From the IMG/VR virus record IMGVR_UViG_3300042544_000912, positions 62,001 through 126,000 of that record: a stretch of 64,000 nucleotides of DNA. The stretch is one strand, 5' to 3'. Position numbers and translations under genes: made by a program. How positions within the stretch are numbered: the stretch's first letter is position 1; each line of letters opens with the position of its first letter. The DNA comes from a virus. The notes below the pieces were generated by a model that did not search any database, was not told the DNA's origin, and saw only the letters and a program-made list of their open reading frames with translations. Shown piece by piece: positions 1 through 64,000 of the stretch.

Positions 1-227
1 AGAAGTGGTACTAGTGGAAATCCTAGCCATGAATTGAGAATAGTAATATCCAATTCTTTGGTCTGCACTAAATCTTTAAGATTTTCTACTAACCAGATAG
101 CAGCATCCATTGTATTTGGATTTAACGACTTGCGAAAGTCTTCGTGCTTCCATGGCATCTCATGGTTGATCTTTTCTAGACCTTCACCCCAATTACGATA
201 GTTATTCAAAAAATTATAGTTTAGCAT
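1..227 (-). CDS. Partial protein of unknown function, possible Rossmann methyltransferase
   Basis: Only the first 75 codons are inside the window; the gene runs off the left edge. It starts with ATG at 227 and overlaps the end of the upstream minus-strand glycosyltransferase gene by 14 bases, so it is the last visible gene of that operon. The N-terminal part (MLNYNFLNNYRNWGEG) is not recognisable. Around residues 60-75 a strand-turn pattern, ITILNSWLGFPLVPLL, resembles motif I of the class I SAM-dependent methyltransferases that occur in other phages. This is a weak resemblance from one short stretch, and the rest of the gene is needed to decide. Confidence 0.55.
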   Translation of the reverse strand, partial: MLNYNFLNNYRNWGEGLEKINHEMPWKHEDFRKSLNPNTMDAAIWLVENLKDLVQTKELDITILNSWLGFPLVPL

Positions 228-897
228 CTTGTGGTCTTTCCATTGAATCGTATAAACAAATTAGTGGCTCTTCTCGTAGAACTTGTTCCCTAGTATCTGT
301 CGGCCACATATATCCATAATTATAACTGTATATCCAGCCGTCCGGAAAATAGTCAATCTTTAAAAGACGTTCTCTTTGATGCCCGAACATATTATCAAGA
401 CCTCGATAATAATAAAACATTTGGTCAGGATAATCTTTAACAAACTTTGTGATTTTATCAACATCCAATTTGTCATTCCATCTCAATACACTTGAATTCA
501 AGTCTGTATACTTGTGAGGAATATGTTTAGTGTCGTCCTTCATCTTCTTTAGATTGTGCCAATGAGTTCGGATAAAAGTTAGTTTATCTTCTGGATCATG
601 CTGAACAATACAATCGATGTTCTGTTGAATATCAATATCCAAATCGAAGAATAGTTTCTCACCCTGTTTCCGAATAAAATGTCTATCAAACAGATAAAGT
701 TTATTCCACCATTTTTCATAATAATTATTTTCTGGAATAGGAACAATAATTATTTCGGGATTTAAATCTGTAGCATGTTCTGTTATGCAGTGAAACTCAA
801 ACTCACTGGTGATATGCTTGTTGCATTGCTCGAACAATTTATTGACATATTCTGGGCCATATTTGAAGCCCCATTTTACTGTATAGATGTTAATCAT
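214..897 (-). CDS. Glycosyltransferase-like protein, paralog 4 of 4
   Basis: This 227-residue protein belongs to a tandem family of four. All begin with a hydrophobic strand ending in KWG or KYG, followed by Y-x-x-x-x-VN, and carry a DLD triad (here FFDLDIDIQ) typical of the metal/nucleotide-sugar binding DxD motif of GT-A glycosyltransferases. A later N-S-S/G-x-x-x-W motif (here NSSVLRWN) is also shared. The ATG at 897 is preferred over one four codons upstream. It forms a TGATG overlap with the stop of the preceding gene and aligns with the paralogs' starts. The likely role is sugar transfer to a virion component, phage DNA or host surface glycan; the acceptor cannot be read from sequence. 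Confidence 0.7.
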   Translation of the reverse strand: MINIYTVKWGFKYGPEYVNKLFEQCNKHITSEFEFHCITEHATDLNPEIIIVPIPENNYYEKWWNKLYLFDRHFIRKQGEKLFFDLDIDIQQNIDCIVQHDPEDKLTFIRTHWHNLKKMKDDTKHIPHKYTDLNSSVLRWNDKLDVDKITKFVKDYPDQMFYYYRGLDNMFGHQRERLLKIDYFPDGWIYSYNYGYMWPTDTREQVLREEPLICLYDSMERPQDAKL

Positions 898-1715
898 CAA
901 ACGTTCCAATGCTCTAATAAGTCAGAATCAACCAAAGATTGCTGCTTCACTTTACCGCGTCTATTGTCCTGAAATGGAAGTAAGTCTACATTGAATACAC
1001 ATAGAATGCAGTCTTTTCTATATTTAGCTACTTCTAAATCACCTTCGTGCCAGTTACGACCACGATTATATGAATACGCAAATGTGCTTGGGAAATGTCT
1101 CCATAATGGAGTATCGCTAAAGTCTCCCCATCTCCAACTGTGGTAGTTGTCTGTGCCATCTGTAAACGTGAACCAGATACGTTCTTGATGTTCTAGAACA
1201 TCCTGCCAAATACATTCTGTCTGATCATCTGACCAGACCATGCAACTACCATTTGTATATGCGCCATGTGCCAGTTTGAAGTTGCGAGATTTCATTGGTC
1301 GAGGGTCTTGCCACCACGAACGCAACTTGGTAGGATTCTCTAAGTCATAAGTGATGATTGGCGACAAATCATTTTGAATGATAACATCAAGGTCGAAAAA
1401 GACAAATCTTCCAGTGGGGTTATCGTCTGCGAAGTTGTGTGTATTGAAGATGAACGTCTTTGGTCTGTCCCAACAACGTGCCATGCCGTATTTGAAATCA
1501 TCTGTTCCAAACCAGTATTTCGGATGAATGTCGGGAATGTCTGGGAAGTCGATGACTTTAATTTCATTTTCAAAACCTTCACTGTTATCGGTATAGCAAT
1601 AGAAATGGAACTCAAATTTATCCGGGGTATGCTTCTTCGCCATCCGATAAAGACGGTTGACAAACTCGGCATCATATTTGGTACCCCATTTGCAGCAAAT
1701 ATAATTAACTCTCAT
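897..1715 (-). CDS. Glycosyltransferase-like protein, paralog 3 of 4
   Basis: This is the longest of the four paralogs (272 residues). It has the family N-terminus (CKWGTKYDAEFVN), the DxD-type motif (FFDLDVIIQNDL) and the NGSCMVW motif. Compared with its neighbours it has an extra segment near residues 60-85 that includes PKYWFG and a PKTFIFN strand. An ATG at 1715 overlaps the previous gene's stop as ATGA; another ATG at 1721 is possible. A GT8-like or related GT-A fold is inferred. It is probably co-transcribed and translationally coupled with both neighbours. Confidence 0.7.
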   Translation of the reverse strand: MRVNYICCKWGTKYDAEFVNRLYRMAKKHTPDKFEFHFYCYTDNSEGFENEIKVIDFPDIPDIHPKYWFGTDDFKYGMARCWDRPKTFIFNTHNFADDNPTGRFVFFDLDVIIQNDLSPIITYDLENPTKLRSWWQDPRPMKSRNFKLAHGAYTNGSCMVWSDDQTECIWQDVLEHQERIWFTFTDGTDNYHSWRWGDFSDTPLWRHFPSTFAYSYNRGRNWHEGDLEVAKYRKDCILCVFNVDLLPFQDNRRGKVKQQSLVDSDLLEHWNV

Positions 1716-2467
1716 TTCCATAATTCAAGAATACTTTCATCCTGACAATCTGCCAGTTCTATTTGTTCTTTTGCAGAAGGATGTGGAACATTATCGGTAT
1801 TGAATATACAGATTTTCGCATCGTCTCTAAACTTAAAACGCTCTACATCCGTTGGATGATAACGGCCTCTGTTCCAAGAATATACCCAATTATCTGGAAT
1901 GTTTTTCCAGAAATCTCGCTGTCGCCAATAATGATAGTTATCGCTGCCTTTAAAGAACGTTTTAAAAACTATCTCTTCTTCACTAAAAACGTCAAAATAT
2001 ATATGTCGGCATTGTCCGTGTGACCATAACATCATACTAGAATTATAAAATGTTCCTCTAGTTTCAATGAAGAACCTATCATGTAACTGACTTTTAGGTT
2101 GCCACTGACAATTAATAATTCGGGGCTTTTGAGCTAGAATATCAATATCATCTATATTGTTTTGTATCACTACATCTAGATCGAAATAACAGAACTTATC
2201 CGTCTCATCACAGTCAATCCATTCTTCTGTATTAAACAATAAGAACTTAGGTCTATCGAAACAGCCATCATTGTTGAAATATTTCGGATGAAGTAGACCA
2301 TCATCTGGAATAGGATAGATTTCGCTGCATTCTAATCCTATTGGGTCATCGGTGAAGCAAACAAACCTATAGTCTCCGGTATAGTTCTTCTGCACCATAC
2401 GGTATAAATTGTTCACATACTCCGGGGAGTATTTCTCACCCCATTTAATTGTTAGAAATATCATCAT
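1712..2467 (-). CDS. Glycosyltransferase-like protein, paralog 2 of 4
   Basis: The protein has about 250 residues and the same architecture as its neighbours: an IKWGEKYSPEYVNNLYR start, a YFDLDVVIQNNID DxD region and an NSSMMLW motif. It is most similar to paralog 3, sharing the HPKYFNNDGCFDRPKFLLFN region, which suggests a recent duplication within the array. There are several in-frame ATGs (2482, 2467, 2464); 2467 best matches the family start. It overlaps the preceding gene by about 20 bases. The substrate is unknown. Confidence 0.68.
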   Translation of the reverse strand: MMIFLTIKWGEKYSPEYVNNLYRMVQKNYTGDYRFVCFTDDPIGLECSEIYPIPDDGLLHPKYFNNDGCFDRPKFLLFNTEEWIDCDETDKFCYFDLDVVIQNNIDDIDILAQKPRIINCQWQPKSQLHDRFFIETRGTFYNSSMMLWSHGQCRHIYFDVFSEEEIVFKTFFKGSDNYHYWRQRDFWKNIPDNWVYSWNRGRYHPTDVERFKFRDDAKICIFNTDNVPHPSAKEQIELADCQDESILELWK

Positions 2468-3113
2468 ATTTTTTATCTGCACCAGGAAATTGATCTAGAC
2501 CGTTTAATAAAGCGATATTGAATTCTGGTCTATACTTGAAAGATACGTTATCGCCATAGAAATCCGCACCGTAGACAAATGAGTAGATTTCGTTTTTTGG
2601 AAATCTATTAAAATCAAACGTCTCATGCCAAAGAAATCTATCATCACCGAAATATTTTACCATGAAATAATCCGGATCTTGTTGAAAATGTTCCCAAATA
2701 AACGAGGTTGTACCATTTTTCCACAGTATTACGCTTGAATTGTAATTACTTAGATAACGCATACTATGAACACCTCCGTCATAGTCCGGAAACTCTCTAT
2801 CTTTCCAATAAGTATACACTATTGTCGGGCGTTCGTCAAGATAATTCCATAGATGGTCAATATTATTTTGTATTCGGATATCTAAATCTAAGTAAAGACA
2901 ATCACCCAAATTCTTTTGACCGAATAACCATACTTTATACCAGTGACCCTCTACTTCATCCGGTAAAGGCCAAGCATTTACTATGTGGTCAAGTCCTGAT
3001 GGGTCATCTGTGAAACATATGTAAGTATACTTGCGCCCGGTGGCATTTACTATCCGATTAACGTCATCGGCAGTGTATTTTGTTCCGTATTTCAACATCA
3101 ATATGGTTTTCAT
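2445..3113 (-). CDS. Glycosyltransferase-like protein, paralog 1 of 4
   Basis: This is the first gene of the minus-strand operon, about 222 residues from the ATG at 3113. An upstream extension in frame would run through the divergent promoter region and lacks family similarity, so 3113 is preferred. It carries the family N-terminus (MKTILMLKYGTKYTADDVNR), the DxD-type motif (LYLDLDIRIQNNIDHL) and NSSVILW. It is the most divergent of the four. A TATAAT-like element on the minus strand at 3126-3131 lies only 12 bases upstream of the ATG, so the transcript could be nearly leaderless. Confidence 0.68.
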   Translation of the reverse strand: MKTILMLKYGTKYTADDVNRIVNATGRKYTYICFTDDPSGLDHIVNAWPLPDEVEGHWYKVWLFGQKNLGDCLYLDLDIRIQNNIDHLWNYLDERPTIVYTYWKDREFPDYDGGVHSMRYLSNYNSSVILWKNGTTSFIWEHFQQDPDYFMVKYFGDDRFLWHETFDFNRFPKNEIYSFVYGADFYGDNVSFKYRPEFNIALLNGLDQFPGADKKYDDISNN

Positions 3114-3127
3114 AGTCAACCTAAAAT

Positions 3128-3135
3128 TATAAATA
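3128..3135 (+). promoter_or_regulatory. T4-type late promoter box in divergent intergenic region
   Basis: A perfect TATAAATA lies 26 bases before the ATG of the first fibre-region gene. This box is the recognition element of the T4 gene 55 sigma factor, which is encoded in this window. The 48-base gap at 3114-3161 is the only divergent intergenic region in the window and must also start the minus-strand operon. Confidence 0.75.
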
Positions 3136-3161
3136 AGAGAAAGAGTTTTATAAGGGTTCTT

Positions 3162-3491
3162 ATGGCACAGGTTCAAAATATTTATATTGACCAAGGATCA
3201 ACGTATTCGTTGTCATTGAATGTTACTGATCAGAATGGCGATCTAAAAGATTTGTCGGACTATACGGTAGCAGCCCAAATGCGCAAATCATACTATACAA
3301 ACACTGCTATAGATTTTGATGCTGAAATCACATATCCTCTAGATGGCGAATTAACAATCTCGCTCACATCGGAAAACTCTTCTGATATCAAAGCTGGACG
3401 CTATGTGTATGATATTGAAATAACTGGACCAGAAGAAACACTTAGAGTTCTAGAAGGTATAGTTGTTGTTAATCCTGGAGTAACAAAATAA
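3162..3491 (+). CDS. Virion structural protein, tail-fibre region (BppU-like fold candidate)
   Basis: This is a small beta-rich protein of 109 residues with the layout QGSTYSLSLNVTD, LSDYTVAAQMRKSYY, then GRYVYDIEITG and LEGIVVVNPGVTK. This arrangement is common for short Ig/BppU-like proteins encoded next to tail fibres of T4-like phages of aquatic and soil bacteria. A late promoter sits just upstream. The stop overlaps the next ATG (TAATG), so the two are coupled. It probably forms part of a fibre base or connector; the exact position in the virion is inferred. Confidence 0.6.
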   Translation: MAQVQNIYIDQGSTYSLSLNVTDQNGDLKDLSDYTVAAQMRKSYYTNTAIDFDAEITYPLDGELTISLTSENSSDIKAGRYVYDIEITGPEETLRVLEGIVVVNPGVTK

Positions 3492-3709
3492 TGTCTTTAA
3501 AAGTTACAGTAGGAACTTCAAATACTATAAATACACAAATAGTAAGCAAAAGAGTTACAGCCGATCTAGAGACGTTGGCAAACGTTGACATAACAGGCAT
3601 TCAAGACGGCTACACTCTGGTATATAATAATGAAACTAACAAATGGGAAGCAACCAATGTGAATGATATTGTTGCCACACCGGATGTGATTAGCGGCGGA
3701 ACTTATTAA
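3491..3709 (+). CDS. Small tail-fibre-associated protein ending in ISGGTY
   Basis: A 72-residue protein with a fibre-like segment in the middle (GIQDGYTLVYNNETNKWEA), a pattern widely seen as a repeat unit in phage fibres. Its last six residues, ISGGTY, are identical to the C-terminus of the large fibre encoded next. The shared terminus suggests either a common ancestor (a fibre fragment) or a functional C-terminal tag. A role as a short fibre or adaptor is inference. Confidence 0.55.
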   Translation: MSLKVTVGTSNTINTQIVSKRVTADLETLANVDITGIQDGYTLVYNNETNKWEATNVNDIVATPDVISGGTY

Positions 3710-3738
3710 AAAATAATAAAAAAGGAAGGTCCTAATAA

Positions 3739-5427
3739 ATGGCTACAGTAATTCAAATTAAGAGTTCGTCAACATCGAACGCACCTGCTACCACTGATCT
3801 TATAGAAGCAGAAATGGCATATGCAGAAGACCGTGCTGGCAATGGTGCCGCCGCGGTTCTTTATATTTCGTCACTAAACTCTGACAATACAACCGAAGCT
3901 ATCCATAAAATTGGTGGTAAGTATTATACAGATAAGGTTGATGCGCGTCTCGTTGATGCCACATCATCTGTTGGCGCGAAGGCAGTATTCGCAGAAGGTA
4001 CAGCAAACGGCTCACATAAGGTGACACTGAAGGCGGCCGACACCGTTGCCGCAGATGTTACTTTTACTCTACCGGCGGCAGATGGTTCTGCTAACCAAGT
4101 TCTCGTAACTAACGGTTCTGGCGTTCTGTCATTTGCTGCTCCTGCATCATCATCGATGACGCTTGCTGGCGACACAGGCACTGACACATTCAATACAGGT
4201 GAAACACTAACTTTCACTGGTGGCACAGGTATCGCGTCAACTGTTACAAATAATACAGTAACTTTCGATATTGATTCGACTGTTGCTACCTTAACTGGCA
4301 CACAGACACTAACAAACAAAACTCTAACTTCGCCTACCATGACAGCTCCTGCTCTTGGTACTCCTGCATCTGGTACACTAACTAACGCAACAGGCCTACC
4401 AGTTTCAACAGGTATTTCTGGATTAGGAACTAACGTAGCGACTGCACTGGCTGTTGCTGTGGGTTCTTCTGGCGCGTTTGTTACCAATGGTGGTGCTCTA
4501 GGTACTCCTTCTTCTGGCACACTGACCAACGCAACCGGTCTACCAGTTGCAACAGGTATTTCTGGTCTTGGTACAAATGTTGCAACTTTCCTTGCAACTC
4601 CATCTTCTGCAAATCTTCTTGCGGCGCTGTCCGATGAAACGGGCACCGGTGTTAACGTATTTGGTACTGCTCCAACTTTCACTACATCGATTGATGGTGG
4701 TGCTACGTTTGCCGCGTTTGCTTCTTCAACTGCGCTGACAATTGGTTATGGAAGCACCGCTGCTTCGACAACCAATATCTCAACTGGCGCTACTGCAACT
4801 GGCACAACTAAGACGCTGAATCTTGCTACTGGCGGTGCTACTGGTTCTACTACGAACGTTAACATCGGTTCTGCAAACGGTGGTACTACTACAATCAACA
4901 AGGACCTAGTGGTTTCTGGTGATCTTACGGTCAACGGAACTACAACAACCGTTAACTCGACGACCATCTCTGTTGATGATAAAAACATCGAACTTGGTTC
5001 TGTAGCATCACCAACAAATACTACTGCCGACGGTGGTGGTATTACACTAAAGGGTGCGACAGATAAGACTTTCAACTGGGTAAATGCTACTGCGGCATGG
5101 ACTTCTTCAGAAGATCTCAACCTACTTAGTGGCAAGGTTTATGAAATCAACGGTACTACTGTTCTTTCTTCTTCTGCGCTTGGTTCAGGTGTTACTGGTT
5201 CGTCACTAACAAGCGTTGGTACTATCGCAACTGGTGTTTGGAATGGTACTGCGGTTACTGTTCCTTATGGTGGTACTGGTGCAACAACATTCACTTCGAA
5301 TGGTATTCTATACGGAAATGGCACAGGTGCTCTACAAGCAACTGCGGCTGGCACAAACGGCTACTTCCTGTATTCGAATAGCGGTACACCTGCTTGGACA
5401 AATACAATTAGCGGTGGAACATACTGA
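3739..5427 (+). CDS. Tail fibre protein with [10 protein letters not shown]-type repeats
   Basis: A 562-residue, Thr/Ser/Gly/Ala-rich protein. Residues 1-75 form a distinct N-terminal domain ([10 protein letters not shown] start). It is followed by repeats such as [20 protein letters not shown] and [13 protein letters not shown], then a block near residues 390-510 that is repeated in the next large fibre, and finally an ISGGTY terminus. Such repeats are typical of trimeric tail fibres of T4-like phages and carry out host recognition. The RBS AAGGAAGG precedes the ATG. The composition is strongly biased to ACT, GGT and GCT codons, which produces long spurious antisense reading frames. Confidence 0.8.
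4905..5280 (+). repeat. Intragenomic fibre repeat, copy A
   Basis: About 375 bases encoding [13 protein letters not shown] through [33 protein letters not shown] and [16 protein letters not shown]. The second fibre carries the same block at about 6210-6590 with only scattered substitutions. It is a potential site of homologous recombination between the two fibre genes. Confidence 0.8.
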
Positions 5428-5456
5428 TAAATAAAGGGAGAGGGTTTCCCTCTCCC
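5426..5456 (+). promoter_or_regulatory. Late-promoter variant followed by a perfect hairpin
   Basis: GATAAATA (5426-5433, one mismatch to TATAAATA) overlaps the TGA stop of the fibre gene. Two bases later comes a perfect inverted repeat: a 9-bp GC-rich stem at 5436-5444 and 5448-5456 with a TTT loop. There is no T-run after the hairpin, so it may be an mRNA stabiliser or processing structure rather than an intrinsic terminator. Confidence 0.5.
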
Positions 5457-5473
5457 AACTTGTGAGGATTATC

Positions 5474-5677
5474 ATGGATCAGACTAAATTTATTAATACA
5501 TATATCGCAAATCTCGCGGAGCAAACTAAAAGTGCTACGCTTGAGATTATTATGCTGAAAACGCATTTGGCAATTGCAAATGAGACTATCGCTGAATTGA
5601 CGACCAAACTTGAAGCACAAGCAACAGAAATTAAACAGGATGAGGCAGACGTTCTTCCTCTATCTGATTACAAATAA
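5474..5677 (+). CDS. Small coiled-coil protein between tail fibre genes
   Basis: A 67-residue protein, almost entirely helical with heptad-like spacing (SATLEIIMLKTHLAIANETIA). The ATG at 5474 has GAGG seven bases upstream; a GTG 12 bases earlier would place the start inside the RBS. It lies between two large fibre genes in the same orientation, so it could be a fibre assembly factor or a coiled-coil accessory. No family is recognised. Confidence 0.6.
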   Translation: MDQTKFINTYIANLAEQTKSATLEIIMLKTHLAIANETIAELTTKLEAQATEIKQDEADVLPLSDYK

Positions 5678-5686
5678 GGTAGTGAA

Positions 5687-7825
5687 ATGGCAACAAGAGT
5701 TCAATTCAGAAGAGGTACTACGGCAGAGCATAGCACTTTCACGGGTGCAGAAGGTGAAATAACCGTAAACACAACAAAAGATACTCTTGTTGTTCACGAT
5801 GGCTCGACTGCTGGTGGTTTCGAAATAGTAAGTTTGGCCGCGTCCCAAACATTAACTAATAAAACATTAACTTCTCCAACATTCACTGCACCGGTTCTGG
5901 GAACACCTGCTAGTGGTACCTTAACTAACTGCACAGGATTACCTGTTGCATCTGGCGTTTCTGGTTTAGGAACTGGCGTTGCTACATTTCTGGCCACGCC
6001 ATCTTCCGCAAACTTAATCTCTGCGATTACGGATGAGACTGGTTCTGGCGCACTGGTATTTGGAACAAGTCCTGCTATCACCACATCTATTACTACGCCA
6101 AGCACAACTTTTGCACTAGTAAATACTACGGCGACAACAGTAAACTTTGCTGGTGCGGCGACTGCGGTTACTATTGGTGCTTCAACCGGCACTACAACAG
6201 TAAATAATAGTTTGGTGGTCACTGGCGATCTTACGATCAATGGAACTACGAATACTATCAATTCAACAACAATTACTGTTGATGATAAGAACATCGAACT
6301 TGGTTCGGTAGCATCACCAACTAACGTCACAGCAGATGGTGGTGGTATTACTCTAAGGGGTACTACAGATAAAACGTTTAACTGGGTGAGTGCAACGGCC
6401 GCATGGACTTCATCGGAAGACTTAAATCTTCTTACGGGTAAAGTCTATGAAATCAACGGCACTACCGTTCTTTCTGCCACGGCATTGGGGTCGGGCGTTA
6501 CTGGTTCTTCACTGACTTCTGTTGGCACGATTGGAACGGGTGTTTGGCAGGGAACTTTGGTAAGTTCTACCTATGGTGGAACAGGCGTAAATAATGGTGG
6601 TAGAACCATTACATTAAATACGGGCAACTTAACAATTGCTGCACAGGCAGGTGGCTCATCGCTTACTGCACCATCTACTGGTACAATTGCAACTCTTGCT
6701 GGCACAGAAACATTTACTAATAAAACTCTTACCCTTCCAATTATTGATAACATCAAATTAGGTTATACTGCAACTGCCACCGCAGCTGGTACAACTACAT
6801 TAACTGCATCTAGCAATCGTCAGCAATTATTTACTGGTTCGACTACACAAACTGTTGTTCTTCCAGTAACCAGCACATTAGTCGCTGGTATGGGTTATGA
6901 TATCGAAAATAACTCAACAGGTAACTTAACAGTGAATTCTTCTGGTGGTAATTTAGTAGCAACAGTTGTTCCAGGAACCAATCTTCACGTAGTTTGTATT
7001 GGTACTACTCTAACTACTGCGGCAGACTGGGACGCAGAATTTACAGGATTTGGTACGCTTACAGGTACGGGTTCAGTTGTTCTAGCAACATCACCTACAC
7101 TAACGACACCAAATATTGGGGCTGCTACTGGTACATCTCTAAGTGTTTCTGGGTCCTTAACTTCCACTGTTGCAACTGGCACTGCTCCGTTGGTAGTCAC
7201 TTCTACTACTAAAGTTACTAACCTAAACGCAGAACTAGTAGATGGTTACCATGCAACTGAAACCAACACGGCATCAAATATTGTTGTCAGAGACTCGACA
7301 CGCAAAATCAATCACAGCGGTGCCGTTCTTTCAGGTTCTACGTCAGGAACAACTACGGTAGTTGCAACTGCAATTGCAGGAACTACTACTTTAACTTTAC
7401 CTGCCGCCACAGATACGCTGGTTGGTAAAGCAACTACCGATACTCTTACAAATAAAACTCTCACTACACCGGCAATCAATGGTGCAACTGTGGGTGTTTC
7501 TGCGACTGTTACAGCTGGCACTAATGCTCAGGGTCAAGGCGCACTGACATCCGATTATAACGTAATAACCACCGCGGCATCTGCTCCATCTGGAGTAACT
7601 CTTCCGACTGCTACTACTGGACGTAGAATTGTTATCGTAAATAAGGGCGCAAATATCATCAATATCTATCCTGCAACTAGTGGATATATTGATGCGCTTG
7701 CAATCAACACCGCAACTTCGCTTGCACCAAACGGAACAATGGAATTGATGGCATCATCTACAACTCAATGGTATTCTATTGACCGACTTGCAATTTACAA
7801 TGCAGCGGGAACATTGTTGAACTAA
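5687..7825 (+). CDS. Large tail fibre protein with Mtd-type N-terminal domain
   Basis: A 712-residue fibre. The N-terminus (MATRVQFRRGTTAEHSTFTG, then GEITVNTTKDTLVVHDGST) matches the short beta domain found at the start of many phage adhesins (major tropism determinant N-terminal type). The middle contains [20 protein letters not shown] repeats and, near residues 175-300, the block shared with the upstream fibre. The C-terminal part (LNAELVDGYHATETNTASN, then a region ending YNAAGTLLN) is a typical fibre tip. It is likely to determine host binding. It ends one base before the next gene. Confidence 0.82.
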   Translation: MATRVQFRRGTTAEHSTFTGAEGEITVNTTKDTLVVHDGSTAGGFEIVSLAASQTLTNKTLTSPTFTAPVLGTPASGTLTNCTGLPVASGVSGLGTGVATFLATPSSANLISAITDETGSGALVFGTSPAITTSITTPSTTFALVNTTATTVNFAGAATAVTIGASTGTTTVNNSLVVTGDLTINGTTNTINSTTITVDDKNIELGSVASPTNVTADGGGITLRGTTDKTFNWVSATAAWTSSEDLNLLTGKVYEINGTTVLSATALGSGVTGSSLTSVGTIGTGVWQGTLVSSTYGGTGVNNGGRTITLNTGNLTIAAQAGGSSLTAPSTGTIATLAGTETFTNKTLTLPIIDNIKLGYTATATAAGTTTLTASSNRQQLFTGSTTQTVVLPVTSTLVAGMGYDIENNSTGNLTVNSSGGNLVATVVPGTNLHVVCIGTTLTTAADWDAEFTGFGTLTGTGSVVLATSPTLTTPNIGAATGTSLSVSGSLTSTVATGTAPLVVTSTTKVTNLNAELVDGYHATETNTASNIVVRDSTRKINHSGAVLSGSTSGTTTVVATAIAGTTTLTLPAATDTLVGKATTDTLTNKTLTTPAINGATVGVSATVTAGTNAQGQGALTSDYNVITTAASAPSGVTLPTATTGRRIVIVNKGANIINIYPATSGYIDALAINTATSLAPNGTMELMASSTTQWYSIDRLAIYNAAGTLLN
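6210..6590 (+). repeat. Intragenomic fibre repeat, copy B
   Basis: Second copy of the block at 4905-5280. At protein level the two copies share long identical stretches such as [15 protein letters not shown] and [13 protein letters not shown]. The DNA differs mainly at third codon positions, showing an older duplication under protein-level selection. Confidence 0.8.
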
Positions 7826-7826
7826 T

Positions 7827-8606
7827 ATGGCCACAACAATCCAAATAAAAAGCAGTGAGACCGTAAATTCCGTTCCAACTGCGGGTCAGTTGTCAACGGC
7901 TGAACTTGCGGTAAACTTGGCCGACGGGAAGCTATTCTCGAAAAAATCTGACGGAACAATCGTCACTCTAGCTGGCAATACAACCGCCACAACATATTAT
8001 ATTCCCACAATTCTAGGATTGATTACTGAGACTGCCGACTTTGGTACTGACTTTGGTTCTATTACTTCGGCTGTTAGCAGCGGTAATATGCAAGATACTA
8101 ATACGAACAGTGATGTTACGTTCGATTCAGTTGAAACCTCCAGTATAACTATTGGCGGGAAACAAGCGGTCAACGGTCCAGCATTCAGTGCTTATGCAGC
8201 CGCTACTGTGCAAACAATTACCAGCGGTTCACAGCAAAAGGTGTTATTCCAAACCGAAGAATTTGATACTAACAACAACTTTGCCAGTTCACGTTTCACA
8301 CCTACAGTAGCAGGTTACTATCAATTAAATGCTGAGGTTCGTTTTGATGGAACATCTGGCACAGGTGAAATGATGATTGTTCTTTATAAAAACGGTTCAG
8401 AATACAAGCGCGGCACAAACCAACAAGGCACACAAATAGCATCAAATTTCTGGGCGATGCAGGTTAGTTCGTTAGTATATGCTAATGGAACCACTGATTA
8501 CTTTGAAATATATGTTCAACAAGGTTCTGGTGGAAATTTAAATGTTACTGCTGTTAACAATCCGGCTATTACTTGGTTTAACGGTTGTATGTTGCGCGGG
8601 GCGTAA
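7827..8606 (+). CDS. Virion adhesin with C1q/TNF-like C-terminal domain
   Basis: A 259-residue protein. Residues 1-60 are the fibre attachment type domain (MATTIQIKSSETVNSVPTAG, then AELAVNLADGKLFSKKSDG). Residues 120-259 look like a C1q/TNF jelly roll: PAFSAYAAATVQTI, FTPTVAGYYQLNAEVRF, VLYKNGSEYKRG and a closing NPAITWFNGCMLRGA. C1q-like domains form trimeric knobs at fibre tips. It begins one base after the previous stop and is followed directly by the gp13 late promoter. Confidence 0.75.
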   Translation: MATTIQIKSSETVNSVPTAGQLSTAELAVNLADGKLFSKKSDGTIVTLAGNTTATTYYIPTILGLITETADFGTDFGSITSAVSSGNMQDTNTNSDVTFDSVETSSITIGGKQAVNGPAFSAYAAATVQTITSGSQQKVLFQTEEFDTNNNFASSRFTPTVAGYYQLNAEVRFDGTSGTGEMMIVLYKNGSEYKRGTNQQGTQIASNFWAMQVSSLVYANGTTDYFEIYVQQGSGGNLNVTAVNNPAITWFNGCMLRGA

Positions 8607-8614
8607 TATAAATA
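8607..8614 (+). promoter_or_regulatory. T4-type late promoter for the neck-terminase operon
   Basis: Exact TATAAATA, 20 bases before the gp13 ATG at 8634 and immediately after the preceding stop codon. Confidence 0.8.
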
Positions 8615-8633
8615 GTCCGAAAGAGGAATACAA

Positions 8634-9602
8634 ATGGCAATTTCATCAAGACAAGGACTAATCGATTACTGTCTTCGCAGACTTGGATTTCCAGTAATCG
8701 AAATCAACGTTGATGACGATCAAATACAAGATCGTATCGATGATGCATTACAGTATTTCCAAGAGTTTCATTTTGATGGTGTAGAGAGAGTCTATCTCCA
8801 GCATCAAGTAACTGGCGCAACCCTAAGATTTTCTGGCCTTTCTACACCTTCTTTTGAAGACGGTGAAACGCTTATAGGCGCAACTTCTGGTGCATCTTGC
8901 AAAGTAGTATCAATCAGCGGTACAACTTTGAGTGTGTCTAAAGTTTCTGGTACATTCCAATCGGCAGAGACTGTCACTGGACAAAATTCTGGATTCAGTA
9001 GAGCATTAGCAACGACGAATTTTTACACCGCAGGTGATATTCAGAATGGATATGTATCCATCCCAGATGCCGTCATCGGTGTAATTAGAGTGCTTCCAGT
9101 CAATGGACCTAGCTCAGGTATGAATAACGCAAACAATATGTTTGATGTTATTTACCAATTCCGTATGAACGACATGTATAATCTCTTGTCGGCCGATATG
9201 ATTTACTACACTCAGATGAAGCAATATTTGTCAATGCTCGACATGCTTCTTGTCGGTGATAGATCATTCGCATATAATCGTAAGACAGATAAGCTAGAAA
9301 TTCATTGCAATTGGGAAGATGTATTCGACCCTGGCGATTTTATCATTGTTGAATGCTATCGTATTGTTGACCCAAATACATACACGCAAGTATATGATGA
9401 CCGATTCCTCAAAGAATATGCAACCGCATTGATTAAAAAGCAATGGGGTGATAACATGAAGAAGTTCGGTGGAATGCAATTACCAGGCGGTATTGTCATG
9501 AACGGACAACAAGTCTATGATGAAGCGGTAGAAGAAATTAGAATGATCCGTGCAGACATGCAAATGAGTTCGGAGCTGCCCGTCGATTTTATGGTAGGAT
9601 AA
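8634..9602 (+). CDS. gp13: gp13 neck protein (head completion)
   Basis: A 322-residue homolog of T4 gp13 (309 residues), which joins the portal to the tail. The diagnostic N-terminus is LIDYCLRRLGFPVIEINVDD followed by QIQDRIDDALQYFQEFHFDG. The C-terminal part (FIIVECYRIVDPNTYTQVYD, then LKEYATALIKKQWGDNMKKF) is also typical. Residues about 60-125 hold a beta-rich insert with GETLIGATSGASCKVVS and AETVTGQNSGFS units resembling domains of surface-exposed virion proteins. The gene heads the neck, terminase, tail and head operon and has its own late box. Confidence 0.9.
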   Translation: MAISSRQGLIDYCLRRLGFPVIEINVDDDQIQDRIDDALQYFQEFHFDGVERVYLQHQVTGATLRFSGLSTPSFEDGETLIGATSGASCKVVSISGTTLSVSKVSGTFQSAETVTGQNSGFSRALATTNFYTAGDIQNGYVSIPDAVIGVIRVLPVNGPSSGMNNANNMFDVIYQFRMNDMYNLLSADMIYYTQMKQYLSMLDMLLVGDRSFAYNRKTDKLEIHCNWEDVFDPGDFIIVECYRIVDPNTYTQVYDDRFLKEYATALIKKQWGDNMKKFGGMQLPGGIVMNGQQVYDEAVEEIRMIRADMQMSSELPVDFMVG

Positions 9603-9605
9603 AAA

Positions 9606-10256
9606 ATGGCAACAACTAGAAAAATTTTCACGGCAAACATGGGTGGTACTGTTGCCACCAATTATATTGGTCGCAGGGGAGAGATATTTTATGATGATAC
9701 TACAGGGGAACTTCGCAGATCAGATGGTGTAACTCCAGGCGGCATTTCAATTTTAACTCCATCCAATACCGATCGCACTCAAGGATGTTTTCACAAGAAA
9801 GCAAACATAACAGCCGCTGCTTCTAATACTGTGTATGCATTTGACTGGTATACAGATACTACTGCACATTTAACTGATGATGTAACTGTCACATCTGCCC
9901 AACCATCTAGAGTGGTGCTTTCCAACGATGGTACTTATAAAGTATTTTTAGAAATGCAAGTAAAAAGCACTGGTAATGCCGAGCGTGATGTTTTTATTTG
10001 GTTAGCAAAGAATGGCGCTGACATTGCTGAAACTGCCGTTAAGATTCAAATCAGAGGTGGTGGGTTGGTAAACCCAGTATATCAACTACTTGCCAAACAA
10101 TGGATTATTGACGATATTGAGGCCGACGATTATATTGAATTGCGCTTTGCTCTAAGCGATCATGACAGAATTAGTCTCGAATACACCGCCGCACAAACTA
10201 CACCTTATGTGAGACCTGCAGTTGCAAGTGCAGTCTTTACGATAACATCGGTATAA
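9606..10256 (+). CDS. Fibre-like/jelly-roll virion protein between neck genes
   Basis: A 216-residue protein. The N-terminus (GEIFYDDTTGELRRSDGVTP) is the short fibre-type repeat found in phage adhesins. Residues 60-216 form a predicted all-beta domain (RVVLSNDGTYKVFLEMQVKS, VFIWLAKNGADIAETAVKIQ) resembling C1q-like folds. It sits between gp13 and gp14, which are adjacent in T4, so it is an insertion into the core operon. A neck fibre or whisker-like decoration is plausible but not proven. Confidence 0.6.
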   Translation: MATTRKIFTANMGGTVATNYIGRRGEIFYDDTTGELRRSDGVTPGGISILTPSNTDRTQGCFHKKANITAAASNTVYAFDWYTDTTAHLTDDVTVTSAQPSRVVLSNDGTYKVFLEMQVKSTGNAERDVFIWLAKNGADIAETAVKIQIRGGGLVNPVYQLLAKQWIIDDIEADDYIELRFALSDHDRISLEYTAAQTTPYVRPAVASAVFTITSV

Positions 10257-10262
10257 TTTATC

Positions 10263-11018
10263 GTGCCTACCAACTTCTACTTTCAATCAGGAAATACTTC
10301 AGGTACAACAGGCGAACAACGTCTGCTGGAGGATTTGATTATCGAAAGTATGAAAATTTATGGGCATGATGTTTATTATCTACCTAGAACCATAATGAAC
10401 AAAGATAATATTCTACTTGAAGACCCATTATCATATTTTGCTCAGGCATATCCCCTAGAAATGTATCTTGAAAATACAGAAGGTTTCGAGGGTGAGGGTG
10501 AGTTATTGACAAAGTTTGGCTTTGAGTTTAGATCGAATGCTACTTTTGTTGTTGCTAGACGCCGCTGGGAAGAATCTGTGGGTCGTAATGCAGTCAATCT
10601 ACAGCTACCAGAACGTCCAGCGGAAGGCGATTTGCTTTTCTTTCCTAAGACAAAGACTTTCTTCCAAATCAATTATGTGGATTTTCTAAATCCATTCTAC
10701 CAACTCGGTAAGATTTACACATATAAAATGTCTTGTCAAGTATTTGAATTTAGCTCAGAGACTATTAATACTGGCATCGAAGAGATTGATAGTATCACAG
10801 ATGGTAAAACACAGGATACTCTCGGATGGCAACTTATTATGCAAAGTGGAGATTATGTCCTCGATAGTAAGGCAGCCACGATTATTCTACAACAGAGCGG
10901 TACAGCCAATGTTGACCCTCTAGACCAGACTAACGATATTGAAACAGAGGCAGGTGAATTCTTAGACTTTACCGCATTTAATCCATTCGGTGAAGTTCAA
11001 ATAAGGACAGCGGCATAA
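10263..11018 (+). CDS. gp14: gp14 neck protein
   Basis: 251 residues against 256 in T4. The N-terminal PTNFYFQSG motif, the GHDVYYLPRTIMNKD stretch and FEFRSNATFVVARRRWEESV are characteristic of T4-like gp14, which completes the head neck and supports tail attachment. The best start is a GTG at 10263. The stop overlaps the gp15 ATG (TAATG), indicating translational coupling. Confidence 0.88.
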   Translation: MPTNFYFQSGNTSGTTGEQRLLEDLIIESMKIYGHDVYYLPRTIMNKDNILLEDPLSYFAQAYPLEMYLENTEGFEGEGELLTKFGFEFRSNATFVVARRRWEESVGRNAVNLQLPERPAEGDLLFFPKTKTFFQINYVDFLNPFYQLGKIYTYKMSCQVFEFSSETINTGIEEIDSITDGKTQDTLGWQLIMQSGDYVLDSKAATIILQQSGTANVDPLDQTNDIETEAGEFLDFTAFNPFGEVQIRTAA

Positions 11019-11794
11019 TGTTTTTGAAACAACAATTCTATCACCAGCACATTCGTAAAGCAATCATTGCTTTCGGAACTATATTCAATCAACTTACGGT
11101 TCAGCGCAAAAATGCAGCGGGTGAAATTGCACAGTCAATTAGAGTTCCGTTGGCATACGGACCTAAAGATAAGTTTCTAGCAAGAGTTGCCGCGGTATCT
11201 GGAAATGACCCTGCTTCTGTGGCGATTACATTACCGAGAATTGGTTTTGAGATTACGGGTCTTCAATATAATCCACAACAGAAATTAAATATTCTTACTA
11301 AGAATATAGCAGTGGGTGTTGGAGATGATGCTGATAAAGTGAGAGTTCAATATACTAGCACACCGTATAATCTGTCAATCTCTTTATTCATTATGACTAA
11401 AAATCAGGACGACGGCCTTCAAATCATCGAACAAATTTTACCGTTCTTCAATCCAGATTTTTGTGTGTCTATCACAGATATACCAGAGATGGGAATCAAA
11501 AGAGATTTACAAATTATACTAGAGAATATTTCGTATGAGGATAATTACGAGGGTGAGTTTACTCAGAGACAATCAATCATATGGAATTTAAACTTTACAC
11601 TTGGTGTAAACTTCTATGGTCCAGTTGATATGCAGGGTTACATTAAAACTGCTATTGCAAATACATATGCAAATATCAATCCTGATCCCGACACCTCTGA
11701 AAAAATTAAATATCAAGTAACCTATACGCCTAATGATGCATCCTATCTAGACGATTGGAGTTATGTGGAGCAATTTGATGAAGCCTACGAATAA
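11018..11794 (+). CDS. gp15: gp15 tail completion / sheath terminator protein
   Basis: A 258-residue homolog of T4 gp15 (272 residues), which caps the contracted or extended sheath and connects the tail to the neck. Recognisable segments are QFYHQHIRKAIIAFGTIFNQ, PLAYGPKDKFLARV, and the middle LPRIGFEITGLQYNPQQKLN. It is coupled to gp14 upstream and overlaps gp16 by 17 bases downstream. Confidence 0.88.
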   Translation: MFLKQQFYHQHIRKAIIAFGTIFNQLTVQRKNAAGEIAQSIRVPLAYGPKDKFLARVAAVSGNDPASVAITLPRIGFEITGLQYNPQQKLNILTKNIAVGVGDDADKVRVQYTSTPYNLSISLFIMTKNQDDGLQIIEQILPFFNPDFCVSITDIPEMGIKRDLQIILENISYEDNYEGEFTQRQSIIWNLNFTLGVNFYGPVDMQGYIKTAIANTYANINPDPDTSEKIKYQVTYTPNDASYLDDWSYVEQFDEAYE

Positions 11795-12242
11795 TCAATA
11801 CGATAAACTAGATGCCATTTTTGGCACTCACATGGACGAAGTTCTAAGTTCGAAAGAAGAAAAACTACCAGCAGTGGTCGAAGAACCACCGGTACCAGTA
11901 ATTGTGTCCACCGGTGATGATATCGAGGATGATTATCTAGCGGCCCGAAAGAAACTAAACGATTTGATTGGTACCAGTCAACAGGCACTCGATGGTATGT
12001 TGAATGTCGCTCTCGCAAGCGATAGTCCTCGTGCGTATGAAGTTGTAGGTCAGTTGATAAAAACCACTGGCGATGCTGCAAAAGACCTTCTTGATTTGCA
12101 AGCCAAGAAAAAGAGATTACGAGAAGAAGAACCCAAGAAACAGAATATTGATACACAAAACAATATAATCTTTTCAGGTTCCACTTCCGATTTACTCAAA
12201 GCATTGAAAGCAGAGAAAGCAAAAGTCATAGATCATGAGTGA
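11778..12242 (+). CDS. gp16: gp16 terminase small subunit
   Basis: 154 residues from the ATG at 11778; T4 gp16 is 164. The central helical region (DDYLAARKKLNDLIGTSQQA, then SDSPRAYEVVGQLIKTTGDA) and the C-terminal NNIIFSGSTSDLLKAL are characteristic of T4-like small terminases, which form a ring that regulates packaging by gp17. An ATG five codons upstream is also in frame but lies deeper in gp15. It overlaps the gp17 start. Confidence 0.88.
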   Translation: MKPTNNQYDKLDAIFGTHMDEVLSSKEEKLPAVVEEPPVPVIVSTGDDIEDDYLAARKKLNDLIGTSQQALDGMLNVALASDSPRAYEVVGQLIKTTGDAAKDLLDLQAKKKRLREEEPKKQNIDTQNNIIFSGSTSDLLKALKAEKAKVIDHE

Positions 12243-13878
12243 GGAATCCTCGTACCACGGTAATATTAACTTAAAGCCGATTGGTCATAAACACAACTTC
12301 ACACTAGAACAACTGGCAGAAATTGAAAAGTGCCAGGAAGATCCAATTTATTTTATTGAAAACTATTGTCAGATTGTTACACTGGACTATGGTCTCCAGC
12401 TGTTCAAGTTGTATGATTGTCAGAAAGAAAAAGTTCTTCACATTCTTGGAAATCGTAAAGCAATTCTGATGGAAGGACGCCAGCAGGGTAAGACTATTAC
12501 CTCTGCAGCCTGTATTCTTTGGTATACTCTCTTTCAAGACAGCAAGACGGTCGCTATCATGGCCAACAAGACGGCTGCGGCCCGTGAAGTTATGGCTCGT
12601 TATCAGGGTATGTATGAAAACTTACCGCTATGGATGCAGCAAGGTGTCAAGACATGGAACAAAGGTGACGTAGAGCTGGAGAACGGCTCTAAGATTTTTA
12701 CCGCTGCTACAACCGCATCTGGTATTCGTGGTAAGTCAGTTAACTGGCTATACATTGACGAAGCGGCAATTATTCCAAATACCGTCGCAGAACAATTCTT
12801 TGCTTCTGTTTATCCTACCATTTCTGCTGGTCAGACAACAAAGATTCTTCTGACTTCTACTCCTCTCGGCTACAATCACTTCTGGAAGTTCTGGAATGAA
12901 GCGGAGAAGGGTAACAATGGCTTTGTGCCAATGTTCATTCCTTACCACAGAATTCCGGGTAGAGATGAAGCATGGGCAGAAGAACAGCTCCGCTTACTTG
13001 GAGAACTAAAGTTCAACCAAGAAGTTCTCTGTGAGTTTCTTGGCTCAAGCAACACACTGATTAGTGCTAAGACTTTGGGCGCTATGAGTTCTATCGATCC
13101 TATTCACACGAAAGATGGACTGGATATTTTCGAAGAACCAATCGAAGGCCATATCTATGCAATGGGTGTAGATACGGCTCGCGGTGTAGGTGGAGACTAT
13201 TCTGCTTTCACACTTTTGGATGTTACCGAAGCGCCATACAGACTGGTGGCTAAGTATCGTGATAATAAAATTGCTCCGATGCTGTTTCCTAACATCGTAG
13301 CTAAGGTAGGTACCGAATACAACAAGGCATATATTCTTGTTGAAATTAATGATATCGGTCAACAAGTGGCAGATATTTTACACATGGAGTTAGAGTATGA
13401 TAATATTCTTACTACCGTTAAGACTGCACTAAAGCAATATCTATCACCTGGCTTTGGTACAAAGACCCAGCGCGGTGTTAGAATGACGAAGCAAGTAAAG
13501 AGACAGGGATGTTTTGCCCTTAAATCTCTACTCGAAGAACAAAAATTATTAGTATTTGATGCGGAAACTATTTCCGAGTTCTCTACTTTCATTGAAAAGC
13601 AGGGGTCTTGGCAGGCAGACGAAGGTTACTTTGATGACCTTGTAATGAGTCTTGTTCTATTAGCATGGATGACAAGTAATCCATACTTTAAAGATATGAC
13701 AAATGTTGACATTCGTGAGAAGATGTATAAAGATCAAATGGACAGCATCGAGGATGAACTAACTCCATTTGGGACAATAAGCAATGGACACCAAGAAGAC
13801 TATTTCGTATCAAATGGTGATTTATGGACAGTGTCCCAAGATGATGATGAACCTCGCCGCTCAGGTTGGTTACTGTAA
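12235..13878 (+). CDS. gp17: gp17 terminase large subunit (packaging ATPase-nuclease)
   Basis: 547 residues (T4: 610). The Walker A variant EGRQQGKT is near residue 80 and the Walker B LYIDEAAII near 172. The RNase H-like nuclease domain starts with GVDTARGVGGDYSAF near residue 311 and includes the late acidic motif DDLVMSLVL near 467. It uses ATP to translocate DNA into the prohead and cuts the concatemer. It overlaps gp16 by 8 bases. Confidence 0.95.
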   Translation: MSEESSYHGNINLKPIGHKHNFTLEQLAEIEKCQEDPIYFIENYCQIVTLDYGLQLFKLYDCQKEKVLHILGNRKAILMEGRQQGKTITSAACILWYTLFQDSKTVAIMANKTAAAREVMARYQGMYENLPLWMQQGVKTWNKGDVELENGSKIFTAATTASGIRGKSVNWLYIDEAAIIPNTVAEQFFASVYPTISAGQTTKILLTSTPLGYNHFWKFWNEAEKGNNGFVPMFIPYHRIPGRDEAWAEEQLRLLGELKFNQEVLCEFLGSSNTLISAKTLGAMSSIDPIHTKDGLDIFEEPIEGHIYAMGVDTARGVGGDYSAFTLLDVTEAPYRLVAKYRDNKIAPMLFPNIVAKVGTEYNKAYILVEINDIGQQVADILHMELEYDNILTTVKTALKQYLSPGFGTKTQRGVRMTKQVKRQGCFALKSLLEEQKLLVFDAETISEFSTFIEKQGSWQADEGYFDDLVMSLVLLAWMTSNPYFKDMTNVDIREKMYKDQMDSIEDELTPFGTISNGHQEDYFVSNGDLWTVSQDDDEPRRSGWLL

Positions 13879-13890
13879 CTTTCACATTTT

Positions 13891-13898
13891 TATAAATA
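13891..13898 (+). promoter_or_regulatory. T4-type late promoter for gp18
   Basis: Exact TATAAATA, 53 bases before the sheath ATG and 13 bases after the terminase stop. Its strength fits the need for high expression of sheath and tube. Confidence 0.8.
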
Positions 13899-13950
13899 AA
13901 AACATAAAAAGACAAGTTAATATTGTCAAGTTTACAACGAGGAGAAGAAT

Positions 13951-15636
13951 ATGGCTTTTCAATTATCGCCAGGTGTCCTAGTAGCAGAAAAGGATTTAAC
14001 AAACGTTATTCCTGCCGTATCGACTTCGGCAGGTGCGTTTGTAGGTAACTTCAACTGGGGCCCAGTATCAGAAATTTTTACCGTAGGTTCAGAAAATGAA
14101 CTACGCAAGTATTTTGGTCTACCACTAGACAGCACCGACTGGTTCACTGCCGCCAACTTCTTGGCATATGGCAACAACCTGCAGCTTGTTCGTGCAGCGG
14201 GCGAAGACGCATTAAATGCTACCGCAGAAGGTACTGGCGTATTTATTCCAAATCAAGATGTTTATGAAGCAGTTTATGCATCAGGCAGCACAAATGACCA
14301 TGGTGAAGTAGCTGCTAAATATCCTGGTATATACGGCAACAGCCTCGAAGTTCAATATGCCGACGCAACTTCGTTTGCAGGCTGGGAGTATGCTTCATAC
14401 TTTGATGCTGCACCAGGCACAAGTGCGCAGGCTGCGGCTGTTGGCTGTTCAAATGACGAACTACACATTGTAGTTGTCGATACAGCTGGTCGTTTTTCGG
14501 GTGCAAACGGTACAGTAGTTGAAAGATTTGCTTTTGCTTCTAAGCAACTTGGTAACAAGCTGGCAGATGGTACAAACAACTACTACAAAGAAGTTCTAAA
14601 CCAGCAATCACAGTATGTCTGGTGGATGGATCACCCAGAAGGTAGAAACTGGGGTGCGCCTGCCTCAACTGCATTCGATGGCACAGAAGCGGACGGTCAA
14701 GCAACTGGCCAAGACCCTCTAGTCATGGATTTAGATGGTGGTGCCCTTGATACTCCGTCAACCGGCGACCTGCAAGATGCATATAGCCTGTTTGCAAACA
14801 AAGAGATTGTCGATATTTCACTCGTTCTAACTGGGGGTCACGCCGCAAGCGTAGTTCAACACGCAATCGATAACATTGCATTGGCTCGCCTAGATTGCGT
14901 TGTATTCCTTTCGCCACCTCTTGCATCTGTATACAACAATGCTGGTAATGAAGCTGCCGATGTCGTTGAATATCGCCAAGAAGATATCAATCGCAACACT
15001 TCATACGCCGTTATGGACTCCGGTTGGAAGCGCCAATATGATCGCTATAATGATGCATACATCAATGTTCCTTTGAACGCTGATACTGCTGGTCTATGCG
15101 CCCGCACAGATCAAACAAACGATGCATGGTGGTCACCTGCTGGCTTCAATCGCGGTCAACTCAAGAATGTTGTTAAGTTAGTTTGGTCTCCAAATCAGAC
15201 AGAACGCGACACACTTTACAAGAATGGTGTTAACCCAGTAGCTACCTTCCCAGGTGAAGGCACTCTACTGTATGGTGATAAGACACTTCTTGCTAAGCCA
15301 AGCGCATTCGACCGTATCAACGTTCGCCGTCTATTCATTGTTCTTGAAAAGGCTATCGCAACTGCGGCTAAGTATCAACTCTTTGAGTTCAACGATGTCT
15401 TTAGTCGCGCACAGTTCCGTTCGATGGTTGAACCATTCCTACGTGACGTTCGCGGCCGTCGTGGCATCTATGACTTCCGTGTTGTTTGCGATGAAACAAA
15501 CAACACTGGCGAAGTTATCGACCGCAACGAATTCGTTGCTGATATCTACATCAAGCCAGCACGTTCGATCAACTTCATCTACCTGAACTTTGTTGCGGTT
15601 CGTACCTCAGTATCGTTCACAGAAGTTGGCGCCTAA
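13951..15636 (+). CDS. gp18: gp18 tail sheath protein
   Basis: 561 residues (T4: 659). The N-terminus (FQLSPGVLVAEKDLTNVIPA, then TSAGAFVGNFNWGP) and C-terminal region (NVRRLFIVLEKAIATAAKYQ, RSMVEPFLRDVRGRRGI, YIKPARSINFIYLNFVAVRT) are classic T4 sheath motifs. It forms the contractile outer tube. It is shorter than T4 gp18, probably in the protruding domains. A strong GAGGAG RBS precedes the ATG. Confidence 0.95.
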   Translation: MAFQLSPGVLVAEKDLTNVIPAVSTSAGAFVGNFNWGPVSEIFTVGSENELRKYFGLPLDSTDWFTAANFLAYGNNLQLVRAAGEDALNATAEGTGVFIPNQDVYEAVYASGSTNDHGEVAAKYPGIYGNSLEVQYADATSFAGWEYASYFDAAPGTSAQAAAVGCSNDELHIVVVDTAGRFSGANGTVVERFAFASKQLGNKLADGTNNYYKEVLNQQSQYVWWMDHPEGRNWGAPASTAFDGTEADGQATGQDPLVMDLDGGALDTPSTGDLQDAYSLFANKEIVDISLVLTGGHAASVVQHAIDNIALARLDCVVFLSPPLASVYNNAGNEAADVVEYRQEDINRNTSYAVMDSGWKRQYDRYNDAYINVPLNADTAGLCARTDQTNDAWWSPAGFNRGQLKNVVKLVWSPNQTERDTLYKNGVNPVATFPGEGTLLYGDKTLLAKPSAFDRINVRRLFIVLEKAIATAAKYQLFEFNDVFSRAQFRSMVEPFLRDVRGRRGIYDFRVVCDETNNTGEVIDRNEFVADIYIKPARSINFIYLNFVAVRTSVSFTEVGA

Positions 15637-15669
15637 TAACCCGACTAAATAGAAATAGGAGATTTATAA

Positions 15670-16182
15670 ATGGATATTTCAAAGTTTAAGGGGTTACTAG
15701 GGGCTGGTGGTGCAAGACCAAACCAATTCCGTGTTATTCTAACATTCCCAGGCTACGTTTCTTCGGTGCCTGATACAGAATACTCGCTACTGGTTACTGG
15801 TGCGGCACTTCCTGCGTCAACAGTAAACCCAACAATCATTCAATATCGCGGCCGCGAAGTTAAGTTGGCAGGTGAGCGCATCTTTGATCCGTTCACAATC
15901 ACAGTTGTCAATGATACTAATATGTCGCTTCGTCGCCCATTCGAAGAGTGGATGAATGGCATGAACGATTTAGAAGCCAACACTGGTATTCTAAATCCAA
16001 TCGACTATCAGGTCGATATGTCAGTTGAACATCTTGATCGTAATGACGACCCACTTATGACTTATGTTCTTTATAATGCTTTCCCGATTAACATGTCGGA
16101 AATTGGTTTACAGTATGGTCAGAATGACGTAATTGAAGAGTTCACAGTAACCTTTAACTACTCACATTATCTGACTGCATAA
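15670..16182 (+). CDS. gp19: gp19 tail tube protein
   Basis: 170 residues (T4: 163). Motifs include LLGAGGARPNQFRVILTFPG, LPASTVNPTIIQYRGREVKL and AGERIFDPFTITVVND, diagnostic of the tube subunit that lines the DNA channel. A degenerate late-box-like ACTAAATA lies at 15644-15651, but transcription from the gp18 promoter is sufficient. An AGGAG RBS is present. Confidence 0.94.
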   Translation: MDISKFKGLLGAGGARPNQFRVILTFPGYVSSVPDTEYSLLVTGAALPASTVNPTIIQYRGREVKLAGERIFDPFTITVVNDTNMSLRRPFEEWMNGMNDLEANTGILNPIDYQVDMSVEHLDRNDDPLMTYVLYNAFPINMSEIGLQYGQNDVIEEFTVTFNYSHYLTA

Positions 16183-16205
16183 TTCAATCCAACTAGGATA
16201 ATTTA

Positions 16206-17780
16206 ATGCAGATTTTTGGTTATAAAATTGAAAAGTCTACGGCGCCACAAACTGAGAAATCATTTGTGGCGCCAACGGACGATGGTGGCGTAGAAACTAT
16301 CAGAGCCGGTGGCTACTATGGTACATACATCGATATCGATGGTACCGCAAATAATGAAATAGAATTAATTCGTAAGTATCGTGATATTTCTATGATGGCA
16401 GATATTGATACTGCTATCGATGATATCGTAAATGATTCAATTGCAAATCTTGACGACGAAGCACCAGTAAAACTTGATCTTGACGAAGTAGATTTGTCAA
16501 AGAATATTAAAAAAATGGTGCAAGAGGAATTCCAAACACTTCTCAATATGTTGGACTTCAATCTAAGAGCGCAAGATTACTTTAGACATTGGTATATTGA
16601 TGGCAGACTATTCTTCCATAAGGTTGTTGATACTGCCAATCTAAAGAAGGGTCTAACGGACATTCGTTATATTGACCCGAGAAAAATTAAGAAGATGAGA
16701 GAGATCCTTAAAGAAAAGGATACAAAAACGGGCGTAGAGTTCATTAAAGATATTAAAGAATATTTTATCTACAATGAACGTGGTCTAGTTCCAAACAAGA
16801 CATTCACTCCAGCTGCATCACTCACTTCAACAGCCGGTGCCACCATGCGCATCGAAAAAGATTCTATCTGCTTTGTTCCTTCTGGCTTGAAGGACATGGA
16901 CAGAAACATGCCACTTTCTTATTTGCACAAGGCTATTCGCCCAGCAAATCAGTTGCGTATGATGGAAAATGCCGCAGTCATCTATCGTATCACTAGAGCG
17001 CCGGAGCGCCGTGTATTCTACGTTGACGTTGGTAATCTTCCAAAGATTAAAGCCGAACAGTATCTCAAGGGTATCATGAACCAGTATCGTAACAAAGTTG
17101 TTTACGATTCTCAGACTGGCGAAATCCGTGACGATAAAAAGTTTATGTCAATGCTTGAAGATTTCTGGTTGCCGCGCCGCGAAGGTGGTAGAGGCACACA
17201 GATTGAAACTCTACCAGGTGGTCAGGGTCTAGGCGAAATGGGAGACATCGAATACTTCCAGCGCAAACTATATCAAGCGTTGAACGTTCCTATGTCAAGA
17301 CTGGAACAACAGACCGGTCTAAACTTTGGTCGTGCCGCTGAAATCAATAGAGACGAATGGAAGTTTACGAAGTTTATTTCTAAACTGCGCCGCCGTTTCA
17401 CACTTCTATTTGATGATCTACTAAAGACACAACTTATTCTCAAGGGTATCATTACTGAGGCCGATTGGGAAAAGATGAAGTATGATATCAAGTATGTTTT
17501 TGCAACAGATGCTTTCTATACAGAATCCAAAGAACAGCAAATTCTACAATCTAGAGTTGAAATTCTTCAAGGTGTTGCACCGTTTATCGGCACAATGTAT
17601 AGTAAAGAATACGTTCAAGAAAATATTCTCAAATTGTCAGACGACGAAATTGAAGCGATTAAGAAGCAAAATGATGCAAGTCCTCCTGAAGTTTCGCCGC
17701 CCGACTATTCACCACTAGAAGGCGAACCGCCAGCGGCGATTCAACAACAAAATCAAGGACAAGATGATGGACAACAGTAA
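16206..17780 (+). CDS. gp20: gp20 portal protein
   Basis: 524 residues, the same length as T4 gp20. Clear portal motifs are IELIRKYRDISMMADIDTAI, RLFFHKVVDT, IRYIDPRKIKKMREI and RMMENAAVIYRITRAPERRV. They are followed by the EGGRGTQIETLPGGQGLGEM to SRLEQQTGLNFGRA region that forms the tunnel. It forms the dodecameric DNA entry vertex and nucleates head assembly. The C-terminal tail is Pro/Gln-rich. It overlaps gp67 by 17 bases. Confidence 0.95.
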   Translation: MQIFGYKIEKSTAPQTEKSFVAPTDDGGVETIRAGGYYGTYIDIDGTANNEIELIRKYRDISMMADIDTAIDDIVNDSIANLDDEAPVKLDLDEVDLSKNIKKMVQEEFQTLLNMLDFNLRAQDYFRHWYIDGRLFFHKVVDTANLKKGLTDIRYIDPRKIKKMREILKEKDTKTGVEFIKDIKEYFIYNERGLVPNKTFTPAASLTSTAGATMRIEKDSICFVPSGLKDMDRNMPLSYLHKAIRPANQLRMMENAAVIYRITRAPERRVFYVDVGNLPKIKAEQYLKGIMNQYRNKVVYDSQTGEIRDDKKFMSMLEDFWLPRREGGRGTQIETLPGGQGLGEMGDIEYFQRKLYQALNVPMSRLEQQTGLNFGRAAEINRDEWKFTKFISKLRRRFTLLFDDLLKTQLILKGIITEADWEKMKYDIKYVFATDAFYTESKEQQILQSRVEILQGVAPFIGTMYSKEYVQENILKLSDDEIEAIKKQNDASPPEVSPPDYSPLEGEPPAAIQQQNQGQDDGQQ

Positions 17781-18024
17781 CATTAGTGACTTAATAAATA
17801 ACATTGAAAGCGGCACTTTTGCAGATGCCGAACAAGTTTTTAATGATATTATGGACCTTAAAGCAGGCGAACATTTAGATCAAATGCGACAAGATATGGC
17901 AGCCGGAATTTATAACGACACGCCAGAAGATAATGATGTTGAAGATTTCGACCACTATGAAATCACCGACGAAAATGACCATGGCGATTTAGAAGAAATA
18001 GAGGACACCGATGACGACCTATAA
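17764..18024 (+). CDS. gp67: gp67-like prohead core protein
   Basis: 86 residues. The N-terminal helix (ISDLINNIESGTFADAEQVF, then MDLKAGEHLDQMRQDMAAGI) followed by a strongly acidic tail is the form of T4-like gp67, a prohead core component removed by gp21. Position between gp20 and gp21 matches T4. The start is one of two adjacent ATGs, at 17764 or 17767. Confidence 0.75.
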   Translation: MMDNSNISDLINNIESGTFADAEQVFNDIMDLKAGEHLDQMRQDMAAGIYNDTPEDNDVEDFDHYEITDENDHGDLEEIEDTDDDL

Positions 18025-18421
18025 GCAACTTCAAGAGCGCATCAACATGGCGAAAGCCAAGATGGGTGATGTCATCAAGGACTTCCAGGACTCCGATGCT
18101 CCTCAATTCAAAGGCAAGTCGGACGAAAAGCGCCGCCAGATGGCGATTGCAGCTAAGTTGTCCAACGAAGAAGTTGAACAGACCGACGAAGGTTATCACG
18201 TAATGCGTAATGGTCAATCAATCAGTTATCATCAAGATAAAGAATCGGCTGACAAGCGGGCAAGCGCCTCTAATATGCGTGGCGGTTCTAATGCTACCGT
18301 TGTTAAAGATGAACGCGGCGTTAAAGAAGAACTAAAGGGCGACCAACATAAGATTGACGCCAATAAGAATGGTAAAGTTGACGGGCACGATTTTAAACTT
18401 CTTCGCGCTAAGAAGAAATAA
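18011..18421 (+). CDS. Prohead-core-like protein with DANKNGK motif (gp68 position)
   Basis: A 136-residue, charged, mostly helical protein at the position of T4 gp68. The N-terminus MTTYKQLQERINMAKAKMGD is reminiscent of T4 internal and core protein starts. Residues about 60-90 form a separate small module (EGYHVMRNGQSISYHQDKES). The C-terminus, KIDANKNGKVDGHDFKLLRA, is an EF-hand-like DxNxxG loop widely used as a terminal module in T4-like head proteins. A core role is inferred from position and composition. Confidence 0.6.
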   Translation: MTTYKQLQERINMAKAKMGDVIKDFQDSDAPQFKGKSDEKRRQMAIAAKLSNEEVEQTDEGYHVMRNGQSISYHQDKESADKRASASNMRGGSNATVVKDERGVKEELKGDQHKIDANKNGKVDGHDFKLLRAKKK

Positions 18422-18437
18422 GTAAAGGGAATAGTAA

Positions 18438-18815
18438 ATGGCAACGAAAACGGTACTAAAGTTAACACAAGTTCACGGCGTGGTCAAAGTGCGCGGGACT
18501 GGGAACGCCACTATTGCCCTTGCTACCGACCTAAAGAAGTCATCTGAAACACAGTCTTCACCCCTGGTGAATATTCGCACACTTCACTGGGCGTTGTCAG
18601 TAGGTTCTACTGCTACTATTACTAGAGACAGCGAAGTTCTATATTATCTTTCCGGTTCAGGCAAGATGGAATTTATGGGATGGTCAGATAACGAAGAAAA
18701 CGGATCAGATATTGTTGTAGATTTTTCGTCAGGAACTGGCGCAGTAGTTCTAGAACTTGCTAAGGTTTCCGGTTATGGCTCACAACAACATCAAAATCAA
18801 GGAGACCTAGGCTAA
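18438..18815 (+). CDS. Conserved virion/head-operon protein, unknown function
   Basis: A 125-residue predicted beta-sandwich (TVLKLTQVHGVVKVRGTGNA, SVGSTATITRDSEVLYYLSG, FMGWSDNEENGSDIVVDFSS) with no catalytic motif. It sits between the core gene and the gp21 protease gene inside the late head operon, which suggests a head decoration or structural role. The stop overlaps the gp21 ATG (TAATG). Confidence 0.55.
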   Translation: MATKTVLKLTQVHGVVKVRGTGNATIALATDLKKSSETQSSPLVNIRTLHWALSVGSTATITRDSEVLYYLSGSGKMEFMGWSDNEENGSDIVVDFSSGTGAVVLELAKVSGYGSQQHQNQGDLG

Positions 18816-19471
18816 TGAAACTTATTACCGAAGTCAACGACCAAGTTCGTTATATCACAGAAGAGAAAGCTGGAAAGAAATCTTTATACATTGAGGGTGT
18901 CTTTCTACAATCAAATCTAAAGAACCGCAATGGACGTATGTATCCGGCTGAAATCATGGAGAAAGAGATTTCTCGTTACATGAAAGAAGCAGTTGAAAAC
19001 AACAGAGCATTCGGTGAACTAGGACACCCAGATGGGCCGTCGATTAATCTGGATCGTGTATCGCATATCGTAACAGAACTTCGTCGTGACGGCGATAACT
19101 GGATAGGTAAAGCGAAACTGACTGAAACACCAATGGGCAACATCGCTCGTGGTCTAATTGAGTCTGGTGGTCAACTTGGCGTTTCGTCAAGAGGCCTCGG
19201 TACCTTGAAGGAAAACAGAGACGGCGTCCAAGTTGTGCAAGATGACTTTCATCTTGCAACAGCAGCCGACATCGTAGCTGATCCTTCTGCACCAGATGCT
19301 TTTGTTCGTGGCATCATGGAAAATAAAGAATGGGTAGTTGTGAATGGTGTTTGGACCGAACAGCATTGCGATATGTCCAAGAAGTATATTAAGAAAGCAA
19401 GTAAGAAACAACTCGAAGAAGCAAAACTGCATGTCTTTGAACGTTTCTTACATCATCTTTCTTCAAAGTAA
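18815..19471 (+). CDS. gp21: gp21 prohead maturation protease
   Basis: 218 residues (T4: 212). It is a serine protease of the herpesvirus-assemblin-like fold. His71 in GELGHPDG and Ser124/125 in LGVSSRGLG match the catalytic His and Ser motifs, and the N-terminal GVFLQSNLKNRNGRMYP region is typical. It cleaves scaffold, core and capsid proteins at (L/I)xE sites. Several proteins in this window carry such sites (see the findings). Confidence 0.94.
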   Translation: MKLITEVNDQVRYITEEKAGKKSLYIEGVFLQSNLKNRNGRMYPAEIMEKEISRYMKEAVENNRAFGELGHPDGPSINLDRVSHIVTELRRDGDNWIGKAKLTETPMGNIARGLIESGGQLGVSSRGLGTLKENRDGVQVVQDDFHLATAADIVADPSAPDAFVRGIMENKEWVVVNGVWTEQHCDMSKKYIKKASKKQLEEAKLHVFERFLHHLSSK

Positions 19472-19477
19472 TATTTT

Positions 19478-19485
19478 TATAAATA
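19478..19485 (+). promoter_or_regulatory. T4-type late promoter for gp22
   Basis: Exact TATAAATA, 30 bases before the scaffold ATG and just after the gp21 stop codon. Confidence 0.8.
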
Positions 19486-19514
19486 GAATATAAAAATCCA
19501 TTTAGGAGACGCAA

Positions 19515-20672
19515 ATGAGTGTAGAAAACAAAATCAGAGAGTTGCTAACTAAGAAGCAACTATCCGAAGAAGTTCTAGACGAAAAGGTTGCTGGAGACAC
19601 AACCAACCCTAAGCAGGGTTCGTCAGAAGATGCCGCAATCGAGGGCAAAATGGGCGCATCAAAGGGCAAGGATACTTCTATCGCAGCTAAGGTAGCTGGC
19701 GATCAGACGCAACCTCGTCAAGGTGATTCCCAAGACGCTCCAATTTCCAGCGAACGTGATGAAGAAACTGATAATCCAGGTGCTAAGGAAGCTGCTCCAG
19801 TTTCCAGCAACCAGGCTACACTTTCTCAGGGTGGTGCAGGTAATGCACCTAACTTCACGACCCATAGTGACCCAACTTCGGTTGTAAACATGGCATCGTC
19901 AAAGGGTAATGTTCATCAAGAAGAAACAGAGGAAGATGGCGAAATGATTGAAGAAGATTTCACTGCCGATCTCGCTACCCTCTTTGATGGTAACGAAGAC
20001 CTATCAGAAGAATTCCGTGGCAAAGCATCGTCGCTCTTTGAAGCAATGGTAACTGCCCGTGTAGCTAATCAAATTCAAACCATCGAGGAAGGCCTCATCT
20101 CAGAAGCCGCAGAATTGATGGAAGAGTTCAAGGCTGACTTGACCGAGAAGGTCGATTCTTATCTTAACTATGTAATTGAAAAGTGGGTTGAAGACAACGC
20201 ACTTGCTGTTGAAAATGGTCTCCGCACAGACATCGCGGAATCATTCATCAATGGCATGAAGAACCTGTTCGCAGAACATTATATTGATGTTCCCGAAGAG
20301 AAATATGATGTGCTTGGTGAAATGCAAGCCCAACTAGAAGAAGTATCTGCTAAGTTGGACGAGGCAATTGCTGCAAATGTAGAACTGCACAATAACAATG
20401 TAGACCTCATGAAGGAAGGCGTTTTCGCCGTCGTTGCTGAGGACCTTGCAAAGACCGATGCTGAAAAGTTTAAGTCGTTGGTAGCTGATGTAGAATTCGA
20501 GAACGCAGACATTTTTGAAGAAAAGCTAAACGTCATCAAGGAAAATTATTTCCCTGCTTTTAAGTCGACCATTGTGGAAGACAAGCTAGAAGATGAAGGC
20601 GTTGAAGTCTTAGACGAATCGACAGTCAGTAAGTATGTCCAAGCACTGGATAAGATTGCTGCTCAAAAGTAA
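19515..20672 (+). CDS. gp22: gp22 scaffolding protein (prohead core)
   Basis: 385 residues, longer than T4 gp22 (269). Residues 1-125 contain a duplicated unit (VAGDTTNPKQGSSEDA and VAGDQTQPRQGDSQDA) with low complexity. From about residue 140 the protein is long-helical and acidic, as expected for the scaffold (EEFRGKASSLFEAMVTARVA, EKVDSYLNYVIEKWVEDNAL). LDE near residues 21-23 and IEE near 142 are candidate gp21 sites. It builds the prohead core and is degraded on maturation. Confidence 0.9.
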   Translation: MSVENKIRELLTKKQLSEEVLDEKVAGDTTNPKQGSSEDAAIEGKMGASKGKDTSIAAKVAGDQTQPRQGDSQDAPISSERDEETDNPGAKEAAPVSSNQATLSQGGAGNAPNFTTHSDPTSVVNMASSKGNVHQEETEEDGEMIEEDFTADLATLFDGNEDLSEEFRGKASSLFEAMVTARVANQIQTIEEGLISEAAELMEEFKADLTEKVDSYLNYVIEKWVEDNALAVENGLRTDIAESFINGMKNLFAEHYIDVPEEKYDVLGEMQAQLEEVSAKLDEAIAANVELHNNNVDLMKEGVFAVVAEDLAKTDAEKFKSLVADVEFENADIFEEKLNVIKENYFPAFKSTIVEDKLEDEGVEVLDESTVSKYVQALDKIAAQK

Positions 20673-20677
20673 TTTTT

Positions 20678-20685
20678 TATAAATA
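20678..20685 (+). promoter_or_regulatory. T4-type late promoter for gp23
   Basis: Exact TATAAATA preceded by a T-run, 31 bases before the major capsid ATG. Together with the 19478 box, it gives scaffold and capsid genes separate late promoters. Confidence 0.82.
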
Positions 20686-20715
20686 AAAGATATTGACACA
20701 CAAGGAGAAAACTAA

Positions 20716-22008
20716 ATGTTTCTTTCAGAACAACTACAAAAGAAGTGGGAACCTGTTCTAAATCACGGCGGTCTCGGCGAGATTAAGGACAACTACCGTC
20801 GCGCAGTTACAGCCGTCGTTCTTGAAAACCAAGAAAAGGCCCTTCGCGAAGAAAAGTCTGCACTTTTCGAAGACGCTCCAGCAAATAACATTGCTGGTTC
20901 GGGTGCATCAAACATCGACCGTTATGACCCAATTCTCATCTCGCTCGTTCGTCGCGCTCTTCCTAACCTAATGGCTTATGACGTAGCTGGCGTTCAGCCG
21001 ATGACTGGCCCAACTGGCTTGATCTTCGCTATGAAGTCAAACTACAGCACACAAGACGGCACAGAAGCTCTCTTCAACGAAGCTGATACAGACTTCTCGG
21101 GTACTGGTACCCACGATGGTTCGAACCCAGTTGACGGTACCTACACAACTGGTACTGGCTTGGCTACTTCTGCGGCAGAACGTCTCGGCGCAGGCGGCGA
21201 AGGTGACGGCGATTTCGGCGAAATGGCATTCAGCATCGAAAAGACAACTGTTACTGCTAAGACACGCGCTCTAAAGGCAGAATACACAGTTGAACTGGCA
21301 CAGGATCTTAAGGCTATTCACGGTCTTGATGCTGAATCAGAACTTTCGAATATTCTTTCGCAAGAAATTCTAAACGAAATCAACCGCGAAGTTATCCGCA
21401 CAATCTACAAGGTTGCTAAGACAGGCGCTGCTTCAACAGCAACAGCTGGTACTTTCGACCTTGACGTTGACTCGAACGGTCGTTGGAGCGTTGAGCGTTT
21501 CAAGGGTCTTCTGTTCAACATCGAACGTGACGCTAACGTAATCGCACAAGATACCCGTCGTGGTAAGGGTAACTTCATCATCTGTTCGTCAGATGTTGCG
21601 GCTGCTCTAGCTATGGCTGGTGTTCTTGACACTGGTCGCGCCCTACAAGGTTCGCCAACTCTTGAGTCGGACGACACAGGCAACACCTTCGTTGGTACAA
21701 TCGGTGGTAAGAAGGTTTACATCGACCCTTACTCAGCTAACACAGGCGCTGCTAGCCAGTTCTACGTTGTTGGTTATAAGGGCGCTACAGCATATGATGC
21801 TGGTCTCTTCTATTGCCCATACGTTCCACTACAAATGGTTCGTGCTATCGACCCTAACAGCTTCCAGCCAAAGATTGGCTTCAAGACACGTTACGGCATG
21901 ATTGCTAACCCATACGTAACACAGTCGAACGGCACAACTGACGGTGATACATTCACTGCCAACCGCAACCAATACTATCGTCGCGTTAAGGTTACTAACC
22001 TTATGTAA
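20716..22008 (+). CDS. gp23: gp23 major capsid protein
   Basis: 430 residues (T4: 521), HK97 fold. Key segments are EPVLNHGGLGEIKDNYRRAV, DPILISLVRRALPNLMAYDV, GVQPMTGPTGLIFAMKS, and ALKAEYTVELAQDLKAIHGL. The N-terminal prohead peptide is probably cut by gp21 after LFE near residue 53, before DAPANNIAG. The shorter length suggests that the T4 insertion domain is reduced. GC-richer, highly biased codons (CGT, ATC, GGT) mark it as the most highly expressed gene. Confidence 0.96.
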   Translation: MFLSEQLQKKWEPVLNHGGLGEIKDNYRRAVTAVVLENQEKALREEKSALFEDAPANNIAGSGASNIDRYDPILISLVRRALPNLMAYDVAGVQPMTGPTGLIFAMKSNYSTQDGTEALFNEADTDFSGTGTHDGSNPVDGTYTTGTGLATSAAERLGAGGEGDGDFGEMAFSIEKTTVTAKTRALKAEYTVELAQDLKAIHGLDAESELSNILSQEILNEINREVIRTIYKVAKTGAASTATAGTFDLDVDSNGRWSVERFKGLLFNIERDANVIAQDTRRGKGNFIICSSDVAAALAMAGVLDTGRALQGSPTLESDDTGNTFVGTIGGKKVYIDPYSANTGAASQFYVVGYKGATAYDAGLFYCPYVPLQMVRAIDPNSFQPKIGFKTRYGMIANPYVTQSNGTTDGDTFTANRNQYYRRVKVTNLM

Positions 22009-22046
22009 TCGATACCTTCCCATTAGAGGAAGGGTTGCAAGAAACT

Positions 22047-22075
22047 GGGGGGAGCAGAAATGCTCTCCCCTTTTT
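22047..22075 (+). terminator. Strong intrinsic terminator after gp23
   Basis: Ten-bp GC-rich stem (22047-22056 with 22061-22070, one G-T pair), a GAAA tetraloop and a run of five T. It ends transcription of the head operon right before the next late promoter. Confidence 0.9.
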
Positions 22076-22078
22076 CGT

Positions 22079-22086
22079 TATAAATA
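22079..22086 (+). promoter_or_regulatory. T4-type late promoter for the gp3-like gene
   Basis: Exact TATAAATA only four bases after the terminator T-run and 17 bases before the ATG at 22103. This insulates the downstream unit from the capsid transcript. Confidence 0.78.
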
Positions 22087-22102
22087 ATAGACGGAGAAAG
22101 AT

Positions 22103-22639
22103 ATGTCAAGACGAACTTTAGATAAACCTGAGACTTTAAATTATCTGAAACCAAATGGTTTTCAGTTTAATATCGACACGCTTCCTAATGTATCGTTCTT
22201 TTGCCAGTCGGCAAACATACCTGCATTGTCAATCGGTAACGCATATATTGCCAACCCGTTAGTAGACTTCACTGTTCCTGGCACCAATCTTACGTATGAT
22301 GAATTGACCATAAAGTTTATCGTTCAAGAAAACTTCCAAAACTATATTGAGTTGCACGATTGGTTAATTGGTCTAGGCTTTCCAGAAGAGCGAAATCAGT
22401 ATAAACAATTTAAACAAGCCAGAGGCGGTACTGAAAAAGGATTTAGCAGCTCCGGGGATTATTCAGACGGAACATTGGTTGTTCTAGATTCCGATCTAAA
22501 TAAAACAATGGAAATCAAATTCATTGATTGTTATCCAACAACTTTACAGGGGTTGGAATTTGATATCAGTGATGGTAATGCACAATATTTAACCGCACAG
22601 GTCACTTTTAGATATACGATGTATAAGTTTGTTCAATAA
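22103..22639 (+). CDS. gp3: gp3-like tail tube terminator / tube-fold protein
   Basis: 178 residues (T4 gp3: 176). The pattern NGFQFNIDTLPNVSFFCQSA, then IPALSIGNA, FTVPGTNLTYDELTIKFIVQ and IELHDWLIGLGFP is that of the T4-like tail-tube superfamily. Position right after gp23 and before uvsY matches gp3 in other T4-like genomes. It probably terminates the tail tube. Another tube-fold member such as gp54 cannot be fully excluded by eye. Confidence 0.72.
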   Translation: MSRRTLDKPETLNYLKPNGFQFNIDTLPNVSFFCQSANIPALSIGNAYIANPLVDFTVPGTNLTYDELTIKFIVQENFQNYIELHDWLIGLGFPEERNQYKQFKQARGGTEKGFSSSGDYSDGTLVVLDSDLNKTMEIKFIDCYPTTLQGLEFDISDGNAQYLTAQVTFRYTMYKFVQ

Positions 22640-22655
22640 CTATTGAGGTTTTATT

Positions 22656-23096
22656 ATGAAATTATCAGAAGTCCAAGAAATGTGGACAGGCGATTCTAAA
22701 ATAGATGAGTTAAATCTAGGTAGAGAATCCACTAAAACACCAGAATTACATGCAAAGTATTTGAATATTCTTTCGAATACTAAACTGCAACTGCGAAAAG
22801 CAGAAGCGGATTACTATCGTCTACGGCGTGATAAAGGTAAATACTTTCGCGGTGAAATGACGCTAGATGAACTACAGGATAAAGGCTGGGACCAGTATCA
22901 AGGTCTAAAGCCATTGAAGCATGACATGGAAGACCGCATCAATTGTGATGAAGATATCATTCGCGCAATGGATAAAGTGGAATATGTGAAAGCCCTACTC
23001 TACCAGCTGGAGCAAATTATACGCTCACTAAATAGTAGAACATGGGATATTAAGAATGCCATTGAGTGGACTAAATTTACAAACGGACTAATGTGA
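22656..23096 (+). CDS. uvsY: UvsY recombination mediator
   Basis: 146 residues (T4: 137). It is highly helical and charged, with LEQIIRSLNSRTWDIKNAIE near the C-terminus and YRLRRDKGKYFRGEMTLDEL in the middle, typical of UvsY. It loads UvsX recombinase onto gp32-coated single strands. It overlaps the uvsW GTG start by 4 bases. Confidence 0.85.
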   Translation: MKLSEVQEMWTGDSKIDELNLGRESTKTPELHAKYLNILSNTKLQLRKAEADYYRLRRDKGKYFRGEMTLDELQDKGWDQYQGLKPLKHDMEDRINCDEDIIRAMDKVEYVKALLYQLEQIIRSLNSRTWDIKNAIEWTKFTNGLM

Positions 23097-24574
23097 GTGA
23101 TTTAACAGTTTCCAAAAAAAATGAAGTGCATCTAAAGGTCGATTGTGACCCCGGTATTGCACAAGAAATAAACGATTACTTCACTTTTGAAGTCCCGGGT
23201 GCACGTTTCATGCCAACGTATCGCGCCAAACTTTGGGATGGTAAAGCCAGACTGTTCAATATCTGGACAAAAGAACTCTATGTTGGCCTATTACCATATC
23301 TCAGAGAATTTGCGGAAAGACTAGACTATACCGTAGACGTTGATATGGAACGTATCGGGGACCCAGTCACTATAGAGGATGTGCAGAAGTTTGCGGAATC
23401 GTTGAACCTACATAGCCAAGATAAACCGATTGAGACTAGAGACTACCAGTTAGAAGCGGTCAAATATGCTATTCGCATCGGTCGCACGTTGCTGCTATCA
23501 CCTACCGCATCTGGTAAGTCGCTCATCATCTATCTGCTAATGCGTTACCATCAACAGTTTGGCCGCAAACAACTTATCATTGTTCCCACGACATCACTCG
23601 TTGAACAAATGTATAAGGACTTCCAAGACTACGCATCACACACAGACTGGTACGTATCTCAGAACTGCGCCAAGATTTATGCTGGGCATGAAAAATCAAA
23701 CGAAGCATCTATTGTAATTTCCACCTGGCAGTCCATCTATAAGCTACCGAAAAAATTCTTTGATGAGTTTGATGTAATCTATGGCGATGAAGCGCATTTG
23801 TTTAAAGCAAAGTCGCTAACATCTATCTTTGATAAATGCGTTAACACAAAGTATCGCATCGGTACCACCGGAACATTAGATGGAATGAAGACCCATAAAC
23901 TCATTCTTGAGGGTCTATTCGGTAAAGTTAAAAAAGTTATCTCGACTAAGGAACTGATGGACCAAGGCTCAGTGGCTGACCTGGATATTCACTGTATTCT
24001 TCTAGACTACACAGACGAAGAAAAGAAGGCACTAAAGACCTACACATATCAAGAAGAAATGGACTGGCTGGTTACTCACCCCAAGCGCAACAATGTTATT
24101 AAGAACCTAGCCACAACTCAAACAGGCAACACGCTTGTTCTGTTTCAGTTTGTTGAAAAGCATGGCCAAGTTTTGTATGACTTGATTGACAATAAGGTTG
24201 GAGATACTCGCCAAGTTTTCTTTGTTCACGGTGGAACTGATACGCAACAGCGAGAAGCCATTAGAGATATCACGGAAAAAGAAAAAGACGCTATCATCAT
24301 AGCGTCCTACGGCACGTTTTCAACGGGTATAAATATAAGAAATCTGCACAACGTCATCTTTGCATCACCTTCTAAATCGCGCATCCGAAATTTACAGTCG
24401 ATTGGTAGAGGACTTCGAAAGGGTACCGACAAAGCAATGTGTAGACTATTTGACATCGGGGATGACCTAACATGGAAGAGCCGAAAGAACTATACTCTTT
24501 CCCATATGGTGGAAAGAATTAAGATATATAATGAAGAAGGTTTCAACTACAAACTGGTGAGAATACAGCTATGA
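23093..24574 (+). CDS. uvsW: UvsW DNA/RNA helicase
   Basis: 493 residues (T4: 503). Superfamily 2 motifs: Walker A SPTASGKSL near residue 138, DEAH in GDEAHLFK near 232, TGTLDG (motif III region) and QSIGRGLRKG (motif VI). The N-terminal domain (VKCD-like start, FEVPGARFMPTYRAKLWDGK) is typical of UvsW. It unwinds R-loops and branched DNA and shuts off origin-dependent replication. It starts with GTG, coupled to uvsY. Confidence 0.93.
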   Translation: MSDLTVSKKNEVHLKVDCDPGIAQEINDYFTFEVPGARFMPTYRAKLWDGKARLFNIWTKELYVGLLPYLREFAERLDYTVDVDMERIGDPVTIEDVQKFAESLNLHSQDKPIETRDYQLEAVKYAIRIGRTLLLSPTASGKSLIIYLLMRYHQQFGRKQLIIVPTTSLVEQMYKDFQDYASHTDWYVSQNCAKIYAGHEKSNEASIVISTWQSIYKLPKKFFDEFDVIYGDEAHLFKAKSLTSIFDKCVNTKYRIGTTGTLDGMKTHKLILEGLFGKVKKVISTKELMDQGSVADLDIHCILLDYTDEEKKALKTYTYQEEMDWLVTHPKRNNVIKNLATTQTGNTLVLFQFVEKHGQVLYDLIDNKVGDTRQVFFVHGGTDTQQREAIRDITEKEKDAIIIASYGTFSTGINIRNLHNVIFASPSKSRIRNLQSIGRGLRKGTDKAMCRLFDIGDDLTWKSRKNYTLSHMVERIKIYNEEGFNYKLVRIQL

Positions 24575-24936
24575 CCGATGTGACTGTTCTAAGATTAAAA
24601 AATGGCGAAACACTCATTGCAGGTGTTCGCCAAGCAGATGATAATAATTATTGGGTAGATGACCCGATTGCCGTTGTCCCTGTTCAAGTAACTCACGAGG
24701 GAGTAAGCGGAGAAACATTTCTCTTGAAGCCCTGGATTGGAATTTCACCGGATAAAAGTTTTCTTTTGGGTGTCGGGGAGATACTCACCTCGGGTTCACT
24801 AAAAGAAAATCTGCTACAGCAATACCTAATGTATATCGGCAACGATACGGCCGAGCCAGTCAACGACATTGAAGACTTTGATGAGATGGAAATGCTTCAA
24901 GCAAGAATACTAAGAAGCAAAGGATTACTTAATTGA
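24571..24936 (+). CDS. Sm-like small protein downstream of uvsW
   Basis: A 121-residue, predicted beta-barrel protein. The start VTVLRLKNGETLIAGVRQAD and a later VDDPIAVVPV strand resemble Sm/LSm-type proteins found in T4-like phages. A second, diverged relative lies at 40794-41093 (IKLISGEEIIADIDE, ILKKPLLIMMV). The C-terminal third is acidic. It is coupled to uvsW through an ATGA overlap. An RNA-binding role is a guess from the fold. Confidence 0.55.
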   Translation: MTDVTVLRLKNGETLIAGVRQADDNNYWVDDPIAVVPVQVTHEGVSGETFLLKPWIGISPDKSFLLGVGEILTSGSLKENLLQQYLMYIGNDTAEPVNDIEDFDEMEMLQARILRSKGLLN

Positions 24937-25011
24937 AGTTATTCTTGAAGAGCTACACTCTTCTTATACACCAAGAATCGCTATATGTAAATACTTTTTT
25001 CAATAAAAATG

Positions 25012-25040
25012 TTGCTATATACAAAAAAATGTAGTATAAC
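25012..25040 (+). promoter_or_regulatory. Sigma70-like promoter for gp55
   Basis: TTGCTA, 17-base spacer, TATAAC. The -10 element ends 24 bases before the gp55 ATG, and a GGAGG RBS follows. It lies in the 128-base gap at 24937-25064. That gap also holds a 6-bp inverted repeat (24947-24952 with 24958-24963) without a T-run. Confidence 0.65.
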
Positions 25041-25064
25041 AAATTATATCATGATGGAGGCCAA

Positions 25065-25649
25065 ATGGTCAAGAATAGAAAAAATAATGTTCACTACGTA
25101 GATAACGCTTTGTTTCTAGAAAAGATTACAGAGTATAGAGAACAGGTGCTGGCGGCCAAAGCTCAGCCTGATTATGACCGTAGTAAGAAACCTCGCGTGC
25201 CTAATTATCTAGGTGAATGCTTCCTTAAGATTGCCAATCACTTGGCATATAAATCTAACTTCATCAATTATACCTATCGCGAGGAAATGATTCTTGATGG
25301 TATTGAAAACTGCATTACTTACATCGATAACTTCGATCCTGCTAAGTCTAAGAACCCCTTTGCTTACTTCACACAGATTACGTATTATGCCTTCTTACGC
25401 CGTATTGCGAAAGAGAAAAAGCAACAGGCCGCGAAGTATAGATACATCCGCAATCTAGATGTCCATGATTTAATCACGCAAGATCACGATGGTGGTGATT
25501 ATGGTAATGAGTTTATTGACTATCTTAAAAAGACAATTGACCTGGTAGAAGACTTTGATAAGCCTGCCGAAGTCAGTAATATTCCAAAACGCCGCCCAAA
25601 ATATCTGGACAAACAAAAAACTGTTGACTCGGGACTAGATTTAGAGTAA
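25065..25649 (+). CDS. gp55: gp55 late transcription sigma factor
   Basis: 194 residues (T4: 185). The region LGECFLKIANHLAYKSNFIN, then YREEMILDGIENCITYIDNF and NPFAYFTQITYYAFLRRIAK is the sigma region-2-like core of gp55. It directs host RNA polymerase to TATAAATA boxes, at least nine of which lie before late genes here, and works with the gp45 clamp. No gp33 coactivator is recognised with confidence in the window. Confidence 0.93.
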   Translation: MVKNRKNNVHYVDNALFLEKITEYREQVLAAKAQPDYDRSKKPRVPNYLGECFLKIANHLAYKSNFINYTYREEMILDGIENCITYIDNFDPAKSKNPFAYFTQITYYAFLRRIAKEKKQQAAKYRYIRNLDVHDLITQDHDGGDYGNEFIDYLKKTIDLVEDFDKPAEVSNIPKRRPKYLDKQKTVDSGLDLE

Positions 25650-25652
25650 TAT
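25624..25652 (+). promoter_or_regulatory. Possible sigma70-like promoter at the end of gp55
   Basis: TTGACT, 17-base spacer, TAATAT, overlapping the gp55 3-prime end. It is 31 bases before the membrane protein ATG. The -10 is weaker than others in the window. Confidence 0.4.
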
Positions 25653-25682
25653 GTAAACATAACTCTAATCGAAAGGCTTATT

Positions 25683-26036
25683 ATGACTGATATAAACAAT
25701 CTCAAAATCTCGACACCTGGTGCAAAGACGTTTCTTTCCGAAAACTGGTTCCCTCTCTCCATGTTCGGTGTTGTTGCTCTTGGTCTGGTTTCTGTTCTTT
25801 CTAATGTAGCAGAACACCGCGAAGAAGTGCAGACAATTTCGGTACAGAACGCTGGCTGCATCTATCTTGAATCTTCCAAGTTAGGTGAAGGCCAACACTA
25901 TATGATTTGTAATGGCCAAATTACACTAAAGCGAGTCGCTGATGGTGAACAGACTGACCCCGAACAGGCTCTAGAAGAAGCCATTCCCACAGAAGCGGCC
26001 GCTGCAACTAATACAACTGCGCCGCCTACTAAGTAA
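25683..26036 (+). CDS. Single-pass membrane protein, unknown function
   Basis: 117 residues with one hydrophobic helix near residues 26-43 (LSMFGVVALGLVSVLSNVAE), then a predicted globular stretch with two Cys (CIYLESSKLGEGQHYMICNG) and an Ala/Thr/Pro-rich tail. The two Cys could pair if the C-terminal part is periplasmic. No family is recognised. It lies between gp55 and a small helical protein in the early/middle region. Confidence 0.6.
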   Translation: MTDINNLKISTPGAKTFLSENWFPLSMFGVVALGLVSVLSNVAEHREEVQTISVQNAGCIYLESSKLGEGQHYMICNGQITLKRVADGEQTDPEQALEEAIPTEAAAATNTTAPPTK

Positions 26037-26044
26037 GGTGAAAT

Positions 26045-26221
26045 ATGAGTAAGGAACTTATTGTTCCTGCAATCGTCCAGCAGATGGTCGATAGTATGCA
26101 GGACAAGGCAACGCCGTCTAATATCAGACATAACTATATGGTCACGATTGAAAATATTCGAGACTATTGCGATAAGGCATTGGCACAATATGCAAAAGAT
26201 AATGGATTAAAGCGTAAATGA
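26045..26221 (+). CDS. Small conserved helical protein, unknown function
   Basis: A 58-residue protein: MSKELIVPAIVQQMVDSMQD, then NIRHNYMVTIENIRDYCDKA. RBS GGTG lies just before it, and its TGA overlaps the next gene's ATG (ATGA). Short proteins of this general pattern occur near the gp55-gp47 region of other T4-like phages, from memory. A gp33-like role was considered because of size and neighbourhood but no motif supports it. Confidence 0.6.
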   Translation: MSKELIVPAIVQQMVDSMQDKATPSNIRHNYMVTIENIRDYCDKALAQYAKDNGLKRK

Positions 26222-26757
26222 AAGTAACTGATCCTAATACCGTTCATGTAATGATTGACTTGGAAACTCTTTCGACAAGAGCCAATGCGACCATTCTTTC
26301 TATTGGTGCTACCAAGTTCACTATCGGTGAAGGTATTATCGATAAGTTCTACTGTAACATTGATGCTAAATCTTGTAAGACTGCTGGGCTTCATGTTGAT
26401 AAGTCTACCATTGAATGGTGGATGCAGCAAAGCCCTGCAGCAAGAGACGCACTTCTTACCGACCAACTACCTCTGGCGGATGCATTGCAAAGTTTTTCTG
26501 ACTGGATTGGCAGAGACAAGGTAATGCCGTGGGGTAATGGCGCTTCGTTTGATATCAGTATCATGGAGTCTGCCTATCAAGCCGTTAGTCTTCCTTATCC
26601 TTGGCGCTACAGTAACATCATGTGTTATCGCACCGTTATGAATCTTATGGGTCTAAGCAATGCTAAGATTCGTGCAGCCGAAAATGACACGCATCACCAT
26701 GCTCTTGATGATGCTATCAGCCAGACCAATACTTTACTTGGAATTCTAAAGTCATGA
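26218..26757 (+). CDS. DEDDh-type 3-5 exonuclease (DnaQ/DexA-like)
   Basis: 179 residues. The exonuclease motifs are MIDLETLS (ExoI, D-x-E), NGASFDISIMES (ExoII) and HHHALDDAISQ (ExoIII, H-x4-D). The domain resembles the compact RNase H-fold exonucleases annotated as DexA-like or Rv2179c-like in phages. It may trim DNA or RNA, or work with gp46/gp47. It is coupled to both neighbours by ATGA overlaps. Confidence 0.85.
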   Translation: MKVTDPNTVHVMIDLETLSTRANATILSIGATKFTIGEGIIDKFYCNIDAKSCKTAGLHVDKSTIEWWMQQSPAARDALLTDQLPLADALQSFSDWIGRDKVMPWGNGASFDISIMESAYQAVSLPYPWRYSNIMCYRTVMNLMGLSNAKIRAAENDTHHHALDDAISQTNTLLGILKS

Positions 26758-27809
26758 AAATTGCGTTGATTACGGACACGCACTTCGGTGCTAGGTCAGA
26801 TTCCATCCCGTTCGATAACTTCTTTGCGAAGTTCTACACAGAAACATTCTTCCCCCATTTGGAACGAGAAGGTATCAAGACTATCATTCACTTGGGTGAT
26901 GTCTTTGATAGGCGCAAGTTTATAAATTATAATACGTTGAAGAAATGCCGCGAGTATTTCTTTGACAGAACCAGTGATTTGGGTATCGATGTCCATATGA
27001 TTGCTGGTAATCACGATACTTTCTTCAAGAATACTAATGATGTAAACTCTCTGGACCTTCTTCTCCGTGAGTATGAGAACATCATTACATATTCAGAAGC
27101 AGAAGAAATCAGATTAGACGGAAAGAATCTACTGCTTGTTCCATGGATTTGTTCGGGCAACTATGCAGAAACTATGGAGGTAGTAAAGAAAAGCAATGCA
27201 CAAGCAGTATTTGGACACTTTGAGTTTTCAGGTTTCGAAATGTATCGTGGGCATAAAAATGACCATGGAATGGACACTGTTGACTTTGATAGATTTCCTC
27301 TCGTTTGCAGCGGTCATTTCCATCATCGCAGTCGGTCTGGTAACATTGTCTATCTTGGTAATACCTATGAGTTTACTTGGAGCGATTATAATGATCCAAG
27401 AGGGTATCACATCTATGATACGGAAACGAATGAGATAGAATTTCATGAGAACCCATTTAAAATCTTTCATAAAATCTATTATGATGACACTACTGGTGAC
27501 CCTAGTTTGCTTGATCTTAGCGCACTTGTGGGGAGTTGCGTTCGGTTAGTTGTCGTAAAGAAAACCGACTTCTATAAGTTTGACCGCTTTGTAGATAAGT
27601 TGTATGACCTAAATCTCATCGAACTAAAAATCGTTGAAGACTTTTCCGAGTTTGAAACAGAAGCTATGGAAGATGAAGAAATGAATATCGAAGATACTAT
27701 GACTGTTCTTTCTGACTTCGTTGACACTATTCAAACCGATCTAGAAAAGAACCGTATTAAGTCTATTCTCCAGACACTCTATGTTGAGGCACAGAACGTT
27801 ACTGTATGA
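26754..27809 (+). CDS. gp47: gp47 recombination nuclease subunit (Mre11/SbcD-like)
   Basis: 351 residues (T4: 339). Metallophosphoesterase motifs in order: TDTHFG (5-10), HLGDVFDRR, GNHDTFF, GHFEFSG and GHFHHR. It forms the Mre11/Rad50-like complex with gp46 that resects DNA ends for recombination-dependent replication. It overlaps gp46 by 4 bases, ensuring balanced production. Confidence 0.94.
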   Translation: MKIALITDTHFGARSDSIPFDNFFAKFYTETFFPHLEREGIKTIIHLGDVFDRRKFINYNTLKKCREYFFDRTSDLGIDVHMIAGNHDTFFKNTNDVNSLDLLLREYENIITYSEAEEIRLDGKNLLLVPWICSGNYAETMEVVKKSNAQAVFGHFEFSGFEMYRGHKNDHGMDTVDFDRFPLVCSGHFHHRSRSGNIVYLGNTYEFTWSDYNDPRGYHIYDTETNEIEFHENPFKIFHKIYYDDTTGDPSLLDLSALVGSCVRLVVVKKTDFYKFDRFVDKLYDLNLIELKIVEDFSEFETEAMEDEEMNIEDTMTVLSDFVDTIQTDLEKNRIKSILQTLYVEAQNVTV

Positions 27810-29521
27810 TTATTTTCAACACAATTCGCTGGAAGAACTTTCTTTCAACTGGCAACCAGTTCACAGAAATCAAGCTAGACCGTTCACCTAACACTCTGAT
27901 TGTCGGTGAGAATGGTGGCGGAAAGTCAACAATGCTTGACGCATTGTGCTTTAGTCTTTTTGGTAAGCCGTTTCGTAACATCAACAAGCCTCAGTTGGTA
28001 AACTCCATCAACAAGAAGCAACTTCTGGTTGAGGTGGAATTCCAGTCGGGTCGCAAGTCGTATAAGATTGTGCGCGGCATCAAGCCTAATCTTTTTGAAA
28101 TCTATGTTGACGGTGACCTGATTAACCAAGACGCCGCCGCTCGTGACTATCAGAAGTATCTCGAAGAATCTATTCTCAAGTTGAACTACAAGTCCTTCAC
28201 ACAGATTGTCATTCTGGGTTCAGCATCGTTTACGCCATTCATGCAGTTGCCATCTGGCACACGCCGTGAGATTATCGAAGACCTACTTGACATTCAAATC
28301 TTTACCACTATGAACGTGGTGCTTAGGGATAAGATGAATGAGTTGAAGGATCGATTGCAAGACGCCGACGGTAAGTTGGAAGTTTTGAAGCAGAAGGCCT
28401 CAATTCAGAAAGAATATGTTGACACCCTAGAAGCGAACCGAGAGAAGAGAGTCGATGAAATATTGGAGCGTATTGAGGCTGGTGAGGGGAAGATATCAAG
28501 TCTTACCAATCTCGCCAATGATGTGGCGGGGCAGAAAGTTTCGATTGAAGAAGCCCAGAAAAATCTGGGAGACCTTGCAACCAAGCAAAAGAAACTTGAC
28601 TCCTTCAAAACCAAATTTTCCACTCAACTCCGCGATCTTCAAAAAGAGGTTGCTTTCTACGAGGAAACAGATGAGTGTCCGACGTGCCAACAGGGGATTG
28701 CTCACGACCATAAAGAAACTATCGTCTCATCAAGACAAGAGAAAATTCAAGAACTCTCTTCTGGAATGGAGAAACTCCAAGAAGAATTTACAAAACTTGA
28801 AGACCTCATTGCGGAAAATGAGATTCTTTCCGAACAAATTTCTGGGTTGAACGCGGAGATTATCACGCACAACAATGAAATTATTGTTCAACAAAGACTG
28901 ATACAAGCCCTTAATTTGGAACTGGCTGACATTACATCTAAAACTGGTGATATAGATACTGAGAAAAATAAGTTGAAAACTTATGCTAAGGAAGTTCTGA
29001 CTCAGAACGAAGAAAAGGCCAAGTTGAATGAAGAAAAGCATTACCTGGATGCTGTCTCCACTCTCCTCAAGGACACTGGTATTAAGACTAAGATTATTCG
29101 GCAGTATCTTCCAGTTATCAATAAACTGGTGAATAAATATCTACAAGCAATGGACTTCTTCGTGCAGTTTAATCTGGATGAAAAGTTCGATGAAACTATT
29201 AAGTCTCGCCATCGTGATGATTTTAGTTACGCATCATTCTCGGAAGGAGAAAAGCAACGCATCGACCTTGCTCTTCTGTTTACATGGCGGACAATCGCTA
29301 AGATGAAGAACAGTGTGGCTACCAATCTTCTAATCTTGGACGAGGTATTCGATAGTTCGCTTGATAATAATGGTACCGATTATGTTATGTCTCTGCTAGA
29401 TACAATTGGCGAAGATACAAATCTATTCGTTATCAGTCATAAGGGCGACCAACTCTTTGATAAGTTTCGCAGTCTTATTAAGTTTGAAAAGAAAAATAAC
29501 TATAGTGAAATGGTGATATAA
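27806..29521 (+). CDS. gp46: gp46 recombination ATPase subunit (Rad50/SbcC-like)
   Basis: 571 residues (T4: 560). Walker A VGENGGGKST near residue 33, a zinc hook CPTC near 290 in the middle of the coiled coil, the signature FSEGEKQRIDLA and Walker B NLLILDEVFDSS near the C-terminus. It pairs with gp47. Its stop overlaps the deformylase ATG. Confidence 0.95.
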   Translation: MIIFNTIRWKNFLSTGNQFTEIKLDRSPNTLIVGENGGGKSTMLDALCFSLFGKPFRNINKPQLVNSINKKQLLVEVEFQSGRKSYKIVRGIKPNLFEIYVDGDLINQDAAARDYQKYLEESILKLNYKSFTQIVILGSASFTPFMQLPSGTRREIIEDLLDIQIFTTMNVVLRDKMNELKDRLQDADGKLEVLKQKASIQKEYVDTLEANREKRVDEILERIEAGEGKISSLTNLANDVAGQKVSIEEAQKNLGDLATKQKKLDSFKTKFSTQLRDLQKEVAFYEETDECPTCQQGIAHDHKETIVSSRQEKIQELSSGMEKLQEEFTKLEDLIAENEILSEQISGLNAEIITHNNEIIVQQRLIQALNLELADITSKTGDIDTEKNKLKTYAKEVLTQNEEKAKLNEEKHYLDAVSTLLKDTGIKTKIIRQYLPVINKLVNKYLQAMDFFVQFNLDEKFDETIKSRHRDDFSYASFSEGEKQRIDLALLFTWRTIAKMKNSVATNLLILDEVFDSSLDNNGTDYVMSLLDTIGEDTNLFVISHKGDQLFDKFRSLIKFEKKNNYSEMVI

Positions 29522-30036
29522 TGGAATTAATTAAGTTTACTGACCCAACACTTCGGGTAGAGCCAACAGCTTTTGAATTTGGCAAAGAAGATGCTAAAGA
29601 TTTGGTAGATAGACTATGGACAAAATGTCGAGAACTTCGAGGTTTAGGTTTATCTGCAAATCAGGTAGGAATTGATGCCAAAGTTTTTGTGATGGGTTCA
29701 GATGATGATAATCGTAAGAATATTTTTAACCCGAAAATTGTTTCCTCGTCGGAAGAAACTAATCTTGCTAAAGAAGGTTGTCTAAGTTATCCTGGTCTGT
29801 GGCTGTCTATCAAACGCCCAGCTACCATCACTGCTTCATATCAGAATGTGGAGGGTGAATATATAGTAGAAGAATTTACGGGATTGCCCGCTAGAATCTT
29901 TCAACATGAATATGATCATATGCTTGGATTGAATTTCTCTGACCATGCTTCTGAAATGAAAATGAAGATGGCTATGAAGTCACTAGAAAAACGAGCAAAA
30001 AAGTATATTAAAAAATATGTCCAAAACAACCTCTGA
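29521..30036 (+). CDS. def: Peptide deformylase
   Basis: 171 residues. All three family motifs are present: GLGLSANQVG (41-50), EGCLSYPG with metal ligand Cys87, and QHEYDH with His129, Glu130 and His133. It removes N-formyl from new proteins; phage versions probably speed processing of phage-made proteins. The last residues (KYVQNNL) lie in a 37-base sequence that recurs after the next gene, evidence of a local rearrangement. Confidence 0.93.
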   Translation: MELIKFTDPTLRVEPTAFEFGKEDAKDLVDRLWTKCRELRGLGLSANQVGIDAKVFVMGSDDDNRKNIFNPKIVSSSEETNLAKEGCLSYPGLWLSIKRPATITASYQNVEGEYIVEEFTGLPARIFQHEYDHMLGLNFSDHASEMKMKMAMKSLEKRAKKYIKKYVQNNL

Positions 30037-30039
30037 ATT
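30003..30039 (+). repeat. Direct repeat flanking the oxygenase gene, left copy
   Basis: 37 bases that match 30557-30593 at 33 positions. This copy encodes the deformylase C-terminus. It also contains an 11-codon remnant frame from ATG 30017 reading MSKTTSEF, which mirrors the start MSNTTYDF of the gene after the right copy. Confidence 0.85.
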
Positions 30040-30060
30040 TATAGTTGATTAATTATTTTT

Positions 30061-30534
30061 ATGTCTATACGATTATTCCATCTTACTTTGCCAGAAAATT
30101 TCGTTGATAATGTTTTAGCATTGCGTGGTATAGCCAAGTCTGTTAAACGAAGTAATAAAGGTGGATGGCAAAGTCACCGGTGCAATAGAAAAACTTATTC
30201 CTGGGCAGAATCAGTTATAGATAATGTTCAAACTGTAGCCGATGTTACTGGAGATATAACTTGCTGGTATAATATCAATACGGATAGTGATTATAATGAG
30301 TGGCACCATCACGATAGGGGTGACACAGATGAGATGTGTGCAGTCCTTTATCTCCAAGTTCCAGAAAATGCTGGTCATTTTGAGTATGAGATTGAAAAAG
30401 AAATCTTCCAGATTAAACCATATGCTGGGTTGTTATTATTATTTCCTGATGATTTGATGCATCGTGTTTTACCGAACGAAGGTGATGGCGAAAGAGTCTC
30501 CATGGCTTTTAATTTTTGGAAAATGTTGAAATGA
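30061..30534 (+). CDS. 2-oxoglutarate/Fe(II)-dependent oxygenase
   Basis: 157 residues with a double-stranded beta-helix pattern. The iron site is H83-x-D85 in WHHHDRGDTD and His134 in DLMHRVLPNE; the 2OG-binding Arg is probably R145 in GERVSMAFNFW. Short 2OG-Fe oxygenases of this kind are frequent in T4-like phages, with unknown substrates (hydroxylation of protein or base is possible). The gene has no clear SD sequence, is AT-rich, and is bracketed by a 37-base direct repeat, so it looks like an inserted cassette. Confidence 0.82.
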   Translation: MSIRLFHLTLPENFVDNVLALRGIAKSVKRSNKGGWQSHRCNRKTYSWAESVIDNVQTVADVTGDITCWYNINTDSDYNEWHHHDRGDTDEMCAVLYLQVPENAGHFEYEIEKEIFQIKPYAGLLLLFPDDLMHRVLPNEGDGERVSMAFNFWKMLK

Positions 30535-30556
30535 ATATATTTTATCCCCACGAAAG

Positions 30557-30593
30557 GTATATTAGAAAATATGTCCAACACAACCTATGATTT
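30557..30593 (+). repeat. Direct repeat flanking the oxygenase gene, right copy
   Basis: Read in the deformylase frame, this copy still encodes RYIRKYVQHNL-stop, a close match to the true deformylase end KYIKKYVQNNL-stop. It also carries the ATG of the next gene. Both functions of the ancestral junction are therefore visible in each copy. Confidence 0.85.
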
Positions 30594-30945
30594 CGGATTT
30601 ACATTCGAAGACCCCTCCGAAACTGTAATTCATGTCCAAGAGCCGTATAGTTCTCAGACGATAGATACAGGCGACCTAAAAGATGAGATTATGGCCAAGC
30701 TCTATGACCTTGAAGCCAGACTTCTTAATGTAGACCAGTCAACTCTCATTGCAGAACACAAGAGACTTGTGGAAATGGAAGTTGCAGAAAAATTGAAGCA
30801 GGTAGAAGACTTAATTCTACCTTTAATGTATAACCTGATGAAAAATCCTGAAAAGGAATACATCCACTGGCCGAATAGGACACCCATAATTGATAACCAA
30901 ATTGAAAAGATCACCGCAATCACACGATACTATGAACGAGTTTGA
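30571..30945 (+). CDS. Conserved T4-like hypothetical protein
   Basis: 124 residues: a variable N-terminus (SNTTYDFGFTFEDPSE), a central helix (ALIAEHK-like region LIAEHKRLVEMEVAEKLKQV) and a C-terminal YIHWPNRTPIIDNQIEKITA motif. The HWPNR-P-I-I-D pattern recurs in hypothetical proteins of other T4-like phages, from memory. The 5-prime end lies in the right copy of the direct repeat. It overlaps the ClpP-like gene by 14 bases. Confidence 0.6.
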   Translation: MSNTTYDFGFTFEDPSETVIHVQEPYSSQTIDTGDLKDEIMAKLYDLEARLLNVDQSTLIAEHKRLVEMEVAEKLKQVEDLILPLMYNLMKNPEKEYIHWPNRTPIIDNQIEKITAITRYYERV

Positions 30946-31528
30946 TGGTCCTTCGAAAGCTAGATTTTTTGCGCAGCCAGTGGCTACCGCAGTAAATCTA
31001 TATTTGTGTGGCGAAATCAAAGCCGCAGAAGAATATGTAGAGTGGTTTCAGTTGTTCCGCGCTGCTGGTGAAAATGATATCATTTACATTCGCATCAACA
31101 GCGAGGGTGGCGACCTGTTTGCCGCTCTACAGATAGTAAGAGCAATTCAAGAATCGAATGCTACTATTGTCTGTTCGGTAGAAGGCATTTGTATGTCGGC
31201 TGCAACACTTATCTTCCTTAGCGCGGACCGCTTCGAACTGTCTGACCATACCATGTTCATGTTCCACAACTATTCAAGTGGCACCATCGGTAAGGGCGGC
31301 GAGATGTATGACCAAATCACACACTTCCGTGCTTGGTCTGAAAAACTGTTCACTTCATTCTACAAGGACTTCCTGACGCCAGAAGAAATCAAGTCGATGC
31401 TTGATAACAAGGATATCTGGCTTGATGCAGAGGAAGTCGCCAAGCGTTTGAAGAACCGCATCGAAGCAGATGCGGAAGAAGAAGCTCCGAAGCCTAAAAA
31501 GACTCGGAAGAAAGCCGTTCCTGCATAA
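30932..31528 (+). CDS. clpP: ClpP-like serine protease
   Basis: 198 residues from ATG 30932; an upstream start deep inside the preceding gene is less likely. It has the ClpP/crotonase fold signature IRINSEGGDLFAALQIVRAI, nucleophile Ser89 in GICMSAATL and His112 in MFMFHNYSSG. The C-terminus is Lys/Pro-rich (PKPKKTRKKAVPA). No phage Clp ATPase was seen except for the AAA protein at 34962, which is not Clp-like. It may use host ClpA/X or act alone on host proteins. Confidence 0.85.
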   Translation: MNEFDGPSKARFFAQPVATAVNLYLCGEIKAAEEYVEWFQLFRAAGENDIIYIRINSEGGDLFAALQIVRAIQESNATIVCSVEGICMSAATLIFLSADRFELSDHTMFMFHNYSSGTIGKGGEMYDQITHFRAWSEKLFTSFYKDFLTPEEIKSMLDNKDIWLDAEEVAKRLKNRIEADAEEEAPKPKKTRKKAVPA

Positions 31529-31535
31529 ATACTAC

Positions 31536-31564
31536 TTGACATTTCCTTGCGAATCGAGTAGTAT
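31536..31564 (+). promoter_or_regulatory. Sigma70-like promoter with CGAATCG spacer element (HAD gene)
   Basis: TTGACA, 17-base spacer containing GCGAATCGAG, TAGTAT. The -10 ends six bases before the ATG, so the predicted transcription start falls on or next to the start codon and the mRNA is probably leaderless. Confidence 0.75.
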
Positions 31565-31570
31565 ATAAAC

Positions 31571-32176
31571 ATGATTAGTTTTAAAGAGTTTATAAGTGAG
31601 TCGCAAGACGGTGCCGGATTAACTATCTGGGACATTGATGAAACTCTATTTCGCACAACTGCCCGCGTCCATATCATCAAAGATGGTAAGATTATCAAGA
31701 CGTTAGGTAACAAGCAATACAATACATATAATTTACAGCCGGGTGAGTCCTTCGACTTTAGCGAGTTTAGGGACGCCCGGCATTTTCAATCTACCAGCGA
31801 ACCAATCGCAAGAGCGATTCGCAAACTGATTGCAATGCACAAGAACATCAAGGCCAAGGGTAGCAAGATGGTTGTTATCACAGCCCGCTCCGACTTTGAT
31901 GACCGTGATATTTTTCTAGATACATTTCGTAAGCAAGGCATTGATATCGATGATATCCATGTCCATCGTGCTGGCAATCTTGGCGCCATGCCCTCTGCGG
32001 CTGCTAAGAAAATCTATATCAAACAATACCTTGACACTGGTAAATATACTCGCGCCCGTCTCTTTGATGACGCGGTGTCCAATCTCCAGATGTTCAAGGA
32101 CTTAGCGAATGAATACCCTAATGTGAAGTTTGAGCCGTTCTTGGCTCACGAAGATGGAACAATGACTCGTTTTTAA
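31571..32176 (+). CDS. HAD-family phosphatase with capsid-targeting-like N-terminus
   Basis: 201 residues. HAD motif I is D21-I-D23-E-T-L, motif II is VVITARSDFDD and the late acidic motif is RLFDDAVSN. The HAD domain resembles phosphatase domains related to polynucleotide 3-prime phosphatases, so a nucleic-acid or nucleotide substrate is possible. Residues 1-10 (MISFKEFISE, followed by S) match the form of T4 internal-protein capsid-targeting tags cut by gp21 after (L/I)xE. It has its own promoter and no SD. Confidence 0.8.
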   Translation: MISFKEFISESQDGAGLTIWDIDETLFRTTARVHIIKDGKIIKTLGNKQYNTYNLQPGESFDFSEFRDARHFQSTSEPIARAIRKLIAMHKNIKAKGSKMVVITARSDFDDRDIFLDTFRKQGIDIDDIHVHRAGNLGAMPSAAAKKIYIKQYLDTGKYTRARLFDDAVSNLQMFKDLANEYPNVKFEPFLAHEDGTMTRF

Positions 32177-32177
32177 C

Positions 32178-32205
32178 TTGACATTACCATCGATTCGTGT
32201 ATACT
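32178..32205 (+). promoter_or_regulatory. Sigma70-like promoter with inverted CGATTCG element
   Basis: TTGACA, 16-base spacer, TATACT, starting one base after the HAD stop codon. The spacer contains CGATTCG, the reverse complement of the CGAATCG found in three neighbouring promoters. Confidence 0.72.
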
Positions 32206-32226
32206 AATAATATAAGGAGAATGATT

Positions 32227-32589
32227 ATGTTTAAGTCTATTGTTTCTAGTATTGTTGCTATCAGTGTTCTTGCTACTCCTGTAGTAGCAGAAGCCAAGGG
32301 TCGTGGTGAACACCGCAGTGAACGCCACGAGCGCAAGCGCGGCAATCATATTAATACCGGAGAAGCTATTGCTATCGGTCTTGGTGCCTTTATTCTCGGT
32401 GCTGCTATTAAAAACAACAATAGCCGCGACGAGGAAGTTGAGCGCGAAGTTTATGACCGCGAGTATGAATATCACTATCGCAACCGTGATTCATATTATC
32501 GCCGTGACCGCAACTGCCGCACCACAGAAGTTACTGAATATGACTACTACGGCAATCGATATATTCGCCGTGAGCGCCGTTGTTTCTAA
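32227..32589 (+). CDS. Small secreted protein with Gly-rich membrane-like segment
   Basis: 120 residues from the ATG at 32227, which has AAGGAGA six bases upstream; earlier in-frame starts lie in the promoter. There is a clear signal peptide (FKSIVSSIVAISVLATPVVA, cleavage near AEA). A Gly-rich hydrophobic stretch (GEAIAIGLGAFILGAAI) follows, then an Arg/Tyr/Glu-rich C-terminus with two Cys (NCRTTEVTEYDYYGNRYIRR). It is exported to the periplasm, where it may act on the envelope, for example in superinfection exclusion. No family is recognised with confidence; RcnB-like host proteins have a similar composition. Confidence 0.7.
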   Translation: MFKSIVSSIVAISVLATPVVAEAKGRGEHRSERHERKRGNHINTGEAIAIGLGAFILGAAIKNNNSRDEEVEREVYDREYEYHYRNRDSYYRRDRNCRTTEVTEYDYYGNRYIRRERRCF

Positions 32590-32643
32590 AAGAATCGCTT
32601 GACATTTGGTCGCGAATCGACTATAGTAAATAATGTGATTGAT
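32590..32643 (+). repeat. 54-base promoter repeat, left copy (before the VWA gene)
   Basis: Contains TTGACA at 32599-32604, a 17-base spacer with GTCGCGAATCGAC, and TATAGT at 32622-32627, then AATAATGTGATTGAT. It is identical to 34878-34931 at 52 of 54 positions. It acts as the promoter of the VWA gene with a leader of about 30 bases. Confidence 0.85.
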
Positions 32644-32662
32644 TGATTGATGAGGTTTTGTG

Positions 32663-34879
32663 ATGTCCCAGTTTGCTGAAAAGTCGATTCTCGCCAAGTT
32701 GTTGGCGACCGAAAATATCCACGTAGAACACCAGAAGACAAGTACCGCTTACTTCAATCTGGAGACCCGCACGGTCGTGCTGCCGATCTTCAAAGAAACT
32801 TCGGCTGACCTTTATGACCTGCTTATCGGCCACGAAGTTGGTCACGCTCTCGAAACGCCTGCCGAGGGCTGGCACTCCAGCATCTCTGAGAAGGGTGTAG
32901 GCTTCAAGTCTTTCCTCAACATCATTGAAGATGCTCGTATCGAACGTAAGATGAAGACCCGTTATCCTGGTCTTCGTCGGTCGTTCTACAATGGTTACCA
33001 AGAACTCTTCGAAAAGAATTTCTTCGGTGTCGAAGGCATGGATGTCAATAAGCTAAAGTTTATTGACCGCATCAACCTTCACGCCAAAGTCGGTTCGTTT
33101 TTGAACGTCAAGTTCTCGGAAGAAGAGCAAGCGATTGTCAATCGTCTTGACGACCTGAACACCTGGGAAGATGTGGTCGCTTTGGCTAGCGAACTCTATG
33201 ACCGCGCCGAAAATTCCACCGAAGAACTTGACTTCGAAAATTTTCTGAACCAGTTTGAAATGTCGGAAGATAGTGACGGTGAATTCGACCCGTCTGCCGA
33301 CTACGTTGAAGTTCCTAATTCAGAAAAGTCCGACGCTAAGGACGAACCCAATTCACCTTCTCCTAAAGGTCAGAAGTCGGAAGACGAGACCGAAGAGTCG
33401 AAGTCATCTTCTTCGGATGATGCCGAAGACAAGACCAAAGAAGAGAAGGACGATGGTTCATCTGAGGACAGCAAGTCCGAGGACAGCAAGGAAGAAAGTC
33501 CTGAGCCAACTTCGTTCACCGATGAAAACTTTCGCCGGAACGAGGATAGTTTGCTTGATGCAAACGCCCGTGAGACGTTCTATGCCAAACTTCCTGTTCT
33601 GAACCCTGCCGATTTTATTGTTGGTATCAATACTATCGAAAAGATGTTGGCGTTCTCTGTCGGTGGCGCGGCCAGTCGCGCTGGTAAAACTGTCGAACAG
33701 GTCAAGATGGAACTCTACAAGGACTTTCTTGCCAAGAACAGCAAGTACCTCAGTGCAATGGCACAGGACTTCGAACGTAAGAAGAAAGCCAAGTCACTTA
33801 TGCGCGCCCAGACTTCCAAGACTGGTCGCATCAACATGGACAAGGTTTGGGCTTACAAGATTACCGAAGACTTGTTTCTCCAGAACACGGTTGTTCCCAA
33901 CGGTCAGAACCACGGTATGCTTCTGTACCTCGATATGTCGGGTAGCATGTCTACTAACATGGCTGGTACCATGGAGCAGCTGGTTCTTCTGGCTTCGTTC
34001 TGCCAGAAAGTCCGCATTCCGTTCGAAGTTTATGGCTTCATCACGAACAGCGGTGCTCCACACTCATATTACGATACATTGCGTAGCCGTAATAACTATT
34101 CTGACCCCAAGAATCTAGTGATTTCTGATGGTAGTTTCCGTATGCTCCAGCTTGTAACCACTGGCGTTTCTGGTGGTAAGTTCAAGACCCAGATGGCAAA
34201 TCTTCTGGCTCTTGGCAATACTTATAGTCGCAACTACGCCGACCTGTATCTGGACCGTCCAGCTGCAAATGCTTTCGGCCTTGGTAGCACTCCTCTGGAA
34301 GAAGCCATTCTACTCGGCCGCTACATTGCCGAAGACTTCAAGGTGCGCAACCGCGTTGAGGTTCTCTCGTCGGTATTTCTCACCGATGGTGATGGCGATT
34401 GTAACTTTGAAACCGTTGGTCCTAACGACCATTATCGCAAGAACCTAGCGATTGTTGACTCTAAGACTCGTCGCACCTTTACGCAGCCACATGATAGCAG
34501 CGGTAGCTATCGCAGTAAGTCTTATTGCAAGGCTCTTCTGGATCTTTATCGTAACACCACTGGTTCGCGGATGATTAACTTCTATCTGCTTGGTTCATAC
34601 GATTTGAAGTATTTCTTGGCCCGCTCTCCTATCACTGGCACAGCGAACGAAGCCGCCAAGAAAGCCTTCAAGAAGGAAGGTGCGGCACTTCTCAAGGACA
34701 TCAATGGCTTTGATGACCAGTTCTTGATTAAGGCTGGTGCTAGCCTTCAAGTCACGGAAGATACACTGACTGTGGACTCCAACGACAAGAAGGAATTGAC
34801 TAAGGCTTTCAAGGCTTTTCAAGATAAAAAGTCTATTGGTCGTGTGATTCTTACGAAAATGGTTGATGCTGTGGCGTAA
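32663..34879 (+). CDS. VWA-domain protein with HExxH metallopeptidase motif (CobT-like)
   Basis: 738 residues. The N-terminal part has HEVGHALE near residue 57 (zinc-protease type HExxH) followed by FLNIIEDARIERKMKTRYPG, which recalls the CobT/VWA family. Residues about 205-290 are an acidic, Ser/Glu/Asp-rich linker. The C-terminal von Willebrand A domain carries the MIDAS motif LDMSGSMS near residue 423 and a distal LTDGDGD loop. Such proteins usually work with a MoxR/CobS AAA ATPase, encoded next. In phages the target is unknown. The true start is ATG 32663, after a GTG-ATG pair. Confidence 0.85.
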   Translation: MSQFAEKSILAKLLATENIHVEHQKTSTAYFNLETRTVVLPIFKETSADLYDLLIGHEVGHALETPAEGWHSSISEKGVGFKSFLNIIEDARIERKMKTRYPGLRRSFYNGYQELFEKNFFGVEGMDVNKLKFIDRINLHAKVGSFLNVKFSEEEQAIVNRLDDLNTWEDVVALASELYDRAENSTEELDFENFLNQFEMSEDSDGEFDPSADYVEVPNSEKSDAKDEPNSPSPKGQKSEDETEESKSSSSDDAEDKTKEEKDDGSSEDSKSEDSKEESPEPTSFTDENFRRNEDSLLDANARETFYAKLPVLNPADFIVGINTIEKMLAFSVGGAASRAGKTVEQVKMELYKDFLAKNSKYLSAMAQDFERKKKAKSLMRAQTSKTGRINMDKVWAYKITEDLFLQNTVVPNGQNHGMLLYLDMSGSMSTNMAGTMEQLVLLASFCQKVRIPFEVYGFITNSGAPHSYYDTLRSRNNYSDPKNLVISDGSFRMLQLVTTGVSGGKFKTQMANLLALGNTYSRNYADLYLDRPAANAFGLGSTPLEEAILLGRYIAEDFKVRNRVEVLSSVFLTDGDGDCNFETVGPNDHYRKNLAIVDSKTRRTFTQPHDSSGSYRSKSYCKALLDLYRNTTGSRMINFYLLGSYDLKYFLARSPITGTANEAAKKAFKKEGAALLKDINGFDDQFLIKAGASLQVTEDTLTVDSNDKKELTKAFKAFQDKKSIGRVILTKMVDAVA

Positions 34880-34931
34880 GAATCACTTGACATTTGGTCG
34901 CGAATCGACTATAGTGAATAATGTGATTGAT
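34878..34931 (+). repeat. 54-base promoter repeat, right copy (before the AAA gene)
   Basis: TTGACA at 34887-34892, TATAGT at 34910-34915, spacer 17. The first bases overlap the VWA stop codon. It gives the AAA gene the same regulation as its partner and also forms a direct repeat that brackets the VWA gene exactly. Confidence 0.85.
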
Positions 34932-34961
34932 GATGTTTGTTTGTGAAAAGGTGATTTTGTT

Positions 34962-36128
34962 ATGACTATTGGTACCCGTGAAGACCTGCTTGCTGCCCTT
35001 CGTGCCGCTGATACGAATGGTGGTGTTTTTCGTAAGAAGGATGTTTTTGCCATCGCCCACCCAATGGGCATTGAGAAGTTGAATTGGCTCCTCTCGAAGG
35101 AGAATGTCGTTTCTCGTGGTGTTTACAATCTCTCGGCAGAAATGGCTGGTGTGGCACCCGCTGCACCCAAGCCTCGGCCTGTCGCTGAGATTGTCTCGAA
35201 GCCCGTTGCTAAGACGGTAATCCAACCTAAGCTGGAAGTCATTGTGGACAACCTGGTTCCTCGTCTTGATGCGACCTACGTTCCGTTTGGCTTTTACGCG
35301 GACCTTACCAAGGTTCTCAAGGCAGAAGCCTTCTATCCTACGTTCATCTCTGGTCTGTCTGGTAACGGTAAGACTACGATGGTCGAACAGGCTTGCGCTA
35401 AGTTGAAGCGCGAATGCCTTCGCGTCAACATCTCGGTAGAAACCGATGAAGATGACCTGATTGGTGGCAACACCCTTGTCGATGGTAACGTAGTGTACCG
35501 CGAAGGTCCTGTCCTCACTGCCATGAAGCGTGGTGCAATTCTTATTCTTGATGAAATCGACCGCGGGTCGAATAAGTTGATGTGCATCCAGGCTATTCTG
35601 GAAGGCAAGCCTTACTTCAATAAGAAGACTGGCGAGACTGTCTTCCCCGCTAAGGGCTTCAACGTGATTGCAACGGCTAACACCAAGGGTCGTGGTTCCG
35701 ACGACGGTAAGTTCATCTCAGCCCAGATTCTTGATGACGCCTTCCTTGAGCGTTTCGCCATCACAGTCGAGCAAGAATACCCATCGGCCAAGGTCGAAAA
35801 GAAGATTGTCATGAACAAGATGGAAAAGGCTGGTGCGATTGATGAAGAATTCGCCGACAACCTTGTTACTTGGGCTGAAATCATCCGTAAGACTTTCTAC
35901 GATGGTGGTATTGACGACCTGATTTCTACTCGCCGTCTGGAACACATTGTCAACGCCTTCGCCATGTTCAAGTCTCGCCAAAAGGCAGTTGAACTCTGCG
36001 TTAACCGCTTTGATGCTGATACCAAGTCGGCGTTCCTCGACCTCTACACCAAGGTCGATGCCAAGGTAGATACTGGCCCTACCGATAACGTCAATGAAGA
36101 CGCATTTTTTGAAGAAACCCCATTCTAA
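34962..36128 (+). CDS. cobS: MoxR/CobS-like AAA+ ATPase
   Basis: 388 residues. Residues 1-60 form a small winged-helix-like domain (REDLLAALRAADTNGGVFRK). The AAA core has Walker A GLSGNGKTT near residue 131 and Walker B ILILDEIDRG near 191. Sensor 1 is VIATANTKGRG, and DDAFLERFAITV is the typical CobS/MoxR arginine-finger region. It resembles the ATPase subunit of aerobic cobaltochelatase, as annotated in many T4-like phages, but a chelatase H subunit is absent here. A chaperone-like machine with the VWA protein is more likely. Confidence 0.88.
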   Translation: MTIGTREDLLAALRAADTNGGVFRKKDVFAIAHPMGIEKLNWLLSKENVVSRGVYNLSAEMAGVAPAAPKPRPVAEIVSKPVAKTVIQPKLEVIVDNLVPRLDATYVPFGFYADLTKVLKAEAFYPTFISGLSGNGKTTMVEQACAKLKRECLRVNISVETDEDDLIGGNTLVDGNVVYREGPVLTAMKRGAILILDEIDRGSNKLMCIQAILEGKPYFNKKTGETVFPAKGFNVIATANTKGRGSDDGKFISAQILDDAFLERFAITVEQEYPSAKVEKKIVMNKMEKAGAIDEEFADNLVTWAEIIRKTFYDGGIDDLISTRRLEHIVNAFAMFKSRQKAVELCVNRFDADTKSAFLDLYTKVDAKVDTGPTDNVNEDAFFEETPF

Positions 36129-36137
36129 GGAGAACCT

Positions 36138-36632
36138 ATGACAATTAAGTATAAGTATAACGAAGGTGACCTGCTTCGGCAGGTTACCGAATACGTGAAT
36201 TCAACGTATGACCAACATTACTCCCAGACCAAGTTCCAAGCTACCGAATTCATTATTGATGGTGGTCATGGCGTAGGCTTTACGATTGGAAATATCATGA
36301 AGTATGCCCAGCGTTACAGTCATAAGGGAACGCCCGAAGATTGGCGTAAGGACCTCATGAAGGTCATTCACTATGCCATCATTGCTCTACATGTTCATGA
36401 TAAAGCACAACAGCCTAGTCTAGCAGACCTTTTCAAAGATGCCAAGATAGAACCTGTTACTTTAACTGGTGTATTGCCAACTACGATATCTGGTGGTACG
36501 ATTTCTGCTACTTTGCCCACCCCTACCCCCGACTGGTCAACATATAATATGGGTACCACTTCTCTCTTGACAACTGACACAAATTCTAGTATAACTGTTA
36601 CTGGTACTAAGACCAAAAAGAAAAAAGGTTAA
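36138..36632 (+). CDS. DUF3310-like protein with Thr-rich tail
   Basis: 164 residues. Residues 35-95 (EFIIDGGHGVGFTIGNIMKY, then AQRYSHKGTPEDWRKDLMKV) match the DUF3310 pattern found in phage nucleotide-metabolism-related proteins. From residue 110 the sequence changes to a Thr/Ser/Pro-rich, probably disordered tail (TISGGTISATLPTPTPDW) with a Lys-rich end. That tail is unusual for this family. An AAGGAG RBS is present, and it is closely linked to the gp45 gene. Confidence 0.7.
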   Translation: MTIKYKYNEGDLLRQVTEYVNSTYDQHYSQTKFQATEFIIDGGHGVGFTIGNIMKYAQRYSHKGTPEDWRKDLMKVIHYAIIALHVHDKAQQPSLADLFKDAKIEPVTLTGVLPTTISGGTISATLPTPTPDWSTYNMGTTSLLTTDTNSSITVTGTKTKKKKG

Positions 36633-36638
36633 TATATT

Positions 36639-37298
36639 ATGAAAATTTCCAACGAAACACTTTCCCTTCTCAAGAACTACGCTGGCATCAATACAAATAT
36701 TCTGTTTCGGCAGGGTAATGTTATTGGTACCGTAAGTCCTGGGAAGAACATCTTTTCACGCGCCACGGTCACTGAAACCTTTCCGCGTGAAATTGCCGTC
36801 TATGACCTGAACAGCCTTCTGGCACTTCTGACCCTTATGGAAGATCAGGACGTAGATTTTGGCGAGAACAGCATCAAGGTTAGTAAGGATGGGTCGAAGT
36901 TCGAATACTTCTATTCTGATCCTGGCACCGTGACCGCTGCTCCCGACAAGAACCTTGAGATTGAACCTGTGTGGTCGTTCGATCTTTCATCGGATGAAAT
37001 CAGTATGATTCTCCGCGCCGCATCAATCACCTCGGCACCAATCATCAGCATTGTATCGGATGGCGCCCAGGTTCAACTCAAGGTTGGCGACCCCACCAAT
37101 TCATCGGCAAACTCCTACACTAAGACTATCAGCACCGATGCTGCTCCTGTGTTTGATTGTCGAGTGAAGACCGAGAACCTCAAGGTCCTGTCTGATAACT
37201 ACACTGTCACGCTTGGTAAGAAGCGCGCCATGGAGTTTAAGAGTAAGGGTCGTGAACTCGTTTATTATATTGCCATGGACCCTGCGTCCTCTATCTAA
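36639..37298 (+). CDS. gp45: gp45 sliding clamp
   Basis: 219 residues (T4: 228). The start MKISNETLSLLKNYAGINTN, REIAVYDLNSLLALLTLMED and the C-terminal VYYIAMDPASSI-like end match T4-type clamps. It tethers gp43 to DNA and also activates late transcription with gp55. It lies upstream of the clamp-loader genes, separated here by three small or accessory genes. Confidence 0.93.
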   Translation: MKISNETLSLLKNYAGINTNILFRQGNVIGTVSPGKNIFSRATVTETFPREIAVYDLNSLLALLTLMEDQDVDFGENSIKVSKDGSKFEYFYSDPGTVTAAPDKNLEIEPVWSFDLSSDEISMILRAASITSAPIISIVSDGAQVQLKVGDPTNSSANSYTKTISTDAAPVFDCRVKTENLKVLSDNYTVTLGKKRAMEFKSKGRELVYYIAMDPASSI

Positions 37299-37309
37299 GG
37301 TGATATAAT

Positions 37310-37540
37310 ATGATTGTGACCTATCTGCCATGGCTAATGTCTTGTCTGACAATTTGGATGACACTACTTGCTGGAAACAACCATCCACGTGCCTGGGCAG
37401 TAGGTCTAGTCAATCAAGTGTTTTGGGTGACATGGATTATTGCTAGTCAAACTTGGGGATTAATTCCTATGAGTATTGCACTAGGTATTGTTTATGCACG
37501 TAATCACTTCAAGTGGAATCCGACAGAAGATATTAAGTAA
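37310..37540 (+). CDS. Small two-helix membrane protein
   Basis: 76 residues. Two hydrophobic segments (MIVTYLPWLMSCLTIWMTLL and VNQVFWVTWIIASQTWGLIP) and an additional IALGIVYA stretch; the C-terminus is hydrophilic. The composition is Trp-rich. It lies in the replisome operon between clamp and clamp loader. The function is unknown; membrane tethering or exclusion functions are possible. Confidence 0.6.
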   Translation: MIVTYLPWLMSCLTIWMTLLAGNNHPRAWAVGLVNQVFWVTWIIASQTWGLIPMSIALGIVYARNHFKWNPTEDIK

Positions 37541-37558
37541 AATTTAAGGAGATATAAT

Positions 37559-37726
37559 ATGACTAAGTTTGAATTTACCTTTAATGCCCGCATCCCTTAT
37601 GATGCAGAAGAAGACCCTCGCGATGTAACCATTGCGTTTACCACGGGTGACCTTGATGAAGTTGTTCGCCAGTTCAACAAGCTCCTCATTCTTAATGATT
37701 TCGACGCACAGGTGGCGATTGTATAA
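37559..37726 (+). CDS. Small conserved acidic protein, unknown function
   Basis: 55 residues: MTKFEFTFNARIPYDAEEDP, then RDVTIAFTTGDLDEVVRQFN. It has an AAGGAG RBS nine bases upstream and a TAATG overlap with the peroxiredoxin gene. Predicted alternating beta and alpha. No family is recognised. Confidence 0.6.
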   Translation: MTKFEFTFNARIPYDAEEDPRDVTIAFTTGDLDEVVRQFNKLLILNDFDAQVAIV

Positions 37727-38310
37727 TGGCTGAGAAGTTTAAAATTAAGCACAAATGGGATGATGAAGCAAGCGAACAGGAACTACCTGAGATTGTTCCT
37801 GCTGTAGTCTTTAAGACCCGTGTCCGCGATAACTCAATTGAAGGTCCAAATCCATTCCGTTGGGAAGATAAGACAACCTATGATTACTTTGCTGGTAAGC
37901 GTGTAGTTCTGTTCTCTCTTCCTGGTGCATTCACACCGACATGTTCTACCATGCAACTTCCTGGTTTCGAACAGAACTTCGCGGAGTTTAAGGCCCTCGG
38001 TATCAAGGACATCTACTGTGTATCTGTCAATGATTCGTTTGTCATGAATTGCTGGGCCAAAGATCAGAAGATTAAGAAGGTCAAGATGATTCCTGATGGT
38101 TCTGCTAAGTTCACTGGTAAGATGAAAATGCTTGTGGAAAAAGACAACCTTGGTTTTGGTCATCGTTCGTGGCGCTATGCATGTGTTGTGAACAACGGTC
38201 AGATTGAGAAGTGGTTCATTGAAGGTGATGTTGTTGAAGATAACATCGATTCAGATCCTTATGGTGTAACTTCACCTGAGAATATTCTTGACTGGTTGCG
38301 CAACAACTGA
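37726..38310 (+). CDS. Peroxiredoxin (Prx5-like)
   Basis: 194 residues, thioredoxin fold. The peroxidatic motif PGAFTPTCS gives Cys73 with Thr70 and the preceding Pro, as in Prx5-type enzymes. KDIYCVSVNDSFVMNCWAKD contains a second Cys pair (one could be the resolving Cys). It reduces peroxides and may protect the infected cell or replication enzymes. It sits unusually inside the replisome cluster, between gp45 and gp44. The promoter for the clamp loader lies in its last codons. Confidence 0.88.
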   Translation: MAEKFKIKHKWDDEASEQELPEIVPAVVFKTRVRDNSIEGPNPFRWEDKTTYDYFAGKRVVLFSLPGAFTPTCSTMQLPGFEQNFAEFKALGIKDIYCVSVNDSFVMNCWAKDQKIKKVKMIPDGSAKFTGKMKMLVEKDNLGFGHRSWRYACVVNNGQIEKWFIEGDVVEDNIDSDPYGVTSPENILDWLRNN

Positions 38311-38316
38311 TATAGT
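38288..38316 (+). promoter_or_regulatory. Sigma70-like promoter for the clamp loader operon
   Basis: TTGACT, 17-base spacer, TATAGT, with the -10 directly after the peroxiredoxin stop. The predicted leader of about 70 bases contains two hairpins. Confidence 0.7.
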
Positions 38317-38338
38317 GAATGCTGGTCACTAAGCCAGA

Positions 38339-38381
38339 GTCCGTGGATGCACTAACATCGCGACGGACATTTTATTTTATT
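38339..38381 (+). terminator. Leader hairpin with T-rich tail (attenuator or terminator candidate)
   Basis: GTCCGT (38339-38344) pairs with ACGGAC (38363-38368); an inner ATG/CAT pairing extends the stem across a mismatch. ATTTTATTTTATT follows. A smaller stem, CTGG (38322-38325) with CCAG (38334-38337), precedes it. The location between promoter and gene suggests attenuation or a short RNA. Confidence 0.5.
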
Positions 38382-38394
38382 ATGGAGAATGAAT

Positions 38395-39327
38395 ATGCGT
38401 GAAGACTTCCTCTGGGTTGAGAAGTATCGTCCTCGTAAGCTGGACGATTGTATCCTTCCCGACGAACAACTGAATACCTTTCGCCAGTTTGTGGCGACTG
38501 GTGAGATTCCCAATATGCTCCTCTGTGGTTCGGCTGGTGTAGGTAAGACTACCATCGCCCGAGCCATTTGTGAGGAACTGGGGTGTGACTATATCGTTAT
38601 CAACGGTTCAGAAGAATCTGGTATCGATGTTCTGCGCACCAAGATTCGAGAGTTTGCATCCTCTGTCTCGTTTAGCGGCAAGACTAAGGTTGTCATTCTA
38701 GACGAAGCTGATTATCTAAATCCAAACTCTACACAGCCAGCCCTTCGTGCCTTCATTGAAGAGTTTGCCAACAACTGCCGCTTCATCTTTACCTGTAACT
38801 TCAAGAATCGCATCATTGCACCTCTGCATAGTCGGACTGCGGTGATTGAATTCAAGTTGACTAAGGCTGACCGACCCAAGATGGCTGGTCGTTTCATGAA
38901 GCGCCTCGGTGACATTCTTGAAGCCGAGAATGTGCAGTATGATGACAAGGTTGTAGCCGAAGTCCTCAAGAAGCACTTCCCTGATTATCGCCGTGTTCTT
39001 AATGAACTCCAGCGTTACAGCGTAAGTGGTACTATCGATGCTGGCATTCTAGCCAATGTCCAAGAAATCAACATGAAAGAACTGGTCGATGCCCTGCGTG
39101 GTAAAGACTTCAAGAAGGTCCGTCAGTGGGTCGTAGATAATATCGATAACGATTCCGGTATCATCTTCCGCAAGATTTATGATACCCTTCTTGATGATGT
39201 TAAATATCCTGCGGCTCTTATCGTTCTCTTGGCCGACTATCAATACAAGTCTGCTTTCGCTACCAATCAAGAAATCAATCTCGTAGCCTGTCTGGTTGAG
39301 ATTATGGCTGGAGTGGAGTGGAAGTAA
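38395..39327 (+). CDS. gp44: gp44 clamp loader large subunit
   Basis: 310 residues (T4: 319). The N-terminal FLWVEKYRPRKLDDCILPDE, Walker A CGSAGVGKTT near residue 46, Walker B KVVILDEADYLN and the FTCNFKNRIIAPLHSRTAV sensor/Arg region are all typical. It forms the gp44/gp62 complex that loads gp45. The start at 38395 has GGAG seven bases upstream; an ATG at 38389 would be too close to it. TAATG overlap with gp62. Confidence 0.95.
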   Translation: MREDFLWVEKYRPRKLDDCILPDEQLNTFRQFVATGEIPNMLLCGSAGVGKTTIARAICEELGCDYIVINGSEESGIDVLRTKIREFASSVSFSGKTKVVILDEADYLNPNSTQPALRAFIEEFANNCRFIFTCNFKNRIIAPLHSRTAVIEFKLTKADRPKMAGRFMKRLGDILEAENVQYDDKVVAEVLKKHFPDYRRVLNELQRYSVSGTIDAGILANVQEINMKELVDALRGKDFKKVRQWVVDNIDNDSGIIFRKIYDTLLDDVKYPAALIVLLADYQYKSAFATNQEINLVACLVEIMAGVEWK

Positions 39328-39782
39328 TGGATGGTATTCTAGAGGGTCTTGGTGATCCAAAGGTAGAATATAAGCCAGAAGATTATGTAGAGAAAAAAGC
39401 TAAGATTTCTCCCTTTGATTTCATCAACGATATTAACCATAAGAAGACCAATCTCATAGTAGATGATTGGTCAGAGAAACAATACAACCCTTGGATTATC
39501 AATCGTGGGCTGAGTTTCAGTGCCGATACTGTTATTCCAGCCAACGAGATGAACTGCCGTCCACACCTTGACAAAGCTCTGCAAAATACTTTTCTTATAA
39601 ATACAATTAGGTCTAGAAAGCGTTTTGATAAATGGATCAAAATCGAAGACGATGCCGAAGTTGAGATGATAAAGGAGTATTATGGCTATAGCAATGAAAA
39701 GGCTAGTCAAGCTCTTACAATTCTCTCCGAAGAACAAAAAAAATATATAAAAGAGAAATTGTATAAAGGTGGTAGAAAATGA
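39327..39782 (+). CDS. gp62: gp62 clamp loader small subunit
   Basis: 151 residues (T4: 187). SPFDFINDINHKKTNLIVDD, then NPWIINRGLSFSADTVIPAN, EMNCRPHLDKALQNTFLINT and RKRFDKWIKIEDD are the family hallmarks. It binds gp44. Its start overlaps the gp44 stop and its end overlaps RegA, the same gene order as in T4. An internal TATAAATA (39596) is probably fortuitous. Confidence 0.92.
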   Translation: MDGILEGLGDPKVEYKPEDYVEKKAKISPFDFINDINHKKTNLIVDDWSEKQYNPWIINRGLSFSADTVIPANEMNCRPHLDKALQNTFLINTIRSRKRFDKWIKIEDDAEVEMIKEYYGYSNEKASQALTILSEEQKKYIKEKLYKGGRK

Positions 39783-40195
39783 GCGAAGATTTTTTTGATA
39801 TTAACTATCCAGGGTATGCACCCTTGGAAGTTAAGTTGGAGAATCCAGACGACTTTCTAAAGGTTCGTGAAACTCTTTCACGTATTGGGGTAGCGTCTCG
39901 TAAGGATAAGATTCTTTATCAGTCATGCCATATCCTTCATAAGCAGGGTAGGTATTTTATTGTTCACTTTAAGGAACTCTTTGCCCTAGATGGTAAAGAT
40001 GCGGACTTTAGTGACAATGACTTGCAACGTAGAAATACCGTTGCGCATCTGCTTTCGGATTGGGGTTTAATTACTATTCTCAATCCAGAAATTCATGAGG
40101 ACAAAGCTCCTCTAAATCAAATCAAAGTAATTGCTCACAAAGAAAAGAACGACTGGGAACTTATCCAAAAGTATAACATCGGTCGTAAAAAGTAA
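39779..40195 (+). CDS. regA: RegA translational repressor
   Basis: 138 residues (T4: 122). DFLKVRETLSRIGVASRKDK, then ILYQSCHILHKQGRYFIVHF and HLLSDWGLITIL align with T4 RegA. An extra N-terminal 15 residues (MSEDFFDINYPGYAP) are not in T4. It binds early mRNA start regions and represses their translation, including those of clamp and clamp-loader genes in T4. Confidence 0.94.
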   Translation: MSEDFFDINYPGYAPLEVKLENPDDFLKVRETLSRIGVASRKDKILYQSCHILHKQGRYFIVHFKELFALDGKDADFSDNDLQRRNTVAHLLSDWGLITILNPEIHEDKAPLNQIKVIAHKEKNDWELIQKYNIGRKK

Positions 40196-40224
40196 TTGAC
40201 TTTCTTCTAAAAGTATAGTATAAA
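40196..40224 (+). promoter_or_regulatory. Sigma70-like promoter overlapping a late box, before hsp20
   Basis: TTGACT, 17-base spacer, TATAAA. The -10 is part of a TATAAATA (40219-40226), so either sigma could use it. It is directly followed by a terminator hairpin. Confidence 0.6.
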
Positions 40225-40226
40225 TA

Positions 40227-40260
40227 AAGTGTGTCATGCTTCGGATGACACACTTTTTTT
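40227..40260 (+). terminator. Strong intrinsic terminator between regA and hsp20
   Basis: An 11-bp perfect stem, AAGTGTGTCAT (40227-40237) with ATGACACACTT (40245-40255), a seven-base GCTTCGG loop and a T-run. It closes the clamp-loader operon. The promoter just ahead would start inside this stem, leaving a truncated, non-terminating hairpin in its own transcript. Confidence 0.88.
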
Positions 40261-40283
40261 AACTCGCTTAATAGGAGCAAAAT

Positions 40284-40772
40284 ATGAAATTTGATACAGT
40301 AAATCTTCCACACATGGACCGTTATTTTGTAGGCGCTGACCGCGTCATGAAGAGATTAGCAGACATTGCTGATCAATCAACGCAAATGATGCCTATTAAA
40401 TATCCCCCATACAATATCAAGAAGGTCGATGAAAGTCGCTACGTAATCGAACTAGCCGTGGCTGGTTTTGGTAAGACAGATATTGATATTGAATTGCAAG
40501 AGGGTAAGTTGTCCATTCAAGGGAAGTGTGACTCGTCTGACGCCTCTGAATATCTCTACAAGGGAATTGCCGAGCGCGGATTCAAACGTGAATTCACTCT
40601 CGCGGATAACGTCGAGGTAAAGAGTTCGTCTCTTGTTAATGGTATGCTAAAGATCTTTCTTGAAGCATTCATTCCAGAAGAGAAGAGACCAAAGAAAATC
40701 GACATTAGCGACGGTGATAATGAATATCCATCGCAAGCTGCCGAATTCTTGGCAGAAGGTAAAACTAAGTAA
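40284..40772 (+). CDS. hsp20: Hsp20-family small heat shock protein
   Basis: 162 residues. Alpha-crystallin domain from about residue 40: PPYNIKKVDESRYVIELAVA, GFGKTDIDIELQEGKLSIQG, then IAERGFKREFTLADNVEVKS and NGMLKIFLEAFIPEE. Small heat shock proteins are a common addition in T4-like phages of marine and other hosts and may assist assembly. An AGGAG RBS precedes it. Confidence 0.93.
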   Translation: MKFDTVNLPHMDRYFVGADRVMKRLADIADQSTQMMPIKYPPYNIKKVDESRYVIELAVAGFGKTDIDIELQEGKLSIQGKCDSSDASEYLYKGIAERGFKREFTLADNVEVKSSSLVNGMLKIFLEAFIPEEKRPKKIDISDGDNEYPSQAAEFLAEGKTK

Positions 40773-40793
40773 TAATTTAAGAAGGTGAATGCT

Positions 40794-41093
40794 ATGTCCA
40801 ATATTAAATGTATTAAGCTAATCAGTGGCGAGGAAATCATTGCTGATATTGATGAGAGTATTGAAGGTCTCGTTATTCTGAAAAAGCCTCTATTGATTAT
40901 GATGGTACCTAACCAGAATAATCAGTTTGGTATTGGACTAGCACCCTTTTGTCCGTATGCACAGTCCGGAGACATTCCTATCCGCGCCGGTGCAGTAGTT
41001 TCAATTTTCGAACCAGATACTGGAATGGTTAACGAGTATAATGTTCGCTTTGGTAGTGGAATTGTTCTACCGGAAAGTAAGATTATCGTATGA
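40794..41093 (+). CDS. Sm-like small protein, second member
   Basis: 99 residues from ATG 40794 (GAAGG eight bases upstream). KCIKLISGEEIIADIDESIE and GLVILKKPLLIMMVP resemble the protein at 24571-24936, followed by PFCPYAQSGDIPIRAGAVVS and a GSGIVLPESK end. The family is widespread in T4-like phages as a hypothetical Sm-like protein. It is coupled to the nuclease gene by an ATGA overlap. Confidence 0.6.
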   Translation: MSNIKCIKLISGEEIIADIDESIEGLVILKKPLLIMMVPNQNNQFGIGLAPFCPYAQSGDIPIRAGAVVSIFEPDTGMVNEYNVRFGSGIVLPESKIIV

Positions 41094-41755
41094 AGAACTT
41101 TATAGCCGCTCTATTTCTATTCGCTCTACCGACTGTAGCTAATGCGTCCACATGTGACCAGTTCTATCCTAATGGAAAAGAAATCAAGGTCCCCAATACG
41201 GTAGTTCTGTGTAACTCTTTCTTTGCCACTGTTTATGATGATGTAAACAATGCAACGGTATTTTCTACCGAGATTGCACAGACCCGTGCAGTCAAGGTAG
41301 CCCGCACAGACGATTTCCGTGCTGACAAGCGCATCTCTGATTCGCCTACCCCCGCCGACTACACCAATACTGGCTATGACCGCGGACACATGGTACCTGC
41401 TGCGAATGCCGATGAGAAGCAAGAAATGTCCGATACATTCTTGATGACTAATATGACTCCTCAGTTGCCGTCGGTCAATCGTGTAGCCTGGAAGAATCTG
41501 GAAGAGCGAACTCGCTCTGTTCCCTTCAAGTGGGTCATTACTGGTGCATATTACGGACCATCAATCAAGTGTGATGCAACTGTAAAGTGCATCGGCAAGG
41601 CCAAGGTACCAGTTCCTCTGTTTCTTTATAAGGTTGCCTTTTTCGAGAGCGGAAATGTTGCGGTCTATATTGTTGACAACGTAACTCCTAAGTCGCAAGT
41701 TGAGACCATGAAGCTGGAAGAACTTGAAGCCAAGTTAGGATATAAATTGCGATAA
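41090..41755 (+). CDS. Secreted DNA/RNA non-specific endonuclease (NUC family)
   Basis: 221 residues. Signal peptide MKNFIAALFLFALPTVANAS, then a beta-beta-alpha-metal nuclease with the DRGHMVPAA motif (catalytic His100), TNMTPQ with metal-binding Asn near 121, and the N-x3-W-x2-LE helix near 130-138. Several Cys could form disulfides, as expected for a periplasmic enzyme. It may degrade incoming DNA or extracellular nucleic acid. Its early, replisome-linked location is unusual. Confidence 0.88.
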   Translation: MKNFIAALFLFALPTVANASTCDQFYPNGKEIKVPNTVVLCNSFFATVYDDVNNATVFSTEIAQTRAVKVARTDDFRADKRISDSPTPADYTNTGYDRGHMVPAANADEKQEMSDTFLMTNMTPQLPSVNRVAWKNLEERTRSVPFKWVITGAYYGPSIKCDATVKCIGKAKVPVPLFLYKVAFFESGNVAVYIVDNVTPKSQVETMKLEELEAKLGYKLR

Positions 41756-41760
41756 ACCTC

Positions 41761-41789
41761 TTTACTTTTGTCATGTTTTATAGTATAAT
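41761..41789 (+). promoter_or_regulatory. Sigma70-like promoter for gp43
   Basis: TTTACT, 17-base spacer, TATAAT (perfect -10). The ATG lies 26 bases beyond the -10, with AAGAGG as RBS. Confidence 0.75.
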
Positions 41790-41815
41790 AGTATTTGAAT
41801 TGAACAAGAGGTATT

Positions 41816-44344
41816 ATGTCGAAATTCTACACAAGCGCACACCAATATGGCTCCAAGATTCTCGTTCGAGGTGTTCATAATGGTGTGCGCTTCAATCGTA
41901 GGGAAGACTTCTCTCCCACTCTCTATGTGAAGAGTAAAGAAGAAAGTGTCCACAAGTCCCTATATGGCGACAATCTCCAGCCTGTTGAGTTCCAAAGCAA
42001 CAATGACGCCAAAGAGTTTATCCAAACCTACGGTGAAGTAGATAACTTTCCCATCTATGGTCAGACAAACTTCGGTTACCAGTATATCACGCATAAGTTT
42101 CCAGGTGAAATCCAATGGAGCATGGATTCACTAAAGATACAGACTATCGATATCGAAACATCCGCCGAGTTTGGTTTTCCTGATATCAATAATCCCATCG
42201 AAGAAGTTCTTCTCATCACGGTAAAAGACCTAGTTTCCCGTCAAATTATTACCTTTGGCTGCGGCGACTTTGATGATATTAACTCTGAAATCATCACCAA
42301 TCTCCGCAACCAAGGTTGCAAGTTTCTATATGTGAAGTGTGATAATGAACGTGACCTGCTTGAAACGTTTGTCCGTTTTCATTCCGATAACCATCCAGAT
42401 ATTATCACTGGTTGGAACGTTGAACTGTTCGATATTGCATATCTGATTGCTCGTGTAGAGCGGCTGTTCAATGATGAAAATGCCACTAAGAAGAAGTTTT
42501 CTCCTTGGGGTCTTGTGCAGCGCAAGAACATGAACGTCATGGGTCGCGAAATGTTTACCTATGAGATGAAGGGTATTGCGGTTCTCGACTATCTCGACCT
42601 GTATAAGAAGTTTACTTATTCGAACCAAGAGTCCTACAAGCTGGACCATATCGCAGCCGTAGAACTTGGTAAAAAGAAACTCGAACATTCTTACGATAGT
42701 TTCCGCGAGTTTTATACTAAAGATTGGCAGCGATTCGTTGAATATAACGTTGTTGACGTTGAAATCGTGGACGAACTTGAACGTAAGTTGAAGTTGATTG
42801 AACTTATTCTCACTATGGCATATGACGCCAAGTGTAATTACAATGACGTTTTCTCACAGGTTCGCACCTGGGATTGTCTTCTCTACAATCACCTGTATGA
42901 TAAGAATATCCACATTCCACAGAAGAAAGACCAGCAGGGTCGAAGCATCGAAGGTGCTTACGTTCAAGAACCTAAGCCCGGTAAGTATGACTGGGTAGTT
43001 TCTTTCGATGCTACCTCTCTGTATCCGTCAATCATTATGCAGTATAACATGTCACCCGAAACTATGGTAAATGGTTATGTCAAAGATACCACCGTTCGTG
43101 GTCTTCTTGATAAGACCTTTGACCTCGATGACCTAAAAGACAATGACTATTGTATGACTTCGAATGGGTATTGCTATAATCGCACGAAGCAAGGTCTGTT
43201 CCCAGAAATCGTAGAGAAGTTCTTTGATGACCGTCAACGCTACAAGAAGTTGATGATTGCCGCGCAGAAAGAATATGAAGCTACTAAAAATCCCAAACTA
43301 AAGAACGACATTTCGAAGTATAATAACTTCCAAATGGCAAGAAAGATTCAGTTGAACTCTCTCTTCGGTGCCATGGGTAATGAATACTTCCGCTACTATG
43401 ATGCCCGTGTAGCAGAAGGTATCACCATGACAGGTCAGTATATTATTCAGGAAGTAGGTAAAGCACTTGACGTTTATCTCAACAAGGTTGTAGGAACAAA
43501 TGGACATAACTACTCTTTCTACTCTGATACTGACTCTTGCTATATTTCCTTGGAGCCTCTTGTTAATAAGTTTTATCCTGACATGGACCGCGATAAACTC
43601 ATTGGCGTTCTCGATAAAATCTGCGAAGAGAAAATCACAGAGGCAATCAACAAGAGTTGTGATGGACTTGCGGACTACACGAATGCATTTCAAAAGAAAA
43701 TTATATTCAAACGCGAGGCAATCGCGGAACGTGGCATCTGGGTTGCAAAAAAGAGGTATGCGCTTAATGTCTATGACAACGAAGGCGTCCGTTACGATGA
43801 GCCAAAACTCAAGGTCATGGGCCTCGAAATCGTCCGCTCGTCTACGCCCGCGCCCGTTCGCACGAGCCTCAAAGAAGCCGTCAGACTCTGCCTGACTTCC
43901 GACGAGGCAACTCTACAGAAGTTCATTGAAGATACCCGCGAAGCATTCTACAAGATGTCACCAGAAGAGATTGCATTCCCGCGGGGTGTCAATGGCCTAC
44001 AAAAGTATACTTCATCTTCGGACATCTATGCGAAGGGAACACCGATGCATGTTCGTGGCGCCTTGATGTATAATCATATGATTAAGAAAGCCAATCTTGA
44101 TAGGAAGTATGAATTAATCCAAGAGGGTGAAAAGATTAAGTTTCTTTATCTCAAAGAGCCAAACACAATGCATGAAAATTGTATCGCTTTTCTTGGAACT
44201 ATGCCAAAAGAACTTGACATTCACAAGTATATAGATTATAAGATGATGTTCCAGAAAGCATTTCTTGACCCACTTAACATGATTGTAGACGGCCTAGGCT
44301 GGTCTACTGAGAAAAAAGCAACATTAGAGGACTTATTCGCATGA
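41816..44344 (+). CDS. gp43: gp43 DNA polymerase (family B)
   Basis: 842 residues (T4: 898). The proofreading ExoI motif TIDIETSAE is near residue 112 and ITGWNVELFDIAYL is ExoII. Palm motif A SFDATSLYPSI is near 396, KxYFLNS-like motif B is RKIQLNSLFGAMGNEYF, and motif C YSDTDS near 569. It is the replicative polymerase, acting with gp45. It overlaps the uvsX start by 4 bases. Confidence 0.97.
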   Translation: MSKFYTSAHQYGSKILVRGVHNGVRFNRREDFSPTLYVKSKEESVHKSLYGDNLQPVEFQSNNDAKEFIQTYGEVDNFPIYGQTNFGYQYITHKFPGEIQWSMDSLKIQTIDIETSAEFGFPDINNPIEEVLLITVKDLVSRQIITFGCGDFDDINSEIITNLRNQGCKFLYVKCDNERDLLETFVRFHSDNHPDIITGWNVELFDIAYLIARVERLFNDENATKKKFSPWGLVQRKNMNVMGREMFTYEMKGIAVLDYLDLYKKFTYSNQESYKLDHIAAVELGKKKLEHSYDSFREFYTKDWQRFVEYNVVDVEIVDELERKLKLIELILTMAYDAKCNYNDVFSQVRTWDCLLYNHLYDKNIHIPQKKDQQGRSIEGAYVQEPKPGKYDWVVSFDATSLYPSIIMQYNMSPETMVNGYVKDTTVRGLLDKTFDLDDLKDNDYCMTSNGYCYNRTKQGLFPEIVEKFFDDRQRYKKLMIAAQKEYEATKNPKLKNDISKYNNFQMARKIQLNSLFGAMGNEYFRYYDARVAEGITMTGQYIIQEVGKALDVYLNKVVGTNGHNYSFYSDTDSCYISLEPLVNKFYPDMDRDKLIGVLDKICEEKITEAINKSCDGLADYTNAFQKKIIFKREAIAERGIWVAKKRYALNVYDNEGVRYDEPKLKVMGLEIVRSSTPAPVRTSLKEAVRLCLTSDEATLQKFIEDTREAFYKMSPEEIAFPRGVNGLQKYTSSSDIYAKGTPMHVRGALMYNHMIKKANLDRKYELIQEGEKIKFLYLKEPNTMHENCIAFLGTMPKELDIHKYIDYKMMFQKAFLDPLNMIVDGLGWSTEKKATLEDLFA

Positions 44345-45405
44345 GCGCATTACTAGATAAACTGAAAAAGAATAGCACCATTAAAGAAACGAATGTGCTA
44401 TCAGAAAGCAAACTCTTTAGCACCAAAGATTTAATTCAGACCGCGGTGCCAGCCTTGAACGTGGCTCTGTCTGGTAAGCTAGATGGTGGTCTAACACCTG
44501 GGCTGACCATCTTTGCTGGTCCATCGAAACACTTTAAGACTGCATTCGCAATGATGTTGGTAAAGAGTTTCTTGGACAAATATGATGATGGTATTGTTCT
44601 GTTCTACGACTCAGAATTTGGTGCACCGCAATCATATTTCGAGAACTTCGGTATTGATACCGGTAAGGTTGTTCATACCCCTATCACCGACATTGAACAA
44701 TTGAAACATGATATTATGAAGCAAGTCAATGAACTTGAACGTAAGGACCGTGTCATGATTGTAGTTGACTCTGTTGGTAACCTAGCTTCTAAGAAAGAAG
44801 TTGATGATGCCCTAGATGGTAAGTCGGTTGCAGATATGACTCGCGCCAAGCAGATGAAGTCTCTGTTCCGTATGATTACGCCACATCTTACTATCAAAGA
44901 CATTCCGATGGTAGTTGTCAATCACACTTACATGGAAATCGGTATGTTCCCGAAGGCAATCGTCTCTGGTGGTACAGGCATCTACTATTCGGCTGATAAC
45001 ATCTTTATCATCGGTCGCCAACAAGAGAAGCAGGGTACCGAGATTGTTGGTTATAACTTTATCATCAACGTTGAAAAGTCACGTTATGTCCGTGAGAAGT
45101 CCAAGATTCCTATTGAAGTTACCTTTGAAGGTGGTATCAGCAAGTGGTCTGGTCTGCTAGACATTGCACTTGAAAGCGGTCACGTAATCAAGCCGTCTAA
45201 CGGATGGTACCAGATTGCTACCGAAGAAAAGAAGTATCGCTTGAATGATACATACAACAAAGAATTCTGGATGCCAGTTCTGACCGACCCAACATTCAGC
45301 GAGTGGGTTGAAAAGAGATACCGCATGGCAGGTGGACAAATGATGGAGGGTGAAAATGTGGACATTCCTGACGAAGATATTTCAGAAGAATACGAAAATC
45401 TGTGA
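44341..45405 (+). CDS. uvsX: UvsX recombinase (RecA-like)
   Basis: 354 residues (T4: 391). Walker A AGPSKHFKTA near residue 59, Walker B VMIVVDSVGNLAS near 137, and the MVVVNHTY motif. It catalyses strand exchange for recombination-dependent replication with UvsY. The acidic C-terminus overlaps the next small gene by about 50 bases. Confidence 0.94.
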   Translation: MSALLDKLKKNSTIKETNVLSESKLFSTKDLIQTAVPALNVALSGKLDGGLTPGLTIFAGPSKHFKTAFAMMLVKSFLDKYDDGIVLFYDSEFGAPQSYFENFGIDTGKVVHTPITDIEQLKHDIMKQVNELERKDRVMIVVDSVGNLASKKEVDDALDGKSVADMTRAKQMKSLFRMITPHLTIKDIPMVVVNHTYMEIGMFPKAIVSGGTGIYYSADNIFIIGRQQEKQGTEIVGYNFIINVEKSRYVREKSKIPIEVTFEGGISKWSGLLDIALESGHVIKPSNGWYQIATEEKKYRLNDTYNKEFWMPVLTDPTFSEWVEKRYRMAGGQMMEGENVDIPDEDISEEYENL

Positions 45406-45577
45406 CCAATGTGGTTGCGGCATCAATCCTAAGAAAGATGCCGCAATCTGTCTTCATGGTTCAGAACATGGCCTAACTTTTGAGAAGTGGGTATGTGAAG
45501 ATTGTTGCATGAAGATTGCTAATGAGTATGAAGAATATTTTGAACTAGAGGACTCCGCAGTTGTCGAAGAAAATTGA
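45356..45577 (+). CDS. Small Cys-rich zinc-ribbon-like protein
   Basis: 73 residues from ATG 45356 (GGAGGG five bases upstream). Cysteines at 16, 19, 21, 32, 47, 50 and 51 include the pairs CDQCGC and CEDCC, suggesting a zinc-binding knuckle. It lies wholly between uvsX and gp41, overlapping both, which implies tight translational coupling. The role is unknown; a nucleic-acid or replisome adaptor is possible. Confidence 0.65.
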   Translation: MWTFLTKIFQKNTKICDQCGCGINPKKDAAICLHGSEHGLTFEKWVCEDCCMKIANEYEEYFELEDSAVVEEN

Positions 45578-46949
45578 AACAATTATCCTGAGTAAGTTGA
45601 TTTCGGATGAGGATTACCTGCGTAAGGTAATCCCATTCATTAAAGATGAATATTTTACTGACAATGCCGAGAAGTTAATCTATCGGTATATCAATGAGTT
45701 TGTAGCCAAATATAATTCTCTTCCGACAATTGATGCAATCAACATTGCTCTACAGAATGACCGTAAGGTGAACGAGAAAGAGTATCAGCATGTTACTGAA
45801 ACTCTAACTGCACTTGATGATGAAGTAGATGCCAATGAGAAGTGGCTTCTAGACCAGACTGAAAAGTTCTGTAAAGACCGAGCCGTGTATAATGCCATCA
45901 TGCAATCTATTCAGATTATCGATGGGGAAGACAAGGTGCATTCGCAAGACGGCATCCCTTCCATTCTTCAAGATGCATTATCTGTGGGCTTCGATAACAA
46001 CGTAGGCCATGACTACATTGATAACGCCGAAGAACGTTTTGATTTCTATCACCGTGCAGAAACTAAGCTGCCGTTTGACCTCGAGATGTTCAATAAGATT
46101 ACCAATGGTGGTCTGCCAAATAAGACATTGAATATTGCTCTTGCTGGTACTGGTGTTGGTAAGTCGCTGTTCATGTGCCACATGGCAGCGGGTGCATTGG
46201 GTCAGAACAAGAACGTTTTGTATATCACCATGGAAATGGCAGAAGAACGTATCGCAGAACGTATCGATGCTAACTTGATGAACGTGAACATCCAAGAACT
46301 CAAAGACCTTTCGAAGTCCATGTTTGACCAACGCATTGCAAAGATTCGTTCGAAGACAGAAGGTCGTTTGATTGTCAAAGAATATCCAACTGCATCGGCT
46401 CACGTTGGTCACTTCAAGGCTCTGTTGAACGAACTCCAGTTGAAGCGAAACTTCAAGCCAGATGTTATCTTCATTGACTATCTGAATATCTGTGCCTCAA
46501 GTCGATACAAAGCATCTTCTGGTGCAAACTCTTACACTGTCATCAAGGGTATCGCAGAAGAACTCCGTGGTCTGGCAGTAGAGTTTGACTTGCCAATCGT
46601 TTCTGCCACTCAGACGACCCGTAGTGGTTATGCCAACTCGGACGTTGAACTGACTGACACCTCAGAATCATTTGGTCTTCCCGCGACGGCTGACTTGATG
46701 TTTGCCCTTATCGCAACAGAAGAACTCGATAAGATGGGCCAATTGATGGTAAAGCAGTTGAAGAATCGTTACAATGACCCGGGTATGAACAAACGCTTTA
46801 TGGTTGGTATCGACCGTGGGAAGATGAAACTGTATGACTTGGAAGATGATGCCCAGGCTGGTATCATGGACTCTGGACAAGATGATGTTCCAGTGTTTGA
46901 AAATACCACCATTGGTAAGCGGAGAGATTTTTCAAAGTTTGAATTTTAA
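45561..46949 (+). CDS. gp41: gp41 replicative DNA helicase
   Basis: 462 residues (T4: 475), DnaB-like. Walker A AGTGVGKSLF near residue 195, Walker B PDVIFIDYLNICAS near 308, and ATQTTRSGYANSDVELTDTS as the DnaB motif 3/4 region. It unwinds the fork and carries gp61 primase. A TTG start at 45561 is supported by AGAGGA upstream and overlap with the previous gene; no better start exists. Confidence 0.94.
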   Translation: MSKKIETIILSKLISDEDYLRKVIPFIKDEYFTDNAEKLIYRYINEFVAKYNSLPTIDAINIALQNDRKVNEKEYQHVTETLTALDDEVDANEKWLLDQTEKFCKDRAVYNAIMQSIQIIDGEDKVHSQDGIPSILQDALSVGFDNNVGHDYIDNAEERFDFYHRAETKLPFDLEMFNKITNGGLPNKTLNIALAGTGVGKSLFMCHMAAGALGQNKNVLYITMEMAEERIAERIDANLMNVNIQELKDLSKSMFDQRIAKIRSKTEGRLIVKEYPTASAHVGHFKALLNELQLKRNFKPDVIFIDYLNICASSRYKASSGANSYTVIKGIAEELRGLAVEFDLPIVSATQTTRSGYANSDVELTDTSESFGLPATADLMFALIATEELDKMGQLMVKQLKNRYNDPGMNKRFMVGIDRGKMKLYDLEDDAQAGIMDSGQDDVPVFENTTIGKRRDFSKFEF

Positions 46950-46950
46950 C

Positions 46951-46979
46951 TTGACAAACTCTTATAAATGTAGTATAAA
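46951..46979 (+). promoter_or_regulatory. Sigma70-like promoter for tRNA-Arg
   Basis: TTGACA, 17-base spacer, TATAAA, directly after the gp41 stop. The predicted start is within a few bases of the tRNA 5-prime end, so little or no 5-prime processing would be needed. Confidence 0.78.
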
Positions 46980-46988
46980 ATAGTTTAT

Positions 46989-47065
46989 GCGCCGTTAGCT
47001 CATCTGGATAGAGCGCGAGACTTCTAATCTTGAGGCAGCAGGTTCGAGTCCTGCACGGCGCACCA
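46989..47065 (+). tRNA. trnR-UCU: tRNA-Arg(UCU)
   Basis: The full cloverleaf can be folded by hand. Acceptor stem GCGCCGT with ACGGCGC; D arm GCTC-ATCTGGATA-GAGC; anticodon stem CGAGA with TCTTG around loop CTTCTAA (anticodon TCT); T arm GCAGG-TTCGAGT-CCTGC; encoded CCA end. It reads AGA codons, which are common in the more AT-rich phage genes and typically rare in GC-rich hosts. Confidence 0.96.
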
Positions 47066-47080
47066 TATTTAGGAAATATT

Positions 47081-47407
47081 ATGTCGAAGAATAAGATTGA
47101 TTTAAAATTGGTTGTAGGAACTTCTATCTGGGTTAATGTTGGTAGCGAGGAAGTTCCTCTTTGGCGGTCAGTAGGTGCCAAAGAATACATAATCAAGTAT
47201 TTTACAAAAGAACCCACTCTGGAAGAAATTGGAAAATGTGTCGAAGAAAACAACCACATTCTGCAAGGCGGAGATGCAAATACTCGCGAAATACTAGCCG
47301 GTTGGCAGCTATATCTTAAAGATGCTATGACACACTCTGAATTCTTTCAGGTAAATCTGAACGGTAACATTGATTTTCCTCCGACTGATATAACAATTAA
47401 TGAATGA
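47081..47407 (+). CDS. Hypothetical protein downstream of the tRNA
   Basis: 108 residues from ATG 47081 with AGGA six bases upstream; longer in-frame starts fall inside the tRNA and are rejected. Segments include LKLVVGTSIWVNVGSEEVPL and GAKEYIIKYFTKEPTLEEIG. No family is recognised. It overlaps the glycosyltransferase start by 8 bases, so the two are coupled. Confidence 0.6.
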   Translation: MSKNKIDLKLVVGTSIWVNVGSEEVPLWRSVGAKEYIIKYFTKEPTLEEIGKCVEENNHILQGGDANTREILAGWQLYLKDAMTHSEFFQVNLNGNIDFPPTDITINE

Positions 47408-48113
47408 CATAACATTAATTCATACATATTACAATGAACCAGACCATCTAAGAAGAAACTTAGAGACTTGGTACACATTCGATTTCCCAATTAAAATTAT
47501 GATCGTGGATGATGGGTCAATGATTCATCCAGCGTATGATGTTTTAAAAGATGTCTCTCTACCCGAAAACGTAACTCTTTCTCTCTATAGAGTTAAAGAC
47601 GATATTGGTTTCAACTCACATGGTGCCAGAAATCTGGCTGCTAAGGTTGCAGATAGCGAATGGTTATTGTTTCTTGATATAGACCACAACATCCATAACT
47701 GGAATTTGAAAACTCTAGTAGAAGAAGCCGAGTTGAAATCCCATGTGTTATATAAGTTTGGTGGGGTAGAATTTGTTGCCATAAAACATATAGACCGTAG
47801 AGTTACCGTTAATCAGTTTCTTATCAGCAAAGAAAAATTTGCCGAGACGGGTGGCTATGATGAATCGTATACCTCTGTTCATTGGGGTGATAGACCATTT
47901 ATTGAAGAGGTTGTAGAAAGTTCTTCAAGAATGGTAGTATTTAAAACTATTATTTTGCCCGTCTATAGAGGTGGAAGAAAAATTATTATCGATAATAGTT
48001 TTGAACGTCCTGTGTATGATGAAAAGAGAATGACCATTCATATGCCAGACCCCTATAAGATTACTAATCTTACCACCAAGAGAATCAATTTTGAATGGGA
48101 AAGAATATTATAA
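47400..48113 (+). CDS. Family 2-like glycosyltransferase
   Basis: 237 residues, GT-A fold. ITLIHTYYNEPDHLRRNLET, IKIMIVDDGS (nucleotide-sugar binding) and WLLFLDIDHN (DxD) are family 2 hallmarks, followed by a GGYDES acceptor-side motif. It is unrelated in close sequence to the four paralogs at the left end. AT-rich compared with the neighbouring replisome genes. The acceptor is unknown. Confidence 0.82.
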   Translation: MNDITLIHTYYNEPDHLRRNLETWYTFDFPIKIMIVDDGSMIHPAYDVLKDVSLPENVTLSLYRVKDDIGFNSHGARNLAAKVADSEWLLFLDIDHNIHNWNLKTLVEEAELKSHVLYKFGGVEFVAIKHIDRRVTVNQFLISKEKFAETGGYDESYTSVHWGDRPFIEEVVESSSRMVVFKTIILPVYRGGRKIIIDNSFERPVYDEKRMTIHMPDPYKITNLTTKRINFEWERIL

Positions 48114-48116
48114 ATA
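48109..48116 (+). promoter_or_regulatory. T4-type late promoter for the nucleotidyltransferase pair
   Basis: Exact TATAAATA overlapping the glycosyltransferase stop codon, 28 bases before ATG 48144. It marks the start of a late transcription unit that includes lysis and internal-protein genes. Confidence 0.8.
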
Positions 48117-48143
48117 GAGGGTACACTATAGAGATGGACCCTT

Positions 48144-49280
48144 ATGTTATCTTTCACACAATACATTACAGAGGCAACACACACCGGTGGTATTGCTCAT
48201 ATTGAGCATCCCTCTGATAGATCATTTGATAGTCAAGACGCTGCACACCACGCATTGGAAACTCTGCGTGGTGTTGCGCATGGGAAAACTCCTATCACTC
48301 GTAAGATTGATGATAGAATGTCCTTTCATGCTATTCGAACAGCGGACGGTAAGATAGGTGTAAAGTATAAGGGCGCGGGTTCTCACTATAACTATTCTGC
48401 CTCAGATATTGAAAAGCAGCACGGCCATAAACCATATCTTGTCGGTCCTCTAAAGGCACTTCATGCCCATCTGGGTAAAGTTCTTCCTGAAAAGCCCGGT
48501 GAATATCAGGGCGGATATATGAGTGAACCTTCTGGAAGATCGGAATACTCCTCGCATATCTCACACACTCCTAACACAATTGAATATCGTGCAACTGCGG
48601 GTAGTGAAGAAGCGAAGAAGTTAAAGAGGTCTAAGGTCAGTGCTACTATTCATACGGAGCTAAAGGGTCCAGAAAGAACTGCACATCCTATCACGGACAT
48701 GTCGCACTTTCAATCACATCCCGATGTTCATATGGTACAACATCTGGTATCAGATGAAGAGCGCAAACTTCCTGCCGCTGTTAGGTCAAAAGCCACAGAG
48801 CATTTAGATGCCGCCGAGAAGTTAATGAAGGGTCATACATATGACCATCTATCTGGCCATGAAATCCATCTAAGAACTTACATTAATAGAACAGTCACGA
48901 GTGGTGAAAAACCTTCTGTTGAAGGATACAGAAAGCATTTGCAGACGGCACACCAGAAACTAATAGATGCCGTCAAGACTCCAGCCGCTAAAGAGCGCAA
49001 GACTGCTACTATGAATACTCATCTATCTCAGGTAGATGCAAATAAAAAACAATTCGAAAGATCATTCCAAATTCACCATCACCTACAACAGGCGACAAAT
49101 CATCTTGCTAGAGGATTAGATCGTGCCGGTGGTGGTGGGTTCTCGACACATATTAATGGTGCAGCCGCTGGCGGCGAAGGCTATGTCGCTCATGGCCTTA
49201 AAGTTGTTGACCGCGAAGGCTTCTCGAAAGCTAACCGAGAGCGTAGTGCAATTCTAAGAGCAAGTAGAGGTAAGAAATGA
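48144..49280 (+). CDS. Ligase-fold nucleotidyltransferase-like protein with capsid-targeting-like tag
   Basis: 378 residues. The N-terminus MLSFTQYITE-A looks like a T4 internal-protein tag with a gp21 site. Residues 30-125 follow the pattern of a T4-like phage family resembling the ATP-grasp/DNA-ligase-like nucleotidyltransferase core: ITRKIDDRMSF (motif I position, K54; the usual KWDG is altered to KIDD), IGVKYKG, NYSASDIEKQHGHKPYLVGP and GEYQGGYM. The C-terminal half is helical and Lys/His-rich. It could have lost catalysis. ATGA overlap with the next gene. Confidence 0.65.
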   Translation: MLSFTQYITEATHTGGIAHIEHPSDRSFDSQDAAHHALETLRGVAHGKTPITRKIDDRMSFHAIRTADGKIGVKYKGAGSHYNYSASDIEKQHGHKPYLVGPLKALHAHLGKVLPEKPGEYQGGYMSEPSGRSEYSSHISHTPNTIEYRATAGSEEAKKLKRSKVSATIHTELKGPERTAHPITDMSHFQSHPDVHMVQHLVSDEERKLPAAVRSKATEHLDAAEKLMKGHTYDHLSGHEIHLRTYINRTVTSGEKPSVEGYRKHLQTAHQKLIDAVKTPAAKERKTATMNTHLSQVDANKKQFERSFQIHHHLQQATNHLARGLDRAGGGGFSTHINGAAAGGEGYVAHGLKVVDREGFSKANRERSAILRASRGKK

Positions 49281-49885
49281 GCGAAGTCCACCATCATATC
49301 ACGCAAGGTAGAATGAACCCAATCACAGTGGGTCATGAAGCTGTTGTGAACCAAGTTCGTAACACTGCCGGTTCACATGGACATACCATCGTTCTTACTG
49401 GCACACATGATGCTAAGAAGAATCCTTTGACGCCTGAACAGAAGTTGAAACATGCTAAGAGGGCATTTCCGGGTGCGAATGTTCGTCTGCTAGACAAAGA
49501 ACATCCAACCCTTCTTCATCAACTGTCAAGACTTCATAGCGAAGGTGTTACGCACTTACACTTGCATGTTGGCTCAGACCGCGCACATGAATTCCATGCA
49601 TTGACACACAAGTATAACGGCAAAGAAGGTCGTCACGGTTACTACAACTTTAAGAAGATTACCATCCATACCGTTGGTAAAGAACGTTCCGATGCTGACA
49701 CCGGTGTAGCTGGTGCTTCTGGCACAAAGATGCGCCACCATGCAGCCGCTGGTAACGAAAAAGAATTTCATAAGATGGCACCAAGTGCGATGTCCACGAA
49801 GCATAAGAGCGAACTCTATAAAGATGTTCGCCGTGGTATGGGTCTTCACGAGGCGTTGTCCTTCAAGAAATTCCTAGGAATCTAA
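49277..49885 (+). CDS. Cytidylyltransferase-fold (NMNAT-like) protein
   Basis: 202 residues. GRMNPITVGHE (11-21) is the (T/H)xGH nucleotide-binding motif of nicotinamide-nucleotide adenylyltransferase-like enzymes. HLHVGSDRAHEF (96-106) and ASGTKMR (147-153), the ISSTxxR equivalent, follow. The C-terminus, LHEALSFKKFLGI, contains a possible gp21 site (LHE-A) and a SFKKFL motif like the N-terminal tags of other proteins. It probably forms a functional pair with the upstream protein; the substrate may be NMN, a pyrophosphoryl nucleotide or unknown. Confidence 0.78.
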   Translation: MSEVHHHITQGRMNPITVGHEAVVNQVRNTAGSHGHTIVLTGTHDAKKNPLTPEQKLKHAKRAFPGANVRLLDKEHPTLLHQLSRLHSEGVTHLHLHVGSDRAHEFHALTHKYNGKEGRHGYYNFKKITIHTVGKERSDADTGVAGASGTKMRHHAAAGNEKEFHKMAPSAMSTKHKSELYKDVRRGMGLHEALSFKKFLGI

Positions 49886-49886
49886 C

Positions 49887-50135
49887 ATGGGTAAATTGCT
49901 ATCATACCTCAAAGATATGATGTCAGAAAATGGTAATCCATCTTCTAAGCGCATGGTGGCAGTTGTATCTACTCTGCTTATTGCAATTGGTTACATCGCA
50001 AATCTATTCTGGGACTTCACCATCGAAGAGTTTATCTTTAATGGTGTAATGTATATTGTCATCGGTACTCTTGGTATTACAGGTGTAGAGAAGTTTGCGC
50101 CAAAGAAACCAACTAAGAAGTCAGAAGAAGAATAA
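49887..50135 (+). CDS. Small membrane protein, holin candidate
   Basis: 82 residues. SSKRMVAVVSTLLIAIGYIA and FIFNGVMYIVIGTLGITGVE form two predicted transmembrane helices, flanked by a charged C-terminus (KFAPKKPTKKSEEE). It sits directly upstream of the spanin genes, which supports a holin role. A second candidate lies beside the endolysin at 57387. Confidence 0.6.
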   Translation: MGKLLSYLKDMMSENGNPSSKRMVAVVSTLLIAIGYIANLFWDFTIEEFIFNGVMYIVIGTLGITGVEKFAPKKPTKKSEEE

Positions 50136-50145
50136 GGAATTAAAT

Positions 50146-50661
50146 ATGTTCGGTATGATACCTCTCCCATATAAATTATTAGCAGGTGCAGCACTAATTA
50201 TTGGCGTTTTCTTTTATGGATATATGAAGGGCTCTGCCTACGCCGAAGCAGAACTACAAAGATTTGCTGCTAAGGCAAGCACACAAGTTGCCGAACTTGA
50301 GAAAAAGAATGCTGAAATAAGTAACAATGTAGTTACTGAATATGTTGATAGAACAAACACAATTAGAGAGAAAGAATATGTTTACATTGATACCGCCAAA
50401 AACATTGTTCCTAGCCAGTCTGTTATGTCTAACGGCTGGGTGTTCACGCACGACTCTAGTGCCACTGCCAGTGATGCCGACCCCACCAGAGCTTCTGATG
50501 CGTCCCCCTCAGGAATTACAGACACTACGGCCCTCGTCGGAATCATCACAAACTACTCCAGATGCCAGCAAAACGCCCAGCAATTGATTGCCCTACAGAA
50601 GTGGATTGCAGATAACAAAACTGAGGTTGATCGTATCAACTCCGAGAAATCGAAGAAGTAA
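50146..50661 (+). CDS. i-spanin (Rz-like)
   Basis: 171 residues from ATG 50146 (AAGGA eight bases upstream). One N-terminal membrane helix (YKLLAGAALIIGVFFYGYMK) and a periplasmic coiled coil (RFAAKASTQVAELEKKNAEI), then a second helical part near the C-terminus. The lipoprotein o-spanin gene is embedded in the +1 frame. Together they fuse inner and outer membranes at the end of lysis. Confidence 0.82.
   Translation: MFGMIPLPYKLLAGAALIIGVFFYGYMKGSAYAEAELQRFAAKASTQVAELEKKNAEISNNVVTEYVDRTNTIREKEYVYIDTAKNIVPSQSVMSNGWVFTHDSSATASDADPTRASDASPSGITDTTALVGIITNYSRCQQNAQQLIALQKWIADNKTEVDRINSEKSKK
50378..50587 (+). CDS. o-spanin lipoprotein (Rz1-like), embedded gene
   Basis: 69 residues encoded entirely inside the i-spanin gene in another frame. 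Signal sequence with lipobox LTAGC, giving Cys22 as the lipidated residue, then a Pro-rich mature part (PLPVMPTPPELLMRPPQ), as in lambda Rz1. ATG 50378 has AGAGAG eight bases upstream. Outer-membrane lipoprotein; proof of a Gram-negative host envelope. Confidence 0.82.
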   Translation: MFTLIPPKTLFLASLLCLTAGCSRTTLVPLPVMPTPPELLMRPPQELQTLRPSSESSQTTPDASKTPSN

Positions 50662-50665
50662 TTGT

Positions 50666-50673
50666 TATAAATA
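50666..50673 (+). promoter_or_regulatory. T4-type late promoter
   Basis: Exact TATAAATA right after the i-spanin stop, 33 bases before the ATG of the first polyprotein-like virion gene; RBS GGAG follows. Confidence 0.8.
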
Positions 50674-50705
50674 TAGCAAACGTTTAGCTTCTGGAGATAC
50701 TTTTA

Positions 50706-52622
50706 ATGGCTAATATTATTGAAAAAGCGAAGGCGAGACTGAAAGAGGCTCGTGGTTCTGCATACACGCTGTATCACAAATCGTATACAGATGCAATCAA
50801 TCATGCACTATCACACCATCAAAAGTCTGGTCTTCATGTAAGTGACGATGATAGATTCCAACATGTGGGTGTTGGCTCAAAGAAGCCAAGCGAAGGTAAT
50901 ACCACTTCGGTGAGTATGCCAGCTACGCATACTAGTGGCAAGAAGCACATGATTCACGTCCAAGTATTCAACAAGGGTGGCACACACCCATATGAATTGA
51001 ATACCTATTCGAGTGGCATGGGTCGTCAAGTTAAAGAAGACGCCGAGCATGTAAACTGTGGTACTCCAGAATGTTGCGGCGAATGCACTCCACCGATCGA
51101 AGAAGCATACGGCATGTGGAAGGTAGACTTTCCTAAGCAACATGCTGGTAAAGCTGTTGCGGCTGGCTCAGTCCATGTTAAGGCGCAGAACACCGCTCAT
51201 GCACATAAGGTTGCAGCAAAGAGAGTCGGTGTTGACCACACTGTATTCAAATCAAAGGTAACTAAGTCTTCAATTCTTCCAGAAGAGCGCGGCGAAGACT
51301 CTAAGGGTCACTACCGCGCAACAGAAGATGGTGCTGGTTTAACTCGTAAGGGTGCTAAAGCCATGGGCATTAAGACAGCCGTTACAACTCCTCCTAGCAA
51401 GCTAGACCCTAAGGGTGAAGCTGCTGGTCGTCGCAGGTCATTCTGCGCCCGTATGGGTGGCATGAAAGGTCCTATGAAGGATGAGAAGGGTCGCCCAACT
51501 CGCAAAGCTATGTCACTTCGTCGCTGGAATTGCAACGAAGAACTAGGTAAAGAAAACGAATGGGGTAGCCCAGGTCTTCGTAAGAAGTTTGCTGCTATGA
51601 CACCAGGACAAGAAGGACTAGCGGCTGATAATATTCCAGCAATGAATCCATTTTCTGGTGATGCTATCCAAGAACAACAACTTGACGAAATCTCGGCCCT
51701 AGGTGCCAAGAAGCGTTCTGAATTTGCTGCCAAACTACAAAAGACACTTGCCGACCCGAAAAAAATCGCAAAGGCCAAGAAAGATATTGCAAAGAAAAAG
51801 GCAGTCCAGAAAGCAGAAGAACCTAAGCATCTTGTTATGCAACTTCGCAAAGCAACTTCGATTGGCTCCAAGGTTAAGTTCTATGACGGTGCAGAACACC
51901 ACGTAGCCCCTAACCATGTAGAGAAGTTCAATGATCGCTATCATTCATTGAAGTCTTCAATCGAAAAGGAAAGCCTAGTCAAGCGCGCCCACAAATCACA
52001 TGCCGATTTCATGAGAGCCATCTCAGAAGAAACCATGGGTCAGACAATGGGACCTTGCACTGACAATATCTCACCTGCAAATTATCCTTCACCATATCAA
52101 CTATCACCTCTACCTGGTTTAGAGGACATGAATGCTGACAATGAGGCAAATCAATACACCGAGGCTGACTTGGCTGCAATTGAGGCTGATGTCACAAATG
52201 AAATTGAATCTTCTTCATGGCAAGACCTGAGCAAGTATTATGATGCCGAAGACGATGAAGACGAAGATGAAAACGAAGAAGAGTTAGATGAAGCCATCAC
52301 TCCTCAGGGTCGTCTAAAGAAAAAGTTTGCTGCAATGCGTAACAAGACGCGCCGTAACCTTGCTAAGAACATGGCAATGAAGCGTATCGCTACACCCGAT
52401 GTAATTAAGGGTCGCTCAATTCGTGCCGCTCGTAGAATGGTTTACAAGCGCATTCTTCGTAACCGCGACCCATCTTCTGTATCAGCCTCTGAAAAGGCAC
52501 GTATCGAAGCACAGGTAAAGCGTATGGCACCAATGGTATCAAGAATTTCTATTCGTCTACAACAAAGCGAAAGAAAGCGTGACCAAGCCCGTGTAACAAA
52601 CGCAAGAACAAAGAAGAAATAA
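50706..52622 (+). CDS. Large modular virion/internal protein with gp21-type sites
   Basis: 638 residues, basic, made of modules joined by acidic linkers. The N-terminal 14 residues end in LKE-A. Further (L/I)xE sites are IEE-A near 133, LDE-I near 327 and LDE-A near 529. The module between (GLTRKGAKAMGIKTAVTTPP, then RRRSFCARMGGMKGPMKDEK, LRRWNC) is a conserved T4-like phage domain. The last module is strongly basic (RLKKKFAAMRNKTRRNLAKN). It is probably packaged in the head and cut into DNA-binding peptides. Late promoter upstream. Confidence 0.7.
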   Translation: MANIIEKAKARLKEARGSAYTLYHKSYTDAINHALSHHQKSGLHVSDDDRFQHVGVGSKKPSEGNTTSVSMPATHTSGKKHMIHVQVFNKGGTHPYELNTYSSGMGRQVKEDAEHVNCGTPECCGECTPPIEEAYGMWKVDFPKQHAGKAVAAGSVHVKAQNTAHAHKVAAKRVGVDHTVFKSKVTKSSILPEERGEDSKGHYRATEDGAGLTRKGAKAMGIKTAVTTPPSKLDPKGEAAGRRRSFCARMGGMKGPMKDEKGRPTRKAMSLRRWNCNEELGKENEWGSPGLRKKFAAMTPGQEGLAADNIPAMNPFSGDAIQEQQLDEISALGAKKRSEFAAKLQKTLADPKKIAKAKKDIAKKKAVQKAEEPKHLVMQLRKATSIGSKVKFYDGAEHHVAPNHVEKFNDRYHSLKSSIEKESLVKRAHKSHADFMRAISEETMGQTMGPCTDNISPANYPSPYQLSPLPGLEDMNADNEANQYTEADLAAIEADVTNEIESSSWQDLSKYYDAEDDEDEDENEEELDEAITPQGRLKKKFAAMRNKTRRNLAKNMAMKRIATPDVIKGRSIRAARRMVYKRILRNRDPSSVSASEKARIEAQVKRMAPMVSRISIRLQQSERKRDQARVTNARTKKK

Positions 52623-52623
52623 T

Positions 52624-53061
52624 ATGGATGAGTTGAATACTGCCCTTAAAATTGTGATGGCAAATACATATGCAATGTATTTTAAAGCACATGGCTTTCA
52701 CTGGAACGTAGAAGGTAAAGACTTCTCACAATACCACAGATTCTTTAGTAAATTATACGAAGAACTATTTGATGCTGTAGATACCGTTGCGGAACAAATT
52801 AGAGCTTTGGATGAATATGCGCCATATAATATGACAGAACTTGCTTCTATTACTACTATCAAAGAATCTAATATCTATGGTGTAGATGTATCTGGTATGT
52901 TAGCCGACCTTAATGACGCAAACGCATCTGTTATTGAAGCACTTAATTCGGCGCATAAATTGGCGGAAGCAGAAAATAATAGAGGTCTATTGAACCTACT
53001 CGAAGAGAGATTAGATGTTCATGCAAAACACGGTTGGATGATCCGTGCATCCTCTAAGTGA
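52624..53061 (+). CDS. Dps-like ferritin-fold protein
   Basis: 145 residues. AMYFKAHGFHWNVEGKDFSQ, then YHRFFSKLYEELFDAVDTVA and EQIRALDEYAP match the Dps/ferritin helix with iron-ligand His and Asp/Glu positions. The C-terminal LEERLDVHAKHGWMIRASS is typical of Dps. Dps oligomers bind DNA and oxidise iron. It is encoded between two late virion polyproteins, so it may be packaged or protect DNA in the infected cell. Confidence 0.82.
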   Translation: MDELNTALKIVMANTYAMYFKAHGFHWNVEGKDFSQYHRFFSKLYEELFDAVDTVAEQIRALDEYAPYNMTELASITTIKESNIYGVDVSGMLADLNDANASVIEALNSAHKLAEAENNRGLLNLLEERLDVHAKHGWMIRASSK

Positions 53062-53067
53062 TAAATA
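53060..53067 (+). promoter_or_regulatory. Late-promoter variant fused to a stop codon
   Basis: GATAAATA, one mismatch to TATAAATA, overlaps the TGA of the Dps-like gene and lies 20 bases before ATG 53088. The same TGATAAATA arrangement occurs at 5425. Confidence 0.5.
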
Positions 53068-53087
53068 TAGAGGATAAGGAGATACTA

Positions 53088-54482
53088 ATGTCACTCGAAC
53101 AAACAATTAAAGACACTGTAATGGCAGAGTCAGTAGATTTGGACATGCGTTTGCAGCAACTAGTTCGTGCTGGACTAATGCCATCGAATACTATTCCTCT
53201 ATTGCGCAAAGCTATTACTAAGATACAAGGTGGTTATCCACTTCAAGGCGCCGAGCGCGATGTCATGGCAAACTTCTTAAATTCCATGATGTTCATCGTT
53301 CTGGGTGATGATTCTATCTTTAATAAGGCCAGAGTTGGTGCTAAATCGTATGCAACCGAAGCTAAAGAGAAGCAAGAGTATGACTATGAAGGTGACATGG
53401 CTATGTCCCAACTAAAGTCAATCATTGCTAACTCGCAACGTATGCATGATTCGATGAGCGAAGATACAAATCTTCCTGAGTGGGTTCAATCAAAGATTAC
53501 TCTAGCAGAAGATTACATCTCAACCGCAGCAAACTATCTTCAAAGCGAAATGAATGAAGGTAAGCGCGGTCTCTGGGATAACATTCATGCCAAGCGTGAG
53601 AGAATTAAAGCTGGGTCAGGTGAGCGTATGCGTAAGCCTGGTTCAGAGGGTGCACCTAGTGCCGCAGACTTGAAAAATTCTCGCACGGAAGAAGTCGAAT
53701 TGATCGGTGAAGTAAACGCAAATCAAATTAAAAAAGATCTCGATTCTGGAATGTCACATGATGCTGTTATAGGAAAACATGCAAATAAAAGAACAACTAA
53801 CACTGACGCAATTCGCAAGGTTATCAAGCAACACGCTTGGGATAAGCGAATGAAGAAAGAAGAAGTTGAACTGGATGAAGCAACATATTTTGTTCACACC
53901 GCTAATAATGCACATCATGTCAACAAAAAAATTCCAACCGGAAAAAAAGATGCGATGGGGCAGGCATTGATGACATCGAAGGTTGTCAAGTCGTTTCCTT
54001 ATGGAGACACCCAATCAAAGCAAACATCTCCTGACCAGCACAAGGCTGCACATGCTCATGCTAAAAAACTGAATGCCAGTATGAAAGAGGGCGTCGAAAC
54101 AATCGATGAAATCTCTTCTGATATGGCGTATCGCTATCTAAAAGGAAAGCGTGAAAGAGACTATGATATTAGTCCAGATGGCAAATCGAGCAAATTGAAG
54201 AAACCAATGACGTATGCTAAAATGAATAAAGACGCGAAGAGTTCTATGCGGGCCCTCAGAACAATTGAGAAGGCTAAGAAAGCCAATGAAGAAAAAGAAT
54301 CTCGCCGCGGCGAAGCACGGGCTGATATCGCTGCCATCACACAGATGAATGAGTCTTATAAGACCACATTTAATGCAGCACTTACACAGTATGGCATCAA
54401 GTCTCCCTCGGAACTTGATGAAGAAAAGAGAAAAGAATTTTTTAATTTCGTAGATCAAAACTATAAACAGGGAGACAATTAA
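53088..54482 (+). CDS. Second modular virion/internal protein with gp21-type sites
   Basis: 464 residues from ATG 53088 (AAGGAGA five bases upstream); an earlier GTG lies in the promoter. The N-terminal 14 residues end in MAE-S. Modules: a helical domain to about 165, a conserved phage domain GLWDNIHAKRERIKAGSGER, then small basic modules separated by ELDE-A near 264 and TIDE-I near 341. The architecture parallels the protein at 50706. It is likely to be processed in the prohead. Its stop overlaps the next gene's ATG. Confidence 0.68.
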   Translation: MSLEQTIKDTVMAESVDLDMRLQQLVRAGLMPSNTIPLLRKAITKIQGGYPLQGAERDVMANFLNSMMFIVLGDDSIFNKARVGAKSYATEAKEKQEYDYEGDMAMSQLKSIIANSQRMHDSMSEDTNLPEWVQSKITLAEDYISTAANYLQSEMNEGKRGLWDNIHAKRERIKAGSGERMRKPGSEGAPSAADLKNSRTEEVELIGEVNANQIKKDLDSGMSHDAVIGKHANKRTTNTDAIRKVIKQHAWDKRMKKEEVELDEATYFVHTANNAHHVNKKIPTGKKDAMGQALMTSKVVKSFPYGDTQSKQTSPDQHKAAHAHAKKLNASMKEGVETIDEISSDMAYRYLKGKRERDYDISPDGKSSKLKKPMTYAKMNKDAKSSMRALRTIEKAKKANEEKESRRGEARADIAAITQMNESYKTTFNAALTQYGIKSPSELDEEKRKEFFNFVDQNYKQGDN

Positions 54483-56038
54483 TGTCCGCATGGGGTAAAT
54501 CAGATAGTAAATCAAGAGACGGTACAGTAACTCTTACTGCGCCATCTATCACATTCAATGCCGCGACAGGTCATGCTGCTGGCGTTTATACTTCGGCAGG
54601 TCATCCATTCCAACTGGGTGATCCTGTTGTATATTCAAACGGTTCAGGAACTTCTGTTGTCGGTCTAACATCTGGTAGCACATATTATGTTACCAACGTA
54701 ACACCAAACACTTTCATGGTTGCTTCCACAGAAGACCGTGCGCTACGCAACGTTCCTGAAGCAATCGTATCAACTGATGGTATTGGTTCTTCGCATACGT
54801 TCACGTTGCCACTTGCACTTGGTCGCGGAACTCTAACAGGTACTGACAGTCTCTTCCTTGATGATGGACATCAAGTTGGTGACATTGTTCGTGTTGGCAC
54901 ACAAGAAATGATTTATACCGCAATTGCCAGCGAAACATCTGCTACTGTTATCAATGCAAATCCAGGAACAACTCTGACTGCATTCTCAGATCAAGAGTAT
55001 AGAGTCCACGAAAAACCAACTTTTGTTGCATCTAATGCAACGTCGGACTTTGAATCAACCCAAGTATTTGGTGTAAGAAGCGGCGAAATCCATGGCGACC
55101 AATCGGGTGGTTATATTTCGGCAGTTGCTCTAATCCAAGGTGGAACACGTTACCTTGAAGCACCTGCTGTTGGTTTCACTGGTGGTGGCGGTTCAGGTGC
55201 TGCGGCAACTGCAACTATTGCTGCTGGTTCTGTTACTGCAATCGCTGTAACAGACAATGGTTCATCGTATGAAACTGCTCCAACTGTAAATCTTTCGGTT
55301 CCACGCCGCACTGTGCCTATTTCTGGTGTTAACACTACAACAAATGTTCTCACTTATGCCGCTCACGGATTAACTGCTGGTGAGCATCTCAAGTATTATC
55401 ATAACGGTGGTACTGCTATTGCTGGACTAACAAATGCTGCATCCTATTATCCAGGACAAGTAACTACAAATACTTTCGTGCTGTATAACAGTGCCGCTCG
55501 TGGTACCAATGCTGTTGCTACTATGACTATTGCTACTACTGCGGTTAACACAACTACTAATGTCATCACTTCAAATGCACACGGTCTAGTTAATGGTGCA
55601 GAACTTAACTACAGCAACCAAGGTGGTACCAGTATTACTGGTTTGACTTCGGGTAATGATTACTTTGTTGTCAATAAGACTACCAATACTTTCCAACTAG
55701 CACTGACTTCAGGTGGTGATCCTATCGATCTTACTGGCACAGGTAACAACTCGCAGACATTCGCATCGACTGGTCAACTCGACCTAACTGGTACTGGTAA
55801 TGACGACCAGTATTTCGATCTTCAGACTGCAACAACTGCTACTGCTCGTGCAGCACTCGGTGTAAACCAAGGTGTTGACAATGCTGAATCTGGTGCTGTT
55901 GCACACACTGGTTGGGTCAAGCGTAAGGTTCTAACTGGTGCACACGCTGGTCGTATCCAGTATGAAGTTCTGGTTGCACTTTCGAAGAACGGTATCTCCA
56001 GTGATGCTGCCGATGATATCGAATTCCCAGAGGATTAA
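54482..56038 (+). CDS. Virion structural protein, beta-repeat rich
   Basis: 518 residues. Starts MSAWGKSDSKSRDGTVT. Contains repeated GLTSGSTYYVTNVTPNTFMV-type units (again at GLTSGNDYFVVNKTTNTFQL), common in phage surface proteins. A Gly-rich GFTGGGGSGAAATATIAAGS unit also occurs. The C-terminus HTGWVKRKVLTGAHAGRIQY, then VALSKNGISSDAADDIEFPE is a conserved end found in virion proteins of other T4-like phages. Probably a capsid or tail decoration. Confidence 0.7.
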   Translation: MSAWGKSDSKSRDGTVTLTAPSITFNAATGHAAGVYTSAGHPFQLGDPVVYSNGSGTSVVGLTSGSTYYVTNVTPNTFMVASTEDRALRNVPEAIVSTDGIGSSHTFTLPLALGRGTLTGTDSLFLDDGHQVGDIVRVGTQEMIYTAIASETSATVINANPGTTLTAFSDQEYRVHEKPTFVASNATSDFESTQVFGVRSGEIHGDQSGGYISAVALIQGGTRYLEAPAVGFTGGGGSGAAATATIAAGSVTAIAVTDNGSSYETAPTVNLSVPRRTVPISGVNTTTNVLTYAAHGLTAGEHLKYYHNGGTAIAGLTNAASYYPGQVTTNTFVLYNSAARGTNAVATMTIATTAVNTTTNVITSNAHGLVNGAELNYSNQGGTSITGLTSGNDYFVVNKTTNTFQLALTSGGDPIDLTGTGNNSQTFASTGQLDLTGTGNDDQYFDLQTATTATARAALGVNQGVDNAESGAVAHTGWVKRKVLTGAHAGRIQYEVLVALSKNGISSDAADDIEFPED

Positions 56039-56044
56039 TAACTA

Positions 56045-56497
56045 ATGGCAGATAGCAAAGTAACCGCGATGAATCCAGCAACCGATGCGAATTCGGCTGA
56101 TGTGCTTTATCTAGTGAAACCAAATACAAGTCCATATGATCATAAGATTACTATTGCTAATCTGTTCGGGGGCATTCCTGTCCCTGTAGTCTTAGAAGAT
56201 AAATTAGTAATGGGTGGCACTCCTCAGTCTTTATCGGCTGGGGGTGCCATCTCAATAGCTACTTCTGTTACTAAAATTTCATCACCTGATGCCAACGGTA
56301 CTCTTACTATAGCGGATGGTGTAGATGGCCAAATTAAGACTATTATAATGCAGTCTAATATTGGTAGTCATACTATGACAATCAATGCCAATATTGGTCA
56401 TTCGAGTATTGTATTTAATTCTGCGGGTGATACCGCAACTTTGATGTTTATGGGTACCGTCTGGTACTTCATCGGGGGAACGGCGACAGTATCATAA
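56045..56497 (+). CDS. Small virion structural protein
   Basis: 150 residues. N-terminus DSKVTAMNPATDANSADVLY, a fibre/decoration-type start; the rest is beta-rich with an IKTIIMQSNIGSHTMTINAN strand pair near the C-terminus. It probably accompanies the preceding structural protein. No precise family is assigned. Confidence 0.6.
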   Translation: MADSKVTAMNPATDANSADVLYLVKPNTSPYDHKITIANLFGGIPVPVVLEDKLVMGGTPQSLSAGGAISIATSVTKISSPDANGTLTIADGVDGQIKTIIMQSNIGSHTMTINANIGHSSIVFNSAGDTATLMFMGTVWYFIGGTATVS

Positions 56498-56498
56498 T

Positions 56499-56861
56499 AT
56501 GTTTGAATTAAATGATGATAATTTTTTGATCTTTGCTATTAAGAACTACGACAATCGGGGTTGCCTTGGTATGTCGGATCTTGAAGAAGATTTAAAACGA
56601 TTTAAATATATCAAACGATTATTTCGTAGATATGAAACAACAGATGTATTAAGCGAAAGATTGATACTCAATCACTTAATAGTTTTGTATAACGTATTTG
56701 GTAATGAAACCTCTTTGATGCTTTTATATAAGCTGGAAAATAAGTATTGGTCATATCTGAAAACATTTCTAGTTTATCTAAATAGAATGACTGTAGATGA
56801 TATACCAGAAGTATCTTTAGATTTAAATGTAGCAAGAACTTTAAGGAATATTGATGGCTAA
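56499..56861 (+). CDS. Conserved T4-like helical protein
   Basis: 120 residues. The pattern DLEEDLKRFKYIKRLFRRYE, then LSERLILNHLIVLYNVFGNE and LKTFLVYLNRM is widespread in T4-like phages as a conserved protein of unknown function. It is located with virion genes. All-helical. It overlaps the next gene by 8 bases. Confidence 0.72.
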   Translation: MFELNDDNFLIFAIKNYDNRGCLGMSDLEEDLKRFKYIKRLFRRYETTDVLSERLILNHLIVLYNVFGNETSLMLLYKLENKYWSYLKTFLVYLNRMTVDDIPEVSLDLNVARTLRNIDG

Positions 56862-57390
56862 GTTGATCGATAATGCTATTGCACTGCGCGTCCTTTGGAT
56901 GCTTACTACTCCGTTTGATAGGACGGATGCATACCGCTTGGGAATTATCGACAAGACAGGCAAAGAAATCACACCAATTTCAAAACTTAATACAGATGTT
57001 GAGAGAGAAGCATACACTTATCTCCATCGTTTAGTTTTTAGATTGAAAAGAATTATTCATATGGTGCCAGTAGAAAGTAAAAACTTTCTTTCTTTTGCCG
57101 CTGCGGTTGCATTGGTAAAAGAAGGTGTAGAATATGATGACGATATTTTAGAGGAACTATTCTATATGGCACATGAAGAACCAGAAGCGATTGCTCTAGC
57201 AGAAGAGCTAGAGAACAGAACCCTTTCATTCAGACAGTTTGTTGAAGAGATGGGTGTTGGCGGTGGTGCCGTTGCTGGTATTGGTATCAACAATCCAAAT
57301 ATTCCTAATCAGGATGAACCTGGTGTCTCTAAGAAGGCACAAAAGAATTATAAAAAGAAGAAGAAAATTATAAGAAGGAATGCACAATGA
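56854..57390 (+). CDS. Conserved T4-like protein with LHRLVFRLKR motif
   Basis: 178 residues from ATG 56854 (AAGGA seven bases upstream). Segments IALRVLWMLTTPFDRTDAYR, LGIIDKTGKE and AYTYLHRLVFRLKRIIHMVP are conserved in T4-like phages; the preceding small protein is its usual neighbour. LSFRQFVEEMGVGGG near 130 resembles the SF-x-x-F tags seen elsewhere. The C-terminus is Lys-rich. The function is unknown; a virion role is inferred from context. Confidence 0.68.
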   Translation: MAKLIDNAIALRVLWMLTTPFDRTDAYRLGIIDKTGKEITPISKLNTDVEREAYTYLHRLVFRLKRIIHMVPVESKNFLSFAAAVALVKEGVEYDDDILEELFYMAHEEPEAIALAEELENRTLSFRQFVEEMGVGGGAVAGIGINNPNIPNQDEPGVSKKAQKNYKKKKKIIRRNAQ

Positions 57391-57839
57391 GTTTGTTATC
57401 TTTTATAACTAAAGAGGAGCCAATCACTTCTCTTGCAGACTTGGAACTAGCCAAGGGTAAAATACAACTTACAATTATGAAGATGGCGGCAGCTATTCTC
57501 GGTATTATTATGATGTCTGTTGTTGTTACCATGATGATTGGCCTGTTTGTTCCAAATGAAACAATTGATAACAACGAAATCTTCAAGATTATTGGTCCAG
57601 CATTCTCGACCATCGTCGGTGCTTTTGTTGGTGCATTCGCTACTATGATGGGCATGAAGACTGCCGACTTTGACCCTAACGTTAAGGTTCAAGAGCTAGG
57701 TAAGACTGACCATAAAGCACTAGCAGAGGCGCATGTTATTAATGCTCAGGCAGAATCAATTGAAGCCGACACAGAAATCAAATTGATGGCAGCTATCGAT
57801 AAGTATAAAGATAGTGACGATGACTTCGGTCCATTCTAA
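57387..57839 (+). CDS. Two-helix membrane protein beside endolysin, holin candidate
   Basis: 150 residues. Two hydrophobic helices (MKMAAAILGIIMMSVVVTMM and IGPAFSTIVGAFVGAFATMM) and a soluble, Ala/Glu-rich C-terminus. Direct adjacency to the endolysin suggests a holin, but it is larger than usual and the C-terminus is long. The first candidate is at 49887. ATGA overlap with the preceding gene. Confidence 0.6.
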   Translation: MSLLSFITKEEPITSLADLELAKGKIQLTIMKMAAAILGIIMMSVVVTMMIGLFVPNETIDNNEIFKIIGPAFSTIVGAFVGAFATMMGMKTADFDPNVKVQELGKTDHKALAEAHVINAQAESIEADTEIKLMAAIDKYKDSDDDFGPF

Positions 57840-57850
57840 GGAGTAAGATA

Positions 57851-59026
57851 ATGACACAATTAACAGAACATTTTACTCTAGCAGAGATGATCGTATCACC
57901 AACGGCAAAGCGCCTTGGCATTCCTAACACACCAACAGCCGAGCATATCGAAAACATGCGCTACTGTTGTGAGAAGATTCTTGAGCCAGTAAGAGCGAAG
58001 TTTGGTCCAGTTACCATCAACTCATCTTACCGCGCGCCACTTGTCAATAAGGCAGTTGGTGGTTCTGCTACTTCACAACACGTTAATGGACAAGCAATTG
58101 ACTTCGAAGTTAAGGGTGTTGACAACAAGACCGTTGCTGACTGGGTTGCAGACAATCTAGAATTTGACCAAGTCATCCTCGAGTTTTACTCAGCCGGTGA
58201 TAAGAACTCTGGTTGGGTTCACGCTTCAATCAAGAAGGCTGGTGGCAATCGCCGTCAACGTTTGATTGCTTCTAAGTCTAAAGCTGGTGGCACAAAGTAT
58301 ACACCTGTTGCTGACTTTGACCCTAGCACAACTAAGGAAGCTGGTGCACCTGTAGTTCAAGCAGCGGCACAGGTTGCTAAAGCCGCCGTTCAAGCAACAT
58401 CAACTTCTGGCCTTGGACCAATGGCTGCACTTCAAGCAAAGTGTGGTCTGCCTACTGATGGTAAGTGGGGCCCAGGAACATTCAAGGGTGCCAAAGATTA
58501 CTTCAAACTATCGACTGCACAGGCCGCGCACTTCTTCGGTCAATGCGCCCATGAGTCCGGTGGCTTCAAGGTGTTCTCGGAAAATCTAAACTACTCTGAC
58601 AAGGGTCTCAACGGCATCTTTAAGAAGTATTTCCCTACAATCGCATCGACTGCCGGGTATGCTCGTAAGCCAGAAAAGATTGCTAACAAAGTATACGCCA
58701 ATCGTATGGGCAATGGCCCAGAAGCATCGGGTGATGGATGGAAGTTCCGAGGCCGTGGTCCAATCCAGTTAACTGGTAAGAGCAACTACACTCAATTTGC
58801 CCAAGATATCGGTCGCCCAGATGTTCTGACAAACCCAGACATCGTGGCAACAGAACTTGCTTTCGAATCCGCTCTATGGTTCTTCAATAAGAATGGTCTA
58901 TTCGCAATCGCGGACAAGGGTGTCACAGATGCAGTCATCGGTCAGATTACTCGCCGCGTAAACGGCGGTACGCATGGTCTTGATGACCGTATTAAGAAAA
59001 CTAAGCAATACGCAAACTGGGGATAA
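57851..59026 (+). CDS. Bifunctional endolysin: M15 peptidase and GH19 muramidase/chitinase
   Basis: 391 residues. Residues 1-130 are a peptidase M15-type domain with zinc ligands His77 (SQHVNGQAIDF), Asp84 and His124 (GWVHASI). An Ala/Thr/Gln-rich linker lies near 155-185. Residues 190-391 resemble glycoside hydrolase family 19: CAHESGG with catalytic Glu near 236 and WKFRGRGPIQLTGKSNYTQF. It would cut both peptide stems and glycan strands. No signal sequence, so release needs a holin. Confidence 0.9.
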   Translation: MTQLTEHFTLAEMIVSPTAKRLGIPNTPTAEHIENMRYCCEKILEPVRAKFGPVTINSSYRAPLVNKAVGGSATSQHVNGQAIDFEVKGVDNKTVADWVADNLEFDQVILEFYSAGDKNSGWVHASIKKAGGNRRQRLIASKSKAGGTKYTPVADFDPSTTKEAGAPVVQAAAQVAKAAVQATSTSGLGPMAALQAKCGLPTDGKWGPGTFKGAKDYFKLSTAQAAHFFGQCAHESGGFKVFSENLNYSDKGLNGIFKKYFPTIASTAGYARKPEKIANKVYANRMGNGPEASGDGWKFRGRGPIQLTGKSNYTQFAQDIGRPDVLTNPDIVATELAFESALWFFNKNGLFAIADKGVTDAVIGQITRRVNGGTHGLDDRIKKTKQYANWG

Positions 59027-59031
59027 TAAAT

Positions 59032-59202
59032 ATGCTTAATCAAATCAAAGACGCACTGAAAAAACTTTTTGGTTTTGTAGACGCTAACAAGGACGGTAAG
59101 ATTGACCTTGTTGAGGTTACTGCCGCTGTTGACAAAGCAGAAGCAAAAGTGAAAGAAGTTAAGGCAGTTGTCAAAAAAGCCCGCAAACCAAAGGCTAAGT
59201 AA
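59032..59202 (+). CDS. Small EF-hand-like protein
   Basis: 56 residues: an amphipathic helix (LNQIKDALKKLFGF), one calcium-binding-like loop DANKDGKIDLVE, then a Lys/Ala-rich helix. The loop resembles the DANKNGK module in the prohead protein at 18011. A possible packaged peptide or lysis accessory. It is encoded four bases after the endolysin stop. Confidence 0.68.
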   Translation: MLNQIKDALKKLFGFVDANKDGKIDLVEVTAAVDKAEAKVKEVKAVVKKARKPKAK

Positions 59203-59667
59203 TTGGAATCTTTGGAAACAAAAGTCGCGGTAATCGAACATGACCTGAAACAAATTCAGGTTGTGTTCAGCCGTCTTGACCTCGCCATCGAAAAGATTGG
59301 TGATGTTTCCAACTGCATCAATAAAATGCTTGCTGTTCACGACACTAAACTCGAAGCACAGGAATCAGTCAACGAAGATATCTACACGAGTTTAGAAGTG
59401 CATAGACAAGAAACCAAGGCAATTAACGCCGAGTTACATTCGCGTATCACAACAACCACTCGTGAACTCGAAGCAAAAATTCAATCTACGGAAGACAAGA
59501 TGCTTGCGGCAATCAATGCGCTCAAAACTTCCGTGGATAAAGAAGAAGAAAAACATAAAAATCGTATTGACAAGTTGGAAAGAACGAAGTATATTATGAT
59601 AGGTGGCGGCGTTGTAATCGGCGCTATCATCACAAAAATATTACCGATGGTGATGAAGTTCTTCTAA
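59203..59667 (+). CDS. Coiled-coil protein with C-terminal membrane anchor (XhlA-like)
   Basis: 154 residues. Heptad-rich from the start (VAVIEHDLKQIQVVFSRLDL) to about 125, then one C-terminal membrane helix (YIMIGGGVVIGAIITKILPM). This topology resembles haemolysin XhlA/lysis-associated proteins. The start is probably TTG 59203 with AAAGG upstream. Its position directly after endolysin suggests a lysis or envelope role. Confidence 0.62.
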   Translation: MESLETKVAVIEHDLKQIQVVFSRLDLAIEKIGDVSNCINKMLAVHDTKLEAQESVNEDIYTSLEVHRQETKAINAELHSRITTTTRELEAKIQSTEDKMLAAINALKTSVDKEEEKHKNRIDKLERTKYIMIGGGVVIGAIITKILPMVMKFF

Positions 59668-59672
59668 AAGGG

Positions 59673-59701
59673 TTGACTTACACCATGTAAAGGTGTATAG
59701 T
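59673..59701 (+). promoter_or_regulatory. Sigma70-like promoter for gp61
   Basis: TTGACT, 17-base spacer, TATAGT. The ATG at 59708 starts six bases after the -10, where transcription should begin, and no SD precedes it. Confidence 0.75.
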
Positions 59702-59707
59702 GAATCT

Positions 59708-60748
59708 ATGAGTGCATATATTGATATTCAGTTTCTCCATGCCATTTCGTATCGCCTGGAGAACTTCAAGAAAAAATCTAATGATCTTTGGAACTGCAGG
59801 TGTCCCATCTGCGGTGACTCCTCGCGTAACAAAAGAAAAGCGCGGGGTTATTTCTTCTTGGGAAAGAATGACCTGAACTATAAGTGCCATAACTGTGGCG
59901 CATCTATGGGCTTCGGTAACTTTCTAAAGCAGTTTGATGACAATCAATATAAGCAGTATGTAATTCAGCGATATGCTGATACTGCTAAAGTCGGACCAGC
60001 AAAGTCACATAAGAAAATCCAAGACGTTCTAGATTTTTCTCCCCCGGTATTCACCAAGAAGCCTGACCCCAAACTTATCGACCAAATTATGGTTCGACTC
60101 GACACACTACCAGATGACCATGAGGTAATTCAATATGTTACTGACCGCAAAATCCCTCGCGATGCTTTTAGTCGGCTGTATTTCATTCCTAATGTTAAAG
60201 ACATCATACAACTTAATGCCAAATACAAAGAGTCCATCATTACCTCAGAGCCGCGCCTCGCGATTCCTTTTTTTGATGGCACTGGTAAACTCCTTGTTGT
60301 TAGCCTTCGCGGAATCCGAGGCGAGTCGTTACGTTATATTAATGTTAAGGTAGATGAAGATGCGCCTTCTATTTTTGGTTTGGATCAGGTCGATCCTAGC
60401 AAAGAAATTCTTGTCGTCGAAGGGCCGCTTGACTCCCTTTTTCTGGATAATTCTATTGCTTGTGCTGGAACATCATTCGGAAAAATCGACCAACTCCCGA
60501 TACCAAAAGAAAAGATAACAATTATTTTCGATAATCAACCTAAAAACCGAGAAGTCGGTAAGTTGATGAATAAGTATATAGAGATGGGTTACAAGATGGT
60601 AATCTGGCCAGACAGTGTTCCCGGTAAAGATATTAATGAGATGATTGAAAATGGGTTGACTTCTGGTGAAATCCATAGTATTATAAATGATAATACTTTT
60701 CAAGGACTAGCAGCAAAGGCAAGATATGCCATGTGGAGAAAGATATGA
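59708..60748 (+). CDS. gp61: gp61 DNA primase
   Basis: 346 residues (T4: 342). The N-terminal zinc ribbon has CPIC (32-35) and CHNC (60-63). The TOPRIM core contains EILVVEGPLDSLF near 239 (Glu motif) and IIFDNQPKNREVGKLM (D-x-Q/D motif). It makes RNA primers with gp41. The ATG 59708 is chosen because the upstream in-frame GTG lies inside the promoter; the mRNA appears leaderless. Confidence 0.93.
   Translation: MSAYIDIQFLHAISYRLENFKKKSNDLWNCRCPICGDSSRNKRKARGYFFLGKNDLNYKCHNCGASMGFGNFLKQFDDNQYKQYVIQRYADTAKVGPAKSHKKIQDVLDFSPPVFTKKPDPKLIDQIMVRLDTLPDDHEVIQYVTDRKIPRDAFSRLYFIPNVKDIIQLNAKYKESIITSEPRLAIPFFDGTGKLLVVSLRGIRGESLRYINVKVDEDAPSIFGLDQVDPSKEILVVEGPLDSLFLDNSIACAGTSFGKIDQLPIPKEKITIIFDNQPKNREVGKLMNKYIEMGYKMVIWPDSVPGKDINEMIENGLTSGEIHSIINDNTFQGLAAKARYAMWRKI
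60656..60684 (+). promoter_or_regulatory. Possible internal sigma70-like promoter before the thyX operon
   Basis: TTGACT, 17-base spacer, TATTAT, inside the 3-prime end of gp61 and 61 bases before the next ATG. It matches the spacing of other phage promoters but has a weaker -10. Confidence 0.45.
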
Positions 60749-61011
60749 GCGAATTGGTCGCGAATGAATATGGAATAGAGTTTGACCATATTCGTATTAC
60801 AAAGTTACGTATACATCGCACAGACGGTAAGTGGCTTGTAGAATATCGTAGAGAGCCTCGCTGGCTCCTAGGTCTAGATCGCTGGTGGTGGTTCGATGAC
60901 GGTACATACATTGATTATGCAGATGCCTCTGCTAGAGTAGACCATCTATTGGGTATTGGTTTCGTAAGTAAGACACAGTTCCAGACAGTCAAGGAGTTTG
61001 AAGTTGAGTGA
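60745..61011 (+). CDS. Small Trp/Arg-rich hypothetical protein
   Basis: 88 residues from ATG 60745 (GGAGA five bases upstream). It forms an ATGA overlap with gp61. Core: IRITKLRIHRTDGKWLVEYR, then REPRWLLGLDRWWWFDDGTY. The pattern suggests a compact beta-sheet fold with a Trp cluster. No family is recognised. It overlaps ThyX by 8 bases. Confidence 0.6.
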   Translation: MSELVANEYGIEFDHIRITKLRIHRTDGKWLVEYRREPRWLLGLDRWWWFDDGTYIDYADASARVDHLLGIGFVSKTQFQTVKEFEVE

Positions 61012-61705
61012 AGTAAATTTAATTGGTATTACTGAACCAAATATGGATTATACAGGATGTATGACAGCAAACGAGTTGGTTGCTTGGGCTGCACGGGTCT
61101 CAAATCCATCTAATCAGAACAACACTGCTACTGCACCAAAACTAGTGCAATATCTTATCAAGAACCAACATTGGTCACCTTTGGAGATGGTCCATGTTTC
61201 TATGGAAATTAAAACAACTCGTGATATCGCTCGGCAAATTCTACGCCATCGCTCCTTTGCATTCCAGGAATACTCTCAGCGTTACGCCGATCCAACTAAG
61301 GACCTCGGGTTCGTAACTAGAGAGGCGCGGCTTCAAGATGCCAAGAACAGACAAAACTCTGTAGAGGTTGATGATGAAGAGTTGAATAATAACTGGATGA
61401 GTGTCCAGGATGATGTTCAAAATACTGCAATTCTAGCCTATAATTGGGCTATTAAGAACGGAATTGCCAAAGAACAAGCCCGCGCAGTTCTGCCCGAGGG
61501 TATGACCGAATCGACCATCATCATGGCAGGTTCTCTACGTTCGTGGGTTCACTATTGCCAGTTGCGTATGGATAAGGCAACGCAAAAGGAACACCGTATC
61601 GTTGCTGAACAGTGTTGGTTTTTCATTAGTCAACACTTCCCCGATGTAGCCAAGGCACTAGATGATATGGCAGCACAGGCAGAGTTCGAAAGAAAACTAC
61701 CTTGA
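61004..61705 (+). CDS. thyX: Flavin-dependent thymidylate synthase (ThyX)
   Basis: About 233 residues. The ThyX signature RHRSFAFQEYSQRY (81-94 from TTG 61004) is complete, and HWSPLEMVHVSMEI plus LPEGMTESTIIMAGSLRSWV are typical. It makes dTMP from dUMP using FAD and methylene-THF. The TTG at 61004 has AAGGAG seven bases upstream and is preferred over one at 60998. It works with the NrdA encoded downstream. Confidence 0.95.
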   Translation: MSEVNLIGITEPNMDYTGCMTANELVAWAARVSNPSNQNNTATAPKLVQYLIKNQHWSPLEMVHVSMEIKTTRDIARQILRHRSFAFQEYSQRYADPTKDLGFVTREARLQDAKNRQNSVEVDDEELNNNWMSVQDDVQNTAILAYNWAIKNGIAKEQARAVLPEGMTESTIIMAGSLRSWVHYCQLRMDKATQKEHRIVAEQCWFFISQHFPDVAKALDDMAAQAEFERKLP

Positions 61706-61726
61706 CCAAAAAGCCAGGCACTTTTG

Positions 61727-61750
61727 AAAAACGGCAAGTCGCCTTTTTTT
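61727..61750 (+). terminator. Weak intrinsic terminator after thyX
   Basis: GGC (61733-61735) pairs with GCC (61741-61743), extended by an A-run on the left and a seven-T run on the right across a C bulge. The 83-base gap at 61706-61788 shows no clear promoter. Confidence 0.5.
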
Positions 61751-61788
61751 CGCGCCAATTTTTCGTGTTTAAAAAGTCGGGAAGATAA

Positions 61789-62634
61789 ATGAAAGTTCTA
61801 GTTACCGGTGCAACCGGCTATATTGGTAGTCATCTGGTCAAGAAGTTGGCAGAAGGCGGCCATGATGTTTTTGCAACAGATTTTAATCTGAAACAGAATG
61901 ACATTTCGAAGTATATCGTAGGTGACGTAATTCCATGGGATATCAGAATTCCTACGTTTATCGGAAACTATGATGCCATCGTTCATCTGGCTGCATTGAC
62001 GATGGTATCACGTTCTGTAACCATGCCTATTCCTTATTATAAGACAAATCTTTTCGGTACTCAAACCGTTCTAGATGCCACAAGAACAGATAATTTTATT
62101 TACTGTAGCACAGGTTCTGCATTTAATCCTGGTAGTAGTCCATATGCAGGAAGTAAACGAGCCGGTGAAGACTTAGTTACATTACTTCCGTCTTATAGTA
62201 TTGCTAGATTTTATAATGTCAGTGGTAACGACGGTTTCGACAAATTCGATGATAGTCACTATCACTTAATTCGCAAACTGGCCGCAGTTGCTAATGGTCT
62301 ATATCCAGAAATCGGTATCTATGGCACTGATTATGATACTAGAGATGGTACTACTATTCGTAACTATACGCATATTACAGATATTGTAGATTCTCTCTAT
62401 AGAATAGTAGAGAATGGTCCAACAAATAATGTAGAATGTCTGGGTAGCACTACTGGGAGTTCTGTGTTAGAAGTTGTATCTGCCATGGAAAATGTTATTG
62501 ACAAACCCATCAATAAAGTGTATTGTGATAGAAGACCTGGAGAAGTAGTGGTTTCTGTTCTACCAGAGGTAAGCAAGTTTTTCACTGAAACTAAATCGTT
62601 AGAAGATATTTGTAAATCTGCTTTGGAGTATTAA
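61789..62634 (+). CDS. NAD-dependent sugar epimerase/dehydratase (GalE-like)
   Basis: 281 residues, extended SDR fold. NAD-binding GATGYIG (7-13); the catalytic triad region has CSTGS and Tyr119-x3-Lys123 in SPYAGSKRAGE. The C-terminal part ends with RRPGEVVVSVLPEVSKFFTE, typical of UDP-sugar epimerases. It probably makes activated sugars for the glycosyltransferases of the window. AT-rich, like the GT genes. Confidence 0.88.
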   Translation: MKVLVTGATGYIGSHLVKKLAEGGHDVFATDFNLKQNDISKYIVGDVIPWDIRIPTFIGNYDAIVHLAALTMVSRSVTMPIPYYKTNLFGTQTVLDATRTDNFIYCSTGSAFNPGSSPYAGSKRAGEDLVTLLPSYSIARFYNVSGNDGFDKFDDSHYHLIRKLAAVANGLYPEIGIYGTDYDTRDGTTIRNYTHITDIVDSLYRIVENGPTNNVECLGSTTGSSVLEVVSAMENVIDKPINKVYCDRRPGEVVVSVLPEVSKFFTETKSLEDICKSALEY

Positions 62635-62635
62635 A

Positions 62636-63178
62636 ATGGTAGACACAGTAAAAGTGCAGTATGATGCAGTTTCAGACGAACATTATATTGCCTGGGATGG
62701 ACTCGAGGAAGAAACAGGGTGGAAGCCCGGTGATACAATAATTTGGATAGAAAATGAAGATGGGAGTTATACGTTGACTAAGAAGAATAATAATTATCAG
62801 AATGATGTTGAACAGTTTATGGCCGCAGCCGACCAGTATATCGGCGCTACTCCGCATCTAAATGAAAATAACGAGGCTCAAGCCAAGCTATATATTGATC
62901 TAATTGATGAAGAATTCCGTGAACTTTGTGATGGATTTCTTCGTCGCCACATCGGAGATGTTGCAGACGGTGGCGCCGACCTAGTATGGGTCGTTAAGGG
63001 ATTGTTTACCACACTGGGCATTAACTTTGATGCTGTATGGGAAGAAGTCCGTGCGTCTAATATGAGTAAGGTTTCCGAGGGTGGAAAGATTAAGAAGCGG
63101 GCCGACGGTAAGATTCTCAAGCCAGATACTTACTTTAAGCCGAACATTGAAAAAGTTTTAAAGGATCAGGGTCTATAA
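62636..63178 (+). CDS. mazG: MazG-like pyrophosphohydrolase with N-terminal AbrB-like domain
   Basis: 180 residues. Residues 1-50 (VKVQYDAVSDEHYIAWDGLE, then GWKPGDTIIWIENEDGSYTL) look like an AbrB/SpoVT-type swapped-hairpin domain. Residues 55-180 follow the MazG/phosphoribosyl-ATP pyrophosphohydrolase pattern: LYIDLIDEEFRELCDGFLRR, DVADGGADLVWVVKGLFTTL, VRASNMSKVSEGGKIKKRAD and a DGKILKP end. It hydrolyses NTP or ppGpp-type nucleotides in other phages. It precedes nrdA by one base. Confidence 0.75.
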   Translation: MVDTVKVQYDAVSDEHYIAWDGLEEETGWKPGDTIIWIENEDGSYTLTKKNNNYQNDVEQFMAAADQYIGATPHLNENNEAQAKLYIDLIDEEFRELCDGFLRRHIGDVADGGADLVWVVKGLFTTLGINFDAVWEEVRASNMSKVSEGGKIKKRADGKILKPDTYFKPNIEKVLKDQGL

Positions 63179-64000
63179 ATGGCAAAAGAAAACTATCTCG
63201 GAATTGAAATTGATTTATCACGCGACAACCTGTTTGATAAGCTAGGTATTCAGCGGCTGCAGGAATCGTATATGCGAGATGATGAGACATCTCCGCAGCA
63301 TAGGTTTGCTTTTGTATCAAAGACTTTTGGTTCTAATCCAGAACATGCCCAGCGCCTGTATGAGTATGCGTCAAAGCACTGGCTTTCATATGCAACTCCC
63401 ATTCTTTCGTTTGGTCGCTCCAAGCGTGGAATGCCCATTAGTTGCTTCTTAAACTTCATTGACGATACTGCGGAGGGACTAGTTGACAATCTTTCAGAAA
63501 CCAATTGGCTGTCTATGCTTGGGGGTGGCGTTGGTATTGGTTTTGGCATTCGCGCCGCAGATGATAAGTCTACTGGCGTTATGCCTCATCTTCGCACTTA
63601 TGATGCTTCTAGTATGGCTTACCGTCAAGGTCGCACTCGCCGTGGGTCTTATGCTGCTTATCTGGATATTTCTCACCCTGATGTTGGGTTATTTCTAGAG
63701 ATGAGAAAGCCTACGGGTGACCCGAATATGCGGGCGCTCAATTTGCACCACGGAATCAACATTACCGACGATTTCATGCAAATCATCGAACGTTGTATGG
63801 CAGACGGTGATGCCGATGATAGTTGGAATCTAACAGACCCTAAATCGGGCGAAGTTCGTGATACTGTTTCTGCTAAGGAACTTTGGCAGAAGATTCTCGA
63901 ATTGCGTATGATGACTGGTGAGCCATATATTCACTTCATCGATACTTCAAATCGTGCAATGCCAGATTTCCAGAAGGCGTTGGGTCTAAAGATTCATCAA
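63179..64000 (+). CDS. nrdA: Ribonucleotide reductase class I alpha subunit (partial)
   Basis: The first 274 codons are in the window; the gene continues to the right. ATPILSFGRSKRGMPISCFL with active-site Cys89, NWLSMLGGGVGIGFGIRAAD, TRRGSYAAYLDISHPDV and MRALNLHHGINITDDFM are class I NrdA hallmarks. It lacks the N-terminal ATP-cone of E. coli NrdA. Reduces NDPs to dNDPs. TAAATG junction with the mazG-like gene suggests coupling. Confidence 0.95.
   Translation, partial: MAKENYLGIEIDLSRDNLFDKLGIQRLQESYMRDDETSPQHRFAFVSKTFGSNPEHAQRLYEYASKHWLSYATPILSFGRSKRGMPISCFLNFIDDTAEGLVDNLSETNWLSMLGGGVGIGFGIRAADDKSTGVMPHLRTYDASSMAYRQGRTRRGSYAAYLDISHPDVGLFLEMRKPTGDPNMRALNLHHGINITDDFMQIIERCMADGDADDSWNLTDPKSGEVRDTVSAKELWQKILELRMMTGEPYIHFIDTSNRAMPDFQKALGLKIHQ

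Follow-up and report, generated by a model that had tools for sequence, protein, structure and literature searches.

A predicted 2OG-Fe(II) oxygenase gene at the def/downstream gene overlap of a T4-like water phage: a probable single insertion that duplicated the overlap

In a T4-like water phage, an oxygenase gene lies between def and the gene that follows it and is bracketed by two copies of the junction of these two genes, which raises the question of how it came to be there. The window analyzed here is a stretch of 64,000 nucleotides, representing bases 62001-126000 of a virus record of 130,898 bases; the genes and repeat copies at the def junction described below lie on its plus strand. 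The upstream flanking gene, def (29521..30036), is an open reading frame encoding a peptide deformylase (PF01327, 129.5 bits). The inserted gene (30061..30534), which is missing from empty sites, is followed by an open reading frame encoding an HWPNR protein (30571..30945), for which zero matches were found in Pfam or PHROGs. The product of the inserted gene matches PF13759 at 57 bits (cut-off 27) and phrog_81 at 1e-22, and its residues H82, H84, H134 and R145 are invariant across 11 homologs; these residues are presumably the metal and 2OG ligands of the 2OG-Fe(II) oxygenase family. By family (PF13759 / phrog_81), the inserted gene is thus predicted to encode a 2OG-Fe(II) oxygenase. Located 5' of def are genes for a phosphoesterase-like protein and a gp46-like protein. 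The latter shares 51% identity with its counterpart in Methylophilales phage Melnitz, the nearest among named phages by this protein, and in Melnitz a peptide deformylase gene is found close behind the gp46-like gene, with one small gene between them.

The direct repeat around the oxygenase gene, described in the earlier note as 33 of 37 identical bases with a remnant of the downstream gene on the left and its real start plus the def frame on the right, was confirmed at 30003-30039 and 30557-30593, including both reading frames. Extended by the repeat tool, the pair covers 29999-30039 and 30553-30593, with 36/41 bases identical at a spacing of 554. The left copy (29999..30039) forms the end of def and has a C-to-A change common to carriers; reading of the sequence from this copy onward gives an 11-codon remnant of the downstream gene's start (30017..30052, MSKTTSEFIVD-stop), which is of equal length in all carrier haplotypes. 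In the right copy (30553..30593), where the downstream gene truly begins, the def frame gives RYIRKYVQHNL-stop and closes at 30590, having entered the downstream gene by 20 nt. When the 64-kb window was scanned for pairs of 30 bases at most 4 kb apart with at least 26 matches, ten pairs were found in all, including the junction pair, while the reversed sequence yielded zero pairs with even 24 matches; the match between the junction copies exceeds chance. The other pairs are made up of a promoter-like 30-mer that recurs exactly (32598/34886) and of internal repeats at about 4.3-6.4 kb, the latter spaced 1306 nt apart in 4350-6476 and also 144 nt apart near 4350-4560, with at least 26/30 matches. 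The junction structure is not an assembly artefact because 18 further contigs spanning the site have the same structure.

Further analysis of relatives covered 80 IMG/VR contigs that carry the downstream gene, with one locus each. In 60 of these 80 contigs, def runs directly into the downstream gene through one junction copy, without the oxygenase gene; 57 of these empty junctions have a spacing of -20, and three a spacing of -17 with def one codon longer. Another 18 contigs, as well as the window, carry the oxygenase gene with an identical 554-nt insertion, and two are fragments with the oxygenase gene. Among all loci, def mostly overlaps the downstream gene by 20 nt and in a few cases by 14 or 11 nt; distant relatives show overlaps of 4-5 nt or short spacers. 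Close empty relatives have a single copy of AAAAAGGTATATTAGAAAATATGTCCAACACAACCTATGATTTCGG, whereas in all carriers the insertion is equally long and the left copy shows the CCAAAACAA change, so that a single insertion event is indicated. A DNA search of the phage collection returned zero matches. The earlier note had proposed that def once directly overlapped the downstream gene and that the oxygenase gene entered with duplication of this junction, and had suggested searching relatives for a junction without it, its presence in all of them being the outcome that would speak against insertion. The 60 oxygenase-free junctions with one repeat copy bear out the former overlap and support insertion, and the finding that the occupied contigs all represent one 554-nt insertion supports entry with duplication.

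Homologs of the oxygenase were also found away from the def site, at 13 further loci (59-81% identity) where they are part of a different gene cassette. In this donor-type cassette, the oxygenase gene follows a gene for a small membrane-like protein and is itself followed, in most loci, by a MNIFYLH-/MNIFYLHED-type gene (phrog_624 in locus L181). These nearest relatives of the oxygenase outside the def site belong to another aquatic phage group, and the closest donor-type oxygenase is about 80% identical in protein. Past the oxygenase stop, the window reads ATATATTTTATCCCCACGAA, and L181 and L182 read ATATATTTTATCTCCACGAA at the same place. A donor remnant at 30532..30554 consists of the oxygenase stop and the opening codons of the gene that comes next in the donor (22/23 to L181; 19/21 in a wider comparison); from the stop codon onward, the window matches the donor at 22/23 positions and then at 10/37. 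Random 21-mers of donor loci reached 15 matches in about 1 of 10,000 draws, compared with 19 at the expected position. Identity to the recipient begins at the right breakpoint (62/63 to an empty relative), where only AA is shared with the donor. The 22/23 donor match and the sharp switch over this 2-base microhomology thus establish the donor type and the right breakpoint, but not the individual donor phage. A def match was sought in five donor records and none was found, although these records may be fragments. The window genome has its own MNIF-type homolog elsewhere, with a different start.

On the left side of the insert, the recipient match extends through the def stop. For the bases after this stop, two insecure alignments exist, one to the downstream gene that needs a 6-nt gap and a weak one to the end of the gene upstream of the oxygenase in the donor. 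The 21 bases that separate the left copy from the oxygenase start (30040..30060) are filler without a significant match to donor or recipient; a donor source for them was rejected, as the match was not significant in shuffles. The left breakpoint lies somewhere in 30036-30060.

Taken as a history, these comparisons make it very probable that one illegitimate recombination event placed the 2OG-Fe(II) oxygenase gene of another aquatic phage group at the 20-nt overlap of def and the downstream gene, and that the gene then spread by homologous recombination. A replication or recombination end, through template switch or strand invasion, would have left the recipient near the def stop and copied the oxygenase gene together with the beginning of the gene behind it in the donor (23 bases counted from the oxygenase stop on). 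Re-entry into a recipient genome some 37 bp before the exit point would then have left the overlap present twice. Recipient sequence after the right breakpoint does begin upstream of the downstream gene's start, and the overlap therefore exists twice. Survivors would be biased to such a duplication since only duplication leaves both overlapping genes whole, and later spread among diverged relatives would have proceeded by homologous recombination in the flanks.

Two junction copies around cargo would likewise result if the junction, or def itself, had been doubled in tandem and the oxygenase gene had later replaced or entered the extra copy. T4-like phages recombine actively, which favors such an order of events, but a doubled junction without cargo was not found among the loci examined, and sequence of the donor's neighboring gene directly adjoins the right copy, with no more def sequence upstream of it; duplication before insertion is therefore considered unlikely. 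Direct repeats flanking an insert could also represent the long target-site duplication of a transposon or homing-type element. This explanation is already contradicted and has hardly any probability left, because only the oxygenase gene lies between the copies, with no recombinase of its own or defined element ends, because the insert's right end is a fragment of the donor's neighboring gene, and because the donor homologs are found in a conserved cassette without such repeats.

The oxygenase gene could, by comparison, have been ancestral at the site and lost from the empty loci by recombination between the repeats, and some losses may indeed have happened, as loci L031-L034 are empty with carrier-like flanks on both sides. 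As a general explanation, ancestral presence is largely contradicted and extremely improbable: empty junctions fill diverged lineages, the donor remnant marks an arrival, and among carriers the oxygenase gene has a lower dS than def. Between distinct carrier lineages, dS was 0.13-0.17 for the oxygenase gene, 0.19-0.81 for def and 0.18-0.53 for the downstream gene (alignable groups), with only a weak contrast in the pair L017-L023 (oxygenase 0.14 vs def 0.19). In trees of the gp46-like gene, def, the downstream gene and clpP, carriers do not form one clade, and 3-4 changes are needed. Divergence is lowest in the later part of the oxygenase gene and the junctions, and is low too in parts of the flanking genes; the dS contrast is a better argument than low repeat divergence, because the junction of empty loci is also well conserved.

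The low oxygenase dS relative to def and the scattering of carriers in the flanking-gene trees argue for spread of the cassette by recombination, so that one insertion, followed by movement among diverged phages, is the most likely history. The earlier note's single event is thus retained, with the amendment that the cassette later moved between phage lineages by recombination. With dN/dS of 0.15-0.31 between distinct carrier lineages, the oxygenase cassette seems to have stayed under purifying selection. Over most of def and in the downstream gene, carriers are the closest relatives of the empty loci L031-L034, whose junction is the product expected from a crossover between the two copies of L024. 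Cargo loss through the repeats is a possible origin of these loci; replacement by an empty allele, or these phages being the background that the cassette entered, would fit equally well.

At the right copy, the 23 donor bases and the def tail together form a chimeric 19-codon mini-ORF (30531..30590; MNIFYPHE from the donor and RYIRKYVQHNL from def), which, as read from the sequence, overlaps the oxygenase stop and, by 20 nt, the downstream gene. Therefore, the def-frame reading of this copy given in the earlier note stands, but as part of a mini-ORF to which the insertion contributed the donor portion. No carrier haplotype interrupts the mini-ORF, not even one with a 3-nt deletion, and a check for selection found few changes among these haplotypes. 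In carriers, the order of oxygenase stop, mini-ORF and downstream gene reproduces the old overlap, suggesting that retention of the junction preserves the former geometry of translation, in which the ribosome would stop at the same TGA within the downstream gene. RNA structure at either repeat copy was no better than in shuffles. It is conceivable, if rather doubtful, that the junction copies make the oxygenase gene a reversible cassette, which recombination would remove exactly with restoration of the def overlap (L031-L034 being such losses), and that the mini-ORF serves as a leader relaying translation from the oxygenase gene to the downstream gene.

This insertion exemplifies a known process in well-resolved form. 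The designation as moron-like in the earlier note holds only loosely. As in the morons (more-DNA) of tailed phages, a foreign gene was found between two genes that are adjacent in relatives, and its source differs from that of the flanking genes. Unlike morons, it lies in a T4-like replication-gene neighborhood, the overlap of its flanking genes is duplicated, and no promoter or terminator of its own was found; counts were at chance level, with no plus-strand terminator-like site in 29400-30945. In T4-like cyanophages, 2OG-Fe(II) oxygenases are numerous and patchily distributed, and mobile gene cassettes have been proposed (PMC3037559); here, by comparison, donor type, empty site and one breakpoint can be given at base level, and the resident phage has Melnitz as its nearest named phage by the gp46-like protein. 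Illegitimate and homeologous recombination have both been proposed as sources of phage mosaicism (PMC2327257). The right breakpoint with only a 2-nt match resembles the former, and the later spread is as homologous exchange predicts, although that work deals with the Red system and lambdoid phages and the evidence here is purely comparative. T4-family phages show deletions with direct repeats on either side (PMC5449768), the route proposed for cargo loss, which is here only suggested, by L031-L034. How lytic phages gain genes is generally deduced from end states; here, the empty site, a donor-cassette relative, one breakpoint and the later spread are all readable at this locus.

The neighboring junction between the gp46-like gene and def (29518-29524, a 1-nt overlap) is empty in the window. 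In many relatives (L006, L016-L023, L038-L042, L048-L050, L056-L057, L061-L062 and L070-L072), it carries genes for a sulfotransferase (PF03567), two kinds of methyltransferase-like protein or a radical SAM protein, and this stretch is thus a cargo hotspot. Compared with that of L018, the L017 sulfotransferase gene is shorter by 32 nt, has a shifted N-terminal frame and looks broken. No comparable duplication was seen at this junction in the relatives with cargo, as expected if a long overlap forces duplication. The case suggests a simple rule, namely that an insertion into a long gene overlap is viable only if the overlap is duplicated, and this rule could be searched for in other compact genomes. 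A description of overlap duplication as a footprint of phage gene insertion was not found in a limited literature search, with most subscription journals outside it.

No other junction-duplicating insertions were recognized in the window or the fetched loci, where the remaining repeats are mostly promoter-like 30-mers. The exact 30-base repeat CTTGACATTTGGTCGCGAATCGACTATAGT, at 32598-32627 and 34886-34915, resembles a sigma-70 promoter (TTGACA, 17 nt, TATAGT). A variant of it is found at 31536-31564, upstream of the gene at 31571, and this promoter-like repeat is present in many relatives.

Follow-up and report, generated by a model that had tools for sequence, protein, structure and literature searches.

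Candidate cassette polyproteins with predicted prohead protease sites in a T4-like phage

Architecture of genes A and B

The window, a stretch of viral DNA of 64,000 nucleotides, carries two neighboring genes built from small cassettes; these genes, like gene C, gp21, gp22, gp23 and the two predicted fellow substrates described below, lie on the plus strand. Gene A (50706–52622) encodes a predicted cassette polyprotein of 638 aa, an assignment based on its open reading frame, the cassette architecture of its relatives and a Pfam match to DUF6321, while gene B (53088–54482), with an in-frame GTG at 53058, encodes one of 464 aa. A Dps/ferritin-like gene (52624–53061) separates the two.

In gene A, the leader MANIIEKAKARLKE (50706–50747) ends at the site LKE14/A, where the slash marks the predicted cut, and relatives carry ARLAE/K, ARLKE/A or TAVTE/A. 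Cassette 1 (YHKSYTDA; 50748–51038), which ends at VKE111, is beta-rich in the model and forms a single gene behind MKDFKEYLEEDFNVVE in the relative L095. It is followed by an acidic, Cys-rich spacer (51039–51104; net −6) that ends at IEE133 and has low confidence in the AF2 model, by cassette 2 (AYGMWKV; 51105–51284; pI 10.2) up to LPE193, and by cassette 3 (51285–51674) up to IQE323, which holds DUF6321 (PF19846; residues 209–274) at 47.8 bits, above the Pfam cut-off of 28.5. The acidic linker QQLDE328 (51675–51689), represented in relatives by EDLHE, EQINE, ETINE or EALNE before ISA, leads into cassette 4 (ISALGAKK; 51690–52028; pI 10.1), which ends at ISE441. An acidic segment follows (residues 442–529; 52029–52292; net −26), ending at LDE529 and largely of low confidence in AF2, and then the C-terminal cassette (52293–52619; net +28, pI 12). 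The junction of this last cassette has [LIM]xE ahead of.ITP in 12 of 12 contexts, and a related gene of 123 aa stands alone in Pelagibacter phage HTVC008M.

Gene B begins with the leader MSLEQTIKDTVMAE (53088–53129) and the site MAE14/S, at which an aliphatic-x-E before S or A is kept in all 12 of 12 variants. Its acidic cassette AKEKQEYDY...QSEMNE (residues 92–157; 53361–53558; net −8) shares 62% identity over 61 aa with S-WAM2. The adjacent GLW cassette, GKRGLWDNIHAKR and onward to E208 (53559–53711), is a bare single gene in T7-like phages and also follows an MKSFKDHLEE leader in T4-like relatives. Next come the cassettes VNANQIKK, to VELDE264 (53712–53879), and ATYFVHT, to MKE334 (53880–54089), the acidic linker GVETIDE341 (54090–54110), the cassette ISSDMAYRYLKGK, to MNE422 (54111–54353), which also occurs in the C-type protein of L160, adjoining gp21, and a constant C-terminal domain, SYKxxFxxAL (54354–54479).

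A first-pass annotation had read both proteins as chains of mostly basic modules joined by acidic linkers behind 14-residue leaders. The chain organization is borne out, with both reading frames present and the cassettes parted by [L/I/V/M]-x-E sites that come near the published L/I-x-E rule for T4 gp21, as are the leaders, which end in ARLKE14/A (A) and VMAE14/S (B). The basic character applies to most cassettes, but not to A 442–529 and B 92–157, which are strongly acidic. The sites it named are present at E133 (PPIEE/A), E328 (QQLDE/I; placed earlier at 327) and E529 (EELDE/A) in A, and at E264 (VELDE/A) and E341 (TIDE/I) in B. Sites of the same form that it had not listed lie at A 111, 193, 323 and 441 and at B 157, 334 and 422, with less canonical additional ones at B 91 (ATE) and 208 (IGE).

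The AF2 models of A and B are of low confidence overall (pTM 0.25–0.29), the linkers being mostly low-confidence, and the sites A328 and B422 fall within confident helices. PDB sequence searches with A, B and the DUF6267 protein described below returned no match, and fold searches against PDB no significant one; in BFVD, most fold matches at E <= 0.001 were to viral proteins that are unnamed or uncharacterized, the others including one named cytidyltransferase-like protein and one EF-hand protein. Pfam found no peptidase or enzymatic domain in A or B, and among cassette-rich relatives only sub-cut-off matches, save DUF6321 in L147. A literature search found no paper on DUF6321.

Gene C, the protease and its predicted substrates

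A third cassette polyprotein, gene C (18011–18421), absent from the first-pass annotation, lies between the portal gene gp20 and gp21 and has the leader MTTYKQLQE/R. Its relatives span 88–528 aa and exchange cassettes, and C has cassettes in common with B and A. The neighboring gp21 (18815–19471) is the prohead core protease (Peptidase_S77; PF03420, 139.9 bits; PHROG head maturation protease, 2e-79). The published T4 gp21 rule is L/I-x-E, and gp22 and other core proteins are cut into several fragments (PMC9026906). The scaffold gp22 (19515–20672; T4_CASP, PF25623, 205 bits) carries EVLDE/K and EVLDE/S, in agreement with the VLDE form reported for it before, and the major capsid protein gp23 (20716–22008; PF07068) has a predicted cleavage at LFE/D, its relatives following the same rule with LFE/T, LFE/A, LFE/S, LSE/A, ITE/A and IME/A. 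Two further genes encode predicted fellow substrates: a DUF6267 protein (48144–49280) with the T4-type N-terminal capsid targeting sequence (CTS) MLSFTQYITE/A, and a cytidylyltransferase (49277–49885) with the C-terminal CTS-like tail LHE/ALSFKKFLGI. A CTS scan matched only at 18011, 31571 and 48144; A and B lack a canonical T4 CTS, as their leaders have no F/Y4 and F/Y7.

Conservation and exchange across relatives

The number of motifs exceeds expectation in B (6 versus 1.8 in composition shuffles, p=0.007) and not significantly in A (4 versus 1.7, p=0.09). Simple counting of the sites within the window gives weak evidence, and comparison with relatives strong evidence: it is the position and conservation of the sites, rather than their number, that surpass chance. 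At matching junctions, P1=E with an aliphatic P3 occurs in 12/12, 5/5, 10/11, 12/12, 8/9 and 10/12 distinct contexts; P1=E and the mostly aliphatic P3, which includes V and M besides L and I, stay constant while P2, P4 and P5 change. Junctions without an aliphatic P3 are EEVEQTDE (C), SEMNEE before KMPF, and SYATE91 (B). Among 116 non-redundant cassette proteins, an aliphatic-x-E has its P1 exactly at offset 0 for 13% of the starts of homology and for 12% of the ends (random 2%). Among the residue classes tested near breakpoints, clear enrichment is confined to aliphatic-x-E (x2.6) and N/Q/H-x-E (x2.2). A scan without a motif seed gave 123 families of positions, overlapping one another, in which P1 never changes while P2/P4 do; P1 is E in 84 of them (background 8.5%). 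Linker conservation had been set beforehand as the comparison on which the claim could fail; across the relatives compared, the linkers are conserved and the claim is not refuted.

The cassettes themselves are mobile. Some are common to A and B, to B and C, and to A and C, others are exchanged between phages, and turnover is rapid even between phages whose B N-termini are 98–99% identical. In T4-like phages, single-gene cassettes follow a T4-type leader that ends in the same site (MKSFKEFLEE/ARGEDSKGHYR), with CTS-type leaders of the forms MKSFKEFLEE/A, MIGFKEFITE/R, MLSFKQFITE/A and MKSFKDHLEE/G. Of 20 records that bear cassettes, 15 have a Peptidase_S77 match. No match was obtained for 3 small phages or for 2 shorter IMG/VR records, which bear modules, are 87 and 94 kb long and are possibly fragments. 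Among 17 small, mostly T7-like phage records, Peptidase_S77 was detected in none. In these protease-less phages, the same cassettes are bare basic ORFs, usually adjoining head genes, and in Autographiviridae they adjoin scaffold genes in most records examined. Specifically, none of 26 recognized cassette ORFs in 16 such records has [LIM]xE, with one remote [VxE]; the site is likewise absent from the divergent DUF6321-like ORF of L243, which lies outside that count.

Interpretation and significance

Most likely, A, B and C represent polyproteins of the prohead core, which gp21 would cut into internal head peptides. The earlier suggestion that the prohead protease frees internal DNA-binding peptides is well supported by comparison as regards cleavage: through the conserved [LI]xE junctions and cassette exchange with the prohead-core locus, through single-gene copies whose T4-type capsid-targeting leaders end at the same boundary, and through bare single-gene copies in protease-less phages together with a syntenic cassette protein in virions of S-CREM2. 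Its DNA-binding part is less secure, as only charge points to it and several cassettes are acidic. The S-CREM2 protein, gp160, is a cassette protein of the syntenic locus and was identified as a virion protein (PMC10665884), at a coverage of 13.1% that does not distinguish cut from uncut forms and in a study whose authors warn of co-purified proteins (PMC10665884).

We infer cleavage, location in the head of the present phage, association with DNA and delivery. In the favored model, A, B and C would each give rise to internal head proteins, and they have leaders ending in aliphatic-x-E (x-Q-E in C) and small cassettes strung via acidic linkers that bear the same kind of site. All three would join the scaffolding core during assembly, where gp21 would cleave after every [L/I/V/M]-x-E, removing the leader and freeing the cassettes; tandem sites, such as ...VKE/EVEQVDE/..., would lead to excision of the acidic linkers as well. 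Mostly basic peptides would then stay behind inside the head alongside the DNA, from where they might be delivered into the host. Since every cassette would have its own cut site, cassettes could be freely swapped and quickly turned over.

The closest competing view holds that the three proteins are core scaffolding of the gp67/gp68 type, shredded by gp21, with nearly all fragments leaving the head and the cassettes serving only core size and assembly, without delivery. C does occupy the gp67/gp68 position, most of the core fragments in T4 are removed (PMC9026906), and the Autographiviridae cassettes next to scaffold genes fit as well; yet strongly basic cassettes are kept as single genes even in protease-less phages, single-gene copies follow the leader type that marks retained internal proteins in T4, and S-CREM2 gp160 is found in mature virions. 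We regard this view as less likely. Considerably less credible is the notion that A and B are uncleaved modular structural proteins whose E-rich linkers act as flexible hinges or recombination joints, the [LI]xE form being chance or a helix cap: the acidic, mostly low-confidence linkers and the non-significant count in A would allow it, but not readily P1=E and an aliphatic P3 fixed amid changing P2/P4/P5, the missing site in single-gene copies of protease-less phages, or single-gene leaders finishing at the same boundary. Least probable is conservation of the linkers as DNA recombination hot spots that drive shuffling rather than as protease sites. Although the fast turnover behind near-identical B N-termini would suit it, linker DNA is varied (40 distinct sequences among 47 linkers), P3 is encoded by ATC, ATT, CTT, GTC, GTT, CTC, GTA and CTA, and single-gene leaders retain the site though they are linker-free. 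Chance motif, DNA-level hot spot and uncleaved modular protein are each rejected as the main explanation.

The favored reading, gp21-cut polyproteins, has partial precedents, although no cassette polyprotein cut by a prohead protease was found in the literature searched. As with T4 IPI, IPII and IPIII, a 10-aa leader with F/Y at positions 4 and 7 and I/L-x-E at 8–10 stands on the single-gene cassettes and the DUF6267 protein. The T4 IPIII leader is MKTYQEFIAE/A. Key positions of the T4 CTS are 4, 7, 8 and 10 (PMC9026906), and in T4 internal proteins, too, the targeting element is constant and the payload that follows it hypervariable (PMC3012670); unlike there, many payloads here share one chain in which a cut site separates each from the next, and neither A nor B has a canonical CTS as its leader. 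In T4, replacing the P1 E by D stops IPIII from being processed (PMC9026906). gp21 also makes several fragments of the T4 core proteins gp22, gp67 and gp68 (PMC9026906), whereas cassette architecture, exchange with distant loci and basic payloads set the present proteins apart. In the giant phages phiKZ and SPN3US, a diverged gp21 homologue cuts head and ejection proteins repeatedly after E (PMC10052503, PMC9026906), but propeptides are removed there, whereas here the junctions recur between cassettes that can be exchanged. Polyvalent proteins are multi-domain phage polypeptides that have been likened to RNA-virus polyproteins (Iyer et al. 2017, PMC5512222); they embed peptidases and enzymes, whereas no peptidase domain was found in A or B, whose protease would act in trans.

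More tentatively, it is possible that T4-like aquatic phages maintain three loci of fast-exchanged small effector or DNA-binding cassettes that are freed by gp21 in the head and injected with the DNA, one chain delivering many anti-host or genome-condensing peptides. If the polyprotein reading is true, large 'hypothetical' proteins of T4-like phages of aquatic bacteria would become predictable sets of head peptides, and [LI]xE junctions, CTS leaders and tails would provide a simple rule for finding head-packaged proteins, one that virion mass-spectrometry data already in existence could test directly. The apparent chain-and-cut scheme in a T4-like phage head resembles the polyprotein strategy of animal RNA viruses, and RNA-virus-style polyproteins with exchangeable cassettes would then exist in tailed phages.

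Cleavage-type sites at cassette junctions

The first-pass annotation had named cleavage sites for gp21, the T4-type prohead protease, in genes A (50706-52622, 638 aa) and B (53088-54482, 464 aa), and the window sequence bears these out with small corrections. Strict sites number 6 in B against 1.8 expected (p=0.007) and 4 in A against 1.7 expected (p=0.09); such counts from the window are by themselves weak evidence, and the real evidence comes from comparative tests. Two scans of viral contigs yielded 142 loci. In relatives, the end domains are constant and the cassettes, small protein modules, are exchanged in between. Across 116 non-redundant proteins, homology breakpoints fall on aliphatic-x-E at about six times the rate of random positions. 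Enrichment near breakpoints was compared for six classes of P3 residue and five P1 alternatives (positions counted back from the proposed cut): aliphatic-x-E ranked top (x2.6), followed by N/Q/H-x-E (x2.2), the remainder lying between x0.5 and x1.5. Matching junctions keep the P1 glutamate and an aliphatic P3 as P2, P4 and P5 vary: QQLDE, EDLHE, EQINE, ETINE and EALNE precede ISALGAKK, ELDE, DLDE, AIDE, DIAE and EMSE precede [AG]ITP, and the B leader site reads MAE, IAE, MTE, LSE, LQE or MNE. A motif-unseeded scan of 871 position families gave E in 84 of the 123 families with an invariant P1 and variable neighbours; the families overlap and do not count as independent. Linker conservation is present at the protein level and absent at the DNA level. 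The AF2 models of A (pLDDT 68, pTM 0.25) and B (pLDDT 66, pTM 0.29), both of low overall confidence, contain confident cassettes with low-confidence gaps close to most sites (exceptions, A328 and B422); sequence and structure database comparisons returned no function.

Gene C and the prohead region

The T4-like virus record to which the window belongs totals 130,898 bp, and its gp21 gene is a high-scoring match. The order includes gp17, gp18, gp19, gp20, a gp67-like small ORF (17764), C (18011-18421), gp21, gp22 and gp23, the names gp18, gp19 and gp67-like being assigned by reading sequence and gene order; farther along lie DUF6267 (48144), a cytidylyltransferase (49277), A, a Dps/ferritin-like gene and B. 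C, a third cassette polyprotein (88-528 aa among relatives), sits at the gp67/gp68 locus, after the portal gene and ahead of the protease gene, and A, B and C have cassettes in common with one another; the B cassette ISSDMAYRYLKGK also occurs in a relative's C protein (L160), adjoining gp21. In relatives of gp23, the expected N-terminal site still follows the gp21 cut rule. C ends in an EF-hand/dockerin-like motif (LKGDQHKIDANKNGKVDGHDF, 18329-18418), recurrent in relatives, which scores under Pfam cut-offs. The Dps/ferritin-like gene (52624-53061) is found in 67/67 loci that carry A together with B, and by position it falls between the two in 66.

Virion proteins of a relative and single-gene cassettes

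The published virion proteome of S-CREM2, a relative, includes gp154, gp155, gp156 and gp160, with its authors' caution that part of the detected proteins may be co-purified (PMC10665884). Read from the genome, gp154 is a cytidylyltransferase beginning MKNFSSFLTE/A (slash, proposed cut), and gp160 is a cassette chain joined by [LIV]xE, its gene syntenic between cytidylyltransferase and primase. A putative cytidylyltransferase was likewise reported in S-SM1 virions (PMC3037559). In the window, this enzyme (49277-49885) has a conserved C-terminal tail past LxE, GLHE/ALSFKKFLGI, which looks like a T4-type capsid targeting sequence (CTS) sited at the C-terminus; [LIV]xE precedes the F..F motif in 28/30 distinct tails of relatives. 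Single ORFs join the cytidylyltransferase to DUF6321 (L126:4891-6258, L137:4246-6258) or an A-type basic domain (L126:4891-6258, L139:3835-6525), with [LIVM]xE separating the parts, so enzymes too may be polyprotein members. A HAD/polynucleotide-kinase-like protein (31571-32176) begins with a canonical T4-type CTS, MISFKEFISE/S, and is therefore possibly packaged in the head; the few homologs detected mostly lack the CTS.

In T4-like relatives, cassettes also occur as separate genes whose CTS-type leader ends at the same boundary (MKSFKEFLEE/ARGEDSKGHYR, MIGFKEFITE/RGEDSKGHF, MLSFKQFITE/AAVDGKGHKSS, MKSFKDHLEE/GGLWDNIH). In small, mostly T7-like phages, both the GLW cassette and the DUF6321 cassette take the form of bare ORFs with strongly basic products, such as MAKRGLYANIHAKRKRI (49 aa). 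Peptidase_S77 matched 0/17 records of such phages, in a search that did match 15 of 20 cassette-bearing records, and [LIM]xE occurred in 0/26 bare ORFs from 16 records; the sole VxE, a VLE in S-B28, belongs to an N-terminal extension of unrelated sequence and precedes the DUF6321 core by about 60 residues. An 81-aa bare DUF6321 ORF in HTVC168P is flanked by scaffold and capsid genes, with comparable neighbours in Jormungand, HTVC200P, CRP-804 and HTVC109P. Bare cassettes lie on the scaffold side in S-RIP2, DSL-LC07, S-CBP4 and S-TIP37 and downstream of the capsid gene in P-SCSP1c; DSL-LC05, CRP-810 and C75C1 deviate. Limnohabitans phage DC33 (PQ492659.1) is classified under Inoviridae; its 39-kb genome and a 567-aa ORF similar to a T7-like head-tail connector suggest a tailed phage.

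Proposed processing and cassette turnover

The gp21 rule, multi-cut core proteins, the CTS and hypervariable internal proteins are each already known from T4. The open-licence literature searched yielded neither polyproteins of many exchangeable cassettes with a cut site per joint nor their counterparts as single genes, some carrying the site and some lacking it. We propose that A, B and C would enter the core as precursors and be cleaved by gp21 at every [LIVM]xE; since many junctions bear tandem sites, acidic linkers could be cut out and basic cassettes released. Cassette turnover is rapid: B proteins with 97-100% identical N-termini have 9% to 83% of middle 6-mers in common, often <40%. Among possible roles of the peptides, DNA neutralisation would fit the cassette charge, and delivery into the host would fit the precedent of T4 internal proteins, varied defence proteins with only the targeting sequence in common (PMC3012670).
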